Of a stretch of 51,013 nucleotides of DNA, positions 1 to 51,013 are shown piece after piece. The notes under the pieces are model-generated. The model did no database searches and was not told where the DNA came from. It saw only the letters and a list, made by a program, of their open reading frames with translations. The DNA comes from Flavobacteriales bacterium (GTDB lineage: Bacteria > Bacteroidota > Bacteroidia > Flavobacteriales_D > Parvicellaceae), in the NCBI GenBank assembly GCA_016780365.1, contig JADHMB010000007.1, forward strand, positions 1-51,013, in the 5' to 3' direction. The translations under genes were made by a program, and so were the position numbers. The number at the start of each line of letters is the position of its first letter. The first letter of the stretch is position 1.

Positions 1-120
1 GATATGCATAAATACAAGTTTTGTTTACAAAGGGAAAAAGATATTGTTGCTACTAAAGAAAGTAGTGACAATATCAAAAGCCCATCAGGACTTGATAAAA
101 AGCTAAAAACTAACCATTAA
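1..120 (+). CDS. 3' end of an unidentified gene (partial)
   Basis: Frame 1 is open from the first base to a TAA at 118-120, giving 39 residues of a hydrophilic, Lys- and Ser-rich tail that ends KLKTNH. It would be the C-terminus of a gene starting left of the window. It runs tail to tail into the NifU-like gene and overlaps it by 11 bases, in keeping with other convergent pairs here. In DNA this AT-rich an open run of 39 codons can arise by chance, and a hairpin at 40-75 lies inside it. No family is recognisable. Confidence 0.35.
   Translation, partial: DMHKYKFCLQREKDIVATKESSDNIKSPSGLDKKLKTNH
35..75 (-). terminator. Probable terminator of the NifU-like gene
   Basis: An inverted repeat has arms at 40-54 and 61-75 and a six-base loop at 55-60. 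Read on the minus strand, downstream of the nifU stop at 110, it is followed by TTTTTCCC, the layout of a Rho-independent terminator. Two internal positions are C/A mismatches on the minus strand. On the plus strand they become G-U wobbles, so that hairpin is fully paired. It overlaps the possible plus-strand coding tail. Confidence 0.45.
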
Positions 121-727
121 GAGCAACCACTTCATTAATTTCAGGTATATGAGATTTTAATAAATTCTCCACTCCACCTTTCAAAGTTGCTGTGCTAGAT
201 GGACAACCGCTACAAGAACCCTTTAGCACAACAGTTACTTGTCCATTATCTTCATTATAGGACTGAAAATGAATTGCGCCTCCATCCTGTTCTACAGCGG
301 GCTGAATGTATTCATTTATTAAATCCACTATTTTCTGATCCATTTCAGTATTAATTACCGGTGAGATATCGGTAGTTTTTGTTTCGGATTCTGAAACAAC
401 CTCAATTTTGGACTGCTCTGGAATCTTTTGAACAGCATCTTCGTTTTCCATCAACCACTCTCTTATAAAATCTCTCATTTCCAAACTAACATCACTCCAC
501 TCTATCATATCGTTCTTAGTAACTGTTACAAAGTTTTGAGCAATAAAAATTTTGGTTACAAATGGAAAATTGAATAAAGCATCTGCAAGAGTAGAATACC
601 CTTTTGAATCAGATGGAGATAGAAACTCTACAATTTCTCCCGAACTAATAAGCATGTGGTCTGCAACAAACTTCATAGTCTTGGGATTAGGTGTCATTTC
701 TGCATAAATAGTAACTGGTCTGCTCAT
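110..727 (-). CDS. NifU/Nfu-family iron-sulfur carrier protein
   Basis: This 205-residue protein is probably a cytosolic Fe-S cluster carrier that passes clusters to apo-enzymes. Two domains are visible. An N-terminal Nfu_N scaffold domain (about residues 5-95) carries the typical TPNPKTMKF opening. A C-terminal NifU-like domain (about 130-205) contains QDGGAIHF and the cluster-binding CSGC motif (Cys172, Cys175). An acidic linker joins them. The gene starts with ATG and is divergent from the gamma-carbonic anhydrase gene, with 40 bases between the starts. The family assignment is firm. The client proteins are not known from sequence. Confidence 0.9.
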   Translation of the reverse strand: MSRPVTIYAEMTPNPKTMKFVADHMLISSGEIVEFLSPSDSKGYSTLADALFNFPFVTKIFIAQNFVTVTKNDMIEWSDVSLEMRDFIREWLMENEDAVQKIPEQSKIEVVSESETKTTDISPVINTEMDQKIVDLINEYIQPAVEQDGGAIHFQSYNEDNGQVTVVLKGSCSGCPSSTATLKGGVENLLKSHIPEINEVVALNG

Positions 728-767
728 TTTTTATAATTTACAACTAAATTAATCAATCCTAAACGAT

Positions 768-1277
768 ATGAAACCACTCATCAAAGAAATTAATGGTAAA
801 AATCCACAATTTGGAAGAGATTGTTACCTATCCGAAAATGCTACAATTATTGGAGATGTCATTTGTGGAGACCGTTGCAGTTTTTGGTTCAACTCTGTTA
901 CAAGAGGCGATGTTCACTTTATAAAAATGGGAAATGAAGTAAACGTTCAAGACGGAGCAATTATTCACTGCACCTATAAAAAGAGTCCAACTACCATTGG
1001 CAATCAAGTAACTATTGGCCACAATGCTATTGTTCATGGTTGTACTATTAAAGACCGCGTACTAATTGGAATGGGAGCTATTGTACTAGATAATTGTATT
1101 ATTGAAAGTGATAGTATTATTGCAGCTGGAGCTGTAGTTACTATGGGAACCCATGTGAAATCTGGAGAAATATATGCTGGTATTCCAGCAAAAAAAGTGA
1201 AAGAGGGGGACTTTAAAAAACAACTTTTAGACTTGGCCAATAAGTATGTGGAATATTCTAAGTGGTATAAAGATTAA
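768..1277 (+). CDS. Gamma-class carbonic anhydrase family protein
   Basis: A 169-residue left-handed beta-helix protein built from hexapeptide repeats (IGDVICGD, IGNQVTIG, LIGMGAIV and others). His67, His85 and His90 fit the three metal ligands of gamma-carbonic anhydrases, including the five-residue step between the last two. Relatives are annotated YrdA/CaiE-like. Some hydrate CO2 and others have no proven activity, so the reaction is inferred. The gene ends head-on into murI and the two stop codons overlap in a shared TTAA at 1274-1277. Confidence 0.88.
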   Translation: MKPLIKEINGKNPQFGRDCYLSENATIIGDVICGDRCSFWFNSVTRGDVHFIKMGNEVNVQDGAIIHCTYKKSPTTIGNQVTIGHNAIVHGCTIKDRVLIGMGAIVLDNCIIESDSIIAAGAVVTMGTHVKSGEIYAGIPAKKVKEGDFKKQLLDLANKYVEYSKWYKD

Positions 1278-2095
1278 ATAATTTGAACGGTTTTAGAACT
1301 ATAATTTGAATTGTAGAATAAATTTAAATGGTCGTCAAACTTATCACTTTCTTCTGTAGTAAATATCTCTATATTTCCAGACTTAGATATTTGACCATCA
1401 ATGATTGAATGTCTTTTAAAATACTCTATTAGCTTATCTGCAACCAAATCTCCTTGGTCAAATAATTTTACTTCTTTAGGCAAGAACTTCTCTATGGATT
1501 CTTTTAAAATTGGATAGTGAGTACACGCCAAAACTACTGTATCTATTCTTGGTTCTTTTTCCAATAGCTCATCTATATACTTCTTTATATAATATTGACC
1601 TCCTTCTTCTAAAAAAGTATTATTTTCCACCAAAGGAACCCACATAGGACAGCTTTGTTGAACTACCTGAACATTGGGAAACAATTTAGATATTTCAATA
1701 GGATAACTATTAGAAACTATTGTTCCTGCAGTGCCCATAATTCCAACGTAACCAGATTTAGTGAAATGTCCAACTTCTTCAGTAGTTGGTCTAATAACTC
1801 CCAATACTTTTTTATTGGGATATTTATTTGGTAAAATATTTTTCTGAATATTTCTAAGTGCTTTTGCAGAAGAAGTATTACAAGCTAAAATAACAATCGG
1901 ACAATTTTGGTTAAATAAATATTCAACTGCTTCGAGTGTATACTGATTAATTACTTCAAAAGATCTTGCCCCATATGGAGCTCTTGCATTATCACCTAAA
2001 TAAATACAGTCGTAATTAGGAAGTAGATTTTGTATGGATTTAAGAACTGTTAAACCACCATAACCAGAGTCAAATATACCAATTGGGCCTTTCAT
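1274..2095 (-). CDS. murI: Glutamate racemase MurI
   Basis: A cytosolic enzyme that converts L-glutamate to D-glutamate for peptidoglycan stem peptides. The 273 residues show the family signatures: FDSGYGGLTV near the N-terminus (Asp9-Ser10), the first catalytic Cys in ACNTSSA (Cys72) and the second in LACTHYP (Cys191). Length is normal. It lies downstream of two ompH genes but behind a clear terminator (2103-2131), so it is either read through or served by a weak promoter I cannot identify. Confidence 0.95.
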   Translation of the reverse strand: MKGPIGIFDSGYGGLTVLKSIQNLLPNYDCIYLGDNARAPYGARSFEVINQYTLEAVEYLFNQNCPIVILACNTSSAKALRNIQKNILPNKYPNKKVLGVIRPTTEEVGHFTKSGYVGIMGTAGTIVSNSYPIEISKLFPNVQVVQQSCPMWVPLVENNTFLEEGGQYYIKKYIDELLEKEPRIDTVVLACTHYPILKESIEKFLPKEVKLFDQGDLVADKLIEYFKRHSIIDGQISKSGNIEIFTTEESDKFDDHLNLFYNSNYSSKTVQII

Positions 2096-2102
2096 TATAA
2101 TT

Positions 2103-2131
2103 AAAAAAAAAGACTCTTAAAAAGAGCCTTT
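2103..2131 (-). terminator. Rho-independent terminator after the ompH pair
   Basis: Arms at 2109-2118 and 2122-2131 form a 10-bp stem (one G-U pair when read on minus) with a three-base loop, followed on the minus strand by a run of U from 2108 to 2103. It starts five bases beyond the ompH stop at 2136 and closes the envelope operon just before murI. Confidence 0.8.
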
Positions 2132-2135
2132 AAAA

Positions 2136-2642
2136 TTAGTTGGAAGTAGATATACCAAGTTTCTTTCTAACCTTGTCACTTATATCGTCTCCACCAGCAT
2201 GTAAAAGAGTAGTTAGCTCAAATATATAAGAATAGCCATCTGCTTTAGCAAGTTCTTTAACAGCGTTATTTACTTTTATCATAATTGCTTGTAAGAGCTC
2301 CTGCTCTTTTTGCTGCAATTTCTGCTCTGCTTCATAAGCTTTCTTTTCATAGTTTTGCTGTCTCTCCATTAAATCAGCTTCTTTTCTCTGTCTAGATTCT
2401 TGAGACATTTCAGCTTTTTGTTGTTCATAAGCTTGAGCAAATTCCATGATTAATTTTTGATACATTTCTAATTCTTTAGCCAAATCATTTTTATAACTTT
2501 CTAACTCTTGCCTTGCAGATTCATAATCTGGCATTTCCTGAACAATAGCCTGAGAATTAACATGACCCAATTTTTGAGCATTTACATTAAATGCTGAAGA
2601 AATTAGTAGTGCTATTAGAAAAGATTTAATTGTGTTTTTCAT
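2136..2642 (-). CDS. OmpH/Skp-family periplasmic chaperone (copy 2)
   Basis: A 168-residue exported protein with a signal peptide ending near NVNAQ. The start of the mature part, KLGHVNSQAIVQEMPDYE, is typical of the OmpH/Skp family. A long Gln/Glu/Lys-rich helical stretch (about 40-130) is the expected coiled-coil tentacle. Skp proteins hold unfolded outer-membrane proteins and deliver them to the BAM complex. It is the second of two adjacent ompH genes directly behind bamA, only two bases from the first copy, and is the last gene of the operon before the terminator. Confidence 0.92.
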   Translation of the reverse strand: MKNTIKSFLIALLISSAFNVNAQKLGHVNSQAIVQEMPDYESARQELESYKNDLAKELEMYQKLIMEFAQAYEQQKAEMSQESRQRKEADLMERQQNYEKKAYEAEQKLQQKEQELLQAIMIKVNNAVKELAKADGYSYIFELTTLLHAGGDDISDKVRKKLGISTSN

Positions 2643-2644
2643 TT

Positions 2645-3157
2645 TTACTTTTTTAGTTTTTTGATTATTGCATCGCTTTTATCATACTTTGGATCTGCGT
2701 ACAATATATTCGAGTTTTTACTTTTATCCAAAACATATGCGTAATTATTGTCTTTCGCTAATGACTGGATCGCCTTAAATACTTTTCTTTGAATGGGTTG
2801 GATTAATTCTTTTCTTTTTCTAAAAAGATCTCCTCCTACGCCAAATTTTTTAGTTTGAAATTTTCTTAATTCATCTTGAAGAGTAGTTATCTCTAACTCT
2901 TTTTCTATTCGGGTTTCTTCTGGGAGCAAAAGTTCGTTCTTTTTTAGTTCGTTACTTTTTTGCTCTATAATTATCATTTTTTGATCTAGCTCTTTTTGCC
3001 ACTGTGCAGCCAAGTCGTCAATTTGTTTCTGTGCTTTTTGATAACCTTCCATTTGCTCTAAAATATATTCGGAGTCTACAAAAGCAAATTTTTGTCCGTT
3101 ACTTTTTAGGGTAAATAAAGTAACCATTAGAAATAATACGATAGATCTTAAAAACAT
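2645..3157 (-). CDS. OmpH/Skp-family periplasmic chaperone (copy 1)
   Basis: A 170-residue protein with an N-terminal signal peptide (MFLRSIVLFLMVTLF, cleavage near SNGQ) followed by the family opening KFAFVDSEYILEQMEGYQKA. The middle is strongly helical and charged, as expected for the Skp coiled-coil arms. The end (ADPKYDKSDAIIKKLKK) is common in the Bacteroidota versions. It sits three bases after bamA and two before the second copy. The two copies are clearly diverged, so this is an old duplication. Bacteroidota often carry this tandem pair. Confidence 0.92.
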   Translation of the reverse strand: MFLRSIVLFLMVTLFTLKSNGQKFAFVDSEYILEQMEGYQKAQKQIDDLAAQWQKELDQKMIIIEQKSNELKKNELLLPEETRIEKELEITTLQDELRKFQTKKFGVGGDLFRKRKELIQPIQRKVFKAIQSLAKDNNYAYVLDKSKNSNILYADPKYDKSDAIIKKLKK

Positions 3158-3160
3158 ATT

Positions 3161-5716
3161 TTATAATTCTCCAATATTCATGCCAATTGTAAAATGGAAC
3201 TGTCCTCTATATCCCTTTGCTTGAATTTGAGAGTTGTGATTTACTTCCCCTTGTGCTCCAGGATCTAATGGATCAAAACCAAAACCGTAATCAAGACCCA
3301 ATAAACCAAACATAGGCAAGAAAATTCTTACCCCAAAACCTGCAGATCTTTTGACTTGGAATGGATTGTACTTTTTATAATCGTTCCAAGAATTACCCCC
3401 TTCAAGAAAACTTAGAAGATAAACAGTTGCAGATGGATTTAAACTTACTGGATACCTAAGCTCTAAAGTATATTTACTTATCAATCTATCTCCAGTACTG
3501 GAAGAAATAGTTTGTTCGTCGTATCCTCGGAGTGCAATAATTTCTCTACCATCTAAACTAAATCCTGAAAGACCACTTCCTCCCAAATAAAATCTTTCGA
3601 AAGGTGGTGCTCCCAAATCTTTATTCCAACCGTTAAGCAAACCAAAACCTAATCTAGCATTAACTACTAATTTTTTATCTTTTGAAATAGGAGTAAACCA
3701 AGAAGAAGTGAATTTGAACTTATTATATTGTAAGAATTTATACTTTTCTTGATCTGTAAGCGTACTATGGTCTTCTATATTATTAATCCTAGAGTAGGGA
3801 TAAACGCTAGATTTTAGCGACAGGGTTATGGAAGAACCACTTCTTGGATACAATGGCTGATCGATACTATTTCTAGAAATTCTCCACTGAACATACGGAT
3901 TATTTACATAGCCATTTGCAAAACTAAATATACTTCCAAAATTATTTAGCTTGTAATGTTGGTAACCAGCTTCATAATAAACACTAAAATAATCATCAGG
4001 CCATTTCAATCTTTTTCCCAACCCCACTGAAACACCAGTAATTTTAATAAATCTTCTATTTTCATTAACTACATTATTTCCTTCTGTATCCAAAGAATCA
4101 AATAAGAATTTTCTATCGTAAGACTGCATAGAATGAAAAGCAGATATGGTAAACGAGTTTGGTTTCTTTCCTCCAAGCCAAGGTTCAGTAAAAGACATAT
4201 TGTAACTCTGGAAAAAATAGCCGCTAGACTGGGCACGAATGCTCAATCTTTGTCCATCTCCTGAGGGTAATGGGGACCAAGAACCTTTTTTAAATAGTTT
4301 TTTTGCTGAGAAATTATTAAAAGTAAGACCTAAAGTTCCCACTAAAGAATTATTTCCCCAACCTCCTGAAAGCTCAATTTGATCATTTGGTCTTTCTACC
4401 ACTTCGTAGTCTATATCTACTGTTCCATCTGTTGGGTTAGGCATGGGATTTACGCCCAACTTCTCTGGGTCAAAATATCCATTTTGAGCCAACTGTCTTT
4501 GTGTTCTAATTATTGCATCTCTAGAAAACAAATCTCCAGGATGGGTATACATATCTCGAAGAATTACATGGTCACTGGTTTTGGTATTTCCATTGACATT
4601 GACTTTTTTAATTCTAGCTTGTTTTCCTTCATAAACCTTTATCTCTAAATCTACCGAATCGTATTCAATTTTTTTCTCTACAGGCGTAACCTGAAAAAAC
4701 AGATAACCATCGTCCATATACAAGGAGCTAATATCATTCCCGTTAGGATTCATAAATAGTTTGGTATCTAAAGTGGCTTGATCGTACAAATCTCCTTTTT
4801 TAATTCCCAAAATGGTATCTAATAGACCTGTAGAATATTTTTGGTTGCCAGACCATTCTATATTTCTAATGAAGTATTGATTACCTTCCTCAATTCTAAA
4901 TATAATGTTGATGGTATTTTCATCGAAATCAACAATTGTGTCAGAAACTATTTGTGCATCTCTATGAGCAATCTGCTTATATTTTTCAATTATTTTTTCT
5001 TTATCTTGTTCAAATAATGAATTTTGAAACATAGATCTTTTGTAGAATCGATACCATTTTTTTTCTTTGGTCTCTTTCATTAATCTCTTTAGCTTATCGC
5101 TAGAAAGTGAAGAATTTCCTTCAATAATTATTTCGTTTACTTTATATCTTATCCCTTTTTCTATATCAATTTTCATGATTTTGCTGTTGTTAACCAGCGT
5201 ATCATTTTTTGTAGATATTGTAGCCTTGGCTTTTAAAAAACCTTTTCCTATAAAATAATTTCTAGAAATCTTTTTGACATTCATTTTTAGCGACTCGGAA
5301 ATTATTTTACCGCTGTAAAGGTCTAAGTCGTCTCTTAATTGGTCGGCCTCTGATTTAGAAATACCCGAAAATGAATACCTAGACATTCTAGGACTTTCTT
5401 TAAGTTTTATTCTTAAAAAGAGATTGTTACCTTGAGTTTTTTCTTTAGAAATAGATACCTGACTAAATAATCCTTGGTTCCATAAATTAGTAATAGCCTT
5501 AGAGATTTTATCACTTGGTATAGCAATTTTCTCTCCCCTAATTAGTCCAGATTTTTGAATTACCATTTCGTGATCTAAATGAACTACACCATCAATAGAG
5601 ATACCAGCTAGGGTATATTCTCTTGGTGAGAGCTGGTAATTCGTATAAGATTCCTGTCCATAAATATTATTTACAGCTAAGATTATAATTAAAATAATTT
5701 TGAAATATCTATGCAT
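3161..5716 (-). CDS. bamA: Outer-membrane protein assembly factor BamA
   Basis: Core of the BAM complex, which folds beta-barrels into the outer membrane. The protein has a signal peptide (MHRYFKIILIIILAVNNIYG), a string of POTRA domains over about the first half, and a C-terminal 16-strand barrel. The barrel carries the conserved loop-6 RGY motif in ALRGYDEQ. The reading frame is open further upstream to 5776, but that part lacks a signal sequence. I chose the ATG at 5714-5716, which places the signal peptide at the very N-terminus and overlaps the uppS stop by eight bases, suggesting translational coupling. Skp homologues follow at once. Confidence 0.93.
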   Translation of the reverse strand: MHRYFKIILIIILAVNNIYGQESYTNYQLSPREYTLAGISIDGVVHLDHEMVIQKSGLIRGEKIAIPSDKISKAITNLWNQGLFSQVSISKEKTQGNNLFLRIKLKESPRMSRYSFSGISKSEADQLRDDLDLYSGKIISESLKMNVKKISRNYFIGKGFLKAKATISTKNDTLVNNSKIMKIDIEKGIRYKVNEIIIEGNSSLSSDKLKRLMKETKEKKWYRFYKRSMFQNSLFEQDKEKIIEKYKQIAHRDAQIVSDTIVDFDENTINIIFRIEEGNQYFIRNIEWSGNQKYSTGLLDTILGIKKGDLYDQATLDTKLFMNPNGNDISSLYMDDGYLFFQVTPVEKKIEYDSVDLEIKVYEGKQARIKKVNVNGNTKTSDHVILRDMYTHPGDLFSRDAIIRTQRQLAQNGYFDPEKLGVNPMPNPTDGTVDIDYEVVERPNDQIELSGGWGNNSLVGTLGLTFNNFSAKKLFKKGSWSPLPSGDGQRLSIRAQSSGYFFQSYNMSFTEPWLGGKKPNSFTISAFHSMQSYDRKFLFDSLDTEGNNVVNENRRFIKITGVSVGLGKRLKWPDDYFSVYYEAGYQHYKLNNFGSIFSFANGYVNNPYVQWRISRNSIDQPLYPRSGSSITLSLKSSVYPYSRINNIEDHSTLTDQEKYKFLQYNKFKFTSSWFTPISKDKKLVVNARLGFGLLNGWNKDLGAPPFERFYLGGSGLSGFSLDGREIIALRGYDEQTISSSTGDRLISKYTLELRYPVSLNPSATVYLLSFLEGGNSWNDYKKYNPFQVKRSAGFGVRIFLPMFGLLGLDYGFGFDPLDPGAQGEVNHNSQIQAKGYRGQFHFTIGMNIGEL

Positions 5717-6458
5717 TAGAATCCAGTAGTTGTTCCGATGTTTTTCCAAATCTTCTTTCTCTTTTTTGGTAATCAAAAATTGCTTTGTAAAAATTCTTCT
5801 TCTTAAAATCTGGCCATAAAATTTTTGTAAAATAAAGCTCTGTATACGCCAATTGCCACATTAGAAAATTACTTACTCTATTTTCACCGCTAGTTCTAAT
5901 TAATAATTCTGGATCTGGATAATCAGATGTACTCAAATAAGAACTTATTAATTCTTCATTTATTGCACTAGAGTCTAACTCTCCTTTTACAACTTCATTG
6001 GTCATCTTTTGTACAGCAAGAGAAATTTCTCTTCGTGAGCTATAACTCAATGCCAAAATAAGCGTTATTTTTTTATTGTCTTTTGTACTTTGTTTTGCTT
6101 CTTCAAGGGCTTTTTGACAGGACTCTGGAAGAAATTCTATGTCGCCAATGGTGGCTAATTTAACTCCTTTACTATTAAGTTCATCTACTTCATTGTAAAT
6201 AGATTGGACTAATAAATCCATCAATGCAGAAATTTCTTCTTTAGGTCTACTCCAATTTTCAGAACTAAAAGCATATAAGGTAAGATATTCAACACCTATT
6301 TCACCTGCAGCGGTCAAAGCTTCTCTTACTGAACCTACTCCATTAGTATGTCCAAAAATCCTCATCTCTCCCTTTTGCTTGGCCCACCTTCCATTACCAT
6401 CCATAATGATGGCTACGTGCTTAGGAATTCTAGTACTATCTAAATTAAAATCTTTCAT
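5709..6458 (-). CDS. uppS: Isoprenyl transferase (undecaprenyl diphosphate synthase) UppS
   Basis: A cis-prenyltransferase of 249 residues that makes the C55 lipid carrier for peptidoglycan and surface glycans. The catalytic Asp20 is in IMDGNGRWAKQKG. Further family signatures are FGHTNGVGSVRE, LYAFSSENWSRP and, near the C-terminus, DPELLIRTSGENRVSNFL and WPDF. It lies between the DUF6089 gene and bamA, and its stop codon lies inside the bamA start region. The order uppS-bamA-ompH is widely conserved in Bacteroidota. Confidence 0.96.
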   Translation of the reverse strand: MKDFNLDSTRIPKHVAIIMDGNGRWAKQKGEMRIFGHTNGVGSVREALTAAGEIGVEYLTLYAFSSENWSRPKEEISALMDLLVQSIYNEVDELNSKGVKLATIGDIEFLPESCQKALEEAKQSTKDNKKITLILALSYSSRREISLAVQKMTNEVVKGELDSSAINEELISSYLSTSDYPDPELLIRTSGENRVSNFLMWQLAYTELYFTKILWPDFKKKNFYKAIFDYQKRERRFGKTSEQLLDSNA

Positions 6459-6489
6459 AAAAAATGAATTTCAAGAAGTGTTTATTTTG

Positions 6490-7329
6490 TTACCATTTTG
6501 GACAAACTACATCCTTAAAAAATTCATACGTTAAAATAATCCCACTTACAGCATACCAATCCTTATTGCTAGCATCTCCTCTTTGCAAACCGTAACTTGA
6601 ATCATTTAAGCCTTGAGGAAATCCAGACTTATCGCTCATTTGAGCTGCCTCTGGGCTAACTGCTGCCAGATCTACTAAATCTGGGTAAAGACCGCTTACA
6701 TCGTCAAAATAATCTGTGAAAGTTTTTCTCATTCCATACTCTAAACCAAATGACAAATGATGAGTAATATTCATTTTAACACCTACTCCAAAAGGAATAA
6801 CTATTTGGTTTCTGGAGTATTTATTTACTATTTCATTATTATCATTTCTCAAAATACTTCCTTGACCTTCAGTTCCCAAAGGTTGCAATTCCACCCATTC
6901 TCCATTTAATTTTCCTTTGGGATTCATCCTCATATAATTAATTCCAGCAAAAAAATAAGGGGAGCCGAAATCAGGTTCATCTGTATGGTTTTGACCAGGA
7001 TGAAATTTAAAAAAATCAATCTCAATAACAGGACCAAACTCAATAACTTCAGATTTAAATTCCAGGTTTCGATAAATTTGACTTTCAACACCTGACTTTC
7101 CGTCGTTGGCCTTAAACTTATTATACATTAAATGAAATCTTAGAGACATTCTCTCATTAGGAAAGTCTGTTTTGTAAACTAATCCAAGACATAAATCTTG
7201 TTGGGAAAAATGACTTTTATTTAAATCACCAATGTAGTAACCGGTTCCCGAAAAAAAACCAAATTCAGATACCTGTGAAATGGAGCTTAGGCTAATTAAA
7301 AATGTTGAGAGTAAAATTAAATTTTTCAT
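6490..7329 (-). CDS. DUF6089-type outer-membrane beta-barrel protein
   Basis: A 279-residue exported protein. It has a signal peptide (about residues 1-19, ending SSISQ) followed by amphipathic beta-strand segments with alternating aromatic residues, as in small outer-membrane barrels. The opening VSEFGFFSGTGYYIGDLNK and the later FAGINYMRMNPKGKLNGEW match my recollection of the DUF6089 family, which usually sits between nadK and uppS in Flavobacteriales. Function is unknown. Co-transcription with bamA, skp and uppS suggests an envelope-biogenesis role (inference). A profile search would settle the family name. Confidence 0.75.
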   Translation of the reverse strand: MKNLILLSTFLISLSSISQVSEFGFFSGTGYYIGDLNKSHFSQQDLCLGLVYKTDFPNERMSLRFHLMYNKFKANDGKSGVESQIYRNLEFKSEVIEFGPVIEIDFFKFHPGQNHTDEPDFGSPYFFAGINYMRMNPKGKLNGEWVELQPLGTEGQGSILRNDNNEIVNKYSRNQIVIPFGVGVKMNITHHLSFGLEYGMRKTFTDYFDDVSGLYPDLVDLAAVSPEAAQMSDKSGFPQGLNDSSYGLQRGDASNKDWYAVSGIILTYEFFKDVVCPKW

Positions 7330-7386
7330 CTAGCTATAACTTACAGTGAAATTACAAAAGAAATTATAGGAAAACCCTAAAAAGAG

Positions 7387-8268
7387 TTAATTTCTTGAAT
7401 CTTTTCCCCAAAATAACTTGTTTCTGATAGTTTTAAAGAAATTATGATCCGGCAACTCTATTAATTTAATGGAAAAATCAGCTTTGCTTATAAATATTTC
7501 TTCATTGTTTTCTATAGAGACAGACCTACTGTCCATAGTTAAAAGAAATTGACTTTCTCTAGACTCTGCTCTCAACCTTATTACCACTTGATCACCAACA
7601 ACCATCGGTCTGAGATTTAAATTATGGGGAGAAACAGGCGTAATTACGAAGTTATTAGAACCAGGGGAAATAATTGGACCTCCACAAGACAAAGAATAAG
7701 CTGTTGAACCTGTGGGAGTAGAAATAATTAAACCATCGGCCCAATAAGAATTTAAAAACTCATTGTCCAAGAAAGCATCAATTTTTAACATGGAAGAAGA
7801 GTCTTTTTTATGAACCGTAATCTCGTTAAGTGCAAAATTTGAGGTTTTAATTTCAGACAAAGTTTTACTTTTTACCTGAAGTAAAGATCTCTGATCGAGT
7901 TTATAGTCTTTATTTTTAAGTGCTTTTACAGCTAAAACTATATCCTCCTGGGTAATATTTGCTAAAAACCCAAGTCTTCCAGCGTTAATTCCTAAAACTG
8001 GAATATTGCTGTCTTTAATCATTGTAACGGTATCTAGAAGTGTTCCATCACCACCAAAACTTATCAAAAGATCAATTCCATTTACTAATAAATCTTGGCC
8101 ATTAAAAAAATTTATATTAAATCTTTCGATTAATGAAGAATGTTCTTCTAAAGATTGGTGTATAAATAACTGAGGATTTAATTCGTCTTTTAACGTTACA
8201 ATAAGCGCTTCTAAGAATTTTAAATTGTTCTCCGAAATAGACTTTCCGTATATAGCAATATTCTTCAC
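7387..8268 (-). CDS. nadK: NAD kinase
   Basis: Phosphorylates NAD to NADP in the cytosol. The 293 residues contain the GGDG motif (72-75, in SFGGDGTLLDTV) and the second signature STPTGSTAYSLSCGGPII. The start codon is GTG at 8266-8268. The preceding CBS gene stops at 8270-8272, leaving one base between them, so tight translational coupling is likely. No in-frame ATG offers a better start. It belongs to the CBS-nadK-DUF6089-uppS-bamA operon. Confidence 0.95.
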   Translation of the reverse strand: MKNIAIYGKSISENNLKFLEALIVTLKDELNPQLFIHQSLEEHSSLIERFNINFFNGQDLLVNGIDLLISFGGDGTLLDTVTMIKDSNIPVLGINAGRLGFLANITQEDIVLAVKALKNKDYKLDQRSLLQVKSKTLSEIKTSNFALNEITVHKKDSSSMLKIDAFLDNEFLNSYWADGLIISTPTGSTAYSLSCGGPIISPGSNNFVITPVSPHNLNLRPMVVGDQVVIRLRAESRESQFLLTMDSRSVSIENNEEIFISKADFSIKLIELPDHNFFKTIRNKLFWGKDSRN

Positions 8269-8269
8269 T

Positions 8270-8932
8270 CTAAACTTCTAAATAATTAATTAAATGATCG
8301 TATCTATCTTTGGTTTGGTTGGCTATTTCTTCATCGCTAAATATTTCATCAATCATATAATCGTATCTGGAAAAAGTTTGTAAAACAGCTCCTAAATTGG
8401 TTTGGGTAATTTTAATTGTAAGTTTTATTTGGTTTGTTCCTTCAATAAAATCGTTGTAAAAAGCAAGAATTTTAGAGTCGTTACTTTCAATTATTTGGGC
8501 TATTTCTGAAAACTGATAATCCATATTATTTAAATACAGGATTAAAGTTGCTCCATTTTGAGTAAAACTTGATTGATTACTAAATATATTTAATAAGTTT
8601 TTTCCACTTATAGACCCTTTGTAATTGTTTTGATTATCACAAACAGGAACTACACTTAAATTATAATTGGAGAGCAGTAGCATAATTTGAAATAAATGGG
8701 CATTCCCAAAAACGAACTGCTGCTTGCCAATGAAATTAATTTTGGAGATTAATTCCTTTGAATTATTGAAATCATAAATCATGTCATCAGAAATCAAACC
8801 AACAAATTCAGAGCCACTTACTACCGGCAGATGATTTACTTTAAACTCATCCATCCAGTTCAAAGCCTTTTCCAATGACTCATCAATTTTTATTGGTGGA
8901 ACGTCGTTTTGTATTAAATCAATTGCCTTCAT
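8270..8932 (-). CDS. Tandem CBS-domain protein, AcuB-like
   Basis: A 220-residue cytosolic protein. The first half (about 1-125) holds two CBS motifs (DEFKVNHLPVVSGSEFVGLI and NYNLSVVPVCDNQNNYKGSI), which together form an adenosyl-ligand-binding Bateman module. The C-terminal part (about 125-200) resembles an ACT-like regulatory domain, as in AcuB-type proteins. No catalytic domain is seen, so a sensor or regulator is likely. It is the first gene of the envelope operon, next to nadK. That link with an adenylate-consuming enzyme is suggestive but unproven. Confidence 0.8.
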   Translation of the reverse strand: MKAIDLIQNDVPPIKIDESLEKALNWMDEFKVNHLPVVSGSEFVGLISDDMIYDFNNSKELISKINFIGKQQFVFGNAHLFQIMLLLSNYNLSVVPVCDNQNNYKGSISGKNLLNIFSNQSSFTQNGATLILYLNNMDYQFSEIAQIIESNDSKILAFYNDFIEGTNQIKLTIKITQTNLGAVLQTFSRYDYMIDEIFSDEEIANQTKDRYDHLINYLEV

Positions 8933-8989
8933 TTATTATAATTATTTGTAAAAATACAATTAAAGTAGCGATTAAGATAAATTGTCTTT

Positions 8990-8997
8990 TAATTTTG
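8990..8997 (+). promoter_or_regulatory. Possible -7 promoter element of pdxJ
   Basis: TAATTTTG matches the Bacteroidota -7 consensus TAnnTTTG. It ends only four bases before the pdxJ ATG at 9002, so if used the transcript would be leaderless or nearly so. I see no TTG box at the usual spacing upstream, which lowers confidence. Confidence 0.3.
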
Positions 8998-9001
8998 TGT
9001 C

Positions 9002-9721
9002 ATGATCGCATTAAGTGTAAATATCAACAAAATTGCAACATTGAGAAATGCTAGGGGTGGAATTATACCCAATGTTATTGAGCATGCTAAAAATATTGAA
9101 CTTTTTGGAGCTAATGGAATTACTGTTCACCCAAGGCCAGATGAGAGACATATAACTTATCAAGATGTTAGAGAATTGAAGAAAGTTCTTAAAGTAGAAC
9201 TAAATATTGAAGGAAATCCAAAAGAAAATTCTTTTGTAGATCTTGTTCTAGAAACCAAACCTAGTCAGGTTACCTTAGTTCCTGATGAAATTGGTCAATT
9301 AACTTCCGATCATGGCTGGGATACAATCAAAGAAAAAGACTTTTTATGTGAAATGGTTCAACTTTTTTCAAACAATCATATAAGAACCTCTTTATTTATA
9401 AATCCAGATGAAAAACATGTAGAAGGAGCTAAGGAAATTGGATCAGATAGAATAGAACTTTATACAGAAAGTTATGCAAGTTCTAATGTTTTAAGCTTTG
9501 AAAAAGCTATTGAACCATTTGTGAAAGCAGCTAATAAAGCCAATGAGTTAGGAATAGAAATAAATGCGGGACATGATTTAAATCTGGAAAACTTAAAATT
9601 CTTTGCAACAAATATCCCAAACTTAAAGGAAGTCTCTATTGGTCATGCCCTAATTGCAGATGCTCTAAATTATGGAATGGAAAACACTGTTAATTTATAT
9701 CTCAGAGCTCTTTTAAAATGA
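9002..9721 (+). CDS. pdxJ: Pyridoxine 5'-phosphate synthase PdxJ
   Basis: Catalyses the last step of the DXP-dependent vitamin B6 pathway, ring closure to pyridoxine 5'-phosphate. The 239-residue TIM-barrel protein shows the family opening LSVNINKIATLRNARGG, then HPRPDERHI, NIEGNP, LVPDE and the C-terminal EINAGHDLNLENL followed by EVSIGHALIADAL. Length is normal. Its stop overlaps the start of the next gene in an ATGA at 9718-9721, so the two are translationally coupled. Confidence 0.96.
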   Translation: MIALSVNINKIATLRNARGGIIPNVIEHAKNIELFGANGITVHPRPDERHITYQDVRELKKVLKVELNIEGNPKENSFVDLVLETKPSQVTLVPDEIGQLTSDHGWDTIKEKDFLCEMVQLFSNNHIRTSLFINPDEKHVEGAKEIGSDRIELYTESYASSNVLSFEKAIEPFVKAANKANELGIEINAGHDLNLENLKFFATNIPNLKEVSIGHALIADALNYGMENTVNLYLRALLK

Positions 9722-10479
9722 AACTTAATTACAAAAAAATAGGTGAGGGAAAACCCTTGCTAATACTACACGGATTATTCGGCTCATCTGATAACTGGGG
9801 AACACTTGGCAAGAAATTCGCTGAAAATAATTTGGTTTATTTAATAGACCTTAGAAACCATGGCAGATCTCCTCATAGCAAAGAGATGAGTTATGACCTT
9901 ATGGCGGATGATTTGCTAGAGTTAATTGAGTACGAAAATATTAATTCTCCTATAATTCTTGGGCACTCTATGGGTGGGAAGGCAGCTTTGTTATTTGCAG
10001 AAAAATATCCAAAATATCTAGATAAATTAATTGTAGCTGACATTGGAATAAAAGCATATCCCATGCATCACAATGAGATTCTTAAAGGGTTAAATAGCGT
10101 TAACTTACAAGAAATTTCAAGTAGAACTCAGGCTCAGCAGTCTATCCAAGTTCATATTGACAATTTAGGTATCCAACAATTTTTACTTAAAAACTTGTAT
10201 TGGATTGAAAAAGGAAAATTAGCATGGAGAATGAATCTAAAAGAAATAGAGAAAAATATTGGAGAGATTTTAGTGAAAATCAATGTCCACAAAAACCCAA
10301 CTGATACACTTTTTATTCGTGGAGAAATGTCCAATTATATATTAGAGGAAGATTTTCAAAATATTCTAGAATCTTTTCCCAATGGAGTAATCAAAACAAT
10401 TCCAAAGGTCGGACATTGGTTACATGCAGAAAACCCTATAGAATTTTACAAAATTGCAAATGAATTTATAAGCCAATAA
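9718..10479 (+). CDS. Alpha/beta-hydrolase, YbfF-like esterase
   Basis: A 253-residue cytosolic alpha/beta-hydrolase. Visible features are the oxyanion-hole region LILHGLFGSSDNWG, DLRNHGRSPHS, the nucleophile elbow GHSMGG (Ser84) and the catalytic His near the end (VGHWLHAENP, His233). This is the pattern of the YbfF/ABHD11-type esterases that cleave short acyl or thioester substrates. The actual substrate is unknown. It is coupled to pdxJ by a four-base overlap, an arrangement that need not imply a role in B6 metabolism. Confidence 0.85.
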   Translation: MKLNYKKIGEGKPLLILHGLFGSSDNWGTLGKKFAENNLVYLIDLRNHGRSPHSKEMSYDLMADDLLELIEYENINSPIILGHSMGGKAALLFAEKYPKYLDKLIVADIGIKAYPMHHNEILKGLNSVNLQEISSRTQAQQSIQVHIDNLGIQQFLLKNLYWIEKGKLAWRMNLKEIEKNIGEILVKINVHKNPTDTLFIRGEMSNYILEEDFQNILESFPNGVIKTIPKVGHWLHAENPIEFYKIANEFISQ

Positions 10480-10491
10480 GAAGAAAGTGAT

Positions 10492-11133
10492 TTACTGCTT
10501 ATTGAGTTGCATCTCAATATCAATTTCAGAGTTTATTGTAAAACCCATTGTGTCAATTACAAATGGTATTATCCCTTTTAGAAAACAAATGTCTTGTTGA
10601 ATTGATAATATTTGATAATCGGATACCAATCCAGTTGTTAAATCTGTAATTAGTAAGTTGTTATCGTCATTGGATAATTCCCAAGTTCCTTCACTAGTAA
10701 TATCAATTGGAACACCAGGCAAGGTTTGTCCAAGAATATCAATTCCTTCAGTAACAAAATTTAATGAATTTGAGCAAGTATATTCTGGAAATTGAAAGTA
10801 CCAATAGCCAGCATCATTTGCATCTCCGGAAATAGTTTGGCTTCCTAAAATAGGAATATCAATTTGTGTCTCGTATTGTAAATTGGTAATATTCCAATCA
10901 CCATTTAATAAGTAGGAATTTGAATATATACACGAACCATTGTCGTCGGTGGCATTTGGATTGTAATTAATTGAATTTGAGTCTGTGCAACCTAGTATAA
11001 TACAAGAATTATCATCCTTATCGGCCGATGGATTATAATTGGTTGCTGTTGGATCTGTACATCCATCTTTTCCGCAAGACGCTATTAAAAAACTTAAGAA
11101 TAGAATGCTTGATATTTTTAAAAACCTTTTCAT
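10492..11133 (-). CDS. Lipoprotein with two Cys/Asp repeats and a lipocalin-like domain
   Basis: A 213-residue lipoprotein with lipobox LIASC (Cys20). Immediately behind it are two 24-residue repeats of the form GCTD...NYNP.A...D..SC (Cys25-Cys44 and Cys49-Cys68). They are Asp/Asn-rich and probably disulfide-bonded, and repeats of this kind are common on Bacteroidota surface proteins and may bind calcium. The rest (about 74-213) begins LLNGDWNITNLQYE and looks like a lipocalin-type beta-barrel domain. It follows the T9SS-targeted EEP gene by nine bases and is the last gene of that minus-strand set. Ligand and function are unknown. Confidence 0.7.
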   Translation of the reverse strand: MKRFLKISSILFLSFLIASCGKDGCTDPTATNYNPSADKDDNSCIILGCTDSNSINYNPNATDDNGSCIYSNSYLLNGDWNITNLQYETQIDIPILGSQTISGDANDAGYWYFQFPEYTCSNSLNFVTEGIDILGQTLPGVPIDITSEGTWELSNDDNNLLITDLTTGLVSDYQILSIQQDICFLKGIIPFVIDTMGFTINSEIDIEMQLNKQ

Positions 11134-11142
11134 ATAAAATTA

Positions 11143-12357
11143 TTATTCAATTATAAATTTATGATTTATTCTGCCATTTTGCAAAAGACAATCTACGATA
11201 TAAAATCCTTTAGGTAGAAAAAGTAATTCAATTTCTACATGTTTTTGATTATGAAATCTATTGTTGCAAATAATTTTTCCCGTCAAATCATAGATATTTA
11301 CAGTCAAATCCTCTTTAATAGGGAAATCCAAAACTAAATTTTTGGTTGAATTCAAAAACCTTACATTGGTGTTTTTACCTTTCGAAGTTAATACAGACAA
11401 AGGGGGATTCATTGAAAACATTAAAGATACTGGTAGATGATCACTCATATAAAAAAGAGCTCTGGCTATATCTTGAGTTACTTGTAAATTATTGATACTG
11501 TTTATAGATTGATTGAAATAACTACCATCTTGACCATCTGCAATATAGGTATTGGATATATATTCGATGCCTGAGCTACCATCCATAACATCATCGGAGG
11601 TGAAAATAATATCAAATCTATCGTCCATTCCACCATATGCTCCACCAGCATAACCACCTGTTGCAGATCTTGTACTTTGAGTATGTACATTTTTATAAAA
11701 ACTGTTGTTATGCCAATTTCCCATTTGGTTAATAGGATCTATTAAGTCTAAGCCTTGACCGTAAAGAATTTCTTGACAAGCTGGTTCGGTATGGTAATAA
11801 AAATTGAAATCTCCCCCAACAATCAATCTTTCAATCCTGTTATTATTTACTAAAAACTGCTTAAAGGTTTCAGCCTCTTGCCTTCTAAGTTCTTCATTAG
11901 TAGAACTACTTCCTGCTTTTAAATGAATTGAATAGATGTATATAAAGCTGGTATCGTTAAGAATACCTAACTGATTTTTATAATAAAGAACATATTCACT
12001 AATATCTCTAAGCTGGGTTGGTATTTGTTGCTGAGAATAAAGTTCAAATTTATTTTGATCATAAAATAGCAAGTTGTCTGTATCAGGACCATTAAAATAT
12101 AATGCACTTTGAAAGTCGTTGCTCGATCCAGAATTTAAAACATTATTTTTAATTAAAGCTCCACCATTAAATGAGGTGAGCTCGTTAACCACAAAAATAT
12201 CTGGCTGAATAAAATCTAAAATCTTTTTTAAAGTATCTACTCTGTCTTGTTGAGAAGATGGGAAATTTAACAGGTTATAATAAGTGATTTTTAAGGAATC
12301 TTGAGCAAACAAAAACGTTAAAGAAATAGCAAAAAAAAACATTAGTAAAAACTTCAT
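11143..12357 (-). CDS. Secreted EEP-family nuclease/phosphatase with T9SS C-terminal signal
   Basis: A 404-residue exported protein with signal peptide (MKFLLMFFFAISLTFLFAQ) and an endonuclease/exonuclease/phosphatase fold. Seen in order are ITYYNLLNFP, DIFVVNELTS (metal-binding Glu), SIHLKAGSS, VGGDFNFYYHTEPA and MSDHLPVS, which supply the Asp/Asn/His active-site set. Residues about 330-404 form a type A T9SS sorting domain (LVLDFPIKEDLTVNIYDLTG, then LPKGFYIV), so the mature enzyme should be exported by T9SS and released or anchored outside. Start ATG overlaps the stop of the upstream EEP gene (ATGA). Substrate (DNA, RNA, nucleotides or another phosphodiester) cannot be told from sequence. 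Confidence 0.88.
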   Translation of the reverse strand: MKFLLMFFFAISLTFLFAQDSLKITYYNLLNFPSSQQDRVDTLKKILDFIQPDIFVVNELTSFNGGALIKNNVLNSGSSNDFQSALYFNGPDTDNLLFYDQNKFELYSQQQIPTQLRDISEYVLYYKNQLGILNDTSFIYIYSIHLKAGSSSTNEELRRQEAETFKQFLVNNNRIERLIVGGDFNFYYHTEPACQEILYGQGLDLIDPINQMGNWHNNSFYKNVHTQSTRSATGGYAGGAYGGMDDRFDIIFTSDDVMDGSSGIEYISNTYIADGQDGSYFNQSINSINNLQVTQDIARALFYMSDHLPVSLMFSMNPPLSVLTSKGKNTNVRFLNSTKNLVLDFPIKEDLTVNIYDLTGKIICNNRFHNQKHVEIELLFLPKGFYIVDCLLQNGRINHKFIIE

Positions 12358-13427
12358 GAAGCCTTCTTTACTAAGAACATATAAACCGGGAAATGATCAC
12401 TATATCCTCCTAAAAAACTAGAACCACCATAAGTCCTAAAAGGGTATCCTTTGTAATTTCCACTTGGATTTTTTAAGAAGGATTTATTGTAAACTACTGA
12501 CTTGTAAAAACTAAAAGAATTATACATATTATCAGTATCTATCTCCGAGGGATTCACAATTAAAGATGGTGTTAAAATAAATTGATCGAATAAATTCCAC
12601 TGATCTCTGTATGCTAAGGTTCCTATTCCTTTTTTGTAATGATCGTACATGGTATTATACATTTGATTGTTTCTTAAAAGTGTAGATCCATTGGCATGTA
12701 AAAAATCTTTAATACTTGGTGAGATAGGATCGTCGTTAAAATCGCCCATTACAATTACCTTTGCTTTTTTATCTATTTGCCTAAGAGAATCTACGATAGA
12801 TTTGGTCAACTTAGCAGCTTCTATACGTTTGGGTCTGCTTTTCGCCTCACCTCCCCTTCTCGATGGCCAATGAACAACAATAAAATGCATTTCTTCACCT
12901 AATAATTTCCCAGAAACTACTAATTGGTCTCTAGATCTGAACCTATCGTTACCAGGAATTTTAAACTTTACTGATTTGCTTGAAGTTACCTTAAAATGTA
13001 AGGGATCGTAAATTAATGCACAGTCAATTCCTCTAGCATCTGGCCCTTCGTGGTGCACAATTTTATAATTCTTGTCAGCAATTGAAGGTTGAGTTACTAA
13101 ATCTTCTAAAACCAATCGGTTTTCAATTTCACATACGCCAATAATACTTGCCCCAAGTGGAGTTACTTCTTTACCAAGAGTGTCTATAACAAAAGCCATA
13201 TTTTTTAGCTTAAGAAGATATTTAGTTGTATTGAATTTTTTAGACCCAAAAGGAGTAAAATCCTCTTGCAAAATTTTGTTGGTATCAGGATCTACTATGG
13301 TATCAAAAAGATTTTCAAGGTTATAAAATGCTATACATTCTAAATTTAACTCAAGAGACTTTCTGTCTTGAGAATATCCCGCTTTTAGGAAAAGAAAAAA
13401 TGTTAAAAAAATTAGATGGACTTTCAA
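12354..13427 (-). CDS. Exported EEP-family endonuclease/exonuclease/phosphatase
   Basis: A 357-residue protein with a signal peptide (MKVHLIFLTFFLFLKAGYSQ) and a complete EEP active site: FYNLENLFDT, the metal-binding Glu in IIGVCEIEN, VVHWPSRRGGE, VMGDFNDDP and the final SDHFPVY. No T9SS sorting domain is seen, so it may stay in the periplasm. The start codon is TTG (13425-13427). No nearby ATG keeps the signal peptide. It is the first gene of a three-gene minus-strand set and is divergent from the TonB receptor, 71 bases away. Confidence 0.88.
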   Translation of the reverse strand: MKVHLIFLTFFLFLKAGYSQDRKSLELNLECIAFYNLENLFDTIVDPDTNKILQEDFTPFGSKKFNTTKYLLKLKNMAFVIDTLGKEVTPLGASIIGVCEIENRLVLEDLVTQPSIADKNYKIVHHEGPDARGIDCALIYDPLHFKVTSSKSVKFKIPGNDRFRSRDQLVVSGKLLGEEMHFIVVHWPSRRGGEAKSRPKRIEAAKLTKSIVDSLRQIDKKAKVIVMGDFNDDPISPSIKDFLHANGSTLLRNNQMYNTMYDHYKKGIGTLAYRDQWNLFDQFILTPSLIVNPSEIDTDNMYNSFSFYKSVVYNKSFLKNPSGNYKGYPFRTYGGSSFLGGYSDHFPVYMFLVKKAS

Positions 13428-13498
13428 GTTGAGAAATAATTTAAGTTACTTTTGACTAAAAGTAAACAACTTAATTTAATTTCTATACTTTAGGACAA

Positions 13499-16081
13499 AT
13501 GATTCTTAATTACTTCAAATCTCGTTTTATTTTTCCTTTGTTGCTAATATTTTACTTTACAGGTTTTAAAGGCCAAACAGATTCGTCATTTGTTGTAGAT
13601 ACTGTTAAAAATATAATTCCCGTTTTTACTACCACGGTAGATTTACTTGACAATGAATTACAATCCCAAGACATAAGTGGCTTATTACAGTCTTCAAGAG
13701 ACGTTTATGTTAATCAAGCAGGATTTAATTTCAGTGCAGCTAGATATAGATTGAGAGGTTATAGCTCTGAAAATACTCGACTTTTTATCAATGGAATCCC
13801 TGTTAACGATCCAGAAAATGGATGGACAATATGGAGCTATTGGGGAGGGCTAAATGATGTTACAAGATATCCAGAAACAAGTTTTGGAATAACTAACTCT
13901 GCTGCAAATTTTGGAAGTATTGGAGCATATTCTTATATATCTGCACTTCCATCAGTGAAAAGAACTGGGTCTAGAGTCTCTTATGCTTCAACCAACAGGT
14001 CTTACAGAAATAGAGCAATGTATACTTACAATTCTGGTCTTAACAACAATGGCTGGGGATTTTTAATAAGTGGTTCTTCTAGATGGTCTGATGAAGGATA
14101 TGTTCCCGGATCTTATTATAGTTCTGGAAGTTATTTGTTATCTATTGAAAAGAAATTTAATGAAAACCATACTTTAAACTTCATGGCTTTTGGAGCACCA
14201 ACCGTACAAGGGAGACAAGGAATTGCTGTTCAAGAAACTTATGATTTAACTGGAGATCCTTTTTACAATCCTTACTGGGGCTATCAAACTCAAAGTGACG
14301 GAAGCCTTAAAAAGAGAAATGCAAGAAGTAGAGACAACCATAAACCATATATGACCTTGGGTCATTACTGGAAAGTTTCAGAAAAACTAAATATACAATC
14401 TAACTTTTATGCCATTACAGGAAAAACAAGTAATACGAATTTAAACTGGGTAGACGCAAATGATCCAAGACCAGATTATTACAAGTATTTACCAAGTTAT
14501 TTTGTAAACGATCAAGGAACACTTTCTGGAAATCAAATTATTGAAAACCAAGAACAGTACGACAATATTTCTCAACAGTGGCAGCAAAACAATCCTGACT
14601 ATACACAGTTGAATTGGGATTTAATGTACAATGCCAACTATAATAATTTATATACTCAAAATAATATTGGCAATATAGATTCCTCATTTACCGGAAGAAG
14701 ATCAAAATACATCGTGGAAGAATACAGATTAGATCCAAGACATTATGGATTTAATACTTTTGGAAAATATGACTTCAACGAAAATAGCAGTTTAAATTTC
14801 GGGCTCAACATCAGCAATTACACAAGTAGAAACTACCGTAAGATAAATGATCTTTTAGGAGGAGATTTTTGGGTAGATATTGACCAGTTTGCTCTTAGAG
14901 ATTTTAACGATCTTGCCCTTGCACAGAACGATCTTCAAAACATTAATAATATTGTTGGCAATGGAGATATTTTTGGATACAATTACGATATTCATGTAAA
15001 TAAAAATGAATTATTTAGCACCTATAGCTACAATAAAAAAAGAATAGAATCCTTTATAGGTATAAATGCGTCTACTACAACATTTTGGAGAGATGGAAAA
15101 ATGCAAAATGGAAGATTTCCAGAAAGTTCATTAGGAAGTTCTGAAAAACAAAATTTTTACAATTATGGTGTAAAGTTTGGCTTTCTTTATAAAATTACTG
15201 GAAGACATTTATTATCCTTCAATGGAATGTATAAAACAGAAGCTCCTTATGTTAGAAATGCCTATGTATCTCCAAGAACAAGAGACCTATTGGTCCCTAA
15301 TTTAAGTTCTACAGAGATAATTTCAGCAGACCTTAACTACAACATAAGATTGCCTTTTCTAAAAGCGCGATTGACTGGTTTTTATACCCAAATAAATGAC
15401 CAGACTTGGGCAAGGTCTTTTTACCATGATGAGTATAGGACTTTTGTAAATTATATGATGACCAATGTAGATCAAATTTTCATGGGAATTGAACTAGGAT
15501 TTGAAAGTAATATTACCTCCACCGTGCAATTAACTGGTGCATTTACAATTGGAGATTATTTATATAATTCTAGGCCAGTTGCTACCATTACAAGAGACAA
15601 TTCTCAAGAACTAATTGCTTTAGACAAAGTAGTTTACCTTCAAAATTTTAAGATTGGGGGGATGCCCCAACAAGCTACTTCTTTAGGGCTTAAGTACAAC
15701 GCTCCAAAATACTGGTATGCAGGAATTAATTTCAATTATTTTAGAGATATATATCTTTCACCAAATCCTGATAGAAGAACAGCAGAAGCAATTAGCGCAT
15801 ACGGAGCTGAGTATCCTTATAGAGATGAAATAATTGACCAAACCAGACTAAGTGATGGTAATGCTGTGAATTTATTTTGTGGAAAAAGCTGGAAAATCTA
15901 TAAAAACGATAGTTATATAAGACTTGGTCTTAATGTCAATAATTTACTGGATAATACTTCTTTCAAAACTGGAGGGTTTGAACAACTTAGATACGATGCC
16001 TCCGATATTCAACGGTTCCCCAACAAATATGGCTACATGTATGGCAGAACCTATTTCCTAATGTTAAGTTATTTATTTTAA
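13499..16081 (+). CDS. TonB-dependent outer-membrane receptor
   Basis: An 860-residue outer-membrane transporter. A signal peptide (about 1-25, ending FKGQ) leads to a plug domain (SRDVYVNQAGFNFSAARYRL, FINGIPVNDPENG) and a 22-strand barrel ending in YLMLSYLF-type aromatics. It lacks the N-terminal carboxypeptidase-regulatory-like domain typical of SusC, and no SusD gene accompanies it. The partner is the lipoprotein gene two bases downstream, clearly co-transcribed. The divergent neighbours are exported EEP enzymes, so imported ligands may be products of phosphodiester cleavage (inference). The substrate cannot be read from the sequence. Confidence 0.9.
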   Translation: MILNYFKSRFIFPLLLIFYFTGFKGQTDSSFVVDTVKNIIPVFTTTVDLLDNELQSQDISGLLQSSRDVYVNQAGFNFSAARYRLRGYSSENTRLFINGIPVNDPENGWTIWSYWGGLNDVTRYPETSFGITNSAANFGSIGAYSYISALPSVKRTGSRVSYASTNRSYRNRAMYTYNSGLNNNGWGFLISGSSRWSDEGYVPGSYYSSGSYLLSIEKKFNENHTLNFMAFGAPTVQGRQGIAVQETYDLTGDPFYNPYWGYQTQSDGSLKKRNARSRDNHKPYMTLGHYWKVSEKLNIQSNFYAITGKTSNTNLNWVDANDPRPDYYKYLPSYFVNDQGTLSGNQIIENQEQYDNISQQWQQNNPDYTQLNWDLMYNANYNNLYTQNNIGNIDSSFTGRRSKYIVEEYRLDPRHYGFNTFGKYDFNENSSLNFGLNISNYTSRNYRKINDLLGGDFWVDIDQFALRDFNDLALAQNDLQNINNIVGNGDIFGYNYDIHVNKNELFSTYSYNKKRIESFIGINASTTTFWRDGKMQNGRFPESSLGSSEKQNFYNYGVKFGFLYKITGRHLLSFNGMYKTEAPYVRNAYVSPRTRDLLVPNLSSTEIISADLNYNIRLPFLKARLTGFYTQINDQTWARSFYHDEYRTFVNYMMTNVDQIFMGIELGFESNITSTVQLTGAFTIGDYLYNSRPVATITRDNSQELIALDKVVYLQNFKIGGMPQQATSLGLKYNAPKYWYAGINFNYFRDIYLSPNPDRRTAEAISAYGAEYPYRDEIIDQTRLSDGNAVNLFCGKSWKIYKNDSYIRLGLNVNNLLDNTSFKTGGFEQLRYDASDIQRFPNKYGYMYGRTYFLMLSYLF

Positions 16082-16083
16082 AG

Positions 16084-17355
16084 ATGAAAAAAATTCAAAA
16101 TTTACTACTAATAATATCTGTTACCTTACTGTACTTTTCATGCAACAAACAATACGATGACCCGCCTGTAAATCAAGTTCCTATAGGAGAAGTTATTTTA
16201 ATAAGTGACCTTAAAGATATGTTCACTGGTTCAGTTACTTTAATTGAAAGCAACTATAGTATTTTTGGCAATGTAACTTCGGAAGAAACCAATGGTAATT
16301 TTTACAAAGAAGTTTTTATGCAAGATTTAAGTGGAGCCATCAAACTAAAATTAAAATCATCTGGTGGTCTTTACATTGGAGATAGTATAAGAATTAATAT
16401 CCAGAACGTATCTATGAGTGAATATGGAGATTTAATACAATTAGAGAATATTGATGTGGATCAACAAGTAGTGAAAATTGCAACAGAAAAATTTATTGAG
16501 CCATATGAAACTACTATAAACCAACTTAGTCTTTCTGAAGACCAAAGTAGATTAGTTAAATTAAATGATGTTGAATTTACAGAACTAGGAATGACCTACG
16601 CTGATGCAGTTAATTTGAGTACAGGATCAAGAATTCTTACAGACTGTAATGGAAATACTGTTTCTGTTAGAACAAGTGGATACGCAAATTTTGCAAGCGA
16701 TACTTTACCTTCTGGAAAGGGTTCTATTACTGGAATATTTACTATTTATAATTCCGAAAAACAATTTGTCATAAGAGATATTAATGAAGTACAATTAGAT
16801 TCTTCTCGATGTAATGGATCTTCTGGAGGAGGAGGAAGTGGCGGAGATATTTTGTATAAAGATTTTGAAGATGGATCTATGACTTCAGGAGGCTGGAAAA
16901 ACTTTTGGAGTGGAACTAATCCAAATATTGGAGAGTGGGAGATTTATACCACTTTTGGGGTTAATGGACCAGTTGCAAAAGCAAGTAACTATTCAAATAG
17001 TAGCAACTATGCATGTGAGAGCTGGATGGTTTCACCATTATTTGACCTAACTGTTGCCTCTGCCCCATATCTAGTTTTTGATAATGTTACTAGATATAGC
17101 GGAAACGCATTGGAACTATATATCTCGTATGACTACGATGGATCTAGTAATCCTTCACAACAAGGAACTTGGATAGATATTACCGGATATGTTCCTAACT
17201 GGGATACCGACGATTTTCAGTGGGACTTAGTATCTAGTGGAAACACAGATTTAACACCGTTTATTGCACCGTCTGTTGCCATAGCTTTTAAATATATAGG
17301 AACCAATTCTAATGGTGCAACATGGGAGGTTGACAATATTATTATAAGAGAATAA
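16084..17355 (+). CDS. DUF5689-type lipoprotein with choice-of-anchor J domain
   Basis: A 423-residue lipoprotein with lipobox LYFSC (Cys20). The first domain (about 30-240) matches the DUF5689 pattern, including NFYKEVFMQDLSGAIKLKL and a following OB-fold-like strand region. A Gly/Ser linker (SSGGGGSGG, near 248-256) leads to a C-terminal jelly-roll of the choice-of-anchor J kind (KDFEDGSMTSGGWKNFW, CESWMVSPLFDL, the last about residues 320-330). It is probably displayed at the outer membrane with the TonB receptor encoded two bases upstream and acts as its surface binding partner (inference). Its stop lies two bases from that of convergent odhB. Confidence 0.78.
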   Translation: MKKIQNLLLIISVTLLYFSCNKQYDDPPVNQVPIGEVILISDLKDMFTGSVTLIESNYSIFGNVTSEETNGNFYKEVFMQDLSGAIKLKLKSSGGLYIGDSIRINIQNVSMSEYGDLIQLENIDVDQQVVKIATEKFIEPYETTINQLSLSEDQSRLVKLNDVEFTELGMTYADAVNLSTGSRILTDCNGNTVSVRTSGYANFASDTLPSGKGSITGIFTIYNSEKQFVIRDINEVQLDSSRCNGSSGGGGSGGDILYKDFEDGSMTSGGWKNFWSGTNPNIGEWEIYTTFGVNGPVAKASNYSNSSNYACESWMVSPLFDLTVASAPYLVFDNVTRYSGNALELYISYDYDGSSNPSQQGTWIDITGYVPNWDTDDFQWDLVSSGNTDLTPFIAPSVAIAFKYIGTNSNGATWEVDNIIIRE

Positions 17356-17359
17356 TATT
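17335..17359. repeat. AT-only inverted repeat at a convergent gene junction
   Basis: A perfect nine-base inverted repeat (AATATTATT and AATAATATT) with a seven-base loop spans the end of the DUF5689 lipoprotein gene and the start of the odhB stop codon. It could act as a weak bidirectional terminator or transcription pause. Its stem has no G-C pairs and no clean U run follows on either strand, so it may be fortuitous. Confidence 0.3.
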
Positions 17360-18575
17360 AATAATTCATTAAAATTTTCTTCGGATCTTTTCCTTTGAAA
17401 ACCATGTCTTCTGGATTTTCTAGTACTTCTTTAACTTTTACTAAAAACCCAACACTATCTTTTCCATCTATTATTCTATGGTCATAAGAAAGAGCAACGT
17501 ACATGATTGGTCTAATCTCTACTTTTCCATCTATAGCCACTGGTCTTTGAACAATATTATGCATTCCTAAAATTGCTGATTGTGGAGGATTGATAATTGG
17601 AGTACTTAACATAGAACCAAAAACACCTCCATTGGTAATAGTAAAAGTTCCACCAGTAATTTCTTCAATCGAAATTTTACCATCTCTAGCTTTAATTGCA
17701 AGTTCTTTAATTTTAGATTCTATTTCTAACAAATTCATCTCGTCTGCATTTCTTAGTACTGGAACCATCAACCCTTTTTCTGTACTAACAGCTATTCCTA
17801 TATCGTTAAAATTATAGGAAATCATATGGTCACCATCTATCATAGAGTTAACAGTAGGGAATTCTTTTAAAGCAATAGTACAAGCATGGGTAAAAAAGGA
17901 CATAAATCCCAAACCAACCCCATATTTCTCTTTAAAAGCGTCTTTGTATTTTGCTCTTAAATCCATAATTGGCTTCATGTCTACTTCATTAAAAGTAGTA
18001 AGCATTGCTGTTTCATTTTTTACAGTAACCAATCTTGATGCAATTTTTCTTCGTAGCATACTTAACTTACGTATCTCACTTTTCCTATTGCCTTCTTCAG
18101 GTAAAGAAGCCAATAACTGAAGAATATCTTGTTTGGTAATTCTCCCTCCTTTTCCCGAACCCTCGATGTGCTCTACTTGAATATTATTCTCTACAATTAT
18201 TTTTTTAGCTGCAACACTTGGATGTCCAGATGCATAGGTTTTTTCATTTGTTGGGTTAGAACTAACTGGACCTGGTGATGGGGTTGAACTTTTTGGACTA
18301 GTCTTAGCTGGAGATTTACCACCTTCTGGTTTAGCAGCAGATGTATCAATCAAACATACGACTTGACCTACTGCTACAACGTCACCCATTTCAGCCTTTA
18401 AAGTAATAATTCCTGCTTCTTCTGCAGGTAGTTCAAGAGTAGCTTTATCAGAATCAACCTCAGCTATGGTTTGATCTTTTTCTACATAATCTCCGTCTTC
18501 AACCATCCATTCTGCAATTTCAACTTCTGTTATAGATTCTCCTGGACTAGGGACTTTCATTTCTAATACTGACAT
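17358..18575 (-). CDS. odhB: 2-oxoglutarate dehydrogenase E2 (dihydrolipoyl succinyltransferase)
   Basis: Transfers the succinyl group from the lipoyl arm to CoA in the TCA cycle. The 405 residues comprise a lipoyl domain (about 2-77, lipoylated Lys44 in [12 protein letters not shown]), a Pro/Ser/Lys-rich linker, a peripheral-subunit-binding domain (about 118-155, ending [12 protein letters not shown]) and the acyltransferase core with the catalytic motif [11 protein letters not shown] (His366, Asp370). It follows the E1 gene by 11 bases on the same strand. The E3 (lipoamide dehydrogenase) gene is not in the window. Confidence 0.95.
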
Positions 18576-18586
18576 AATTTATTTTT

Positions 18587-21307
18587 TTAAGAATAGGACA
18601 TTACTTTATTAATTATTTCTTGTTGTCTTCTTTCGAAAACTTTAGGTGAACCTGAAGCAGGACTTCCAGATTCTTCTCTTGAAAAACACACTATTTTTGA
18701 ATATTCCCATTTTCTGAGAATATAAGACCAAGGACCCATATTTAATGGTTCTTCCTGAGCCCATACATACTTACAATCCTTTCCATATTTATTAAAAATG
18801 GATTTTAGTTGAGTTTCTGGATATGGATAGAGCTGTTCTAATCTAACAAATGCAATGTTTGCTTTATCTAGAGTTTCGTAATGCTCAACTAAATCATAAT
18901 AAAATTTACCAGAGCATAAAACTACCTGATTGATTTTTGAGGGAGTTGCAAGAGAATCATCAATAACTTCTTGAAAAGAACCTGAAGACATTTCCTGAAT
19001 TGAAGAAACTGCTCTATTGTATCTTAATAGTTTTTTCGGAGTAAATACTACCAATGGCTTTCTAAAAGGTCTAGCAATTTGTCTTCTTAAAAGATGGAAG
19101 TAATTTGCAGGGTTGGTACAATTGGCAACTTGAAAATTCTCTTCAGCACATAGCTGTAAAAAACGTTCTATTCTAGCCGAAGAATGCTCAGAGCCCATAC
19201 CTTCATATCCGTGTGGTAAAAGCATTACTAAACCGTTAGGCGTTCCCCACTTATCCTCCGCAGCACTTAAAAACTGATCAATTATAATCTGAGCACCGTT
19301 AAAGAAATCTCCAAACTGAGCCTCCCAAATAGTTAATCCATTAGGTGTATTAAAAGCATAACCATAGTCAAATCCTAAAACAGCATATTCGGAAAGCAGG
19401 GAATTATATATTTCAAATTTTCCTTGGTGATCATTAAGAAGGTTTAAAGGAACTATCTCTTCTTCGTCGTCTTCTGTTTTTACAATAGCATGTCTGTGAG
19501 AAAAAGTACCTCTTTCAACATCTTGACCAGATATTCGAATAGATTTGCCTTCATCAAGAAGTGTAGCGTATGCTAAAAGCTCACCCATTGCCCAATCAAG
19601 TTTATCAGATTCAATCATTTTTAATCGATCGTCAAAAAGCTTCACAATTTTTCTAAAATATTTTTTTCCTTCTGGTAAGGAATTCATTTTTTTGGCAAGT
19701 AAAAGCAACTTACTTTTTTCCACGCCAGTAGGTGGTGAGTTTTCAAAATCATTTCTTTTTGACTTTCTAAAATCAGTCCAAACTTCTTCAAGAAAATTAG
19801 TGATTTTGGCTTTTTCAATTTGTTTAGCATCGTCTAAACGTTCTTGAAGCATGTCGTCAAATTCTTTTTCCATTTGATTACCTTCTTCAATATTGACTAC
19901 ATTTTCATCCACTAATTTTTTTAGATAAATTTCTCTTGGATTGGGATGATTTGCAATTATTTTGTAAAGTTTAGGCTGGGTAAATTTTGGTTCATCGCCC
20001 TCATTATGACCATATTTTCTGTAGCACAATAAGTCAACGAAAACATCTCTTGAATATTCTTGTCTATACCTTAGCGCAATGTCGAGAGTTTGAACCACTG
20101 CTTCAATATCATCACCATTAACATGAAAGACTGGACATAGGGTAGATTTTGCAATGTCTGTACAGTAGGTACTTGACCTTGCATCTAAATAGTTGGTAGT
20201 AAATCCAACTTGATTATTGATTACTATATGTAGGCTTCCTCCGGTTCTATAACCCTTGAGTTGTGCCATCTGAACCACTTCATATACAACGCCTTGACCA
20301 GCTATTGCTGCATCACCATGAATTAAAATCGGTAAAATTTTCTTCTCGTCTCCGCCTAATTCGTGGTCAATTTTAGATCTTGTAATCCCTTCAACTACAG
20401 GGTCGACTGCTTCTAAATGTGATGGATTTGGTGACAAAGTTATTTTCACATTATTACCACTATCTGTCATCACTTCAGAAGTTATACCTAGGTGATACTT
20501 AACATCTCCATCAAAAAGAACTTCTTCATCGTATTCTTTCCCCTCAAATTCACTAAATATCTTGTCATAAGTTTTATTAAAAATATTTGCCAAAACATTT
20601 AATCTTCCTCTATGAGCCATTCCTACAACAAATTCTTTCAACCCTAAGTTGGAACCATTTTCAATTAAAACATCCAAGGCGGGAATTAAAGACTCTGCGC
20701 CTTCAATTGAAAATCTTTTTTGGCCAACAAACTTTTTTTGAAGAAATTGCTCAAATACTGTAGCTTGATTTAATTTATGTAAAATATGTTTTTTTTGATC
20801 TTTAGAAAACTGTGGTCTATTTTTAAGTTCTATATTTTTTCTTATCCATTCTACTCTTTTTGGATGCCTGATATATTGGTACTCAATTCCAATTGATTCG
20901 CAATAAGTAGCTTCTAAATGAATAATTATATCATTCAATGAACAAGGCTCTAAGCCAACTTGTTCACTAGCCTGAAAAACAGTCAATAAATCTTCTTGAT
21001 CTAAACCAAAGTTTTTTATTTCTAAAGTTGGATGGTATTTTCTTCTCTCTCTAACGGGATTTGTTTTGGTGAAAAGATGACCTCTCGAACGGTAGGCATT
21101 GATTAAATTAATAACCCTAAACTCTTTTAAAACATTGGTTGGTATTTCATCGACTTCTTGGTAATTAAATTTAGAAAACTCGTAGCCATCAAAAAAACTC
21201 CTCCAACTTGGCTCAACTAATCTTTTGTCCACTAAATATCTTTGATGCAACTCATCTATATAGTCTATATCTATACTGTTTAAAAAAGAAAATCTATCTA
21301 ATGCCAT
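18587..21307 (-). CDS. sucA: 2-oxoglutarate dehydrogenase E1 component
   Basis: A thiamine-diphosphate enzyme that decarboxylates 2-oxoglutarate. The 906 residues match the usual length. Signatures include FLNSIDIDYIDELHQRY at the N-terminus, EGAESLIPALD, GMAHRGRLNVLANI, SPNPSHLEAVDPV, the TPP-binding region (GDAAIAGQGVVYE to INNQVGFTT) and EAQFGDFFNGAQIIIDQF. It is the first gene of the E1-E2 pair, with 175 intergenic bases upstream shared with a divergent epimerase gene. Confidence 0.97.
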   Translation of the reverse strand: MALDRFSFLNSIDIDYIDELHQRYLVDKRLVEPSWRSFFDGYEFSKFNYQEVDEIPTNVLKEFRVINLINAYRSRGHLFTKTNPVRERRKYHPTLEIKNFGLDQEDLLTVFQASEQVGLEPCSLNDIIIHLEATYCESIGIEYQYIRHPKRVEWIRKNIELKNRPQFSKDQKKHILHKLNQATVFEQFLQKKFVGQKRFSIEGAESLIPALDVLIENGSNLGLKEFVVGMAHRGRLNVLANIFNKTYDKIFSEFEGKEYDEEVLFDGDVKYHLGITSEVMTDSGNNVKITLSPNPSHLEAVDPVVEGITRSKIDHELGGDEKKILPILIHGDAAIAGQGVVYEVVQMAQLKGYRTGGSLHIVINNQVGFTTNYLDARSSTYCTDIAKSTLCPVFHVNGDDIEAVVQTLDIALRYRQEYSRDVFVDLLCYRKYGHNEGDEPKFTQPKLYKIIANHPNPREIYLKKLVDENVVNIEEGNQMEKEFDDMLQERLDDAKQIEKAKITNFLEEVWTDFRKSKRNDFENSPPTGVEKSKLLLLAKKMNSLPEGKKYFRKIVKLFDDRLKMIESDKLDWAMGELLAYATLLDEGKSIRISGQDVERGTFSHRHAIVKTEDDEEEIVPLNLLNDHQGKFEIYNSLLSEYAVLGFDYGYAFNTPNGLTIWEAQFGDFFNGAQIIIDQFLSAAEDKWGTPNGLVMLLPHGYEGMGSEHSSARIERFLQLCAEENFQVANCTNPANYFHLLRRQIARPFRKPLVVFTPKKLLRYNRAVSSIQEMSSGSFQEVIDDSLATPSKINQVVLCSGKFYYDLVEHYETLDKANIAFVRLEQLYPYPETQLKSIFNKYGKDCKYVWAQEEPLNMGPWSYILRKWEYSKIVCFSREESGSPASGSPKVFERRQQEIINKVMSYS

Positions 21308-21482
21308 TATACTAACAAATATGCAAAATAATTAATTGTTATAACAGTTGGAAAGAAGATTCTTTCAGGACTTTTTAAATAAAAATTATACTTAAAAAAA
21401 ATTTACCATTATTCTTTTAAATTTTTAAGATTTGATACTAAACAATGCCTTCGATGTTAATTCTTAAATGTAATTTCGTAGT

Positions 21483-22382
21483 ATGAAAATTTTAATAACT
21501 GGAGGTTCTGGGTTACTTGGTTCTGCACTCACAAAAAAATTATTACTAAATAATATTGAAGTGGTTCATCTTACTAGAAATAAAAGTTCAAAAAATAATG
21601 TAAAAAATTATCTGTGGAACTGGGAAAAGAACGAAATTGATGAAAACTGTTTTATTGGAGTTACACATATTGTACACCTTGCAGGTGCAGGAATTGCGGA
21701 AAAAGCATGGACACAAAAAAGAAAAGAACATATCGTTAAAAGTAGAGTTCTCACTACACGCCTTATGTATTCAAAAATAACCGAACTAAACTTACCAATA
21801 TCTGCATTTATTGCTGCTTCTGCGGTTGGAATATATGGTGCGCAAAAAAGTGAAAAAGTTTTCGATGAAGAAGACGAGCCATTTGAAGATTTCATGGGAA
21901 ACTGCTGCAAGCAATGGGAAAGTTCAGTAAACAAATTTGAAATAATATCTAGAGTTGTCAAACTAAGATTAGGCGTAATTTTGGACAAAAACCATGGTGC
22001 TTTACCCAGGATAGCTAATATGGTTAAAAATGGATTAGGATCTCCATTAGGGGATGGGCAACAATATATGCCGTGGATTCATATAGAAGATGCTGTTAGT
22101 ATATTCTTCAATTCTATTAAAAATGAAAAAATTTCTGGAACTTTTAATGCAGTTTCTAGTGACTACATAACCAATTCAGAATTGACTAAAAAAATTGGTG
22201 AAGTTTTTAATAAAAAAATATGGCTTCCCAATGTGCCAAGTTTTGTACTTAAATTTCTATATGGAGAAATGTCAGATACCATATTGAAAGGGGTTAAAGT
22301 TTCTAATAAAAAATTAAAAGAAATAGACCTGAAAATAAAATATGAGAAAATAGAGGACGCTCTTTCAGAAATTTATTCTTAA
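21483..22382 (+). CDS. TIGR01777-family NAD(P)-dependent epimerase
   Basis: A 299-residue extended SDR protein of the YfcH/SDR39U1 type. Evidence is the N-terminal Rossmann motif ITGGSGLLGSALT, then HLAGAGIAEKAWTQKRK, FIAASAVGIYG and RLGVILDKNHGALPR, and the family hallmark DGQQYMPWIHIEDAV. Substrate and role are not established for this family. It is transcribed away from sucA and ends head-on into the polyprenyl synthase gene with stop codons overlapping in a TTAA at 22379-22382. Confidence 0.9.
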   Translation: MKILITGGSGLLGSALTKKLLLNNIEVVHLTRNKSSKNNVKNYLWNWEKNEIDENCFIGVTHIVHLAGAGIAEKAWTQKRKEHIVKSRVLTTRLMYSKITELNLPISAFIAASAVGIYGAQKSEKVFDEEDEPFEDFMGNCCKQWESSVNKFEIISRVVKLRLGVILDKNHGALPRIANMVKNGLGSPLGDGQQYMPWIHIEDAVSIFFNSIKNEKISGTFNAVSSDYITNSELTKKIGEVFNKKIWLPNVPSFVLKFLYGEMSDTILKGVKVSNKKLKEIDLKIKYEKIEDALSEIYS

Positions 22383-23344
22383 AACTTTCTATTCATTAAA
22401 TGGACTGAAAAATTTTCTACAATTTTCTTTTTTTCTTCCGGTAAAGATAAGTTTTGTAGAGAAATCATAGATTTATTATAAAAATTATTTTTTGATTCTT
22501 GAGCTACTTTCAAAACATCATATTTAAGGTAAAAATCTTTTACTTTTGATACTTTTTGATCCTTACTAAGTTGTTTGTCGTCAATAATATCGTTAACCAT
22601 AATTTGATCTTCTTCGGATGCTTTACTTAAAAAGTCTATGAATAAAATTGTTTTCTTTTTTTCAATAATATCCCCACCTACTTGTTTCCCAAAATTATCT
22701 TCTTTTGGAAATACGTCTAATATATCATCATCAATTTGAAAAGAAGTACCGAGATTAAATCCAAAATCGTAAAGTAATTGCGCATCTTTTTTGGAAGCCC
22801 CTCCAATTAATGCTCCCATTTTTAAAGAACATGCAACCAAAACTGCGGTTTTAAGCTGAATCATGTTTATATATTCGCTAATTGAGATTATTTCTAGATT
22901 CTCAAATTCCATATCTAAGGACTGCCCCTCACATACTTCTACAGCAGTTTGTTGGAAAATTTGATGTAAAGTTGGGGATTGAGAAGAAGAGTCTGATAAA
23001 AGCTGGTTTACAATTGCATATAACAAGTCTCCAGAGAGAATTGCGATATTTTCATCCCACTTTTTATGTACAGCAGGCAAGTTTCTCCTAATTGGTGCTT
23101 GGTCCATAATATCGTCATGAATCAGAGTGAAATTATGAAAAAGCTCAATTGCAATTGCTTCATTAATAGCTAAAAGAGGTTGATTGGAGAATAAATCTGC
23201 AGCCATTAAAGTAAGGGAAGATCTAAACCGTTTTCCGCCGTTACTAATAATGTACTTTATAGGGTCATAAATTGAAAGTGATGGTAATTTATCGCTAAAT
23301 AATCTTAACTCTTTGTCAATAATTTCTTTGTACTCAATTAGCAT
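22379..23344 (-). CDS. Polyprenyl synthetase family protein
   Basis: A trans-isoprenyl diphosphate synthase of 321 residues that lengthens allylic diphosphates with IPP. The first Asp-rich motif DDIMD (77-81) is followed by Arg-Arg, and the second is FQIDDDILD. GGKRFR (36-41) binds the IPP diphosphate. Length and motifs fit either a short-chain (farnesyl/geranylgeranyl) or a quinone side-chain synthase, and product length cannot be decided by eye. It follows rfbA by nine bases and is probably the last gene of the RND-rfbA-polyprenyl unit. Confidence 0.92.
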   Translation of the reverse strand: MLIEYKEIIDKELRLFSDKLPSLSIYDPIKYIISNGGKRFRSSLTLMAADLFSNQPLLAINEAIAIELFHNFTLIHDDIMDQAPIRRNLPAVHKKWDENIAILSGDLLYAIVNQLLSDSSSQSPTLHQIFQQTAVEVCEGQSLDMEFENLEIISISEYINMIQLKTAVLVACSLKMGALIGGASKKDAQLLYDFGFNLGTSFQIDDDILDVFPKEDNFGKQVGGDIIEKKKTILFIDFLSKASEEDQIMVNDIIDDKQLSKDQKVSKVKDFYLKYDVLKVAQESKNNFYNKSMISLQNLSLPEEKKKIVENFSVHLMNRKF

Positions 23345-23353
23345 AATAATTTA

Positions 23354-24214
23354 TCAATCGATTAAACTCATCAAATAATTTCCATAACCACTTTTTAAAA
23401 GAGGAATAGCGAGTTCTTTTAGCTTTGCGTCGTTAATGAAGCCATTGGAATATGCAACTGCTTCAATACAACCCACTCCAAAACCCTGTCTTTCTTCAAT
23501 AGTTTGAACAAAATTGGAAGCCTGTATAAGGGCAGTAAAAGTTCCTGTATCCAACCAAGCAATTCCTCTTGGAAGAGTTTTAACTTGTAGTTTTCCTGAT
23601 TTTAGATACTCCTGATTTACATCTGTAATTTCATATTCCCCTCTAGCACTAGGTTTTAAGTTTTCAGCAATTTTAATGACCTCATTATCGTAAAAATACA
23701 GGCCTGGTACTGCATAATTAGATTTTGGATTTTCTGGCTTTTCCTCGATAGAAATTGCTTTTCCTTGATTGTCAAATTCAACTACTCCATACCTTTCTGG
23801 ATCATGTACTCTGTAAGCAAATATTAATCCACCATCAGGATCATTAGAACTTTCTAATTTTTCTCCCATGCCACCGCCAAAAAATATATTATCTCCAAGA
23901 ATTAGAGCAACATTATCGTTTCCAATAAACTGTTTGCCAATTACAAATGCTTGGGCTAAACCGTTGGGTTCGTCTTGAATTTGATATTCAAATCTGCAAC
24001 CTAATTTAGAACCATCCCCTAAAAGATGTTTAAATAGCGGTTGATCATTTGGGGTTGTAATAAATAGTATTTCTCTAATTCCAGCATGCATTAATGTGGA
24101 AAGAGGGTAATAAATCATAGGCTTGTTGTAAACAGGCATTAATTGTTTGCTAACTGCTAATGTAAGTGGGTGAAGTCTTGTTCCTGAACCACCTGCTAAA
24201 ATAATTCCTTTCAT
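23354..24214 (-). CDS. rfbA: Glucose-1-phosphate thymidylyltransferase RfbA
   Basis: Makes dTDP-glucose from glucose-1-phosphate and dTTP, the entry to dTDP-rhamnose and other deoxysugars. The 286 residues open with the nucleotidyltransferase motif [12 protein letters not shown] and continue with [40 protein letters not shown] and [10 protein letters not shown]. Length is exactly in the family range. The usual rfbB, rfbC and rfbD partners are not adjacent. Instead the gene is sandwiched between an RND-type protein (three bases upstream) and a polyprenyl synthase. Confidence 0.96.
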
Positions 24215-24217
24215 TGG

Positions 24218-26854
24218 TTATAATTTATCTAATTCTATATCGGAATCATCGTAAAAATAATCCTCCGAATTTTTAAAGTTTTTACTTAAAACTATTTTCT
24301 CTAAAGATAAGAGCAAAGAAGGCAATAAAATTAAATTGGTAAGCATAGCAACAAATAAGGTTAAGGAAACTAAAACGCCCAAAGCTTGAGTACCTCCAAA
24401 TTCAGAAGCAGTGAAAATTGAAAATCCAAAAAACAAAATTATTGAAGTATAAATCATACTAACACCTGTTTCTTTTATTGAAATTTCAACAGCATCAGAA
24501 ATAGTTTTTGATTTCAACTCTTGACGATATTTTGCCAAAAAGTGAATAGTATCGTCTATAGATATTCCAAAAGCAATACTAAAAACTAAAATTGTAGAGG
24601 GCTTAATACTAATGCCAAAATAACCCATTAAGGCAGAAGTAAAAATTAAAGGCAATAAATTTGGAAGTAATGAAACCAAGACCATTTTAAGAGATTTGAA
24701 AAGTAGGGCCATGATTATTGCAATTACCATAATTGCCAGAAGTAAACTAATCATTAAATTCTTAACCATATATGTAGTTCCTTTGGTAAATAAAACACCA
24801 GAACCAGTAATGTCAGACTTTACTTTTAAGGACCCTACTGATTTTTTAACAGCGTCACTAAATTGTTGTTTTCCATATAGTTTTTCAATTGCAGAATTTC
24901 TTTTGGGAAATTCATTATTTAAAGCCAAATCTCCATTGGTCAAAATTTGTTTTACCCTGTATCTTATAATTTGATTGGAGGAATAAAATTTATCTACTGT
25001 ACCTTCTTTCACAGCTTTATGATAAAGCAATTGTTCTGGGTTTATTATGCTATCAATTCTGTAATTTATTCTTTCGATCAAGCTATCCATTGCTGCAGTA
25101 CCAATATCTGCAATTTGTAAAGTAATTCTTGTGGTTAAATGGGTAGAGTCTAGAAAACTTCCAACAAACCCATTGCTGTTATCGGTTTTAGAATTAATAA
25201 AACTATTTTTAAAATACTTTGATTTAATAATTCGAGAAAAATATTTTTGGTCTTTTGATTTACTAAAATTTAGATCGTATTTAGATTTCTTTCCATTGGA
25301 ATAAGACTGAGAAATAAACTTCATAGCATCCACTATAGATAAAGACTTAGAAAGATATTTTTCGGATTTTAAGGACTCCTGTAGTTTTTGAATTTTAGCA
25401 ATATTTGAAAAACTTTTATAAATAGTATCCCTATAGGTAAGCACTATTTCAAAAGGCAGAACTCCGTTAAGTTCTTCCTCGAAGAACTTCAAATCTTTTA
25501 CTATTTGTCCTTTTTTTGGAAAATCATCTGTGAAATTGCCCGTAACATGCATTAAACTTACTCCGTAAGCTCCAAAAAATAACAATATAATTGTAGATAT
25601 GTATACCTGCTTTCTGTAGCTTTTTGAAAAAATGACTAACGTATTTACAAAACTAAAAATCCATTTCCTATCCAAATGTTTGGTGTGTTTTTCTTTAGGA
25701 GGAGGTAAAAAACTATATATAATTGGAACAAGACATATGCTTATTATAAACATGCAGAGAATATTTATAAATGAAACCAATCCAAATTCAATCATTATTG
25801 AAGAGTTTGTGAAAACAAATGTTCCAAAACCTAAAGCAGTGGTTGCATTGGTTAAAAAGGTTGCATTTCCTACTTTCTGAATGATTTTATCTAAAGCAGA
25901 GAGTTTATCACCATGATTTTTGAACTCTTGTTGGTATTTATTAATTAAATAAATACAATTAGGGATGCCAATTACAATTATTAATGGTGGAATCAAAGCC
26001 ATAAGAGATGTTAACTCATAGCCAAATACCCCTATAACTCCCATAGACCAGACAACACCTACTAAGACAACAATCATAGAAATTACAACTACTTTGAAGG
26101 ACTTAAAAAAGACAAAAAGTAATAACGAGGTGACTAATAAAGCTAATAAGACAAATATTTTTAACTCTGATTTAATTATTGTCATAACATAAGACCGTAT
26201 ATATGGAAGACCAGAAAATCTCCAGTTTTGAAATAAATGATCATAGGACATTGCAATTTCATTGATTTCACTAATTAGAGTACCACGAGATTTAGAATTA
26301 AAAACCTCTTTATTTAAGAACAACATCATTAAATGGAGATCACTAGAGTTTTTATAAACAATATTCTCATAGAAACTAAGGTTGCTTATAACGTTGGAAA
26401 TACTATCAATCTTTTCTTGATCTAAAGGGTAATTGTCAATTATCTGAACTAGATTAAATTTACCTTCCTTGTTGTTTTTAATAATATTGTAAAGATGACC
26501 CTCAGAGAAAATAGAGTCTATTGCATTTTTGTAGTAGCTGGTATCTTTTTCTTTTACTAAAACTTTAACATTTCCAATGCTATCGGCCATTTCCAACCAA
26601 GCATTAAATTTTTTTTCAGAGTAAAAATCAGGTTCTGTTGTTGAAATGACCAACATCAACCCATCTTGACCAAAATTAGATTTAAAGTTCTGGTAAGCAA
26701 TAAAAGTAGAATCGTTGTCCGGAAGAAGTCTATTTAGCTGGTACTGTAACTTAATTTTAGTAGCAAAAAAACCAAAAAAGATAGTTAGAACTAAAATCAG
26801 AAAAACAATTAAAATTCTATTATTAAGAATAATTTTAGAAATATTCTTCCACAT
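24218..26854 (-). CDS. RND/MMPL-superfamily membrane protein
   Basis: An 878-residue inner-membrane protein with the two-fold RND plan. It has TM1 near residues 12-30, a large periplasmic loop, a cluster of five TMs (about 225-385), a second lone TM (about 418-435), a second loop, and a last five-TM cluster (about 695-855). The motif SIAFGISIDDTIHFLAKYRQ with its acidic pair is typical of MMPL/Patched-like members. Relatives move lipids, hopanoids or drugs. No membrane-fusion or TolC partner is adjacent, which favours a lipid-type exporter over tripartite drug efflux (inference). Confidence 0.85.
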   Translation of the reverse strand: MWKNISKIILNNRILIVFLILVLTIFFGFFATKIKLQYQLNRLLPDNDSTFIAYQNFKSNFGQDGLMLVISTTEPDFYSEKKFNAWLEMADSIGNVKVLVKEKDTSYYKNAIDSIFSEGHLYNIIKNNKEGKFNLVQIIDNYPLDQEKIDSISNVISNLSFYENIVYKNSSDLHLMMLFLNKEVFNSKSRGTLISEINEIAMSYDHLFQNWRFSGLPYIRSYVMTIIKSELKIFVLLALLVTSLLLFVFFKSFKVVVISMIVVLVGVVWSMGVIGVFGYELTSLMALIPPLIIVIGIPNCIYLINKYQQEFKNHGDKLSALDKIIQKVGNATFLTNATTALGFGTFVFTNSSIMIEFGLVSFINILCMFIISICLVPIIYSFLPPPKEKHTKHLDRKWIFSFVNTLVIFSKSYRKQVYISTIILLFFGAYGVSLMHVTGNFTDDFPKKGQIVKDLKFFEEELNGVLPFEIVLTYRDTIYKSFSNIAKIQKLQESLKSEKYLSKSLSIVDAMKFISQSYSNGKKSKYDLNFSKSKDQKYFSRIIKSKYFKNSFINSKTDNSNGFVGSFLDSTHLTTRITLQIADIGTAAMDSLIERINYRIDSIINPEQLLYHKAVKEGTVDKFYSSNQIIRYRVKQILTNGDLALNNEFPKRNSAIEKLYGKQQFSDAVKKSVGSLKVKSDITGSGVLFTKGTTYMVKNLMISLLLAIMVIAIIMALLFKSLKMVLVSLLPNLLPLIFTSALMGYFGISIKPSTILVFSIAFGISIDDTIHFLAKYRQELKSKTISDAVEISIKETGVSMIYTSIILFFGFSIFTASEFGGTQALGVLVSLTLFVAMLTNLILLPSLLLSLEKIVLSKNFKNSEDYFYDDSDIELDKL

Positions 26855-26952
26855 TTTAAACTAAATTACAATAATCATACGCTAAGTTATCAATTAATAG
26901 AGAAGTTAAAGACTAATAGAATAAAGGATTTTACTAATTTTAGAAAAAACAA

Positions 26953-27969
26953 ATGCATAAATCTGAATTAATAGCCTTAATAAAGTTTTTTTCTGTTAAA
27001 AAAGCAGTAAATGTAATTAGGCTTTACCTAAGTTTTATCGTTTCAAGGTTTTTTAAAAAATCTTTCATTTCAGGACTTCCATTTGCATTAAGTATAGAAC
27101 CAACCACTTCTTGTAATTTAGGTTGTCCAGAATGTCCAAGTGGGCTAAAACAATTCACAAGAAAAACAGGAAATCTTTCCATTGCTTTAAATAAAAAAAT
27201 AATTGATGAGCTAAAAGGAAGACTAACATATATAAATTACTATTTCCAAGGAGAGCCTTACATAAACAAAAACTTTTTTGATTTTGTACAATACGCTAAT
27301 TCAAAAAAAATATTTTGTTCTACTTCTACAAATGGTCATTTTCTAAATGATGAAAATTGTGTAAAAACAATTGAATCTGGCCTAAAAAGATTAATCATTT
27401 CAATTGATGGAAATAGCCAAGAGACCTATGAAATATATCGTAAAAAAGGGAAATATGAAAGAGTAATAGAGGGGACAAAAAACATTATAAAATGGAAAAA
27501 GGAATTAAATAGTCAATATCCTCATGTAATCTTTCAATTTTTAGTGGTTAAAACCAATGAGCATTTAATTGAGGAGATGAAAACATTGGCAGCAGATCTC
27601 GGAGTAGACGAACTTCGATTAAAAACTGCTCAGTTCTACAATTTTGAAAACGGAAATGAATTGATTCCAGATAATGAAAAATATTCTAGATATAGGAAAA
27701 CAAAGGATGGAAATTACATTCTTAAAAATAAATTTTCTAATCATTGCTGGCGAATGTGGAGCAGTGCTGTTGTAACTTCTAAAGGTGGAATTGTACCTTG
27801 TTGTTTTGATAAAGACGCAGTAAATACTCTAGGGGATTTGGAAAAGGAAAATTTTGAAAAAGTTTGGCTAAGCAAAAAGTACAATGATTTTAGAAAACAA
27901 ATATTTTCGGAAAGAAAAGAGATTGAAATTTGTCAGAATTGTTCTGAAGGGTCGAAAGTATGGGCATAA
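26953..27969 (+). CDS. Radical SAM protein with SPASM-like C-terminus
   Basis: A 338-residue protein with the radical SAM cluster motif CNLGCPEC (Cys54, Cys58, Cys61), a TIM-barrel core (YYFQGEPYINKNFFD, STSTNGHFL, ISIDGNSQETYEIYRKKGKY) and a C-terminal Cys set (265, 283, 284, 327, 330) resembling a reduced SPASM domain that binds an auxiliary cluster. Family members modify peptides, sugars or lipids. No precursor peptide is evident nearby. A basic, partly hydrophobic N-terminal stretch (about 1-45) precedes the core. It converges on the small lipoprotein gene. Substrate unknown. Confidence 0.85.
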   Translation: MHKSELIALIKFFSVKKAVNVIRLYLSFIVSRFFKKSFISGLPFALSIEPTTSCNLGCPECPSGLKQFTRKTGNLSIALNKKIIDELKGRLTYINYYFQGEPYINKNFFDFVQYANSKKIFCSTSTNGHFLNDENCVKTIESGLKRLIISIDGNSQETYEIYRKKGKYERVIEGTKNIIKWKKELNSQYPHVIFQFLVVKTNEHLIEEMKTLAADLGVDELRLKTAQFYNFENGNELIPDNEKYSRYRKTKDGNYILKNKFSNHCWRMWSSAVVTSKGGIVPCCFDKDAVNTLGDLEKENFEKVWLSKKYNDFRKQIFSERKEIEICQNCSEGSKVWA

Positions 27970-27991
27970 AAAAAGCCCTAAAAAGGGCTTT
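27968..27991 (-). terminator. Terminator of the small lipoprotein gene, possibly bidirectional
   Basis: Arms AAAGCCCT (27972-27979) and AGGGCTTT (27984-27991) with a four-base loop. On minus it follows the lipoprotein stop at 28012 and is extended by a run of seven U (27974-27968). On plus it lies right after the radical SAM stop, but its U run is only three bases, so it may serve both genes unequally. Confidence 0.85.
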
Positions 27992-28011
27992 AAATAATTC
28001 TAAAAGAATTT

Positions 28012-28251
28012 TTAATGATCGTGACCATCGTGCTCTTCCTCTGCAGGAGCTTCTTCAGCAGCTTCTTCCATTGTAGAATCAGCAGCAGCTTCTTCCATTG
28101 TAGAATCAGCAAATGGAGCAACTTCTTCAACTGGAGCAACTTCTTCAACTGGAGCAGCTTCTTCAACTGGTTCAGCAGCAGGAGCTTCTTCTGTTGCAGC
28201 ACCACATGATATCATCAATGCGGTAACAGGTAAAATCCAAAACTTTTTCAT
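28012..28251 (-). CDS. Small Glu/Ala/Val-rich repeat lipoprotein with His-rich tail
   Basis: A 79-residue lipoprotein: signal peptide MKKFWILPVTALMISC with lipobox Cys16, then a low-complexity acidic chain and the C-terminus HDGHDH. The chain is built from internal repeats: PVEEVA/EEAAPV units (18-bp DNA repeat) and ADSTMEEAA twice (27-bp repeat). No fold is expected. The His/Asp tail could bind metal ions (inference). It is a real gene rather than a low-complexity artefact, judged by its exact lipobox, ATG start and a strong terminator directly behind the stop. Function unknown. Confidence 0.75.
   Translation of the reverse strand: MKKFWILPVTALMISCGAATEEAPAAEPVEEAAPVEEVAPVEEVAPFADSTMEEAAADSTMEEAAEEAPAEEEHDGHDH
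28057..28168. repeat. Two short in-frame tandem repeats inside the lipoprotein gene
   Basis: A 27-bp unit occurs twice, with identical 24-bp cores at 28057-28080 and 28084-28107. An 18-bp unit occurs three times (28115-28132, 28133-28150, 28151-28168), the third copy with one change. Both periods are multiples of three, so copy-number changes would lengthen or shorten the protein without a frameshift. Confidence 0.85.
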
Positions 28252-28353
28252 AATAATTGATTTAAATATTTATAATTTGCAAATTAATTCGTGTAAAACT
28301 CTAGATATTTTTGATAAAATCCTAATTATCAATGATAAAAGTACAATAAGATT

Positions 28354-28914
28354 TTAGACTTTCATGATGTCTAGTTCTTTGACAGCTACTAAATCGTCAA
28401 CTTTTTTTGTAAAAGTATCTGTTAATTTTTGGATAAATTCTTCAGAATCTTTGACTTCATCTTCACTAAGACCTTCATCTTTCAAGCTTTTGATCATATC
28501 GTTAGCATCTTTTCTTTGAGATCTAATACTAACTTTTGCATTCTCACCTTCAGATTTGGCTGTTTTAACAAGATCTTTTCTTCTTTCTTCGGTCAAAACG
28601 GGAACTGAAATAATAATAACTTCTCCATTATTCTGGGGGTTTAATCCTAGATTGGCATTAATTACAGCTTTAGTAATTTCATCTAACATAGGTTTTTCCC
28701 ATGGTTGGATAGTTAATGTTCTAGAATCTAAAGTGCTTACATTTCCAATTTGAGCTAATGGGGTGGGTGAACCATAATAATCAACCTTAACGGTGTCTAG
28801 CATTGAAGGGTTTGCTCTTCCAGCTCTAATTTTACTTAATTCTACGGAAAGATGAGAAACACACTTATTCATTGCTAACTCAGCCTCATCTAAGATAATA
28901 TCAACTTCTTCCAT
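28354..28914 (-). CDS. frr: Ribosome recycling factor
   Basis: Splits post-termination ribosomes together with EF-G. The 186-residue protein shows the family landmarks: LSKIRAGRANPSMLDTVKVD, YYGSPTPLAQIGNVSTLDSR, IQPWEK and, toward the C-terminus, PVLTEERRKDLVK followed by the helical EDVEDSEE-like segment. It follows pyrH by seven bases in the usual pyrH-frr order. No strong terminator is visible in the 102 bases between it and the downstream lipoprotein gene. Confidence 0.97.
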   Translation of the reverse strand: MEEVDIILDEAELAMNKCVSHLSVELSKIRAGRANPSMLDTVKVDYYGSPTPLAQIGNVSTLDSRTLTIQPWEKPMLDEITKAVINANLGLNPQNNGEVIIISVPVLTEERRKDLVKTAKSEGENAKVSIRSQRKDANDMIKSLKDEGLSEDEVKDSEEFIQKLTDTFTKKVDDLVAVKELDIMKV

Positions 28915-28921
28915 TTAAGAT

Positions 28922-29635
<714 letters not shown>

Positions 29636-29648
29636 TTAAAATTAGCTC

Positions 29649-29674
29649 AAAAAAAAGAGAGCTAAAAGCTCTCT
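29649..29674 (-). terminator. Terminator of the rpsB-tsf unit
   Basis: A perfect eight-base stem AGAGAGCT/AGCTCTCT (29656-29663 and 29667-29674 on plus), loop of three, followed on the minus strand by seven U (29655-29649). It sits 17 bases past the tsf stop at 29692. Confidence 0.85.
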
Positions 29675-29691
29675 AAATATAAATAACAAAA

Positions 29692-30513
29692 TTAAATTGA
29701 TAGTGAATATCTTTTAAAACTTGTGACCATTAAGTCAGGATCGCTTTCTTTAAGAAATTGACCAACTGATTTTTTATTGTCTCTAATAAATGCTTGGTTT
29801 ACTAGTGTAGTCTCTTTAAAAAATTTATTTAATCTTCCTTTAGCAATTTTTTCAGCCATTTCAAGAGGTTTTCCTTCTTGGATAGCGAGTTCTTTACCAA
29901 CTTCAATTTCTCTATCAATAACGTCTTGACTTACAGAATCCTGGTCTAGTGCTATAGGATTCATAGCAGCTACTTGCATGGCAACTTGCTTTCCAATATC
30001 CTCTGCGTCCATTGTAAGACCTACTAATGAAGCAATTTGGTTTCCTGGGTGATTGTATGCCACTACTTTCTCTGAAACTATTTTATCAAAGAAAGAAATT
30101 TCAATTTTTTCTCCGATTACACCACTTTGCTCTGTAATTTTTTCTGAAATGGATAATCCAGAATCTTGATAGTTTAATTTCAAAAAATCTTCTAAAGAGT
30201 CAGAATTTGACTCCAATGCTAATTCAATAAAATAATTAGCTAGTTTACTAAAATCATCATTTTTAGCCACAAAATCTGTTTCGCAATTTAAACAGATTAA
30301 ATAACCAATATTGTTATTAGATTTTGCAATAACTAGTCCCTCTTTAGCATCTCTATCTCCTCTTTTAGCGGCTATTTTTTGACCTTTTTTCCTTAGAAAG
30401 TCAATAGCATCTTCCATGTTTCCGTTGGATTCAGTCAAGGCTTTTTTGCAATCCATCATTCCAGCACCTGTCTTTTTTCTTAGCTCATTTACATCTTTAG
30501 CTGTGATACTCAT
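29692..30513 (-). CDS. tsf: Elongation factor Ts
   Basis: Nucleotide-exchange factor for EF-Tu. The 273-residue protein opens with the conserved VNELRKKTGAGMMDCKKAL, followed by DAIDFLRKKGQKIAAKR, CETDFVAKND and, further on, VAMQVAAMNPIALD. The N-terminal UBA-like domain, core and C-terminal module are all present. It follows rpsB by ten bases and ends the unit at a strong terminator. Confidence 0.97.
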   Translation of the reverse strand: MSITAKDVNELRKKTGAGMMDCKKALTESNGNMEDAIDFLRKKGQKIAAKRGDRDAKEGLVIAKSNNNIGYLICLNCETDFVAKNDDFSKLANYFIELALESNSDSLEDFLKLNYQDSGLSISEKITEQSGVIGEKIEISFFDKIVSEKVVAYNHPGNQIASLVGLTMDAEDIGKQVAMQVAAMNPIALDQDSVSQDVIDREIEVGKELAIQEGKPLEMAEKIAKGRLNKFFKETTLVNQAFIRDNKKSVGQFLKESDPDLMVTSFKRYSLSI

Positions 30514-30523
30514 TTAATTAAAT

Positions 30524-31330
30524 TTAAGATTTAACTTCTTTTTTTTCTTTGTTATCTTCTTCGCTTAATTTTTCTTCTTCTTTAACTTCTACTTTTGCAG
30601 CTTCTTTTGCAGCTTTTTCTTCTGCAATTTCATCTTTGGCTTGTTTTCTCTCACCTAAACCATCTTTAATAGAATCGCATAATGTAGTTATAACCAAGTC
30701 TATAGATTTTGTTGCATCGTCGTTGGAGGGAATAATAAAATCAATGCCTTCAGGGCTAGAGTTGGTGTCCACCATGGCAAATATTGGAATATTTAAATTC
30801 TTGGCCTCTGCAACCGCAATGTGTTCTTTTTTAACATCTACAATAAAAATTGCTGCTGGTAGTCTATTCATTTCCGAAATACTTCCAAAAATTTTATCAA
30901 TTTTATCTCTTTGTCTTGTAAGTTGCAGTCTCTCTCTCTTGGACAAATGCATAGCAGTACCATCTTTCATCATCTTGTCAATAGATGTCATTTTCTTAAT
31001 GGTTTTTCTAGTCGTCTTAAAATTAGTTAGCATTCCTCCTGGCCATCTTTCAGTAACATATGGCATATTTATTTCAGAGACTTTTGATGATATAATTTCT
31101 TTGGCTTGCTTTTTGGTTGCTACAAATAGAATTTTTCTTCCAGATTTAGCTATTTGATTTACCGCATTTGATGCATCTTCTAGCTTAATAAGTGTCTTGT
31201 TAAGGTCTATAATGTGAATACCTTTTTTCTCATCAAATATGTATGGAGACATACTTGGGTTCCACTTTCTTTTTAAATGTCCGAAATGCACTCCGGCATT
31301 TAACATTTGTTCAAAGGTTACTTTACTCAT
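30524..31330 (-). CDS. rpsB: 30S ribosomal protein S2
   Basis: The 268-residue S2 shows the family signatures VHFGHLKRKWNPSMSPYIF, GIHIIDLNKT, VTERWPGGMLTNFKT and PIFAMVDTNSSPEGIDF. A charged Lys/Glu/Ala-rich C-terminal extension of about 40 residues (from KQAKDEIAEE to the end) goes beyond the S2 fold and is a familiar, variable feature in Bacteroidota. It is transcribed before tsf. A leader of 115 bases separates it from rpsI. Confidence 0.97.
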   Translation of the reverse strand: MSKVTFEQMLNAGVHFGHLKRKWNPSMSPYIFDEKKGIHIIDLNKTLIKLEDASNAVNQIAKSGRKILFVATKKQAKEIISSKVSEINMPYVTERWPGGMLTNFKTTRKTIKKMTSIDKMMKDGTAMHLSKRERLQLTRQRDKIDKIFGSISEMNRLPAAIFIVDVKKEHIAVAEAKNLNIPIFAMVDTNSSPEGIDFIIPSNDDATKSIDLVITTLCDSIKDGLGERKQAKDEIAEEKAAKEAAKVEVKEEEKLSEEDNKEKKEVKS

Positions 31331-31413
31331 AATGTTTACTTTCTTTTTACTGTTATTCTAATCAGCAGAAGTATAGTAGCAAATTAATGGTCTATACAAC
31401 TTAGATACTAAAC

Positions 31414-31431
31414 TATACACCCAGGTGTATA
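31414..31431 (-). other. Hairpin between rpsI and rpsB
   Basis: TATACACC and GGTGTATA flank a two-base centre in the 115-base gap between the rpsI stop and the rpsB start. With a four-base loop the stem is seven pairs. No long U run follows on minus, so it is not a standard terminator. It could be an attenuator, an RNA-stability element or an S2 autoregulatory leader structure. Confidence 0.4.
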
Positions 31432-31445
31432 TTGTTTTAAAATTT

Positions 31446-31832
31446 TTATCTCTTACTAAATTGAAATTTCTTTCTAGCTTTAGGTTGACCTGGTTTCTTT
31501 CTTTCGACCATTCTTGGGTCTCTAGTCATTAATCCTTCAGCTTTTAAAAGCGGCTTGTATTCTGCATCAATCTCTACAAGAGCTCTAGAAATAGCTAATC
31601 TTATTGCTTCAACTTGACCAGTGTTACCACCACCCTTAACATTGATAGTAGCATCGTATTTGCCTTTTGTTCCGGTCAACTCAAATGGTTGAAATATTTT
31701 GTACTGCAGAACATCTGTTTTAAAATATTCTTTGTGATCTCTTTTATTTATGGTGATTTTACCTTTACCACTTTTGAGGTAAATTCTAGCAACTGAAGAT
31801 TTTCTTCTTCCTAATTTATTGATTACAGACAT
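31446..31832 (-). CDS. rpsI: 30S ribosomal protein S9
   Basis: The 128-residue S9 begins with LGRRKSSVARIYLKSGKGKI and ends with the diagnostic basic tail KPGQPKARKKFQFSKR, whose Lys-Arg end reaches the tRNA in the P site. The middle holds VKGGGNTGQVEAIRLAISRA. It lies seven bases after rplM, the universal L13-S9 pairing. Confidence 0.97.
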   Translation of the reverse strand: MSVINKLGRRKSSVARIYLKSGKGKITINKRDHKEYFKTDVLQYKIFQPFELTGTKGKYDATINVKGGGNTGQVEAIRLAISRALVEIDAEYKPLLKAEGLMTRDPRMVERKKPGQPKARKKFQFSKR

Positions 31833-31839
31833 TTAATTA

Positions 31840-32286
31840 TTAATTAAGTTCTACTTTTTTTGGTTTTTGAGCTTCTTTATCGTGGTTTTCGCCAACGAAA
31901 ACATACAGATTTCCAAATAGTTTCTTTCCAAGCCTATTTTTTGGTAACATTCCTTTAACAGCTTTTTCTACTAATCTTTCAGGAAACTTTTTCAATAATG
32001 AAGATGCATTTATCGATCTTTGTCCTCCCGGATAACCAGTGTGTCTAATGTATTCTTTATTTTCCCACTTATTTCCAGAAAGTGTGACTTTCTCAGCATT
32101 TATTACCACTACATTATCACCACAATCTACATGAGGTGTGTAATCTACTTTGTGCTTTCCTCTTATTAAACTGGCTATTTTGCTAGATAGTCTTCCTAAA
32201 GGCTGACCCTCCGCATCAATTAATAACCACTCTTTACTTACAGTTTCACTGTTAGCAGATACTGTTTTATAACTTAAATGACTCAC
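31840..32286 (-). CDS. rplM: 50S ribosomal protein L13
   Basis: The 148-residue L13 shows LSYKTVSANSETVSKEWLLI, LGRLSSKIASLIRGKHK, the YTPHVDCGDNVVVINAEKV block, YIRHTGYPGG and VKGMLPKNRLG. The start codon is GTG (32284-32286). Its position matches the usual N-terminus of flavobacterial L13, and no ATG lies nearby in frame. A good promoter candidate is found 30-60 bases upstream. Confidence 0.96.
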   Translation of the reverse strand: MSHLSYKTVSANSETVSKEWLLIDAEGQPLGRLSSKIASLIRGKHKVDYTPHVDCGDNVVVINAEKVTLSGNKWENKEYIRHTGYPGGQRSINASSLLKKFPERLVEKAVKGMLPKNRLGKKLFGNLYVFVGENHDKEAQKPKKVELN

Positions 32287-32316
32287 TTTGATTGTCTTAT
32301 TTTTGTTTATGGGGTG

Positions 32317-32347
32317 CGAAGATATGATATAATTTTGATACTGACAA
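32317..32347 (-). promoter_or_regulatory. Likely promoter of rplM-rpsI
   Basis: On the minus strand a TTG box (32347-32345) is followed after 20 bases by TATCTTCG (32324-32317), close to the Bacteroidota -33/-7 pattern TTG-N19/20-TAnnTTTG with one mismatch. The predicted transcript would have a leader of about 25 bases before the GTG start at 32286. Confidence 0.5.
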
Positions 32348-32376
32348 TGGAGAGAGCAAATTTTTAAAACATCTAC

Positions 32377-33564
32377 TTAAATGACCTTTAACTCTTTTCC
32401 TACTTTTATAAATGCATTAACTGCTTTATCTAAATGTTCTTTGGTGTGAGCTGCTGAAATTTGTGTTCGAATTCTTGCCTGGCCCTTTGCTACAACTGGA
32501 TAGAAAAAACCTACTGCATAAACACCTTCTTTAAGTAACATATCTGCAAAATCCTGAGACAAGGCAGCATCATAAAGCATTATTGGAACAATAGGAGAAT
32601 CACCTTGTTTAACATCAAACCCTGCGCTAATAATTTTTGTTTTGAAATACTTAGTATTTTCTTCTAATTTATCCCTTAAATGGGTGTTATTTCCAATTAT
32701 TTCAAAAACCTTATTTGCTGCTCCAACAATGGATGGTGCCAAGGAATTGGAAAAAAGATACGGTCTTGATTTTTGTCTTAACATTTCAATAATTTCTTTT
32801 TTTCCAGTAGTATATCCACCCATAGCTCCTCCAAGTGCTTTTCCAAGTGTCCCAGTAATAATATCTACACGATCCATAACATTATGATATTCTGGAACTC
32901 CCCTTCCTGTTTTACCAATAAAACCAGCTGAATGACACTCGTCAGTCATCACCATTGCGTCATACTTATCGGCTAAATCGCATATTTCATTCATTTTAGC
33001 AATATCACCGTCCATTGAAAAGACACCATCTGTTACTATAATTTTGTTTCTTAAATCTTTGGATTTTATTAATTGAGCCTCTAAATCCAGCATGTCACTA
33101 TGCTTGTATCTAAATCTTTGTGCTTTACAAAGTCTTACGCCATCAATAATTGATGCATGGTTTAGTTCATCTGAAATAATTGCATCTTCTGGGCCAAACA
33201 ATGGTTCAAAAAGTCCACCGTTAGCATCAAAAGCAGCTGCATATAATATAGTATCTTCCGTTCGATAAAAGTCTGCAATTCTTTGCTCCAATTCTTTATG
33301 AATATCTTGAGTTCCACATATAAATCTTACAGAAGACATGCCAAAACCATGGGTTTCTAGCGCAGATTTAGCAGCTTCAACAACTTCTTCATTAGAGGAT
33401 AATCCTAAGTAATTATTGGCGCACATAACAACAACCTCTCCACCATCACTAACTTTAACACTTGCACCTTGAGATGTTGTAATAACTCTTTCTTTTTTAA
33501 AAAGCCCTTTAGATTCAATATCTAAAAGCTCTTTACTTAGTTGGTTTTTGATTTTTCCGTACAT
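32377..33564 (-). CDS. kbl: Glycine C-acetyltransferase (2-amino-3-ketobutyrate CoA ligase)
   Basis: A PLP enzyme of the alpha-oxoamine synthase family. It cleaves 2-amino-3-oxobutyrate with CoA to glycine and acetyl-CoA, the second step of threonine breakdown. The 395 residues contain SSVRFICGTQDIHKELE, DELNHASIIDGVRL, TDECHSAGFIG and the PLP-binding Lys242 in GTLGKALGGAMGG. Related KAS enzymes (biotin, sphingolipid) share the fold, but the motif set and length fit Kbl best. No threonine dehydrogenase gene is adjacent. It follows gdhA by three bases. Confidence 0.92.
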   Translation of the reverse strand: MYGKIKNQLSKELLDIESKGLFKKERVITTSQGASVKVSDGGEVVVMCANNYLGLSSNEEVVEAAKSALETHGFGMSSVRFICGTQDIHKELEQRIADFYRTEDTILYAAAFDANGGLFEPLFGPEDAIISDELNHASIIDGVRLCKAQRFRYKHSDMLDLEAQLIKSKDLRNKIIVTDGVFSMDGDIAKMNEICDLADKYDAMVMTDECHSAGFIGKTGRGVPEYHNVMDRVDIITGTLGKALGGAMGGYTTGKKEIIEMLRQKSRPYLFSNSLAPSIVGAANKVFEIIGNNTHLRDKLEENTKYFKTKIISAGFDVKQGDSPIVPIMLYDAALSQDFADMLLKEGVYAVGFFYPVVAKGQARIRTQISAAHTKEHLDKAVNAFIKVGKELKVI

Positions 33565-33567
33565 AAA

Positions 33568-34920
33568 TTAAACTAAACCTTGATCTATCATGGCATCTGC
33601 AACTTTTACAAAACCAGCAATATTCGCACCTTTTACATAATCAATATATCCATCTTCTTCTTTTCCATAAGCTACACACTGGTCGTGAATGTCCATCATT
33701 ATATTGTGAAGTTTAGTATCTACTTCTTCTCTAGTCCAATTGTATCTAAGAGAATTTTGTGACATTTCTAATCCTGAAGTTGCTACTCCACCAGCGTTAG
33801 ATGCTTTTCCAGGTGCAAATAATATCTTTTTGTTGGTAAATAAAGTAATTGCTTCTGGTGTAGAAGGCATATTAGCTCCCTCAACTACTGCAATACAACC
33901 ATTCTCCACCAATAAATTAGCTTGCTCTTCATTAAGTTCATTTTGAGTCGCACATGGTAGAGCAACATCTACTGCAACCGACCATGGTTTTTCACCTTCG
34001 TGAAAAGTTGAATTTGGATATTTTTCAATATACTGAGATATTCTTCCTCTTTGTTTATTTTTTAAGTTCATTATCCATGCAAGCTTGTCTTTATCTATGC
34101 CGTCTGAATCGTGGATGAAACCCTTAGAATCACTCATGGTTACAACTTTAGCACCTAGCTGAATACATTTTTCACAAGCATACTGGGCAACATTTCCAGA
34201 ACCTGAAATAGCAACTTTTTTATTTTTAAAATCATCGCCCTTGTTTTTTAACATCTTTTCAGCAAAATAAACTACTCCATATCCAGTTGCCTCAGGTCTT
34301 ATTAGCGACCCGCCCCAATTAATTCCTTTACCAGTTAAAACTCCGGTAAATTCGTTTCTAAGTCTTTTGTATTGTCCAAACATATATCCTATTTCTCTTC
34401 CTCCAACACCTATATCTCCAGCTGGAATATCTGTATTAGGACCAATATGTCTTGATAATTCGGTCATAAACGATTGACAAAACTTCATCACCTCATTATC
34501 TGACTTTCCCTTTGGATTAAAATCTGAGCCTCCTTTACCACCACCCATAGGAAGAGTAGTTAACGAATTTTTAAAAATTTGCTCAAACCCTAAGAATTTA
34601 AGAATAGATAAATTTACAGATGGATGGAATCTTAGGCCTCCTTTGTACGGACCTATTGCAGAATTAAACTCCACACGATATCCTCTGTTAACTTGTGGTT
34701 CTCCTGCATCGTCAATCCAGGGGACTCTAAATTGTATCACCCTCTCTGGCTCCACAATTCTTTTTAAAATTTTAGCTGTTTTATATTTTATATTTTTCTC
34801 TATAAATGGAATAACAGTTTCTGCCACTTCTTCAACTGCTTGAATGAATTCTGGTTCATTGCCATTTTTAATAATTAATTCCTCCATAAAGGAATCAATT
34901 TGTGTTTTATATTCAGACAT
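33568..34920 (-). CDS. gdhA: NADP-type glutamate dehydrogenase
   Basis: Reversible amination of 2-oxoglutarate to glutamate. The 450-residue length and the motifs GPYKGGLRFHPSVNLS, LPMGGGKGGSDFNPKGKSD (catalytic and substrate Lys) and DIPAGDIGVGGREIGYMFGQ place it in the hexameric small-subunit class, usually NADP-specific and anabolic. The cofactor assignment rests on overall similarity rather than a single residue. It is the first gene of the gdhA-kbl pair. A -7 promoter element lies 30 bases upstream. Confidence 0.95.
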   Translation of the reverse strand: MSEYKTQIDSFMEELIIKNGNEPEFIQAVEEVAETVIPFIEKNIKYKTAKILKRIVEPERVIQFRVPWIDDAGEPQVNRGYRVEFNSAIGPYKGGLRFHPSVNLSILKFLGFEQIFKNSLTTLPMGGGKGGSDFNPKGKSDNEVMKFCQSFMTELSRHIGPNTDIPAGDIGVGGREIGYMFGQYKRLRNEFTGVLTGKGINWGGSLIRPEATGYGVVYFAEKMLKNKGDDFKNKKVAISGSGNVAQYACEKCIQLGAKVVTMSDSKGFIHDSDGIDKDKLAWIMNLKNKQRGRISQYIEKYPNSTFHEGEKPWSVAVDVALPCATQNELNEEQANLLVENGCIAVVEGANMPSTPEAITLFTNKKILFAPGKASNAGGVATSGLEMSQNSLRYNWTREEVDTKLHNIMMDIHDQCVAYGKEEDGYIDYVKGANIAGFVKVADAMIDQGLV

Positions 34921-34950
34921 AATTAAGTTTGTGTTTTAATATGGTTACCC

Positions 34951-34958
34951 CAAATGTA
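34951..34958 (-). promoter_or_regulatory. -7 promoter element of gdhA
   Basis: TACATTTG on minus is an exact match to TAnnTTTG, 30 bases before the gdhA ATG. A TTG -33 box at the expected spacing is not obvious. Confidence 0.45.
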
Positions 34959-35058
34959 TGCAATTTTATTTTCTGATTTTGTGGATGTTAATCAAATTAT
35001 TGTATAGTTTACGTAAAACAAAGTATAATCGTCTGTTTGACTTTTTTAGATTTACAGT

Positions 35059-35223
35059 ATGAAAAGGTCAAATTTTGACATATCAATTAAATCCCCCTCA
35101 GATGAGGAGCATTTTTATTATTCTAAAGATGGATTGATTATTTTTACAGAAAAATACCATGAAAATAGGGGATATTGTTGTGAAAGTAAGTGCAAACATT
35201 GTCCCTACGGATTTTCTAAGTAA
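35059..35223 (+). CDS. DUF5522-type small Cys-rich protein
   Basis: A 54-residue gene with ATG at 35059 and TAA at 35221-35223. The acidic N-terminal half leads to HENRGYCCESKCKHCPYG, with Cys40, Cys41, Cys45 and Cys48. The motif GYCC...C..CPYG is what I recall for the DUF5522 family, a very short putative metal-binding protein found across Bacteroidota and also in eukaryotes. The four Cys could hold zinc or an Fe-S cluster (inference). It ends 20 bases before urocanate hydratase on the same strand, so the two are probably co-transcribed. Function unknown. Confidence 0.8.
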   Translation: MKRSNFDISIKSPSDEEHFYYSKDGLIIFTEKYHENRGYCCESKCKHCPYGFSK

Positions 35224-35243
35224 TACTACATTCAATTTATTTT

Positions 35244-37244
35244 ATGTCTGAATTTAAAAACTCCATTTCCAAAGGAATCCCAGAAGTGTTACCAGATTTT
35301 AAAAAAAGATCTGAAAATATTAGCCATGCCCCAAATAGAAAAGACTCTCTAACCATCAATGAAAAAGCATTAGCTCTTAAAAATGCCTTGAGGTATTTTC
35401 CTGAAAACCTACATAGTGTTTTAGGTCCTGAATTTAAAGAAGAATTAGATAGGTATGGAAGAATCTACATGTATAGATATCAACCAGATTATGAAATTTA
35501 TGCAAGGCCCATTGACCACTATCCTGGTAAATCTGTTCAAGCTAAGTCCATCATGTTAATGATTCAGAACAACCTTGATCCAGCCGTAGCTCAACACCCA
35601 CAAGAACTTATCACCTACGGCGGCAATGGTTCTGTATTTCAAAACTGGGCTCAATATCTTCTTACCATGCAATACTTATCCAACATGGAAGATGACCAAA
35701 CATTGGTAATGAATAGTGGTCATCCATTAGGATTATTTCCATCACACGAAAATGCTCCTAGAGTAGTGGTATCCAATGGAATGATGATTCCTAACTATTC
35801 AAAGCAAGACGATTGGGAAAAATTTAATACTTTAGGAGTTACTCAGTTTGGTCAAATGACAGCAGGCTCTTATATGTATATAGGTCCTCAAGGAATTGTA
35901 CATGGCACTACAATAACTTTACTTAATGCCTGCAGAAAGATAGATAACGATGGTCCTGCTGGTAAATTATTTGTCACAGCTGGACTAGGTGGAATGAGCG
36001 GAGCTCAACCCAAAGCTGGAAATATTGCCGGGGTTATTTCAGTAACTGCAGAAATAAATCCAAAAGCAAGTTTCAAAAGACATGAACAAGGATGGGTTGA
36101 TGAGATAATAAGTGATTTAGACGAGCTATGTAATAGAGTTAAGGTTGCAAAAAAAAATAAGGAAGTTGTGTCAATTGCTTACGATGGAAATATTATTGAC
36201 GTATGGGAGAAATTTCACTCTGAAGATATTTTTATTGATTTAGGATCAGACCAAACGTCTTTGCATAATCCTTGGGCAGGGGGGTACTATCCTACGGAAA
36301 TAAGTTTTGATCAAGCAAATGATATGATGCGGAAAAACCCTGAAAAGTTTAAAGAAAAAGTCAAAGATTCACTAATTAAACATGCGGGATTTATAAAAAA
36401 ACATACTGATAAAGGCACTTACTTTTTTGATTATGGAAATGCTTTTTTACTGGAAGCTTCTAGGGCTGGTGCAGATGTAATGAGTAAGGATGGAATTAAC
36501 TTTAAATATCCATCCTATGTTCAAGACATAATGGGTCCAATGTGTTTTGATTATGGGTTTGGGCCTTTCAGATGGGTATGTACATCTGGAGACATTAACG
36601 ACTTAATAAAAAGTGATGAAATTGCTTGTGAAGTTTTAGAGAGATTAATTAAAAGTGCTCCAGAAGAAGTTCGACAACAAATGAAAGACAATATAAAGTG
36701 GATAAAAGGAGCACAAGAAAATAACTTAGTAGTTGGCTCTAAAGCAAGAATACTATATGCTGACTCCGAGGGAAGAATTGAAATTGCCAAAGCATTTAAT
36801 AATGCAATAAAGAATAAAGAAATCTCAGCACCAATAGTTTTGGGAAGAGACCATCACGATGTTTCAGGGACAGATTCTCCTTACAGAGAAACTTCAAATA
36901 TTTACGATGGCTCTGCATTTACTGCAGATATGGCTATACAGAATGTAATTGGTGATTCATTTAGAGGTGCTACCTGGGTAAGTATTCACAACGGAGGAGG
37001 TGTTGGTTGGGGAGAAGTTATTAATGGAGGGTTTGGACTGACTATTGATGGTTCTCAAAACTCTGAAAAAAAGCTAGTTAACATGCTTTTTTGGGATGTT
37101 AATAATGGAATTGCTAGAAGAAATTGGGCAAGAAATAAAGAAGCTATTTTCGCAATAAAAAGAGAAATGGATAGAAATCCTAAGTTAAAAGTAACTTTAC
37201 CTAATATAGCAAATCAAGATTTTATCGACGGGTTAACCAAGTAA
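35244..37244 (+). CDS. hutU: Urocanate hydratase
   Basis: Converts urocanate to imidazolone propionate in histidine breakdown, using tightly bound NAD as an electrophile. The 666 residues are longer than the roughly 560 of well-studied bacterial enzymes. Signatures include ELITYGGNGSVFQNWAQY, VMNSGHPLGLFPSH, FGQMTAGSYMYIGPQGIVHG, the catalytic region DYGFGPFRWVCTSGD (Cys446) and IHNGGGVGWGEVINGGFGL. No hutH, hutI or hutG gene is adjacent, so the pathway genes must be dispersed or incomplete. It lies behind the DUF5522 gene. Confidence 0.95.
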   Translation: MSEFKNSISKGIPEVLPDFKKRSENISHAPNRKDSLTINEKALALKNALRYFPENLHSVLGPEFKEELDRYGRIYMYRYQPDYEIYARPIDHYPGKSVQAKSIMLMIQNNLDPAVAQHPQELITYGGNGSVFQNWAQYLLTMQYLSNMEDDQTLVMNSGHPLGLFPSHENAPRVVVSNGMMIPNYSKQDDWEKFNTLGVTQFGQMTAGSYMYIGPQGIVHGTTITLLNACRKIDNDGPAGKLFVTAGLGGMSGAQPKAGNIAGVISVTAEINPKASFKRHEQGWVDEIISDLDELCNRVKVAKKNKEVVSIAYDGNIIDVWEKFHSEDIFIDLGSDQTSLHNPWAGGYYPTEISFDQANDMMRKNPEKFKEKVKDSLIKHAGFIKKHTDKGTYFFDYGNAFLLEASRAGADVMSKDGINFKYPSYVQDIMGPMCFDYGFGPFRWVCTSGDINDLIKSDEIACEVLERLIKSAPEEVRQQMKDNIKWIKGAQENNLVVGSKARILYADSEGRIEIAKAFNNAIKNKEISAPIVLGRDHHDVSGTDSPYRETSNIYDGSAFTADMAIQNVIGDSFRGATWVSIHNGGGVGWGEVINGGFGLTIDGSQNSEKKLVNMLFWDVNNGIARRNWARNKEAIFAIKREMDRNPKLKVTLPNIANQDFIDGLTK

Positions 37245-37313
37245 TCGTTTATTATCTGTCGTTAGTTTTTTTATTTAGTGGTTTTTTAATTCAACTAATC
37301 TTATATTTATCTC

Positions 37314-38102
37314 ATGATTGAATTTAATGAGAAAACAGTCTGGATAACTGGCGCTTCATCAGGAATTGGCAAAGCATTGGCATTAAAAATTAGTTCCTTG
37401 AAAGCAAATATTGTACTTTCTTCAAGAAATAAAGAAGAATTAGAGAATGTTGCAAAACAATGCAAGGGCGAGGCTTATATTTTACCACTAGATTTAGAGA
37501 AACCTGAAGCTTTTGAAAAAGCAACTCAATCAGTTGTTAAGAAATATGGAAGTATTGACTTATTGATAAATAATGGTGGAATTAGCCAAAGGTCTGAAGC
37601 TAGTCAAACATCTATTGATGTCGACAGAAAACTTATGGAAATAAATTATTTTGGAACCATTGGCTTAACAAAATCAGTTCTTTCTATAATGCAAAAACAA
37701 CAAAAAGGACATATTGTAACTATAAGTAGCTTGTCTGGAAAATTTGGATTTTTTCTTAGGTCTGCTTATGCTGCATCTAAATTTGCTCAATTAGGGTTTT
37801 TTGAATCTTTAAGGCTTGAAGAAGAGAAAAACAATATTGATATAAGTATGGTTTTCCCCGGCTTTGTCAATACAGATATTTCTAAAAATGCTCTTTCTGG
37901 AACTGGAGTTCAGCATGGTGTGAAAGACCAAAACCAACAAAATGGAATTAGCCCTGAAAAATGTGCACAAGATATTATTGACGGAATAATTGATAATAAA
38001 CACGAAATATATACAGGAGGCAAAGAAATATGGATGGTGAAAATTAAAAGGTTTTTTCCCAGTCTATTTCATAAAATAATTAAAAAGCAATCCGGCACTT
38101 AA
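37314..38102 (+). CDS. SDR-family oxidoreductase, DHRS7-like
   Basis: A 262-residue classical short-chain dehydrogenase: cofactor motif TGASSGIGKA (12-21), NNGG (86-89), catalytic Ser139, Tyr152 and Lys156 (YAASK). Arg38 after the second strand suggests NADP preference. The C-terminal region with basic and hydrophobic residues (IWMVKIKRFFPSLFHKIIKK) resembles the DHRS7-like membrane-associated group. Substrate unknown. It ends three bases from the convergent VOC gene. Confidence 0.88.
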   Translation: MIEFNEKTVWITGASSGIGKALALKISSLKANIVLSSRNKEELENVAKQCKGEAYILPLDLEKPEAFEKATQSVVKKYGSIDLLINNGGISQRSEASQTSIDVDRKLMEINYFGTIGLTKSVLSIMQKQQKGHIVTISSLSGKFGFFLRSAYAASKFAQLGFFESLRLEEEKNNIDISMVFPGFVNTDISKNALSGTGVQHGVKDQNQQNGISPEKCAQDIIDGIIDNKHEIYTGGKEIWMVKIKRFFPSLFHKIIKKQSGT

Positions 38103-38105
38103 TTC

Positions 38106-39167
38106 CTAATTTTTAACTCTTGTAAACTTTAATGCCTTCAGCATCCAGTTTGGAAGTGGTTGAGAAGGTTTTCTTTTTTCAACATTTAAAAAAAGACCTA
38201 ATTTTTCGATAATTGGAATTTTATAAACCTCTATCAGTTCTATTAGAGTTCCATCAGGATCTTCACAATAAGTACAGTGAACTTTGGTATTTTCACCCAT
38301 ACTTAAAACATCTTTCGTATCACAAGTAAACCCAAAACCTTCATTAGCGAGTTTTTCTCCTAGAGCCTGCATATTTCTTACGTCAAACCCTAAATGGACA
38401 AATCCTATATCCCCCCACAATCTATTTTCGTATATTTTATTTGGCAATCTTTTTGAAGTGTCTTGAACCAATTCAATATAACTCTTGCCCGCTAATTTTG
38501 TAAATCCTCCTCCAGATGGGTTTTTCTGAGACAATAAAACTCTTCGGTATTCATTATTTCCACCCAAAATATTGGACCAGTCCTGGAAAATCCCAGTTTT
38601 GTCTTCTATAATTTCATCGTAACCAAGCATCTTGTAAAAAGACAATGAATTCTCCATATTGGAAACACCTATTGAGCAACCAACTGTTCCACCAGTTAAA
38701 TGATTGTGATTTGTGTAAAAATCATTCGCTGGAATTATTTGCCAAAGCAGTCCATTTAAATCCTTAACATAAAATGTTTCCCAGCCACATGGAGAGTCAA
38801 CTACATCGGAAATTATGTTAGCATTATTTGATTTAAAAAAATCAAAAGCTTTACTGATATTTGGAGTTTTTATAAATCCGGTATAAATACCTAAATCTCC
38901 AAGCTGAAAATCTATTTTAGCATTACTTGCTTTAAAAGTTGTAGGAGAAACAACTTCCATTGCGCAACCACCCTTAATATTAAGAACCATTGCAGCTCTT
39001 TTAGAAATTACTTTGCCCTTTGTATATATAGTCATTAATGGAGCCTCTGCCTCATCATTAAATAGTGGAATATCCATTCCAAAAAATTTAATGTACCAAT
39101 CCCATGCTTCTTTGTGTTCTGGTACTCCAACGCCAAGATGCTGTATGCCGTGTATTGTAAAACTCAT
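38106..39167 (-). CDS. Two-domain VOC (glyoxalase/dioxygenase-fold) protein
   Basis: A 353-residue cytosolic protein with two vicinal-oxygen-chelate halves. The first starts IHGIQHLGVGVPEHKEAWDW (His10 a likely metal ligand) and the second is visible from VGCSIGVSNMENSLSFYKML to the C-terminal metal-binding Glu in DPDGTLIELIEVYKI. A metal-dependent lyase, isomerase or dioxygenase is possible, and no named enzyme fits convincingly. Its start overlaps the efp stop in an ATGA, so the two are translationally coupled. Confidence 0.75.
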   Translation of the reverse strand: MSFTIHGIQHLGVGVPEHKEAWDWYIKFFGMDIPLFNDEAEAPLMTIYTKGKVISKRAAMVLNIKGGCAMEVVSPTTFKASNAKIDFQLGDLGIYTGFIKTPNISKAFDFFKSNNANIISDVVDSPCGWETFYVKDLNGLLWQIIPANDFYTNHNHLTGGTVGCSIGVSNMENSLSFYKMLGYDEIIEDKTGIFQDWSNILGGNNEYRRVLLSQKNPSGGGFTKLAGKSYIELVQDTSKRLPNKIYENRLWGDIGFVHLGFDVRNMQALGEKLANEGFGFTCDTKDVLSMGENTKVHCTYCEDPDGTLIELIEVYKIPIIEKLGLFLNVEKRKPSQPLPNWMLKALKFTRVKN

Positions 39168-39730
39168 GACTTTACTCTTTCTACGTACATACTTTTTTGA
39201 ATATCCACCTTTATCATGTCTCCAGTATTAATAAATAATGGGACTTTTACTTTTGCCCCTGTGTCAATAGTAGCTGGCTTCATGGTATTGGTAGCTGTAT
39301 CTCCTTTAACCCCGGGTTCTGTATAGGTTACCTCAGCTTGTAAAAACTGTGGTTGCTCTACCAAAAGCGGCAACTCTTCTTCAGCATGAAAAATAATTGT
39401 ACATATTATTCCTTCCATTAAAAATTCCGGTTTTCCAATCATATGAGATTCTAAAAATATTTGTTCAAAATTCTGAGTATGCATAAAATGATAACCATCT
39501 CCCTCTTTATATAGATACTGATAAGATCTATTTTCAATTCTAACAACTTCTATTTTATGTCCAGATGGAAAAGTATGATCCAAAACCCTTCCGTCTTCAA
39601 TACCCTTCATTTTTGTTCTTACAAATGCCGGACCTTTGCCAGGTTTCACATGCTGAAACTCTATTATTTGCATTAATTTGTGGTTGTGTTTAATGCACAA
39701 TCCATTTTTAATTTCTGAAGTTGATGCCAT
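39164..39730 (-). CDS. efp: Translation elongation factor P
   Basis: Relieves ribosome stalling at polyproline stretches. The 188 residues show the three OB-like domains: an N-terminal KOW-like part with the loop HVKPGKGPAFVRTK carrying the tip Lys, HTFPSGHKIEVV, and the C-terminal GVKGDTATNTMKPATIDTG and VPLFINTGD. The tip Lys is retained where EpmA-type EF-Ps are modified, but no modifying enzyme is encoded nearby. It lies between recG and the VOC gene. Confidence 0.96.
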   Translation of the reverse strand: MASTSEIKNGLCIKHNHKLMQIIEFQHVKPGKGPAFVRTKMKGIEDGRVLDHTFPSGHKIEVVRIENRSYQYLYKEGDGYHFMHTQNFEQIFLESHMIGKPEFLMEGIICTIIFHAEEELPLLVEQPQFLQAEVTYTEPGVKGDTATNTMKPATIDTGAKVKVPLFINTGDMIKVDIQKSMYVERVKS

Positions 39731-39775
39731 AGATAATTTTTAATTTTGTAAATATAAGAAATGTTAAAAGAGTGG

Positions 39776-41884
39776 TTAACTAATATTACTCCAATTAGGT
39801 TTTAATTTCATTTGACGAATCAATTCTTTTTTTACTATCTGATTTTCTGCTGTCGAAAGATTTACATCTTCTTTAAGAATTTGATCTACATCATTTTTAG
39901 ACAATTGTACTATTTGACCATCTCTAGCCAAATCTGCTAATTTAAAATCTAAAACACCGCTTTGTTGAGTTCCCATAACATCACCAGGGCCTCTAATTTT
40001 TAAATCTTGCTCTGAAATCTCAAATCCATCACTAGTTCTAACCATTGTCTCTAATCTAATTTTCGCTTCTTTGGAAAGCTTATATCCACTCATTAGAACA
40101 CAATAAGATTTTTCCGCTCCTCTTCCCACTCTTCCTCTAAGTTGATGCAATTGTGACAAACCAAATTTTTCTGCACTTTCTATTATCATTAGTGAAGCAT
40201 TTGGAACATCTACTCCAACTTCAATTACGGTGGTGGCAACCATAATTTGTGTTTTACCACTTACAAATTGAGACATTTCATATTCTTTTGCTTCTGGTTT
40301 CATTTTTCCATGAACAATACTTACTTGGTAGTCTGGTAATGGAAATCTTCTTACGATACTCTCATAGCCATCCATTAAATCTTTATAGTCTAATTTTTCA
40401 GATTCCTCAATAAGAGGATATACTATATAAACTTGGTGACCTTTTTTAATCTCATCTTCAATAAATTGAAAGACCTTTAATCTACTAGAATCAAATCTAT
40501 GAATGGTATTAATTGGTTTTCTACCGGGCGGAAGTTCGTCAATTACAGAAACATCTAAATCGCCATAGAAAGTCATTGCTAAAGTTCTTGGAATAGGGGT
40601 AGCTGTCATTACTAAAACATGTGGAGGTTGGATATTTTTTTTCCAAAGTTTTGCTCTTTGAGCAACACCAAATCTATGTTGCTCGTCTATTACTGCAAGT
40701 CCTAAGTTTTTAAATTTTACTTTATCTTCCAAAAGAGCATGGGTACCAACAAGAACGTTCAAAGTCCCATTTTCTAAAGATTGATGAATAATTTTACGAT
40801 CCGATTTCTTGACAGACCCCGTCAATAAAGAAACCTTTACCCCCAAGGGATCTAGAAATTTAACTATTGATTTGTAATGCTGGGTTGCCAATATTTCTGT
40901 TGGAGCCATTAAACAGGACTGGAATCCATTATCTATAGAAAGTAAAATTGTTAAAACTGCAACCAATGTTTTTCCGCTTCCTACATCTCCTTGCAACAAT
41001 CTATTCATATGAACACCAGACCCCAAATCTTTACGTATCTCTTTTACTACTTTTTTTTGGGCATTGGTCAGCTCAAAAGGTAAATGTTTTTTGAAAAAAT
41101 CGTTAAAGTTATTTCCAACGAACTTAAAGACATAACCCTTCAATTTATTTCTAGTGCTTAATTTTTGGGTAGTCATACTTAATTGAAGAAAAAATAATTC
41201 TTCATATTTTAATCTTAATATAGATTTTTGAAGTAGGTCTTTATCAATTGGGAAATGAATGTTTTCATATGCTTGATAAACATTGGGGAAATTATTTTTC
41301 TTCTCAATATTATTTGGTAAAGTTTTAGGAATAAAGTTTAATACCTGAGGCAATAAATTTCTCATTAGATTTTCTATTCCTCTAGACTGAAGACCAAAAG
41401 CAGATAGTTTTTCGGTAGAGTGATAAACTGGTTGAAGACTACCAAGCTTATTCTTACTTTTTTCTTCCAATTCCATTTCGGGATGGTTGAAATTCCATGA
41501 GCCTGCGTAAGAAGTTGGCTTCCCAAAAATAACATACTGTTGGCCAAGTTTAATTGTTGGCTTAATCCATTTTACCCCTTTAAACCATACTAGCTGAACA
41601 GATCCAGATGCATCAAAGGCAGAGACTAAAAGTCTTTTTTTTCTTGGTTGTCCAAGCTCTTGGACATTAGATACTTGAACTGAAATTTGAACACTTCCTT
41701 GAGGTTCTACAATATCTTTAATCAGCACTGTTTTAGACCTATCCACATATCTAAATGGAAAATGATTTAGCAAATCTCTAAATGAATATATAGACATTTC
41801 GCTTTTGAGCAGGTCAGCCCTTTTGGGCCCAACCCCCTTAAGAAATTCAATAGGAGTATTTAAAACATCTACATTCAAGGACAA
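39776..41884 (-). CDS. recG: ATP-dependent DNA helicase RecG
   Basis: Branch-migration helicase that remodels stalled forks. The 702 residues contain an N-terminal wedge domain (TPIEFLKGVGPKRADLLK, then an OB fold) and the helicase motor with Walker A LLQGDVGSGKTLVA (near residue 300), DEQH box (VIDEQHRFG), TATPIPRTLAMT, TTVIEVGVDVPNA and QLRGRVGRG. The start is TTG at 41884. A second TTG two codons on is equally possible. Tandem in-frame TAA codons lie just upstream, so no ATG start exists. Confidence 0.95.
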   Translation of the reverse strand: MSLNVDVLNTPIEFLKGVGPKRADLLKSEMSIYSFRDLLNHFPFRYVDRSKTVLIKDIVEPQGSVQISVQVSNVQELGQPRKKRLLVSAFDASGSVQLVWFKGVKWIKPTIKLGQQYVIFGKPTSYAGSWNFNHPEMELEEKSKNKLGSLQPVYHSTEKLSAFGLQSRGIENLMRNLLPQVLNFIPKTLPNNIEKKNNFPNVYQAYENIHFPIDKDLLQKSILRLKYEELFFLQLSMTTQKLSTRNKLKGYVFKFVGNNFNDFFKKHLPFELTNAQKKVVKEIRKDLGSGVHMNRLLQGDVGSGKTLVAVLTILLSIDNGFQSCLMAPTEILATQHYKSIVKFLDPLGVKVSLLTGSVKKSDRKIIHQSLENGTLNVLVGTHALLEDKVKFKNLGLAVIDEQHRFGVAQRAKLWKKNIQPPHVLVMTATPIPRTLAMTFYGDLDVSVIDELPPGRKPINTIHRFDSSRLKVFQFIEDEIKKGHQVYIVYPLIEESEKLDYKDLMDGYESIVRRFPLPDYQVSIVHGKMKPEAKEYEMSQFVSGKTQIMVATTVIEVGVDVPNASLMIIESAEKFGLSQLHQLRGRVGRGAEKSYCVLMSGYKLSKEAKIRLETMVRTSDGFEISEQDLKIRGPGDVMGTQQSGVLDFKLADLARDGQIVQLSKNDVDQILKEDVNLSTAENQIVKKELIRQMKLKPNWSNIS

Positions 41885-41939
41885 ACATTATTAGTTTGGT
41901 CTATGAAAATATAATAAATTAATTAAAAAACATGAAAGC

Positions 41940-43223
41940 CTAAATCGCTTGTTTTCCTAGCAACAGAACAGGGTTTTCTAAATAGTTTTTAAAAGAATTT
42001 AAAAAAGCAGATCCTACAGCGCCATCTACTACCCTGTGATCGCAACTTAAAGTAACTTTCATTATATTTCCAGGAACAATTTCTCCATTTTTCACCACCG
42101 GAACTTGTTGAATACCACCAATTGCTAATATGCAAGCATCAGGAGGATTAACAATAGCAGTAAATTCATCAATACCAAACATTCCAAGGTTAGAAATGGT
42201 AAATGTATTTCCTTCCCATTCTTCTGGCTGAAGCTTTTTATCTTTGGCCTTTTGAGCAAGCAATTTAACTTCCTGACCAATTTGAGTCAAAGATTTTTCA
42301 TTAGTAAATCTAATTACGGGAACTAACAAACCTTCGTCAACTGCTACAGCAACACCAATATGAACATGCTCATTATATCTTATAAAATCACCATACCAAG
42401 ATGCGTTAACTTTGGGGTGGTCTTTAAGAGATACTGCTGCTGCTTTAACTACCAAGTCATTGAATGAAATTTTAGACGGGTTAATAGCATTATTAATTGC
42501 CTTTCTTGCTTCAATAGAGTTGTCCATATTGATAGAAACAGTCAAGTAAAAGTGTGGCGCAGAAAACTTACTCTCTGCCAATCTTTGGGCAATAACTTTT
42601 CTCATTTGAGAAACTGGCTCATCCACAAAGGACTCTTGTCCTTGAATTGTAGCACTTCCTTGAAAATTATCAATATCTCTTTTTACAATTCTTCCATCGG
42701 TACCAGTTCCGCTAACAAATTTCAAATTTATTCCTCTTTCTTCTGCAAGTTTTTTTGCCAATGGTGAGGCTTTAGTTTCTAAAGAATTTAAAGAGTCTAA
42801 TGAAGGAAAAGATTTATTAGAAGACACAGTTGGAGTAGGTACTGAAGGTGCAGCACTTACAGATGGCTGTGGTTTAACTTCTGCAGGAATAGGTTTTGGA
42901 GTTGGAGCGGGTTTAGAATCTTCTTTTTCAACAGATTCTGCTTCTGAAGCTTTTTCCTCTTTTAGTAATTTGGCTACATCTTCTCCCTTTTCACCTAAAA
43001 TTGCCAGAATAGAGTCAACAGGAGCTGTTTGACCTTTTTCGACTCCTATATGTAATAATACTCCCTCTTGAAAAGATTCAAATTCCATGGTAGCCTTGTC
43101 AGTTTCAATCTCTGCTAATAATTCACCACTTTCTATGTTGTCACCAACTTTTTTATGCCATTCTGCAACCACTCCCTCAGTCATGGTGTCACTTAATTTG
43201 GGCATTCTTACTATTTCAGCCAT
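41940..43223 (-). CDS. pdhC: Pyruvate dehydrogenase E2 (dihydrolipoyl acetyltransferase)
   Basis: Transfers acetyl groups from lipoamide to CoA. The 427 residues include one N-terminal lipoyl domain (about 2-77, Lys43 in EIETDKATMEFES), a long Glu-, Pro- and Ala/Ser-rich linker (about 85-150), a peripheral-subunit-binding domain (ASPLAKKLAEERGINLKF, then GTGTDGRIVKRDID) and the catalytic core with SCDHRVVDGAVG (His396, Asp400). Many Flavobacteriia versions have two lipoyl domains, this one has a single domain. It follows pdhA by nine bases. Confidence 0.94.
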   Translation of the reverse strand: MAEIVRMPKLSDTMTEGVVAEWHKKVGDNIESGELLAEIETDKATMEFESFQEGVLLHIGVEKGQTAPVDSILAILGEKGEDVAKLLKEEKASEAESVEKEDSKPAPTPKPIPAEVKPQPSVSAAPSVPTPTVSSNKSFPSLDSLNSLETKASPLAKKLAEERGINLKFVSGTGTDGRIVKRDIDNFQGSATIQGQESFVDEPVSQMRKVIAQRLAESKFSAPHFYLTVSINMDNSIEARKAINNAINPSKISFNDLVVKAAAVSLKDHPKVNASWYGDFIRYNEHVHIGVAVAVDEGLLVPVIRFTNEKSLTQIGQEVKLLAQKAKDKKLQPEEWEGNTFTISNLGMFGIDEFTAIVNPPDACILAIGGIQQVPVVKNGEIVPGNIMKVTLSCDHRVVDGAVGSAFLNSFKNYLENPVLLLGKQAI

Positions 43224-43232
43224 AACAAATAT

Positions 43233-44270
43233 TTAATCTTTAATAAATGGGTAATCCTTTTGCATATAAACATCTTCATACAATTCGTGTGCTTCAAGCT
43301 CTGGAGACTCTTCGGCAAATGCAATTGATTCGTCTACAAGAACTTTTACTTCTTCTTGAATTTTTTCAATATCACTTTCAGAAGCTAGTTTATTAGCTGT
43401 AATTGTATTTAAAACCTGAGAAACTGGATCCTTTCCTTTGAAATCCTCTACCTCGTCTTTTGTTCTATATTTTTGAGGATCTGACATTGAATGCCCTTTA
43501 TATCTATAAGTTCTAATATCTAAAAGAGTTGGTCCTTCGCCTTTTCTAGCTCTTGCAGATGCTTCTTCAATAGCTTCATGAACAGATTCCACTGACATTC
43601 CATCTACAACAAATGAAGGCATATGATAAGATTTTCCAATTTCACTCATATCCTCAACATTTGTAGTTCTTTTAACAGATGTTCCCATTGCATAATTATT
43701 ATTCTCTATAATAAAAACAACTGGTAGTTTCCACATCATTGCCATATTAAATGTTTCATGAAGTGCTCCTTGTCTCGCAGCACCATCCCCAAAAGAACAA
43801 TAAGTTACACCCTTATTTCCTTTGTACTGGTCAGCAAAGGCAATACCAGCACCCATTGGAATTTGAGCACCAACTATTCCATGACCTCCCATGAGGTTAA
43901 CTTCCTTATTAAACATATGCATTGAACCACCTTTACCTTTAGACATTCCTGTCTTTTTACCATAAAGTTCGGCAACCATATATTTTGGATGAACTCCTAG
44001 TGCAATTGGGTGAGCGTGATCTCTGTAAGCAGTAATGTGCTTATCTTCTTTTATACATGCAGAAGCAGTTCCTGCAACCACAGCTTCCTGACCAATATAT
44101 AGATGACAAAAACCACCAAATTTCTGTTGAATATATAAATGCCCGATTCTCTCTTCAATTTTTCGCATTAGCAGCATGTCTTTGTACCACTTTAAATATT
44201 GCTTTTTAGAGTAAGGCAAAGCTTTTTTTGACTTTGTTTTAACTGGTTTTTCTATAGTTGATGTTGGCAT
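43233..44270 (-). CDS. pdhA: Pyruvate dehydrogenase E1 alpha subunit
   Basis: The 345-residue alpha chain of a heterotetrameric thiamine-diphosphate E1. Visible are LLMRKIEERIGHLYIQQKFG, GQEAVVAGTA, the TPP motif GDGAARQGALHETFNMAMMW to ENNNYAMGT, and RYKGHSMSDPQKYRTKDEV, the flexible loop region. The E1 beta gene (pdhB) is not adjacent, as is usual in Flavobacteriales where pdhA and pdhC sit together behind cdd. A -7 promoter element lies 18 bases upstream. Confidence 0.95.
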   Translation of the reverse strand: MPTSTIEKPVKTKSKKALPYSKKQYLKWYKDMLLMRKIEERIGHLYIQQKFGGFCHLYIGQEAVVAGTASACIKEDKHITAYRDHAHPIALGVHPKYMVAELYGKKTGMSKGKGGSMHMFNKEVNLMGGHGIVGAQIPMGAGIAFADQYKGNKGVTYCSFGDGAARQGALHETFNMAMMWKLPVVFIIENNNYAMGTSVKRTTNVEDMSEIGKSYHMPSFVVDGMSVESVHEAIEEASARARKGEGPTLLDIRTYRYKGHSMSDPQKYRTKDEVEDFKGKDPVSQVLNTITANKLASESDIEKIQEEVKVLVDESIAFAEESPELEAHELYEDVYMQKDYPFIKD

Positions 44271-44287
44271 GTTAAAAATTTTATAAA

Positions 44288-44295
44288 CAAATATA
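44288..44295 (-). promoter_or_regulatory. -7 promoter element of pdhA-pdhC
   Basis: TATATTTG on minus exactly matches TAnnTTTG and ends 17 bases before the pdhA ATG, in the 61-base gap after cdd. A clear -33 TTG is not present, only a CTTT-like stretch. Confidence 0.45.
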
Positions 44296-44331
44296 ATATT
44301 TATGAAAAGAAATTAAAGTTTTGTAGTGATT

Positions 44332-44820
44332 TTAATAACGTTTTAAAACATCAGTTTTAAAAGCCAAAGGAAGAAGGTCTTCAACACTATTTAATTCATA
44401 TACTTTTCCTACCTCTCCCATAAGTAAAATTTTAATGCTTTTTTCTTGATTTCTCTCGAACTCAAACATTACTTGTCTACATCCACCACAAGGCGAAATT
44501 GGTTCATCAATTATTTTCTCTACTGCTTTTACAGTAATTGCAACTTTTTCAATAATACAATTTGGGTAATTTGCTTTACAAAAATAAAAAAGAACTCTTT
44601 CTGCACACATTGAGGAAGGATATGCAATATTTTCTTGATTATTTGCAGCTATTATTTCTCCACTATCAAGCAAAGCTGCTGCACCTACACTAAATCCGGA
44701 ATAAACAGAATAGGCTTGCTCTAAAATTTTTTCTGCTTTTTTTAAAAGTTTTTTATCAATAGGTGTTAGATCATCAACTGAACTGTAGCTATTGTAAGAG
44801 GTTGAAATTTTTTCAATCAT
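44332..44820 (-). CDS. cdd: Cytidine deaminase
   Basis: Zinc enzyme of pyrimidine salvage that converts (deoxy)cytidine to (deoxy)uridine. In 162 residues the zinc ligands are Cys72 (in MCAERV, with proton shuttle Glu74) and Cys111/Cys114 (PCGGCRQ). AYSVYSGFSVGAALL and NQENIAYPSS provide substrate-binding residues. The start overlaps the porV stop in ATGA. The porV-cdd-pdhA order is conserved in Flavobacteriales, though no functional link is known. Confidence 0.95.
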   Translation of the reverse strand: MIEKISTSYNSYSSVDDLTPIDKKLLKKAEKILEQAYSVYSGFSVGAAALLDSGEIIAANNQENIAYPSSMCAERVLFYFCKANYPNCIIEKVAITVKAVEKIIDEPISPCGGCRQVMFEFERNQEKSIKILLMGEVGKVYELNSVEDLLPLAFKTDVLKRY

Positions 44821-46067
44821 TCCTCATTTTTAGACCCTGAGCTACCCATATTTAGCTTTATAGAAAACCTTATGGTATTTGCTAAAGGACTTGCTTGAGT
44901 TAAGGCCAGTATATAAGAAAGGTCTAGTTCCAGAACTTTGTATTTTATTCCAGCCCCAAAAGAAATAAATCTTCTATTTCCTTTTGTTGGATGCTCGTGA
45001 AAATAACCAGCTCTTAAAGCGAATAATTCACTGTAAAGAAATTCTGCACCAAAGGATAAATTAATTTCATTAAGTTCTTCCTTAAAGACAGATCCACTTT
45101 CCACATAGTAAGAACCATTGTCTTCAAAAACATTACCAGGCGCATCTGTGAAAGAACCAAAAATACCAGAGGCAACTCCTACATCTGGATTTCTCCCAGA
45201 AACAATATCACCATTACTTGGGTGGTAATACGGATTGGTAGGAACTAGTAATTTGTTTGCATCGATAGAAAACGAAAATTTATTAAACTCATCTAATTCC
45301 ATATTAAGAGTAGTTCCTAACCTAAAATTTGTTGGGATAAAATCTCTTGTTGCTGCTTCGGTGTAGGACATTTTGGCTCCAATATTAGAAATATTGGTTC
45401 CAAAAGCAATAGTAGATGGTTTATCTACTAAATTAAAAGAATTTGTAATATAGTATAGCGATAAATCAGCTGCTGCACTTTGCCCAGGTTTGGTATCTGC
45501 ACCACCAACGGATGTGCCTCCAGTAAGATTGGAATAAATATACCTCGCTGCTAGACCTGCTGAAAAATTATCTCCTAATTTTCTTGAGTAAACTACATCA
45601 AAAGCAAATTCGTTGGGTTTAAAATCTCTAATTGTAGTTCCAAAGTTGTCTGTAAAAGTGATATTTCCTAAAGAAAAATATCTTAAAGAAGCTCCAATAG
45701 TAGAAAGTCTATCAATTCTTTTGTAACCAGATAAATATGCTAAATTAATGTCATTTACTAAAGCTCTAAGCCATGGAGAGTAAGACATACTAAATCCAAC
45801 ATCTTTAATTGGGTCTATGAATACCAGCTTTGCTGGATTCCAATGAATTGAATTAGCATCTGGACTAATTGCTACTCCAGCATCACCCATAGCACCAGAC
45901 CTAGAATCAGGAGAAATTAAAAGAAACGGAACTGCAGTAGTAATCGTATTGATTTGACTACCACCAAGTTGCTGTGTGCTAATTTGTGAAAACGCAGAAT
46001 TTTTAAAAAATACCGCTGCAGTCAATACGAAAAGTAGTTTAATAAATGTTTTTTTATTTAAGATCAT
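44817..46067 (-). CDS. porV: T9SS outer-membrane protein PorV
   Basis: A 416-residue FadL-type barrel that shuttles T9SS cargo from the translocon to the PorU attachment complex. A signal peptide (about 1-27, ending AFSQ) is followed by INTITTAVPFLLISPDSRSG, AMGDAGVAISPDANSIHWNP and FSMSYSPWLRALVNDINLAY, the PorV/LptO signature region. The C-terminus ends in barrel strands (LDLSYILALTQASPLANTIR). It is directly downstream of porU, and a TATATTTG element in the gap suggests that it also has its own promoter. Confidence 0.93.
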   Translation of the reverse strand: MILNKKTFIKLLFVLTAAVFFKNSAFSQISTQQLGGSQINTITTAVPFLLISPDSRSGAMGDAGVAISPDANSIHWNPAKLVFIDPIKDVGFSMSYSPWLRALVNDINLAYLSGYKRIDRLSTIGASLRYFSLGNITFTDNFGTTIRDFKPNEFAFDVVYSRKLGDNFSAGLAARYIYSNLTGGTSVGGADTKPGQSAAADLSLYYITNSFNLVDKPSTIAFGTNISNIGAKMSYTEAATRDFIPTNFRLGTTLNMELDEFNKFSFSIDANKLLVPTNPYYHPSNGDIVSGRNPDVGVASGIFGSFTDAPGNVFEDNGSYYVESGSVFKEELNEINLSFGAEFLYSELFALRAGYFHEHPTKGNRRFISFGAGIKYKVLELDLSYILALTQASPLANTIRFSIKLNMGSSGSKNEE

Positions 46068-46093
46068 CTAATAAGAATTATGTGTGCTAACGA

Positions 46094-46101
46094 CAAATAT
46101 A
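46094..46101 (-). promoter_or_regulatory. -7 promoter element of porV
   Basis: TATATTTG on minus, exact TAnnTTTG, 26 bases before the porV ATG in the porU-porV gap. This suggests that porV is transcribed independently as well as with porU. Confidence 0.45.
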
Positions 46102-46124
46102 TATAAATAGTATTTAGAAAATAA

Positions 46125-49100
46125 TTATTTCAAAAGGAACATTGTTTGGGTTTTGTCTGCACTCAGGCCTTGTTCGTTGGTTACCCTTAAGTTATATACA
46201 TATACACCCCGTGCTAAAACTTCATTAAAATCATCTTTTCCATTCCATGAAATACCCTGAGATCGAAAGCCTTCATTTAAAATTCTTTTATTAATTCTTT
46301 TAACTACTTTTCCTGAAACTGAATAAATAAGAATACTAACATCTAAAAAATTACAGTTTTGATTATGTTCAAAATAAAAAGCAGTATTAGTAGTAAATGG
46401 ATTAGGAAAATTTAGAACATGAGATAATTCAAGTTCGTTGTCTTCAACAACTATAAAATTTATTTCACTGAGAGAAGAATTATTATAATTATCCCAGACC
46501 TTTATTTTGATATTATGCTCACCAGGATCAATATCATTAAGTTCGAAGTTGATTCTGCCACTTTTATAAGTGTCTAAATCTGCAACATAATAATCATTTA
46601 AAACAATAGAGTTTGCATAATCGTTGTCTATCACAAGCTCAATATCGTGACCAATTCCATTGCCAACTGTATTTATACCATTTTCATCAAAAGCTGAAAC
46701 TATCAATAATGGATTAGCATTAGAAATTCCACCAGAAACAAAATTTTCGTCGTTTAAATACAATTCCAAATCAGGGCCTTGTTCATCTAAAGATGCTGTT
46801 GTATCTATTCCACCAATTATTAGAGAATCGTTATATCCACTAGCATCTAATGTTCCATCCTCAGCATACAAACTTATTCTTGAAAAGCCATAATCATATC
46901 CAATATCTTTAGGGACTTTAAAGGTGAAGCTAAATTCTCCATTAGTAGCAGAAGATTTACCCTTGTAAATTACATTTTTCCACATTTTAAATGGAAGATT
47001 ATCAGAACCAGGGTTAGTTCCCAAAGTAGATAAGGAAGATTCTTTGTCGTAAAAAGTGAGATAAACTTTACCATTAAAATTTGTTAAAGTATTTTCAAAA
47101 TTATCACTCAGGTGACCATAGATTTTGACTTCGCTCAAAGCATTAACAGTGTCTCTATTAAAAGAATCAATTTCAACTTTCAACTCAGGAATAGCAAATC
47201 TTATAGCTGGATCCCCTAAAAGCGCAAATTTTCTATAATTTTTATCTGCACTAAATTGAGCAAATTTATTTTTAGTACCCACATAGATATCACCTAGTCT
47301 TTGTGGCTTTTGATTTACGAAATCAAAAACTGTATCGTAAAAAAATCTATTCAACCATTCATTTGGAGTAGCATAAACTAATCTCGTTGTTGTAAATAGT
47401 CCAATGCCTCCTCCATCCTTATTAAGAAGAATATATTCACCGCCCGAAACCCTATCGTGGTCATCAAACCTACCAAATTCACAAGTTGCAGTCATAAAAA
47501 CTGGTAGAGCTTTGTTATTGTCCCAATTTTGGATGGTAGGAACAGTTAATATTTGCTCATGAGCCCAACCAGTCTCCCCTCCGTGACCTATATAGTTTAC
47601 CAAAAGTGCTCCGTCTTTTACTTTTTGATTAATAGCAGCCTCAGCATCTGGAATTCTTTCTCCTACTGTACTAGATTGTTGAACATAGGCATCTGAATGA
47701 ATTTTAATTGTATTAATAGATCTCTTATTAACTTTTATCTTGGATGCCATAATTTCAATGTCATTGAAATATGCATTGTTGTCCTCATCATCGCTAACTA
47801 AAACAACTTTATTCCTCCAATCTCCATATATGCTATTGGTCATTGGATTATTACAATTTAAACTTGTCATTGAATTTGCGTCCTCTTGAGTGTAATTCTT
47901 GATTTTCTGAACCATTTCATTAGCCTCTAATAAGGTTGTAACCACCAATCTTCCAATTCCTATATTTAAAAAATCTGTGTTTTGCATAGATGCCCCATCG
48001 GCTAAAATTGCATAATAATCATCCGAAGCATAAGTGTTTACAATACTGACAGACTCTGAAGATTCAAAAATTGGCAATATATTTTTATTGTGACCCAAGA
48101 TATTTCTGTTATCGTAAGAACCATCTCCAAAAAGTAAACAGTATTTTGGAATGGTTAATGGATTGCCATTTTCTCTAGAGTAAAACATTCTTAAGAATTG
48201 TTTTATTGCAGTTGCATCAACTAGCCCACCTGAAAATTCATTGTAAATCTGCTCATCAGAAACTGTTACTACATTTAAACCCTCATTTTGATGTAATAAG
48301 CTCAATTCTTCAGCAGCAGTTAAAAATTCTGCTGGTGAAATTATTACCATATCAACATTGCTAAAACCATGGAGGTTTTGATTAGACACCTGTTTAACAA
48401 AAGTTGGACTTTGAAAGTTAAAACCAGAAACTGCCACAAAATGTCTTAGGGTATCAGAATAAGACAAAAAAGTTAATTCCTCATTAGATTTAGTAAATGC
48501 TAAATTTTTAACATCTTTAAAATCTGTAATATCCCAGATCATATCTACAGATGAAGAATTATCTAATATAACTTTAGAATAGTTAAGCGAGGAAGAACTC
48601 AAAACATTAAAATAGAAATCTTGGTTATCTTTTACCAATTCTCTATTACAATTTATTTCTATATAATCTAAGTAGCCCTTGGATGACGGCGCACCATTAT
48701 TGGAGTATTCTAAAGTTAACTCATAGGGAACGTTTGGGTTATTTAAAACATCAAATTCTTCAATAACTACTCTTCCTACATCTGAATAATAGGAAGAGCC
48801 AGTTGAGTTAATTGGAACTATTCTACTCACACCAAAAATTGAAGGATAGAAATAAGCAGTAGAATAATTAGACTTGCTCATTAATTTTAATTTTATGTGC
48901 GAGGAGTCCGTACAATAATTAAAAGGGAAAGGATAAATATAATTATTAGTCAAATCAAATACATCACCAAACCATTGGGAACCAGACTTTAAAAGATTTA
49001 ATTTATCCTCGTTCAGGTAATTAAAATCCTTGTATTTAGTAATCGTTTGATTAAAGGTTTGACTCAAATTATTTACACTGTCTAGGTTATTTGGTATTCT

Positions 49101-49940
49101 AGAATTATCAATATTTAGAAAACAATACGCACTATCTGAATAAATATGCTTGGTATGGCTGAAATTTTGACCATCAAAATTAATTCTATCCGGACCATTT
49201 AAGTAAAATAAAATATAATCTCCCTGAGAAAATAGCCCATCACCGCCATCAAAGACAAAAATGGACTGTTGCTCTAGATCATCTGGCCTAGAATCGTCAT
49301 TAACTGGGCTTAGAAGCCCTTTATTATTGGAAAATAAATGAATGCTATTTGAAGGTATTTCAGAACTAATAATAGAATTACTTATCAAATAATTGTAATC
49401 AACTTTATAAATACCAGACTCAAAATTACTTAGCTTATACCAATTAGCACCATTGTTAAGTACAGATTGATTTTTAAAAGTTGAATTTTTAAAGCGTTTT
49501 AAATGGTTTGTTTTTTTAACTATTTGAGCCTTAAAATCCGTCATTATGTACAATTCACCATTAGAGCTTCTTATGCAGTTTATTAGCAAAAGGTTGTTTT
49601 TAAGAGTTGAATTTTGCTCTTGTTTTCGAAAGGAAGGGAGATATTTATCAGCAAAAGAAATACTGGAATATGCTTTCTTTTCATTATAAGTTAGTGGCCT
49701 TTCATTGAATTCAAAACTTGTAATTTCATAGTCTGCAAATGGTAATTTATATTGATAAACAGCTTGGAATGTAAGTTGATCAAAGTAGCCATTTTCAGGA
49801 CACAGAAATTTAATGTCTGAATTGTCAGTCCATTTGACAATTTGGTATTCGATTTGCTTTTGAACACGAATTGATTTTTGCGAAAAACAATTTGTGCCAA
49901 GGAAAACAAAGGAAAATATAACTACTTTACAATAATTCAC
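46125..49940 (-). CDS. porU: T9SS C25-family sortase/signal peptidase PorU
   Basis: Gingipain-like cysteine peptidase that removes the C-terminal signal of T9SS cargo and links it to surface glycolipid. Catalytic His is in NYIGHGGETGWAHE (about residue 786) and Cys in MTATCEFGRFDDHD (about 820). A long beta-rich N-terminal region precedes them and a CTD-like domain ends the protein (NFPNPFTTNTAFYFEH, ARGVYVYNLRV). The frame is open to a TTG at 49967, but that TTG lies inside a promoter-like TAATTTTG. I prefer GTG at 49938-49940, which gives a compact signal peptide MNYCKVVIFSFVFLGTNCFS. Total 1271 residues. Confidence 0.92.
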   Translation of the reverse strand: MNYCKVVIFSFVFLGTNCFSQKSIRVQKQIEYQIVKWTDNSDIKFLCPENGYFDQLTFQAVYQYKLPFADYEITSFEFNERPLTYNEKKAYSSISFADKYLPSFRKQEQNSTLKNNLLLINCIRSSNGELYIMTDFKAQIVKKTNHLKRFKNSTFKNQSVLNNGANWYKLSNFESGIYKVDYNYLISNSIISSEIPSNSIHLFSNNKGLLSPVNDDSRPDDLEQQSIFVFDGGDGLFSQGDYILFYLNGPDRINFDGQNFSHTKHIYSDSAYCFLNIDNSRIPNNLDSVNNLSQTFNQTITKYKDFNYLNEDKLNLLKSGSQWFGDVFDLTNNYIYPFPFNYCTDSSHIKLKLMSKSNYSTAYFYPSIFGVSRIVPINSTGSSYYSDVGRVVIEEFDVLNNPNVPYELTLEYSNNGAPSSKGYLDYIEINCNRELVKDNQDFYFNVLSSSSLNYSKVILDNSSSVDMIWDITDFKDVKNLAFTKSNEELTFLSYSDTLRHFVAVSGFNFQSPTFVKQVSNQNLHGFSNVDMVIISPAEFLTAAEELSLLHQNEGLNVVTVSDEQIYNEFSGGLVDATAIKQFLRMFYSRENGNPLTIPKYCLLFGDGSYDNRNILGHNKNILPIFESSESVSIVNTYASDDYYAILADGASMQNTDFLNIGIGRLVVTTLLEANEMVQKIKNYTQEDANSMTSLNCNNPMTNSIYGDWRNKVVLVSDDEDNNAYFNDIEIMASKIKVNKRSINTIKIHSDAYVQQSSTVGERIPDAEAAINQKVKDGALLVNYIGHGGETGWAHEQILTVPTIQNWDNNKALPVFMTATCEFGRFDDHDRVSGGEYILLNKDGGGIGLFTTTRLVYATPNEWLNRFFYDTVFDFVNQKPQRLGDIYVGTKNKFAQFSADKNYRKFALLGDPAIRFAIPELKVEIDSFNRDTVNALSEVKIYGHLSDNFENTLTNFNGKVYLTFYDKESSLSTLGTNPGSDNLPFKMWKNVIYKGKSSATNGEFSFTFKVPKDIGYDYGFSRISLYAEDGTLDASGYNDSLIIGGIDTTASLDEQGPDLELYLNDENFVSGGISNANPLLIVSAFDENGINTVGNGIGHDIELVIDNDYANSIVLNDYYVADLDTYKSGRINFELNDIDPGEHNIKIKVWDNYNNSSLSEINFIVVEDNELELSHVLNFPNPFTTNTAFYFEHNQNCNFLDVSILIYSVSGKVVKRINKRILNEGFRSQGISWNGKDDFNEVLARGVYVYNLRVTNEQGLSADKTQTMFLLK

Positions 49941-49964
49941 AGTTATTTTTGTTGGTATATAACT

Positions 49965-49972
49965 CAAAATTA
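49965..49972 (-). promoter_or_regulatory. -7 promoter element of porU
   Basis: TAATTTTG on minus, exact TAnnTTTG. It overlaps the upstream TTG that would otherwise be read as the start and leaves about 24 bases to the preferred GTG start at 49940. Confidence 0.4.
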
Positions 49973-50034
49973 AAAGTAATATTGTATTAAAATGTATTGA
50001 TTAATCATTTTTATACCTCTATTATGAATATTGG

Positions 50035-51013
50035 ATGATAAATTTCAACAAGACATATTATTGTATTATTCAAAAATGTCTGAAAATTATATTTTCTTTT
50101 TCTGTTGCCTTTTCCTTTAAAATAGCAATTAGTCAAGATGCGGAATTTACTCAATTTTATTCCAATCCAATTTACTTAAATCCAGCTTTTGCAGGTACTA
50201 ATAATTGTCCAAGACTGAGTACCAACCATAGATCTCAATGGACTGGGTTACCACAAATATTCAATACCACTTCGTTTTCTTACGATCAAAATATAAGTAA
50301 AATTCATGGTGGATTTGGATTTATGGTATTATCTGACAGGCTCAACAACGCTATTCAAAACAATAGAATTAGCGGAATGTATTCTTATGAAATAAAGATT
50401 TCTAAAAATTTCACTTTAAGAACTGGGATAGAGGCAAGCTTTTGGCAGAACAAATTCAATCAAAATGAATTAACATTTGTAGACATGATTGATCCAATCC
50501 GTGGATTTGTTTATTCAACTGCTAACAATACCTTAAATAGTTCTAAAAACGGAGTAGATTTCAGCAGTGGTATTTTGGCATATGGCGAGAAATTTTTTCT
50601 AGGTTTTTCTACCCACCACTTAACAGAGCCTAAACAATCTATCTTTTCAGAACAATATAAATTGGAAAGAAAATATTCTATAAATTTTGGCTACCATTTT
50701 CCAATTGGATATAAAAGCTCAATTGATAAGAGAAACTGGATCGTTTCTCCAAATATAATTTTCAAAAAACAAGGACTAAATGAACAACTTAATATCGGAC
50801 TTTATGGAGAAAAAGGATCTTATGTTTTGGGGTTATGGTACAGAGATAATCAAAACTATGCAGTTTTGGTGGGTGCTAAAATGGGTATGATAAAAATTGG
50901 ATACAGTTACGACCTAAATTTATCCAGATTGTACCTAGCTTCTTCAGGATCTCACGAAGTTTCAATTCAAATAAATTTTGACTGTGACAATAAAAACAGA
51001 ACTATACAGTCAT
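50035..51013 (+). CDS. PorP/SprF-family T9SS outer-membrane protein (3' end cut by window)
   Basis: The frame is open from ATG 50035 to the window edge (326 codons shown, no stop). The signal peptide ends near AISQ, followed by the diagnostic DAEFTQFYSNPIYLNPAFAG and then HRSQWTGLPQIFNTTSFSYD, the hallmark of PorP/SprF proteins. It ends with SHEVSIQINFDCDNKN, the normal family C-terminus, so only a short tail is probably missing. SprF-like proteins assist surface localisation of particular T9SS cargo such as SprB adhesins. It is divergent from porU, and an upstream ATG at 50024 leads to an immediate stop. Confidence 0.93.
   Translation, partial: MINFNKTYYCIIQKCLKIIFSFSVAFSFKIAISQDAEFTQFYSNPIYLNPAFAGTNNCPRLSTNHRSQWTGLPQIFNTTSFSYDQNISKIHGGFGFMVLSDRLNNAIQNNRISGMYSYEIKISKNFTLRTGIEASFWQNKFNQNELTFVDMIDPIRGFVYSTANNTLNSSKNGVDFSSGILAYGEKFFLGFSTHHLTEPKQSIFSEQYKLERKYSINFGYHFPIGYKSSIDKRNWIVSPNIIFKKQGLNEQLNIGLYGEKGSYVLGLWYRDNQNYAVLVGAKMGMIKIGYSYDLNLSRLYLASSGSHEVSIQINFDCDNKNRTIQS

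Follow-up and report, generated by a model that had tools for sequence, protein, structure and literature searches.

We found that a 79-residue acidic protein, encoded on the minus strand of the window (the whole 51,013-nt stretch of DNA analyzed here), belongs to a set of syntenic orthologs in which the body of the protein is replaced between genera, while the lipobox, an acidity nearly free of Lys and Arg and, in most cases, a His-rich tip persist. We tentatively interpret this protein as a genuine, conserved envelope lipoprotein composed of three modules, with a polyanionic spacer of variable length between the lipid anchor and a His/Asp tip at the C-terminus. The kept anchor and charge, the mostly kept tip and the free middle fit an extended tether with a cation-binding tip, and the reading that we favor, with some reservation, is a lipid-anchored, probably unfolded acidic spacer carrying a putative weak site for divalent metals.

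In the mechanism that we propose, the lipid would tether the protein to a membrane, probably the outer one, and the acidic spacer would hold the chain extended and attract cations. The repeats of the spacer would count for length and charge rather than for sequence, and would thus be free to expand and contract. Weak, exchangeable sites for transition metals are commonly made of three His residues with Asp or Glu neighbors, and the three His of the tip, together with the neighboring Asp/Glu, would form such a site for Zn2+, Cu2+ or Ni2+. Many tethered copies would then buffer divalent metal at the envelope.

The lipoprotein gene and its surroundings

The open reading frame begins with ATG and encodes a protein that runs from MKKFWILPVTALMISC, followed by GAATEE, to EEEHDGHDH (Table 1). 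The reading frame and its translation on the minus strand thereby confirm the original prediction of a 79-residue lipoprotein with an HDGHDH end. By eye, the N-terminus has the features of a bacterial lipoprotein (basic residues, a hydrophobic stretch and a lipobox Cys, here in the sequence ISC), and lipidation is predicted from them. The lipobox Cys is present in 17/17 orthologs, and in a cross-genus alignment of the signal region M1, K2, K3 and P8 are invariant, with W5, I6, L7, A11 and C16 found in at least 90% of the sequences.

Table 1. Features of the lipoprotein locus, in positions of the window.
Feature	Position	Strand	Basis or remark
CDS, acidic His-tailed lipoprotein, 79 aa	28012..28251	-	stop codon 28012-28014; syntenic orthologs
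Lipoprotein signal peptide and lipobox, MKKFWILPVTALMIS before the Cys (residue 16)	28204..28251	-	best-conserved block across genera
18-bp tandem repeat, 3.4 copies, 95% matches, PVEEVA units	28110..28170	-	Tandem Repeats Finder
27-bp tandem repeat, 2.1 perfect copies (100%), ADSTMEEAA units	28056..28111	-	Tandem Repeats Finder
C-terminal HDGHDH tail	28015..28032	-	H-[DE]-G-H-[DE]-H and stop in 9/11 genus genomes
Intrinsic terminator, in the gap that separates the lipoprotein gene from the convergent radical SAM gene	27972..27991	-	hairpin scan, folding, conservation
Upstream block TGATAATTAGGATTTTATCAAAAATATC, possible promoter or leader element	28304..28331	-	alignment, conserved in genus
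frr (ribosome recycling factor), upstream neighbor	28354..28914	-	context only
Radical SAM/SPASM protein gene, convergent neighbor	26953..27969	+	context only, not dedicated partner

The mature part has 64 residues, among them 22 Asp or Glu and no Lys or Arg; Glu, Ala, Pro and Val make up 46 of the 64, in agreement with the predicted dominance of these four residues after the lipobox. We compared this composition to that of 11,977 overlapping 64-aa segments, which came from 32 further ORFs of the window with a length of 220 aa or more. None of these segments had more than 20 acidic residues, yet 64 were free of Lys and Arg. Thus, the composition is extreme, but not unique. No Pfam-A or NCBIfam model reached its curated cut-off for the 79-aa protein; the best were CT47 (13.9; cut-off 27) and NF050142 (17.1; cut-off 50). 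An AlphaFold model had no confident fold (mean pLDDT 55, pTM 0.12), which is weak evidence for disorder, since the underlying alignment held only 7 sequences; the mature chain is probably unfolded.

The predicted lipid would anchor the protein to a membrane, for which the outer membrane is plausible. Residues +2 to +7 (G-A-A-T-E-E) do not match the published lipoprotein export signals of Bacteroidetes, which come from other species and may not be those of this genus. The signals reported in PMC5080379 follow the Cys and consist of K-(D/E)2 or Q-A-(D/E)2 in C. canimorsus, SDDDD in B. fragilis and SDDFE in F. johnsoniae. Because of this misfit, surface exposure is not supported, and an outer-membrane lipoprotein that faces the periplasm is no less probable than a surface-exposed one.

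The gene was predicted to have its own strong terminator. We found a hairpin with an 8-bp stem, 4 G-C pairs and a T run. A terminator scan of the region detected this 1 site compared to a mean of 1.6 in shuffled sequences, and the pattern alone is thus no evidence. The 48-nt terminator stretch, in turn, folds at -13.3 kcal/mol, which 0/200 shuffles equaled, and a hairpin followed by at least 7 T occurs at 17/17 orthologous loci. "Own" is only partly right, because the hairpin sits between two convergent genes, with the longer T run on the lipoprotein side. The abundant expression that had been suggested for the gene was deduced from the terminator and is conjectural.

The block upstream of the gene contains a palindrome, TGATAA-N8-TTATCA, that is intact in 9/11 genus loci, and the RNA fold of the block is unremarkable (z -0.95). 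In the genome that carries the window, the block has 1 zero-mismatch match and 4 matches with 3 mismatches (reversed control, 3 matches). We rejected the palindrome as a regulon motif, with 3 sites compared to 2 for the reversed control. The TTAGGA core of the block is also seen in three genomes of other genera (G013, G016 and G029).

On one side the lipoprotein gene is flanked by frr and pyrH, and on the other by the radical SAM gene and then a gene for an MMPL-family transporter; no metal gene is found among these neighbors. Judged by the radical SAM protein, the nearest named relatives are 90-95% identical (L031-L035; Flavobacteriales, Crocinitomicaceae and "Bacteroidetes bacterium MED-G20", a group that we take to be marine); NCBI places MED-G20 no more precisely than among unclassified Bacteroidota. 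Four more distant loci (L043, L046, L048 and L069) have frr on the downstream side of the radical SAM gene, and no small acidic lipoprotein was found between the two; the frr/radical SAM neighborhood may thus predate the lipoprotein.

Orthologs, repeats and a changing body

We examined 39 genomes of the family and found frr in 36; the three with no frr match (G018, G027 and G035) were not judged, and the genome of the window is itself an incomplete assembly of 1.97 Mb. An ortholog of the lipoprotein gene follows frr in 18 of the 36 (17 complete, 1 cut by a contig end), and among frr-bearing genomes the carriers are 11/11 of the window's own genus, g1, 2/2 of g4, 3/3 of g7 and 2/2 of g9. The cut copy is in a g7 genome (G023), where the contig ends after 19 residues of the lipoprotein and the radical SAM side is not visible; the radical SAM gene is convergent downstream in all 17 complete loci. 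In the non-carriers (4 genomes of g2, 3 of g3, 1 of g5, 3 of g6 and 7 of g8), a search for acidic lipoprotein-like ORFs of 40-130 aa over 1.5 kb from frr (0.86 kb for L115) gave none. Each g1 genome has a single match at E 1 or better, and the genome of the window has a single match even at E 10. In g3 (L104, L105 and L108), larger lipoprotein-like ORFs of ~190-205 aa occupy the same place after frr.

An order-wide profile search matched 53/299 genomes, 18 of which are the known carriers. Among 14 weaker loci that we examined, none has frr, pyrH, the radical SAM gene or the MMPL gene in its vicinity, and L133 and L135 yielded no ORF under the filter applied. Many of the 14 encode longer lipoproteins in which the match is confined to the start, and these were not counted as orthologs. 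Two loci in other families of the order (L128 and L136) encode small acidic lipoproteins with a His-rich end. The acidic bodies of these two and of L127 weakly resemble apolipoprotein repeats, below the cut-off.

Two nested, in-frame tandem repeats had been predicted, and the repeats are indeed in frame; the 18-bp and 27-bp arrays lie side by side, however, rather than nested (Table 1). Further arrays were also found: a weaker 9-bp period within the 18-bp array (56% matches), another 27-bp array (78%) and a 12-bp array. Within g1, the body consists of PVEEVA and ADST(M/A)EE units whose number varies in frame, with a total length of 70-86 aa among 11 genomes, so that length variation, which the repeats had led to be predicted for strains, is seen between species. 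The ORF is present in 10/10 other genomes of the genus with no frameshift, contrary to the absence or frame-breaking indels that would have spoken against it, although in G006 the tail is immediately preceded by a TAG. Since units that are multiples of 9 bp keep the frame automatically, an intact frame within the repeats says little about selection by itself. The repeat units in part change together within a genome: G005 has GAT TCA ACG GC(T/C) in both its units and G000 has GAT TCT ACA ATG in both, while in G007, G008, G009 and G010 the units within one genome differ at those codon sites.

Outside g1, the body is low in complexity but of a different kind: G016, G021 and G025, as well as G029 in its first part, have an acidic body rich in Met and Ala, that of G013 is rich in Gly, and that of G031 is made of ADSTA units. 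Asp and Glu nevertheless make up 30-41% of the mature part of the orthologs, Lys and Arg are absent from 16/17 (G013 has one), and the net charge is -17 to -32 in 17/17. A terminal His-rich cluster is found in 14/17; it is absent from G001, cut off by the TAG in G006, and replaced in G013 by His residues inside the chain. Across the 11 g1 genomes, pN/pS is 0.15 for signal residues 1-17, compared to 0.19 for the 16 codons at the start of the mature part, each from few sites.

The His/Asp tail and metal genes

The protein has 3 His among its last 6 residues, clustered with acidic neighbors as in a His-rich metal-binding segment. Its pN/pS is 0.09 over the 9 intact genus tails (G001 and G006, which are tail-less, were left out), a value that rests on six codons and is noisy. 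G001 has no tail at all, and in G006 the decayed HNGQDH lies beyond a TAG. Because the tail is lost in these 2 of 11 genus members, the tip is dispensable in them. In the tail-less G001, the matching region of a heavy-metal-RND-like gene also contains two stops (L169; G001:C1:428025-431120), possibly a coincidence.

We searched the order for the pattern H-[DE]-G-H-[DE]-H-stop and found it in 20/299 genomes, with no match listed for the reversed control. Ten of the 20 are orthologs (9 of g1, and G029). The other 10 comprise 2 thioredoxin-like proteins, 4 cyclophilin-FKBP isomerases, 1 DUF6370 protein and 3 proteins of 47-52 aa; Pfam was run on one protein per larger type (L164, L140 and L145) and the remaining tail proteins were grouped by eye. 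All 10 have a signal peptide by eye (the larger ones including L139, L143, L140, L141, L144, L146 and L145), and most are not known metal proteins. In a class-wide sample, 3/395 genomes had the motif, one being the genome of the window, compared to 2 control matches; since 2 further hits equal 2 control matches, the motif is at chance level by number outside the order. These two hits are L159, an FKBP-type protein that by eye resembles SlyD, and L160, a lipoprotein that carries a heavy-metal-binding domain.

One of the tiny tail proteins lies in a candidate metal-efflux locus. In G168 (L142:1504-1659, L166), a 52-aa His-tailed lipoprotein is encoded between an RND adaptor and a P-type ATPase, in the order RND pump (which includes an outer-membrane efflux domain), adaptor, 79-aa acyl-carrier-like ORF, tiny lipoprotein, methyltransferase-like membrane protein and P-type ATPase. 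The adaptor exceeds the RND_mfp cut-off, while its nearest metal subfamily, CzcB/NccB, is below cut-off; the best models for the ATPase are of the Cd/Zn type, below cut-off and on a cut piece. G012 (L158, L167) has a similar locus, in which the ATPase exceeds the family cut-off and the tiny His-tailed protein has no lipobox Cys. By eye, no metal gene was seen within ~6 kb on either side of the tiny His-tailed protein of G020.

We also asked which metal transporters the carriers encode. None of the 11 g1 genomes (G000-G010) has a heavy-metal P-type ATPase, while the same search was positive in 14/14 control genomes; similarly, 0/11 exceed the cut-off for the heavy-metal RND pump model TIGR00914, although 10/11 match it at E 1e-20 or better. 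In the family as a whole, 15/39 genomes match the P1B-ATPase model TIGR01525, 9 over its cut-off. Matches among carrier genera number 0/11 in g1, 0/2 in g4, 0/4 in g9 and 3/3 in g7 (one a contig-end fragment), and among non-carrier genera 4/4 in g2, 4/4 in g3, 4/7 in g8, 0/1 in g5 and 0/3 in g6. The ATPase was thus not found in the 17 genomes of g1, g4 and g9, but the 3 g7 genomes carry both the lipoprotein and the ATPase, and the non-carriers g5 and g6 also have no ATPase. Because the lineages are related and the assemblies incomplete, and because g5, g6 and g7 misfit, we regard this pattern as a lead and not a test.

A broader proposal, which we consider speculative and rather doubtful, is that these proteins constitute a previously undescribed family of metal buffers tethered in the envelope of small-genome Bacteroidota. 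A rapidly rewritten, length-tunable polyanionic spacer would lead from the lipid anchor to a conserved His/Asp tip and provide a passive metal reservoir in lineages where metal-exporting P1B-ATPases are mostly absent, with the tip motif reused on other exported proteins of the order. If this picture is right, it would point to a cheap, passive means by which small-genome bacteria cope at the envelope with metals that are scarce or toxic. Likewise, selection would preserve the two termini and the net charge but leave the middle free to be exchanged, which would make the protein a clear natural case of composition-level conservation in a disordered bacterial protein. If the metal idea is wrong, what remains is an unnamed, fast-evolving family of acidic lipoproteins with readily length-variable repeats.

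Alternative readings and related proteins

An outer-membrane metal buffer, a spacer and a charge-layer protein had each been suggested for this gene. Among these, the metal buffer is the best supported, by the slow change of the tail where it is kept, by the motif on exported proteins and by the 52-aa analogue in a metal-efflux locus, with metal binding itself putative. If the acidic, disordered chain were instead itself functional, as a polyanionic charge layer or spacer acting through hydration, repulsion or attraction of Mg/Ca, the His tail would be minor. We think this unlikely, though it deserves serious weight: the strongly negative charge is found in every ortholog and the Lys/Arg-free state in all but one, while sequence and composition type change freely; the acidic body, unlike the tail, is never lost in the genus; and the order has other small lipoproteins (L015, L030 and L127) that are acidic but carry no His tail. 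Against it, the kept tails have a lower pN/pS than the first 16 mature codons (a comparison that covers those codons and not the repeat body), and each of the four carrier genera has the tail, which is also seen on exported proteins with unrelated folds. It is improbable, in our estimate, that the protein is a small structural lipoprotein that stabilizes the outer membrane, like Lpp or H. pylori HP0135, whose deletion is reported to result in vesiculation (PMC11768039). Size and lipid anchor agree with such a role, and the G016 ortholog and three look-alikes match the Lpp/OprI alanine-zipper weakly (15.7-17.9 bits; cut-off 43), but the 79-aa protein (P0001) itself has no such match, the body in the genus is Pro-rich, and 16/17 mature orthologs contain no Lys for peptidoglycan linkage.

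Two further readings have very little in their favor. The lipoprotein might be the substrate of the adjacent radical SAM/SPASM protein, as maturase and precursor, given that the genes are adjacent and convergent at every complete ortholog locus and that the NCBIfam name "rSAM_w_lipo" points to pairings of SPASM proteins with lipoproteins. We consider this very improbable, since the radical SAM protein scores only 43.4 bits to TIGR04133 (cut-off 425) and the convergent genes have a terminator between them. A search for such a partnership found the lipoprotein beside the gene at 7/59 named Bacteroidota loci, those with 74-95% identity (a few loci are short downstream, L040 having 124 bases), and at another of the 59, L044, a different lipoprotein-like ORF of 98 aa lies beside the radical SAM gene. 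That the ORF is a chance, non-coding frame in a repeat between two real genes would agree with its low complexity and with the lack of any family match at a curated cut-off, but we give this reading almost no credence, because the start, the frame, the lipobox, the acid bias and the terminator are all retained among the orthologs, and pN/pS is 0.09-0.19 in the three segments measured.

Returning to the tethered, cation-binding lipoprotein, we compared it to known systems that it resembles in part. A literature search, most subscription journals being outside its scope, found no title on this lipoprotein family among the matches listed. The tiny lipid-anchored envelope proteins of the Lpp/OprI and HP0135 types are similar in general plan, but the 79-aa protein has no Lys for murein linkage and has a Pro-rich acidic body and a His tail. 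In Braun-type Lpp, a C-terminal Lys links the peptidoglycan, and the mature 79-aa protein has neither Lys nor Arg. The FKBP-type hit L159 ends in the HDGHDH motif, and SlyD-type FKBPs likewise have a His-rich C-terminal end, which in E. coli SlyD is reported as a nickel-binding domain (PMC11198818). SlyD is a cytoplasmic chaperone with an FKBP fold, however, whereas the 79-aa protein is a predicted exported lipoprotein without that fold, for which metal binding is only putative. Similarly, L160 is a lipoprotein by eye with the same His/Asp motif at its end, but it has a heavy-metal-binding domain (HMBD; PF19335) that the 79-aa protein does not have.

The tiny His-tailed protein of G168 and G012 shares a signal peptide, a short acidic stretch and the C-terminal motif with the 79-aa protein; it differs in its 52-aa length, its signal peptide, its metal-efflux locus and its lack of a tandem-repeat body, and we regard it as an analogue rather than a demonstrated homologue. 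The PG1828 family (NF050142) also consists of tiny Bacteroidota lipoproteins, and PG1828 of P. gingivalis is reported to be triacylated (PMC10126205). Its match to P0001 is weak, falling short of the 50-bit cut-off, and covers residues 1-53, which excludes the HDGHDH tail. The 47-aa His-tailed lipoprotein of G020, a genome of the same family, scores 27 bits to this model.
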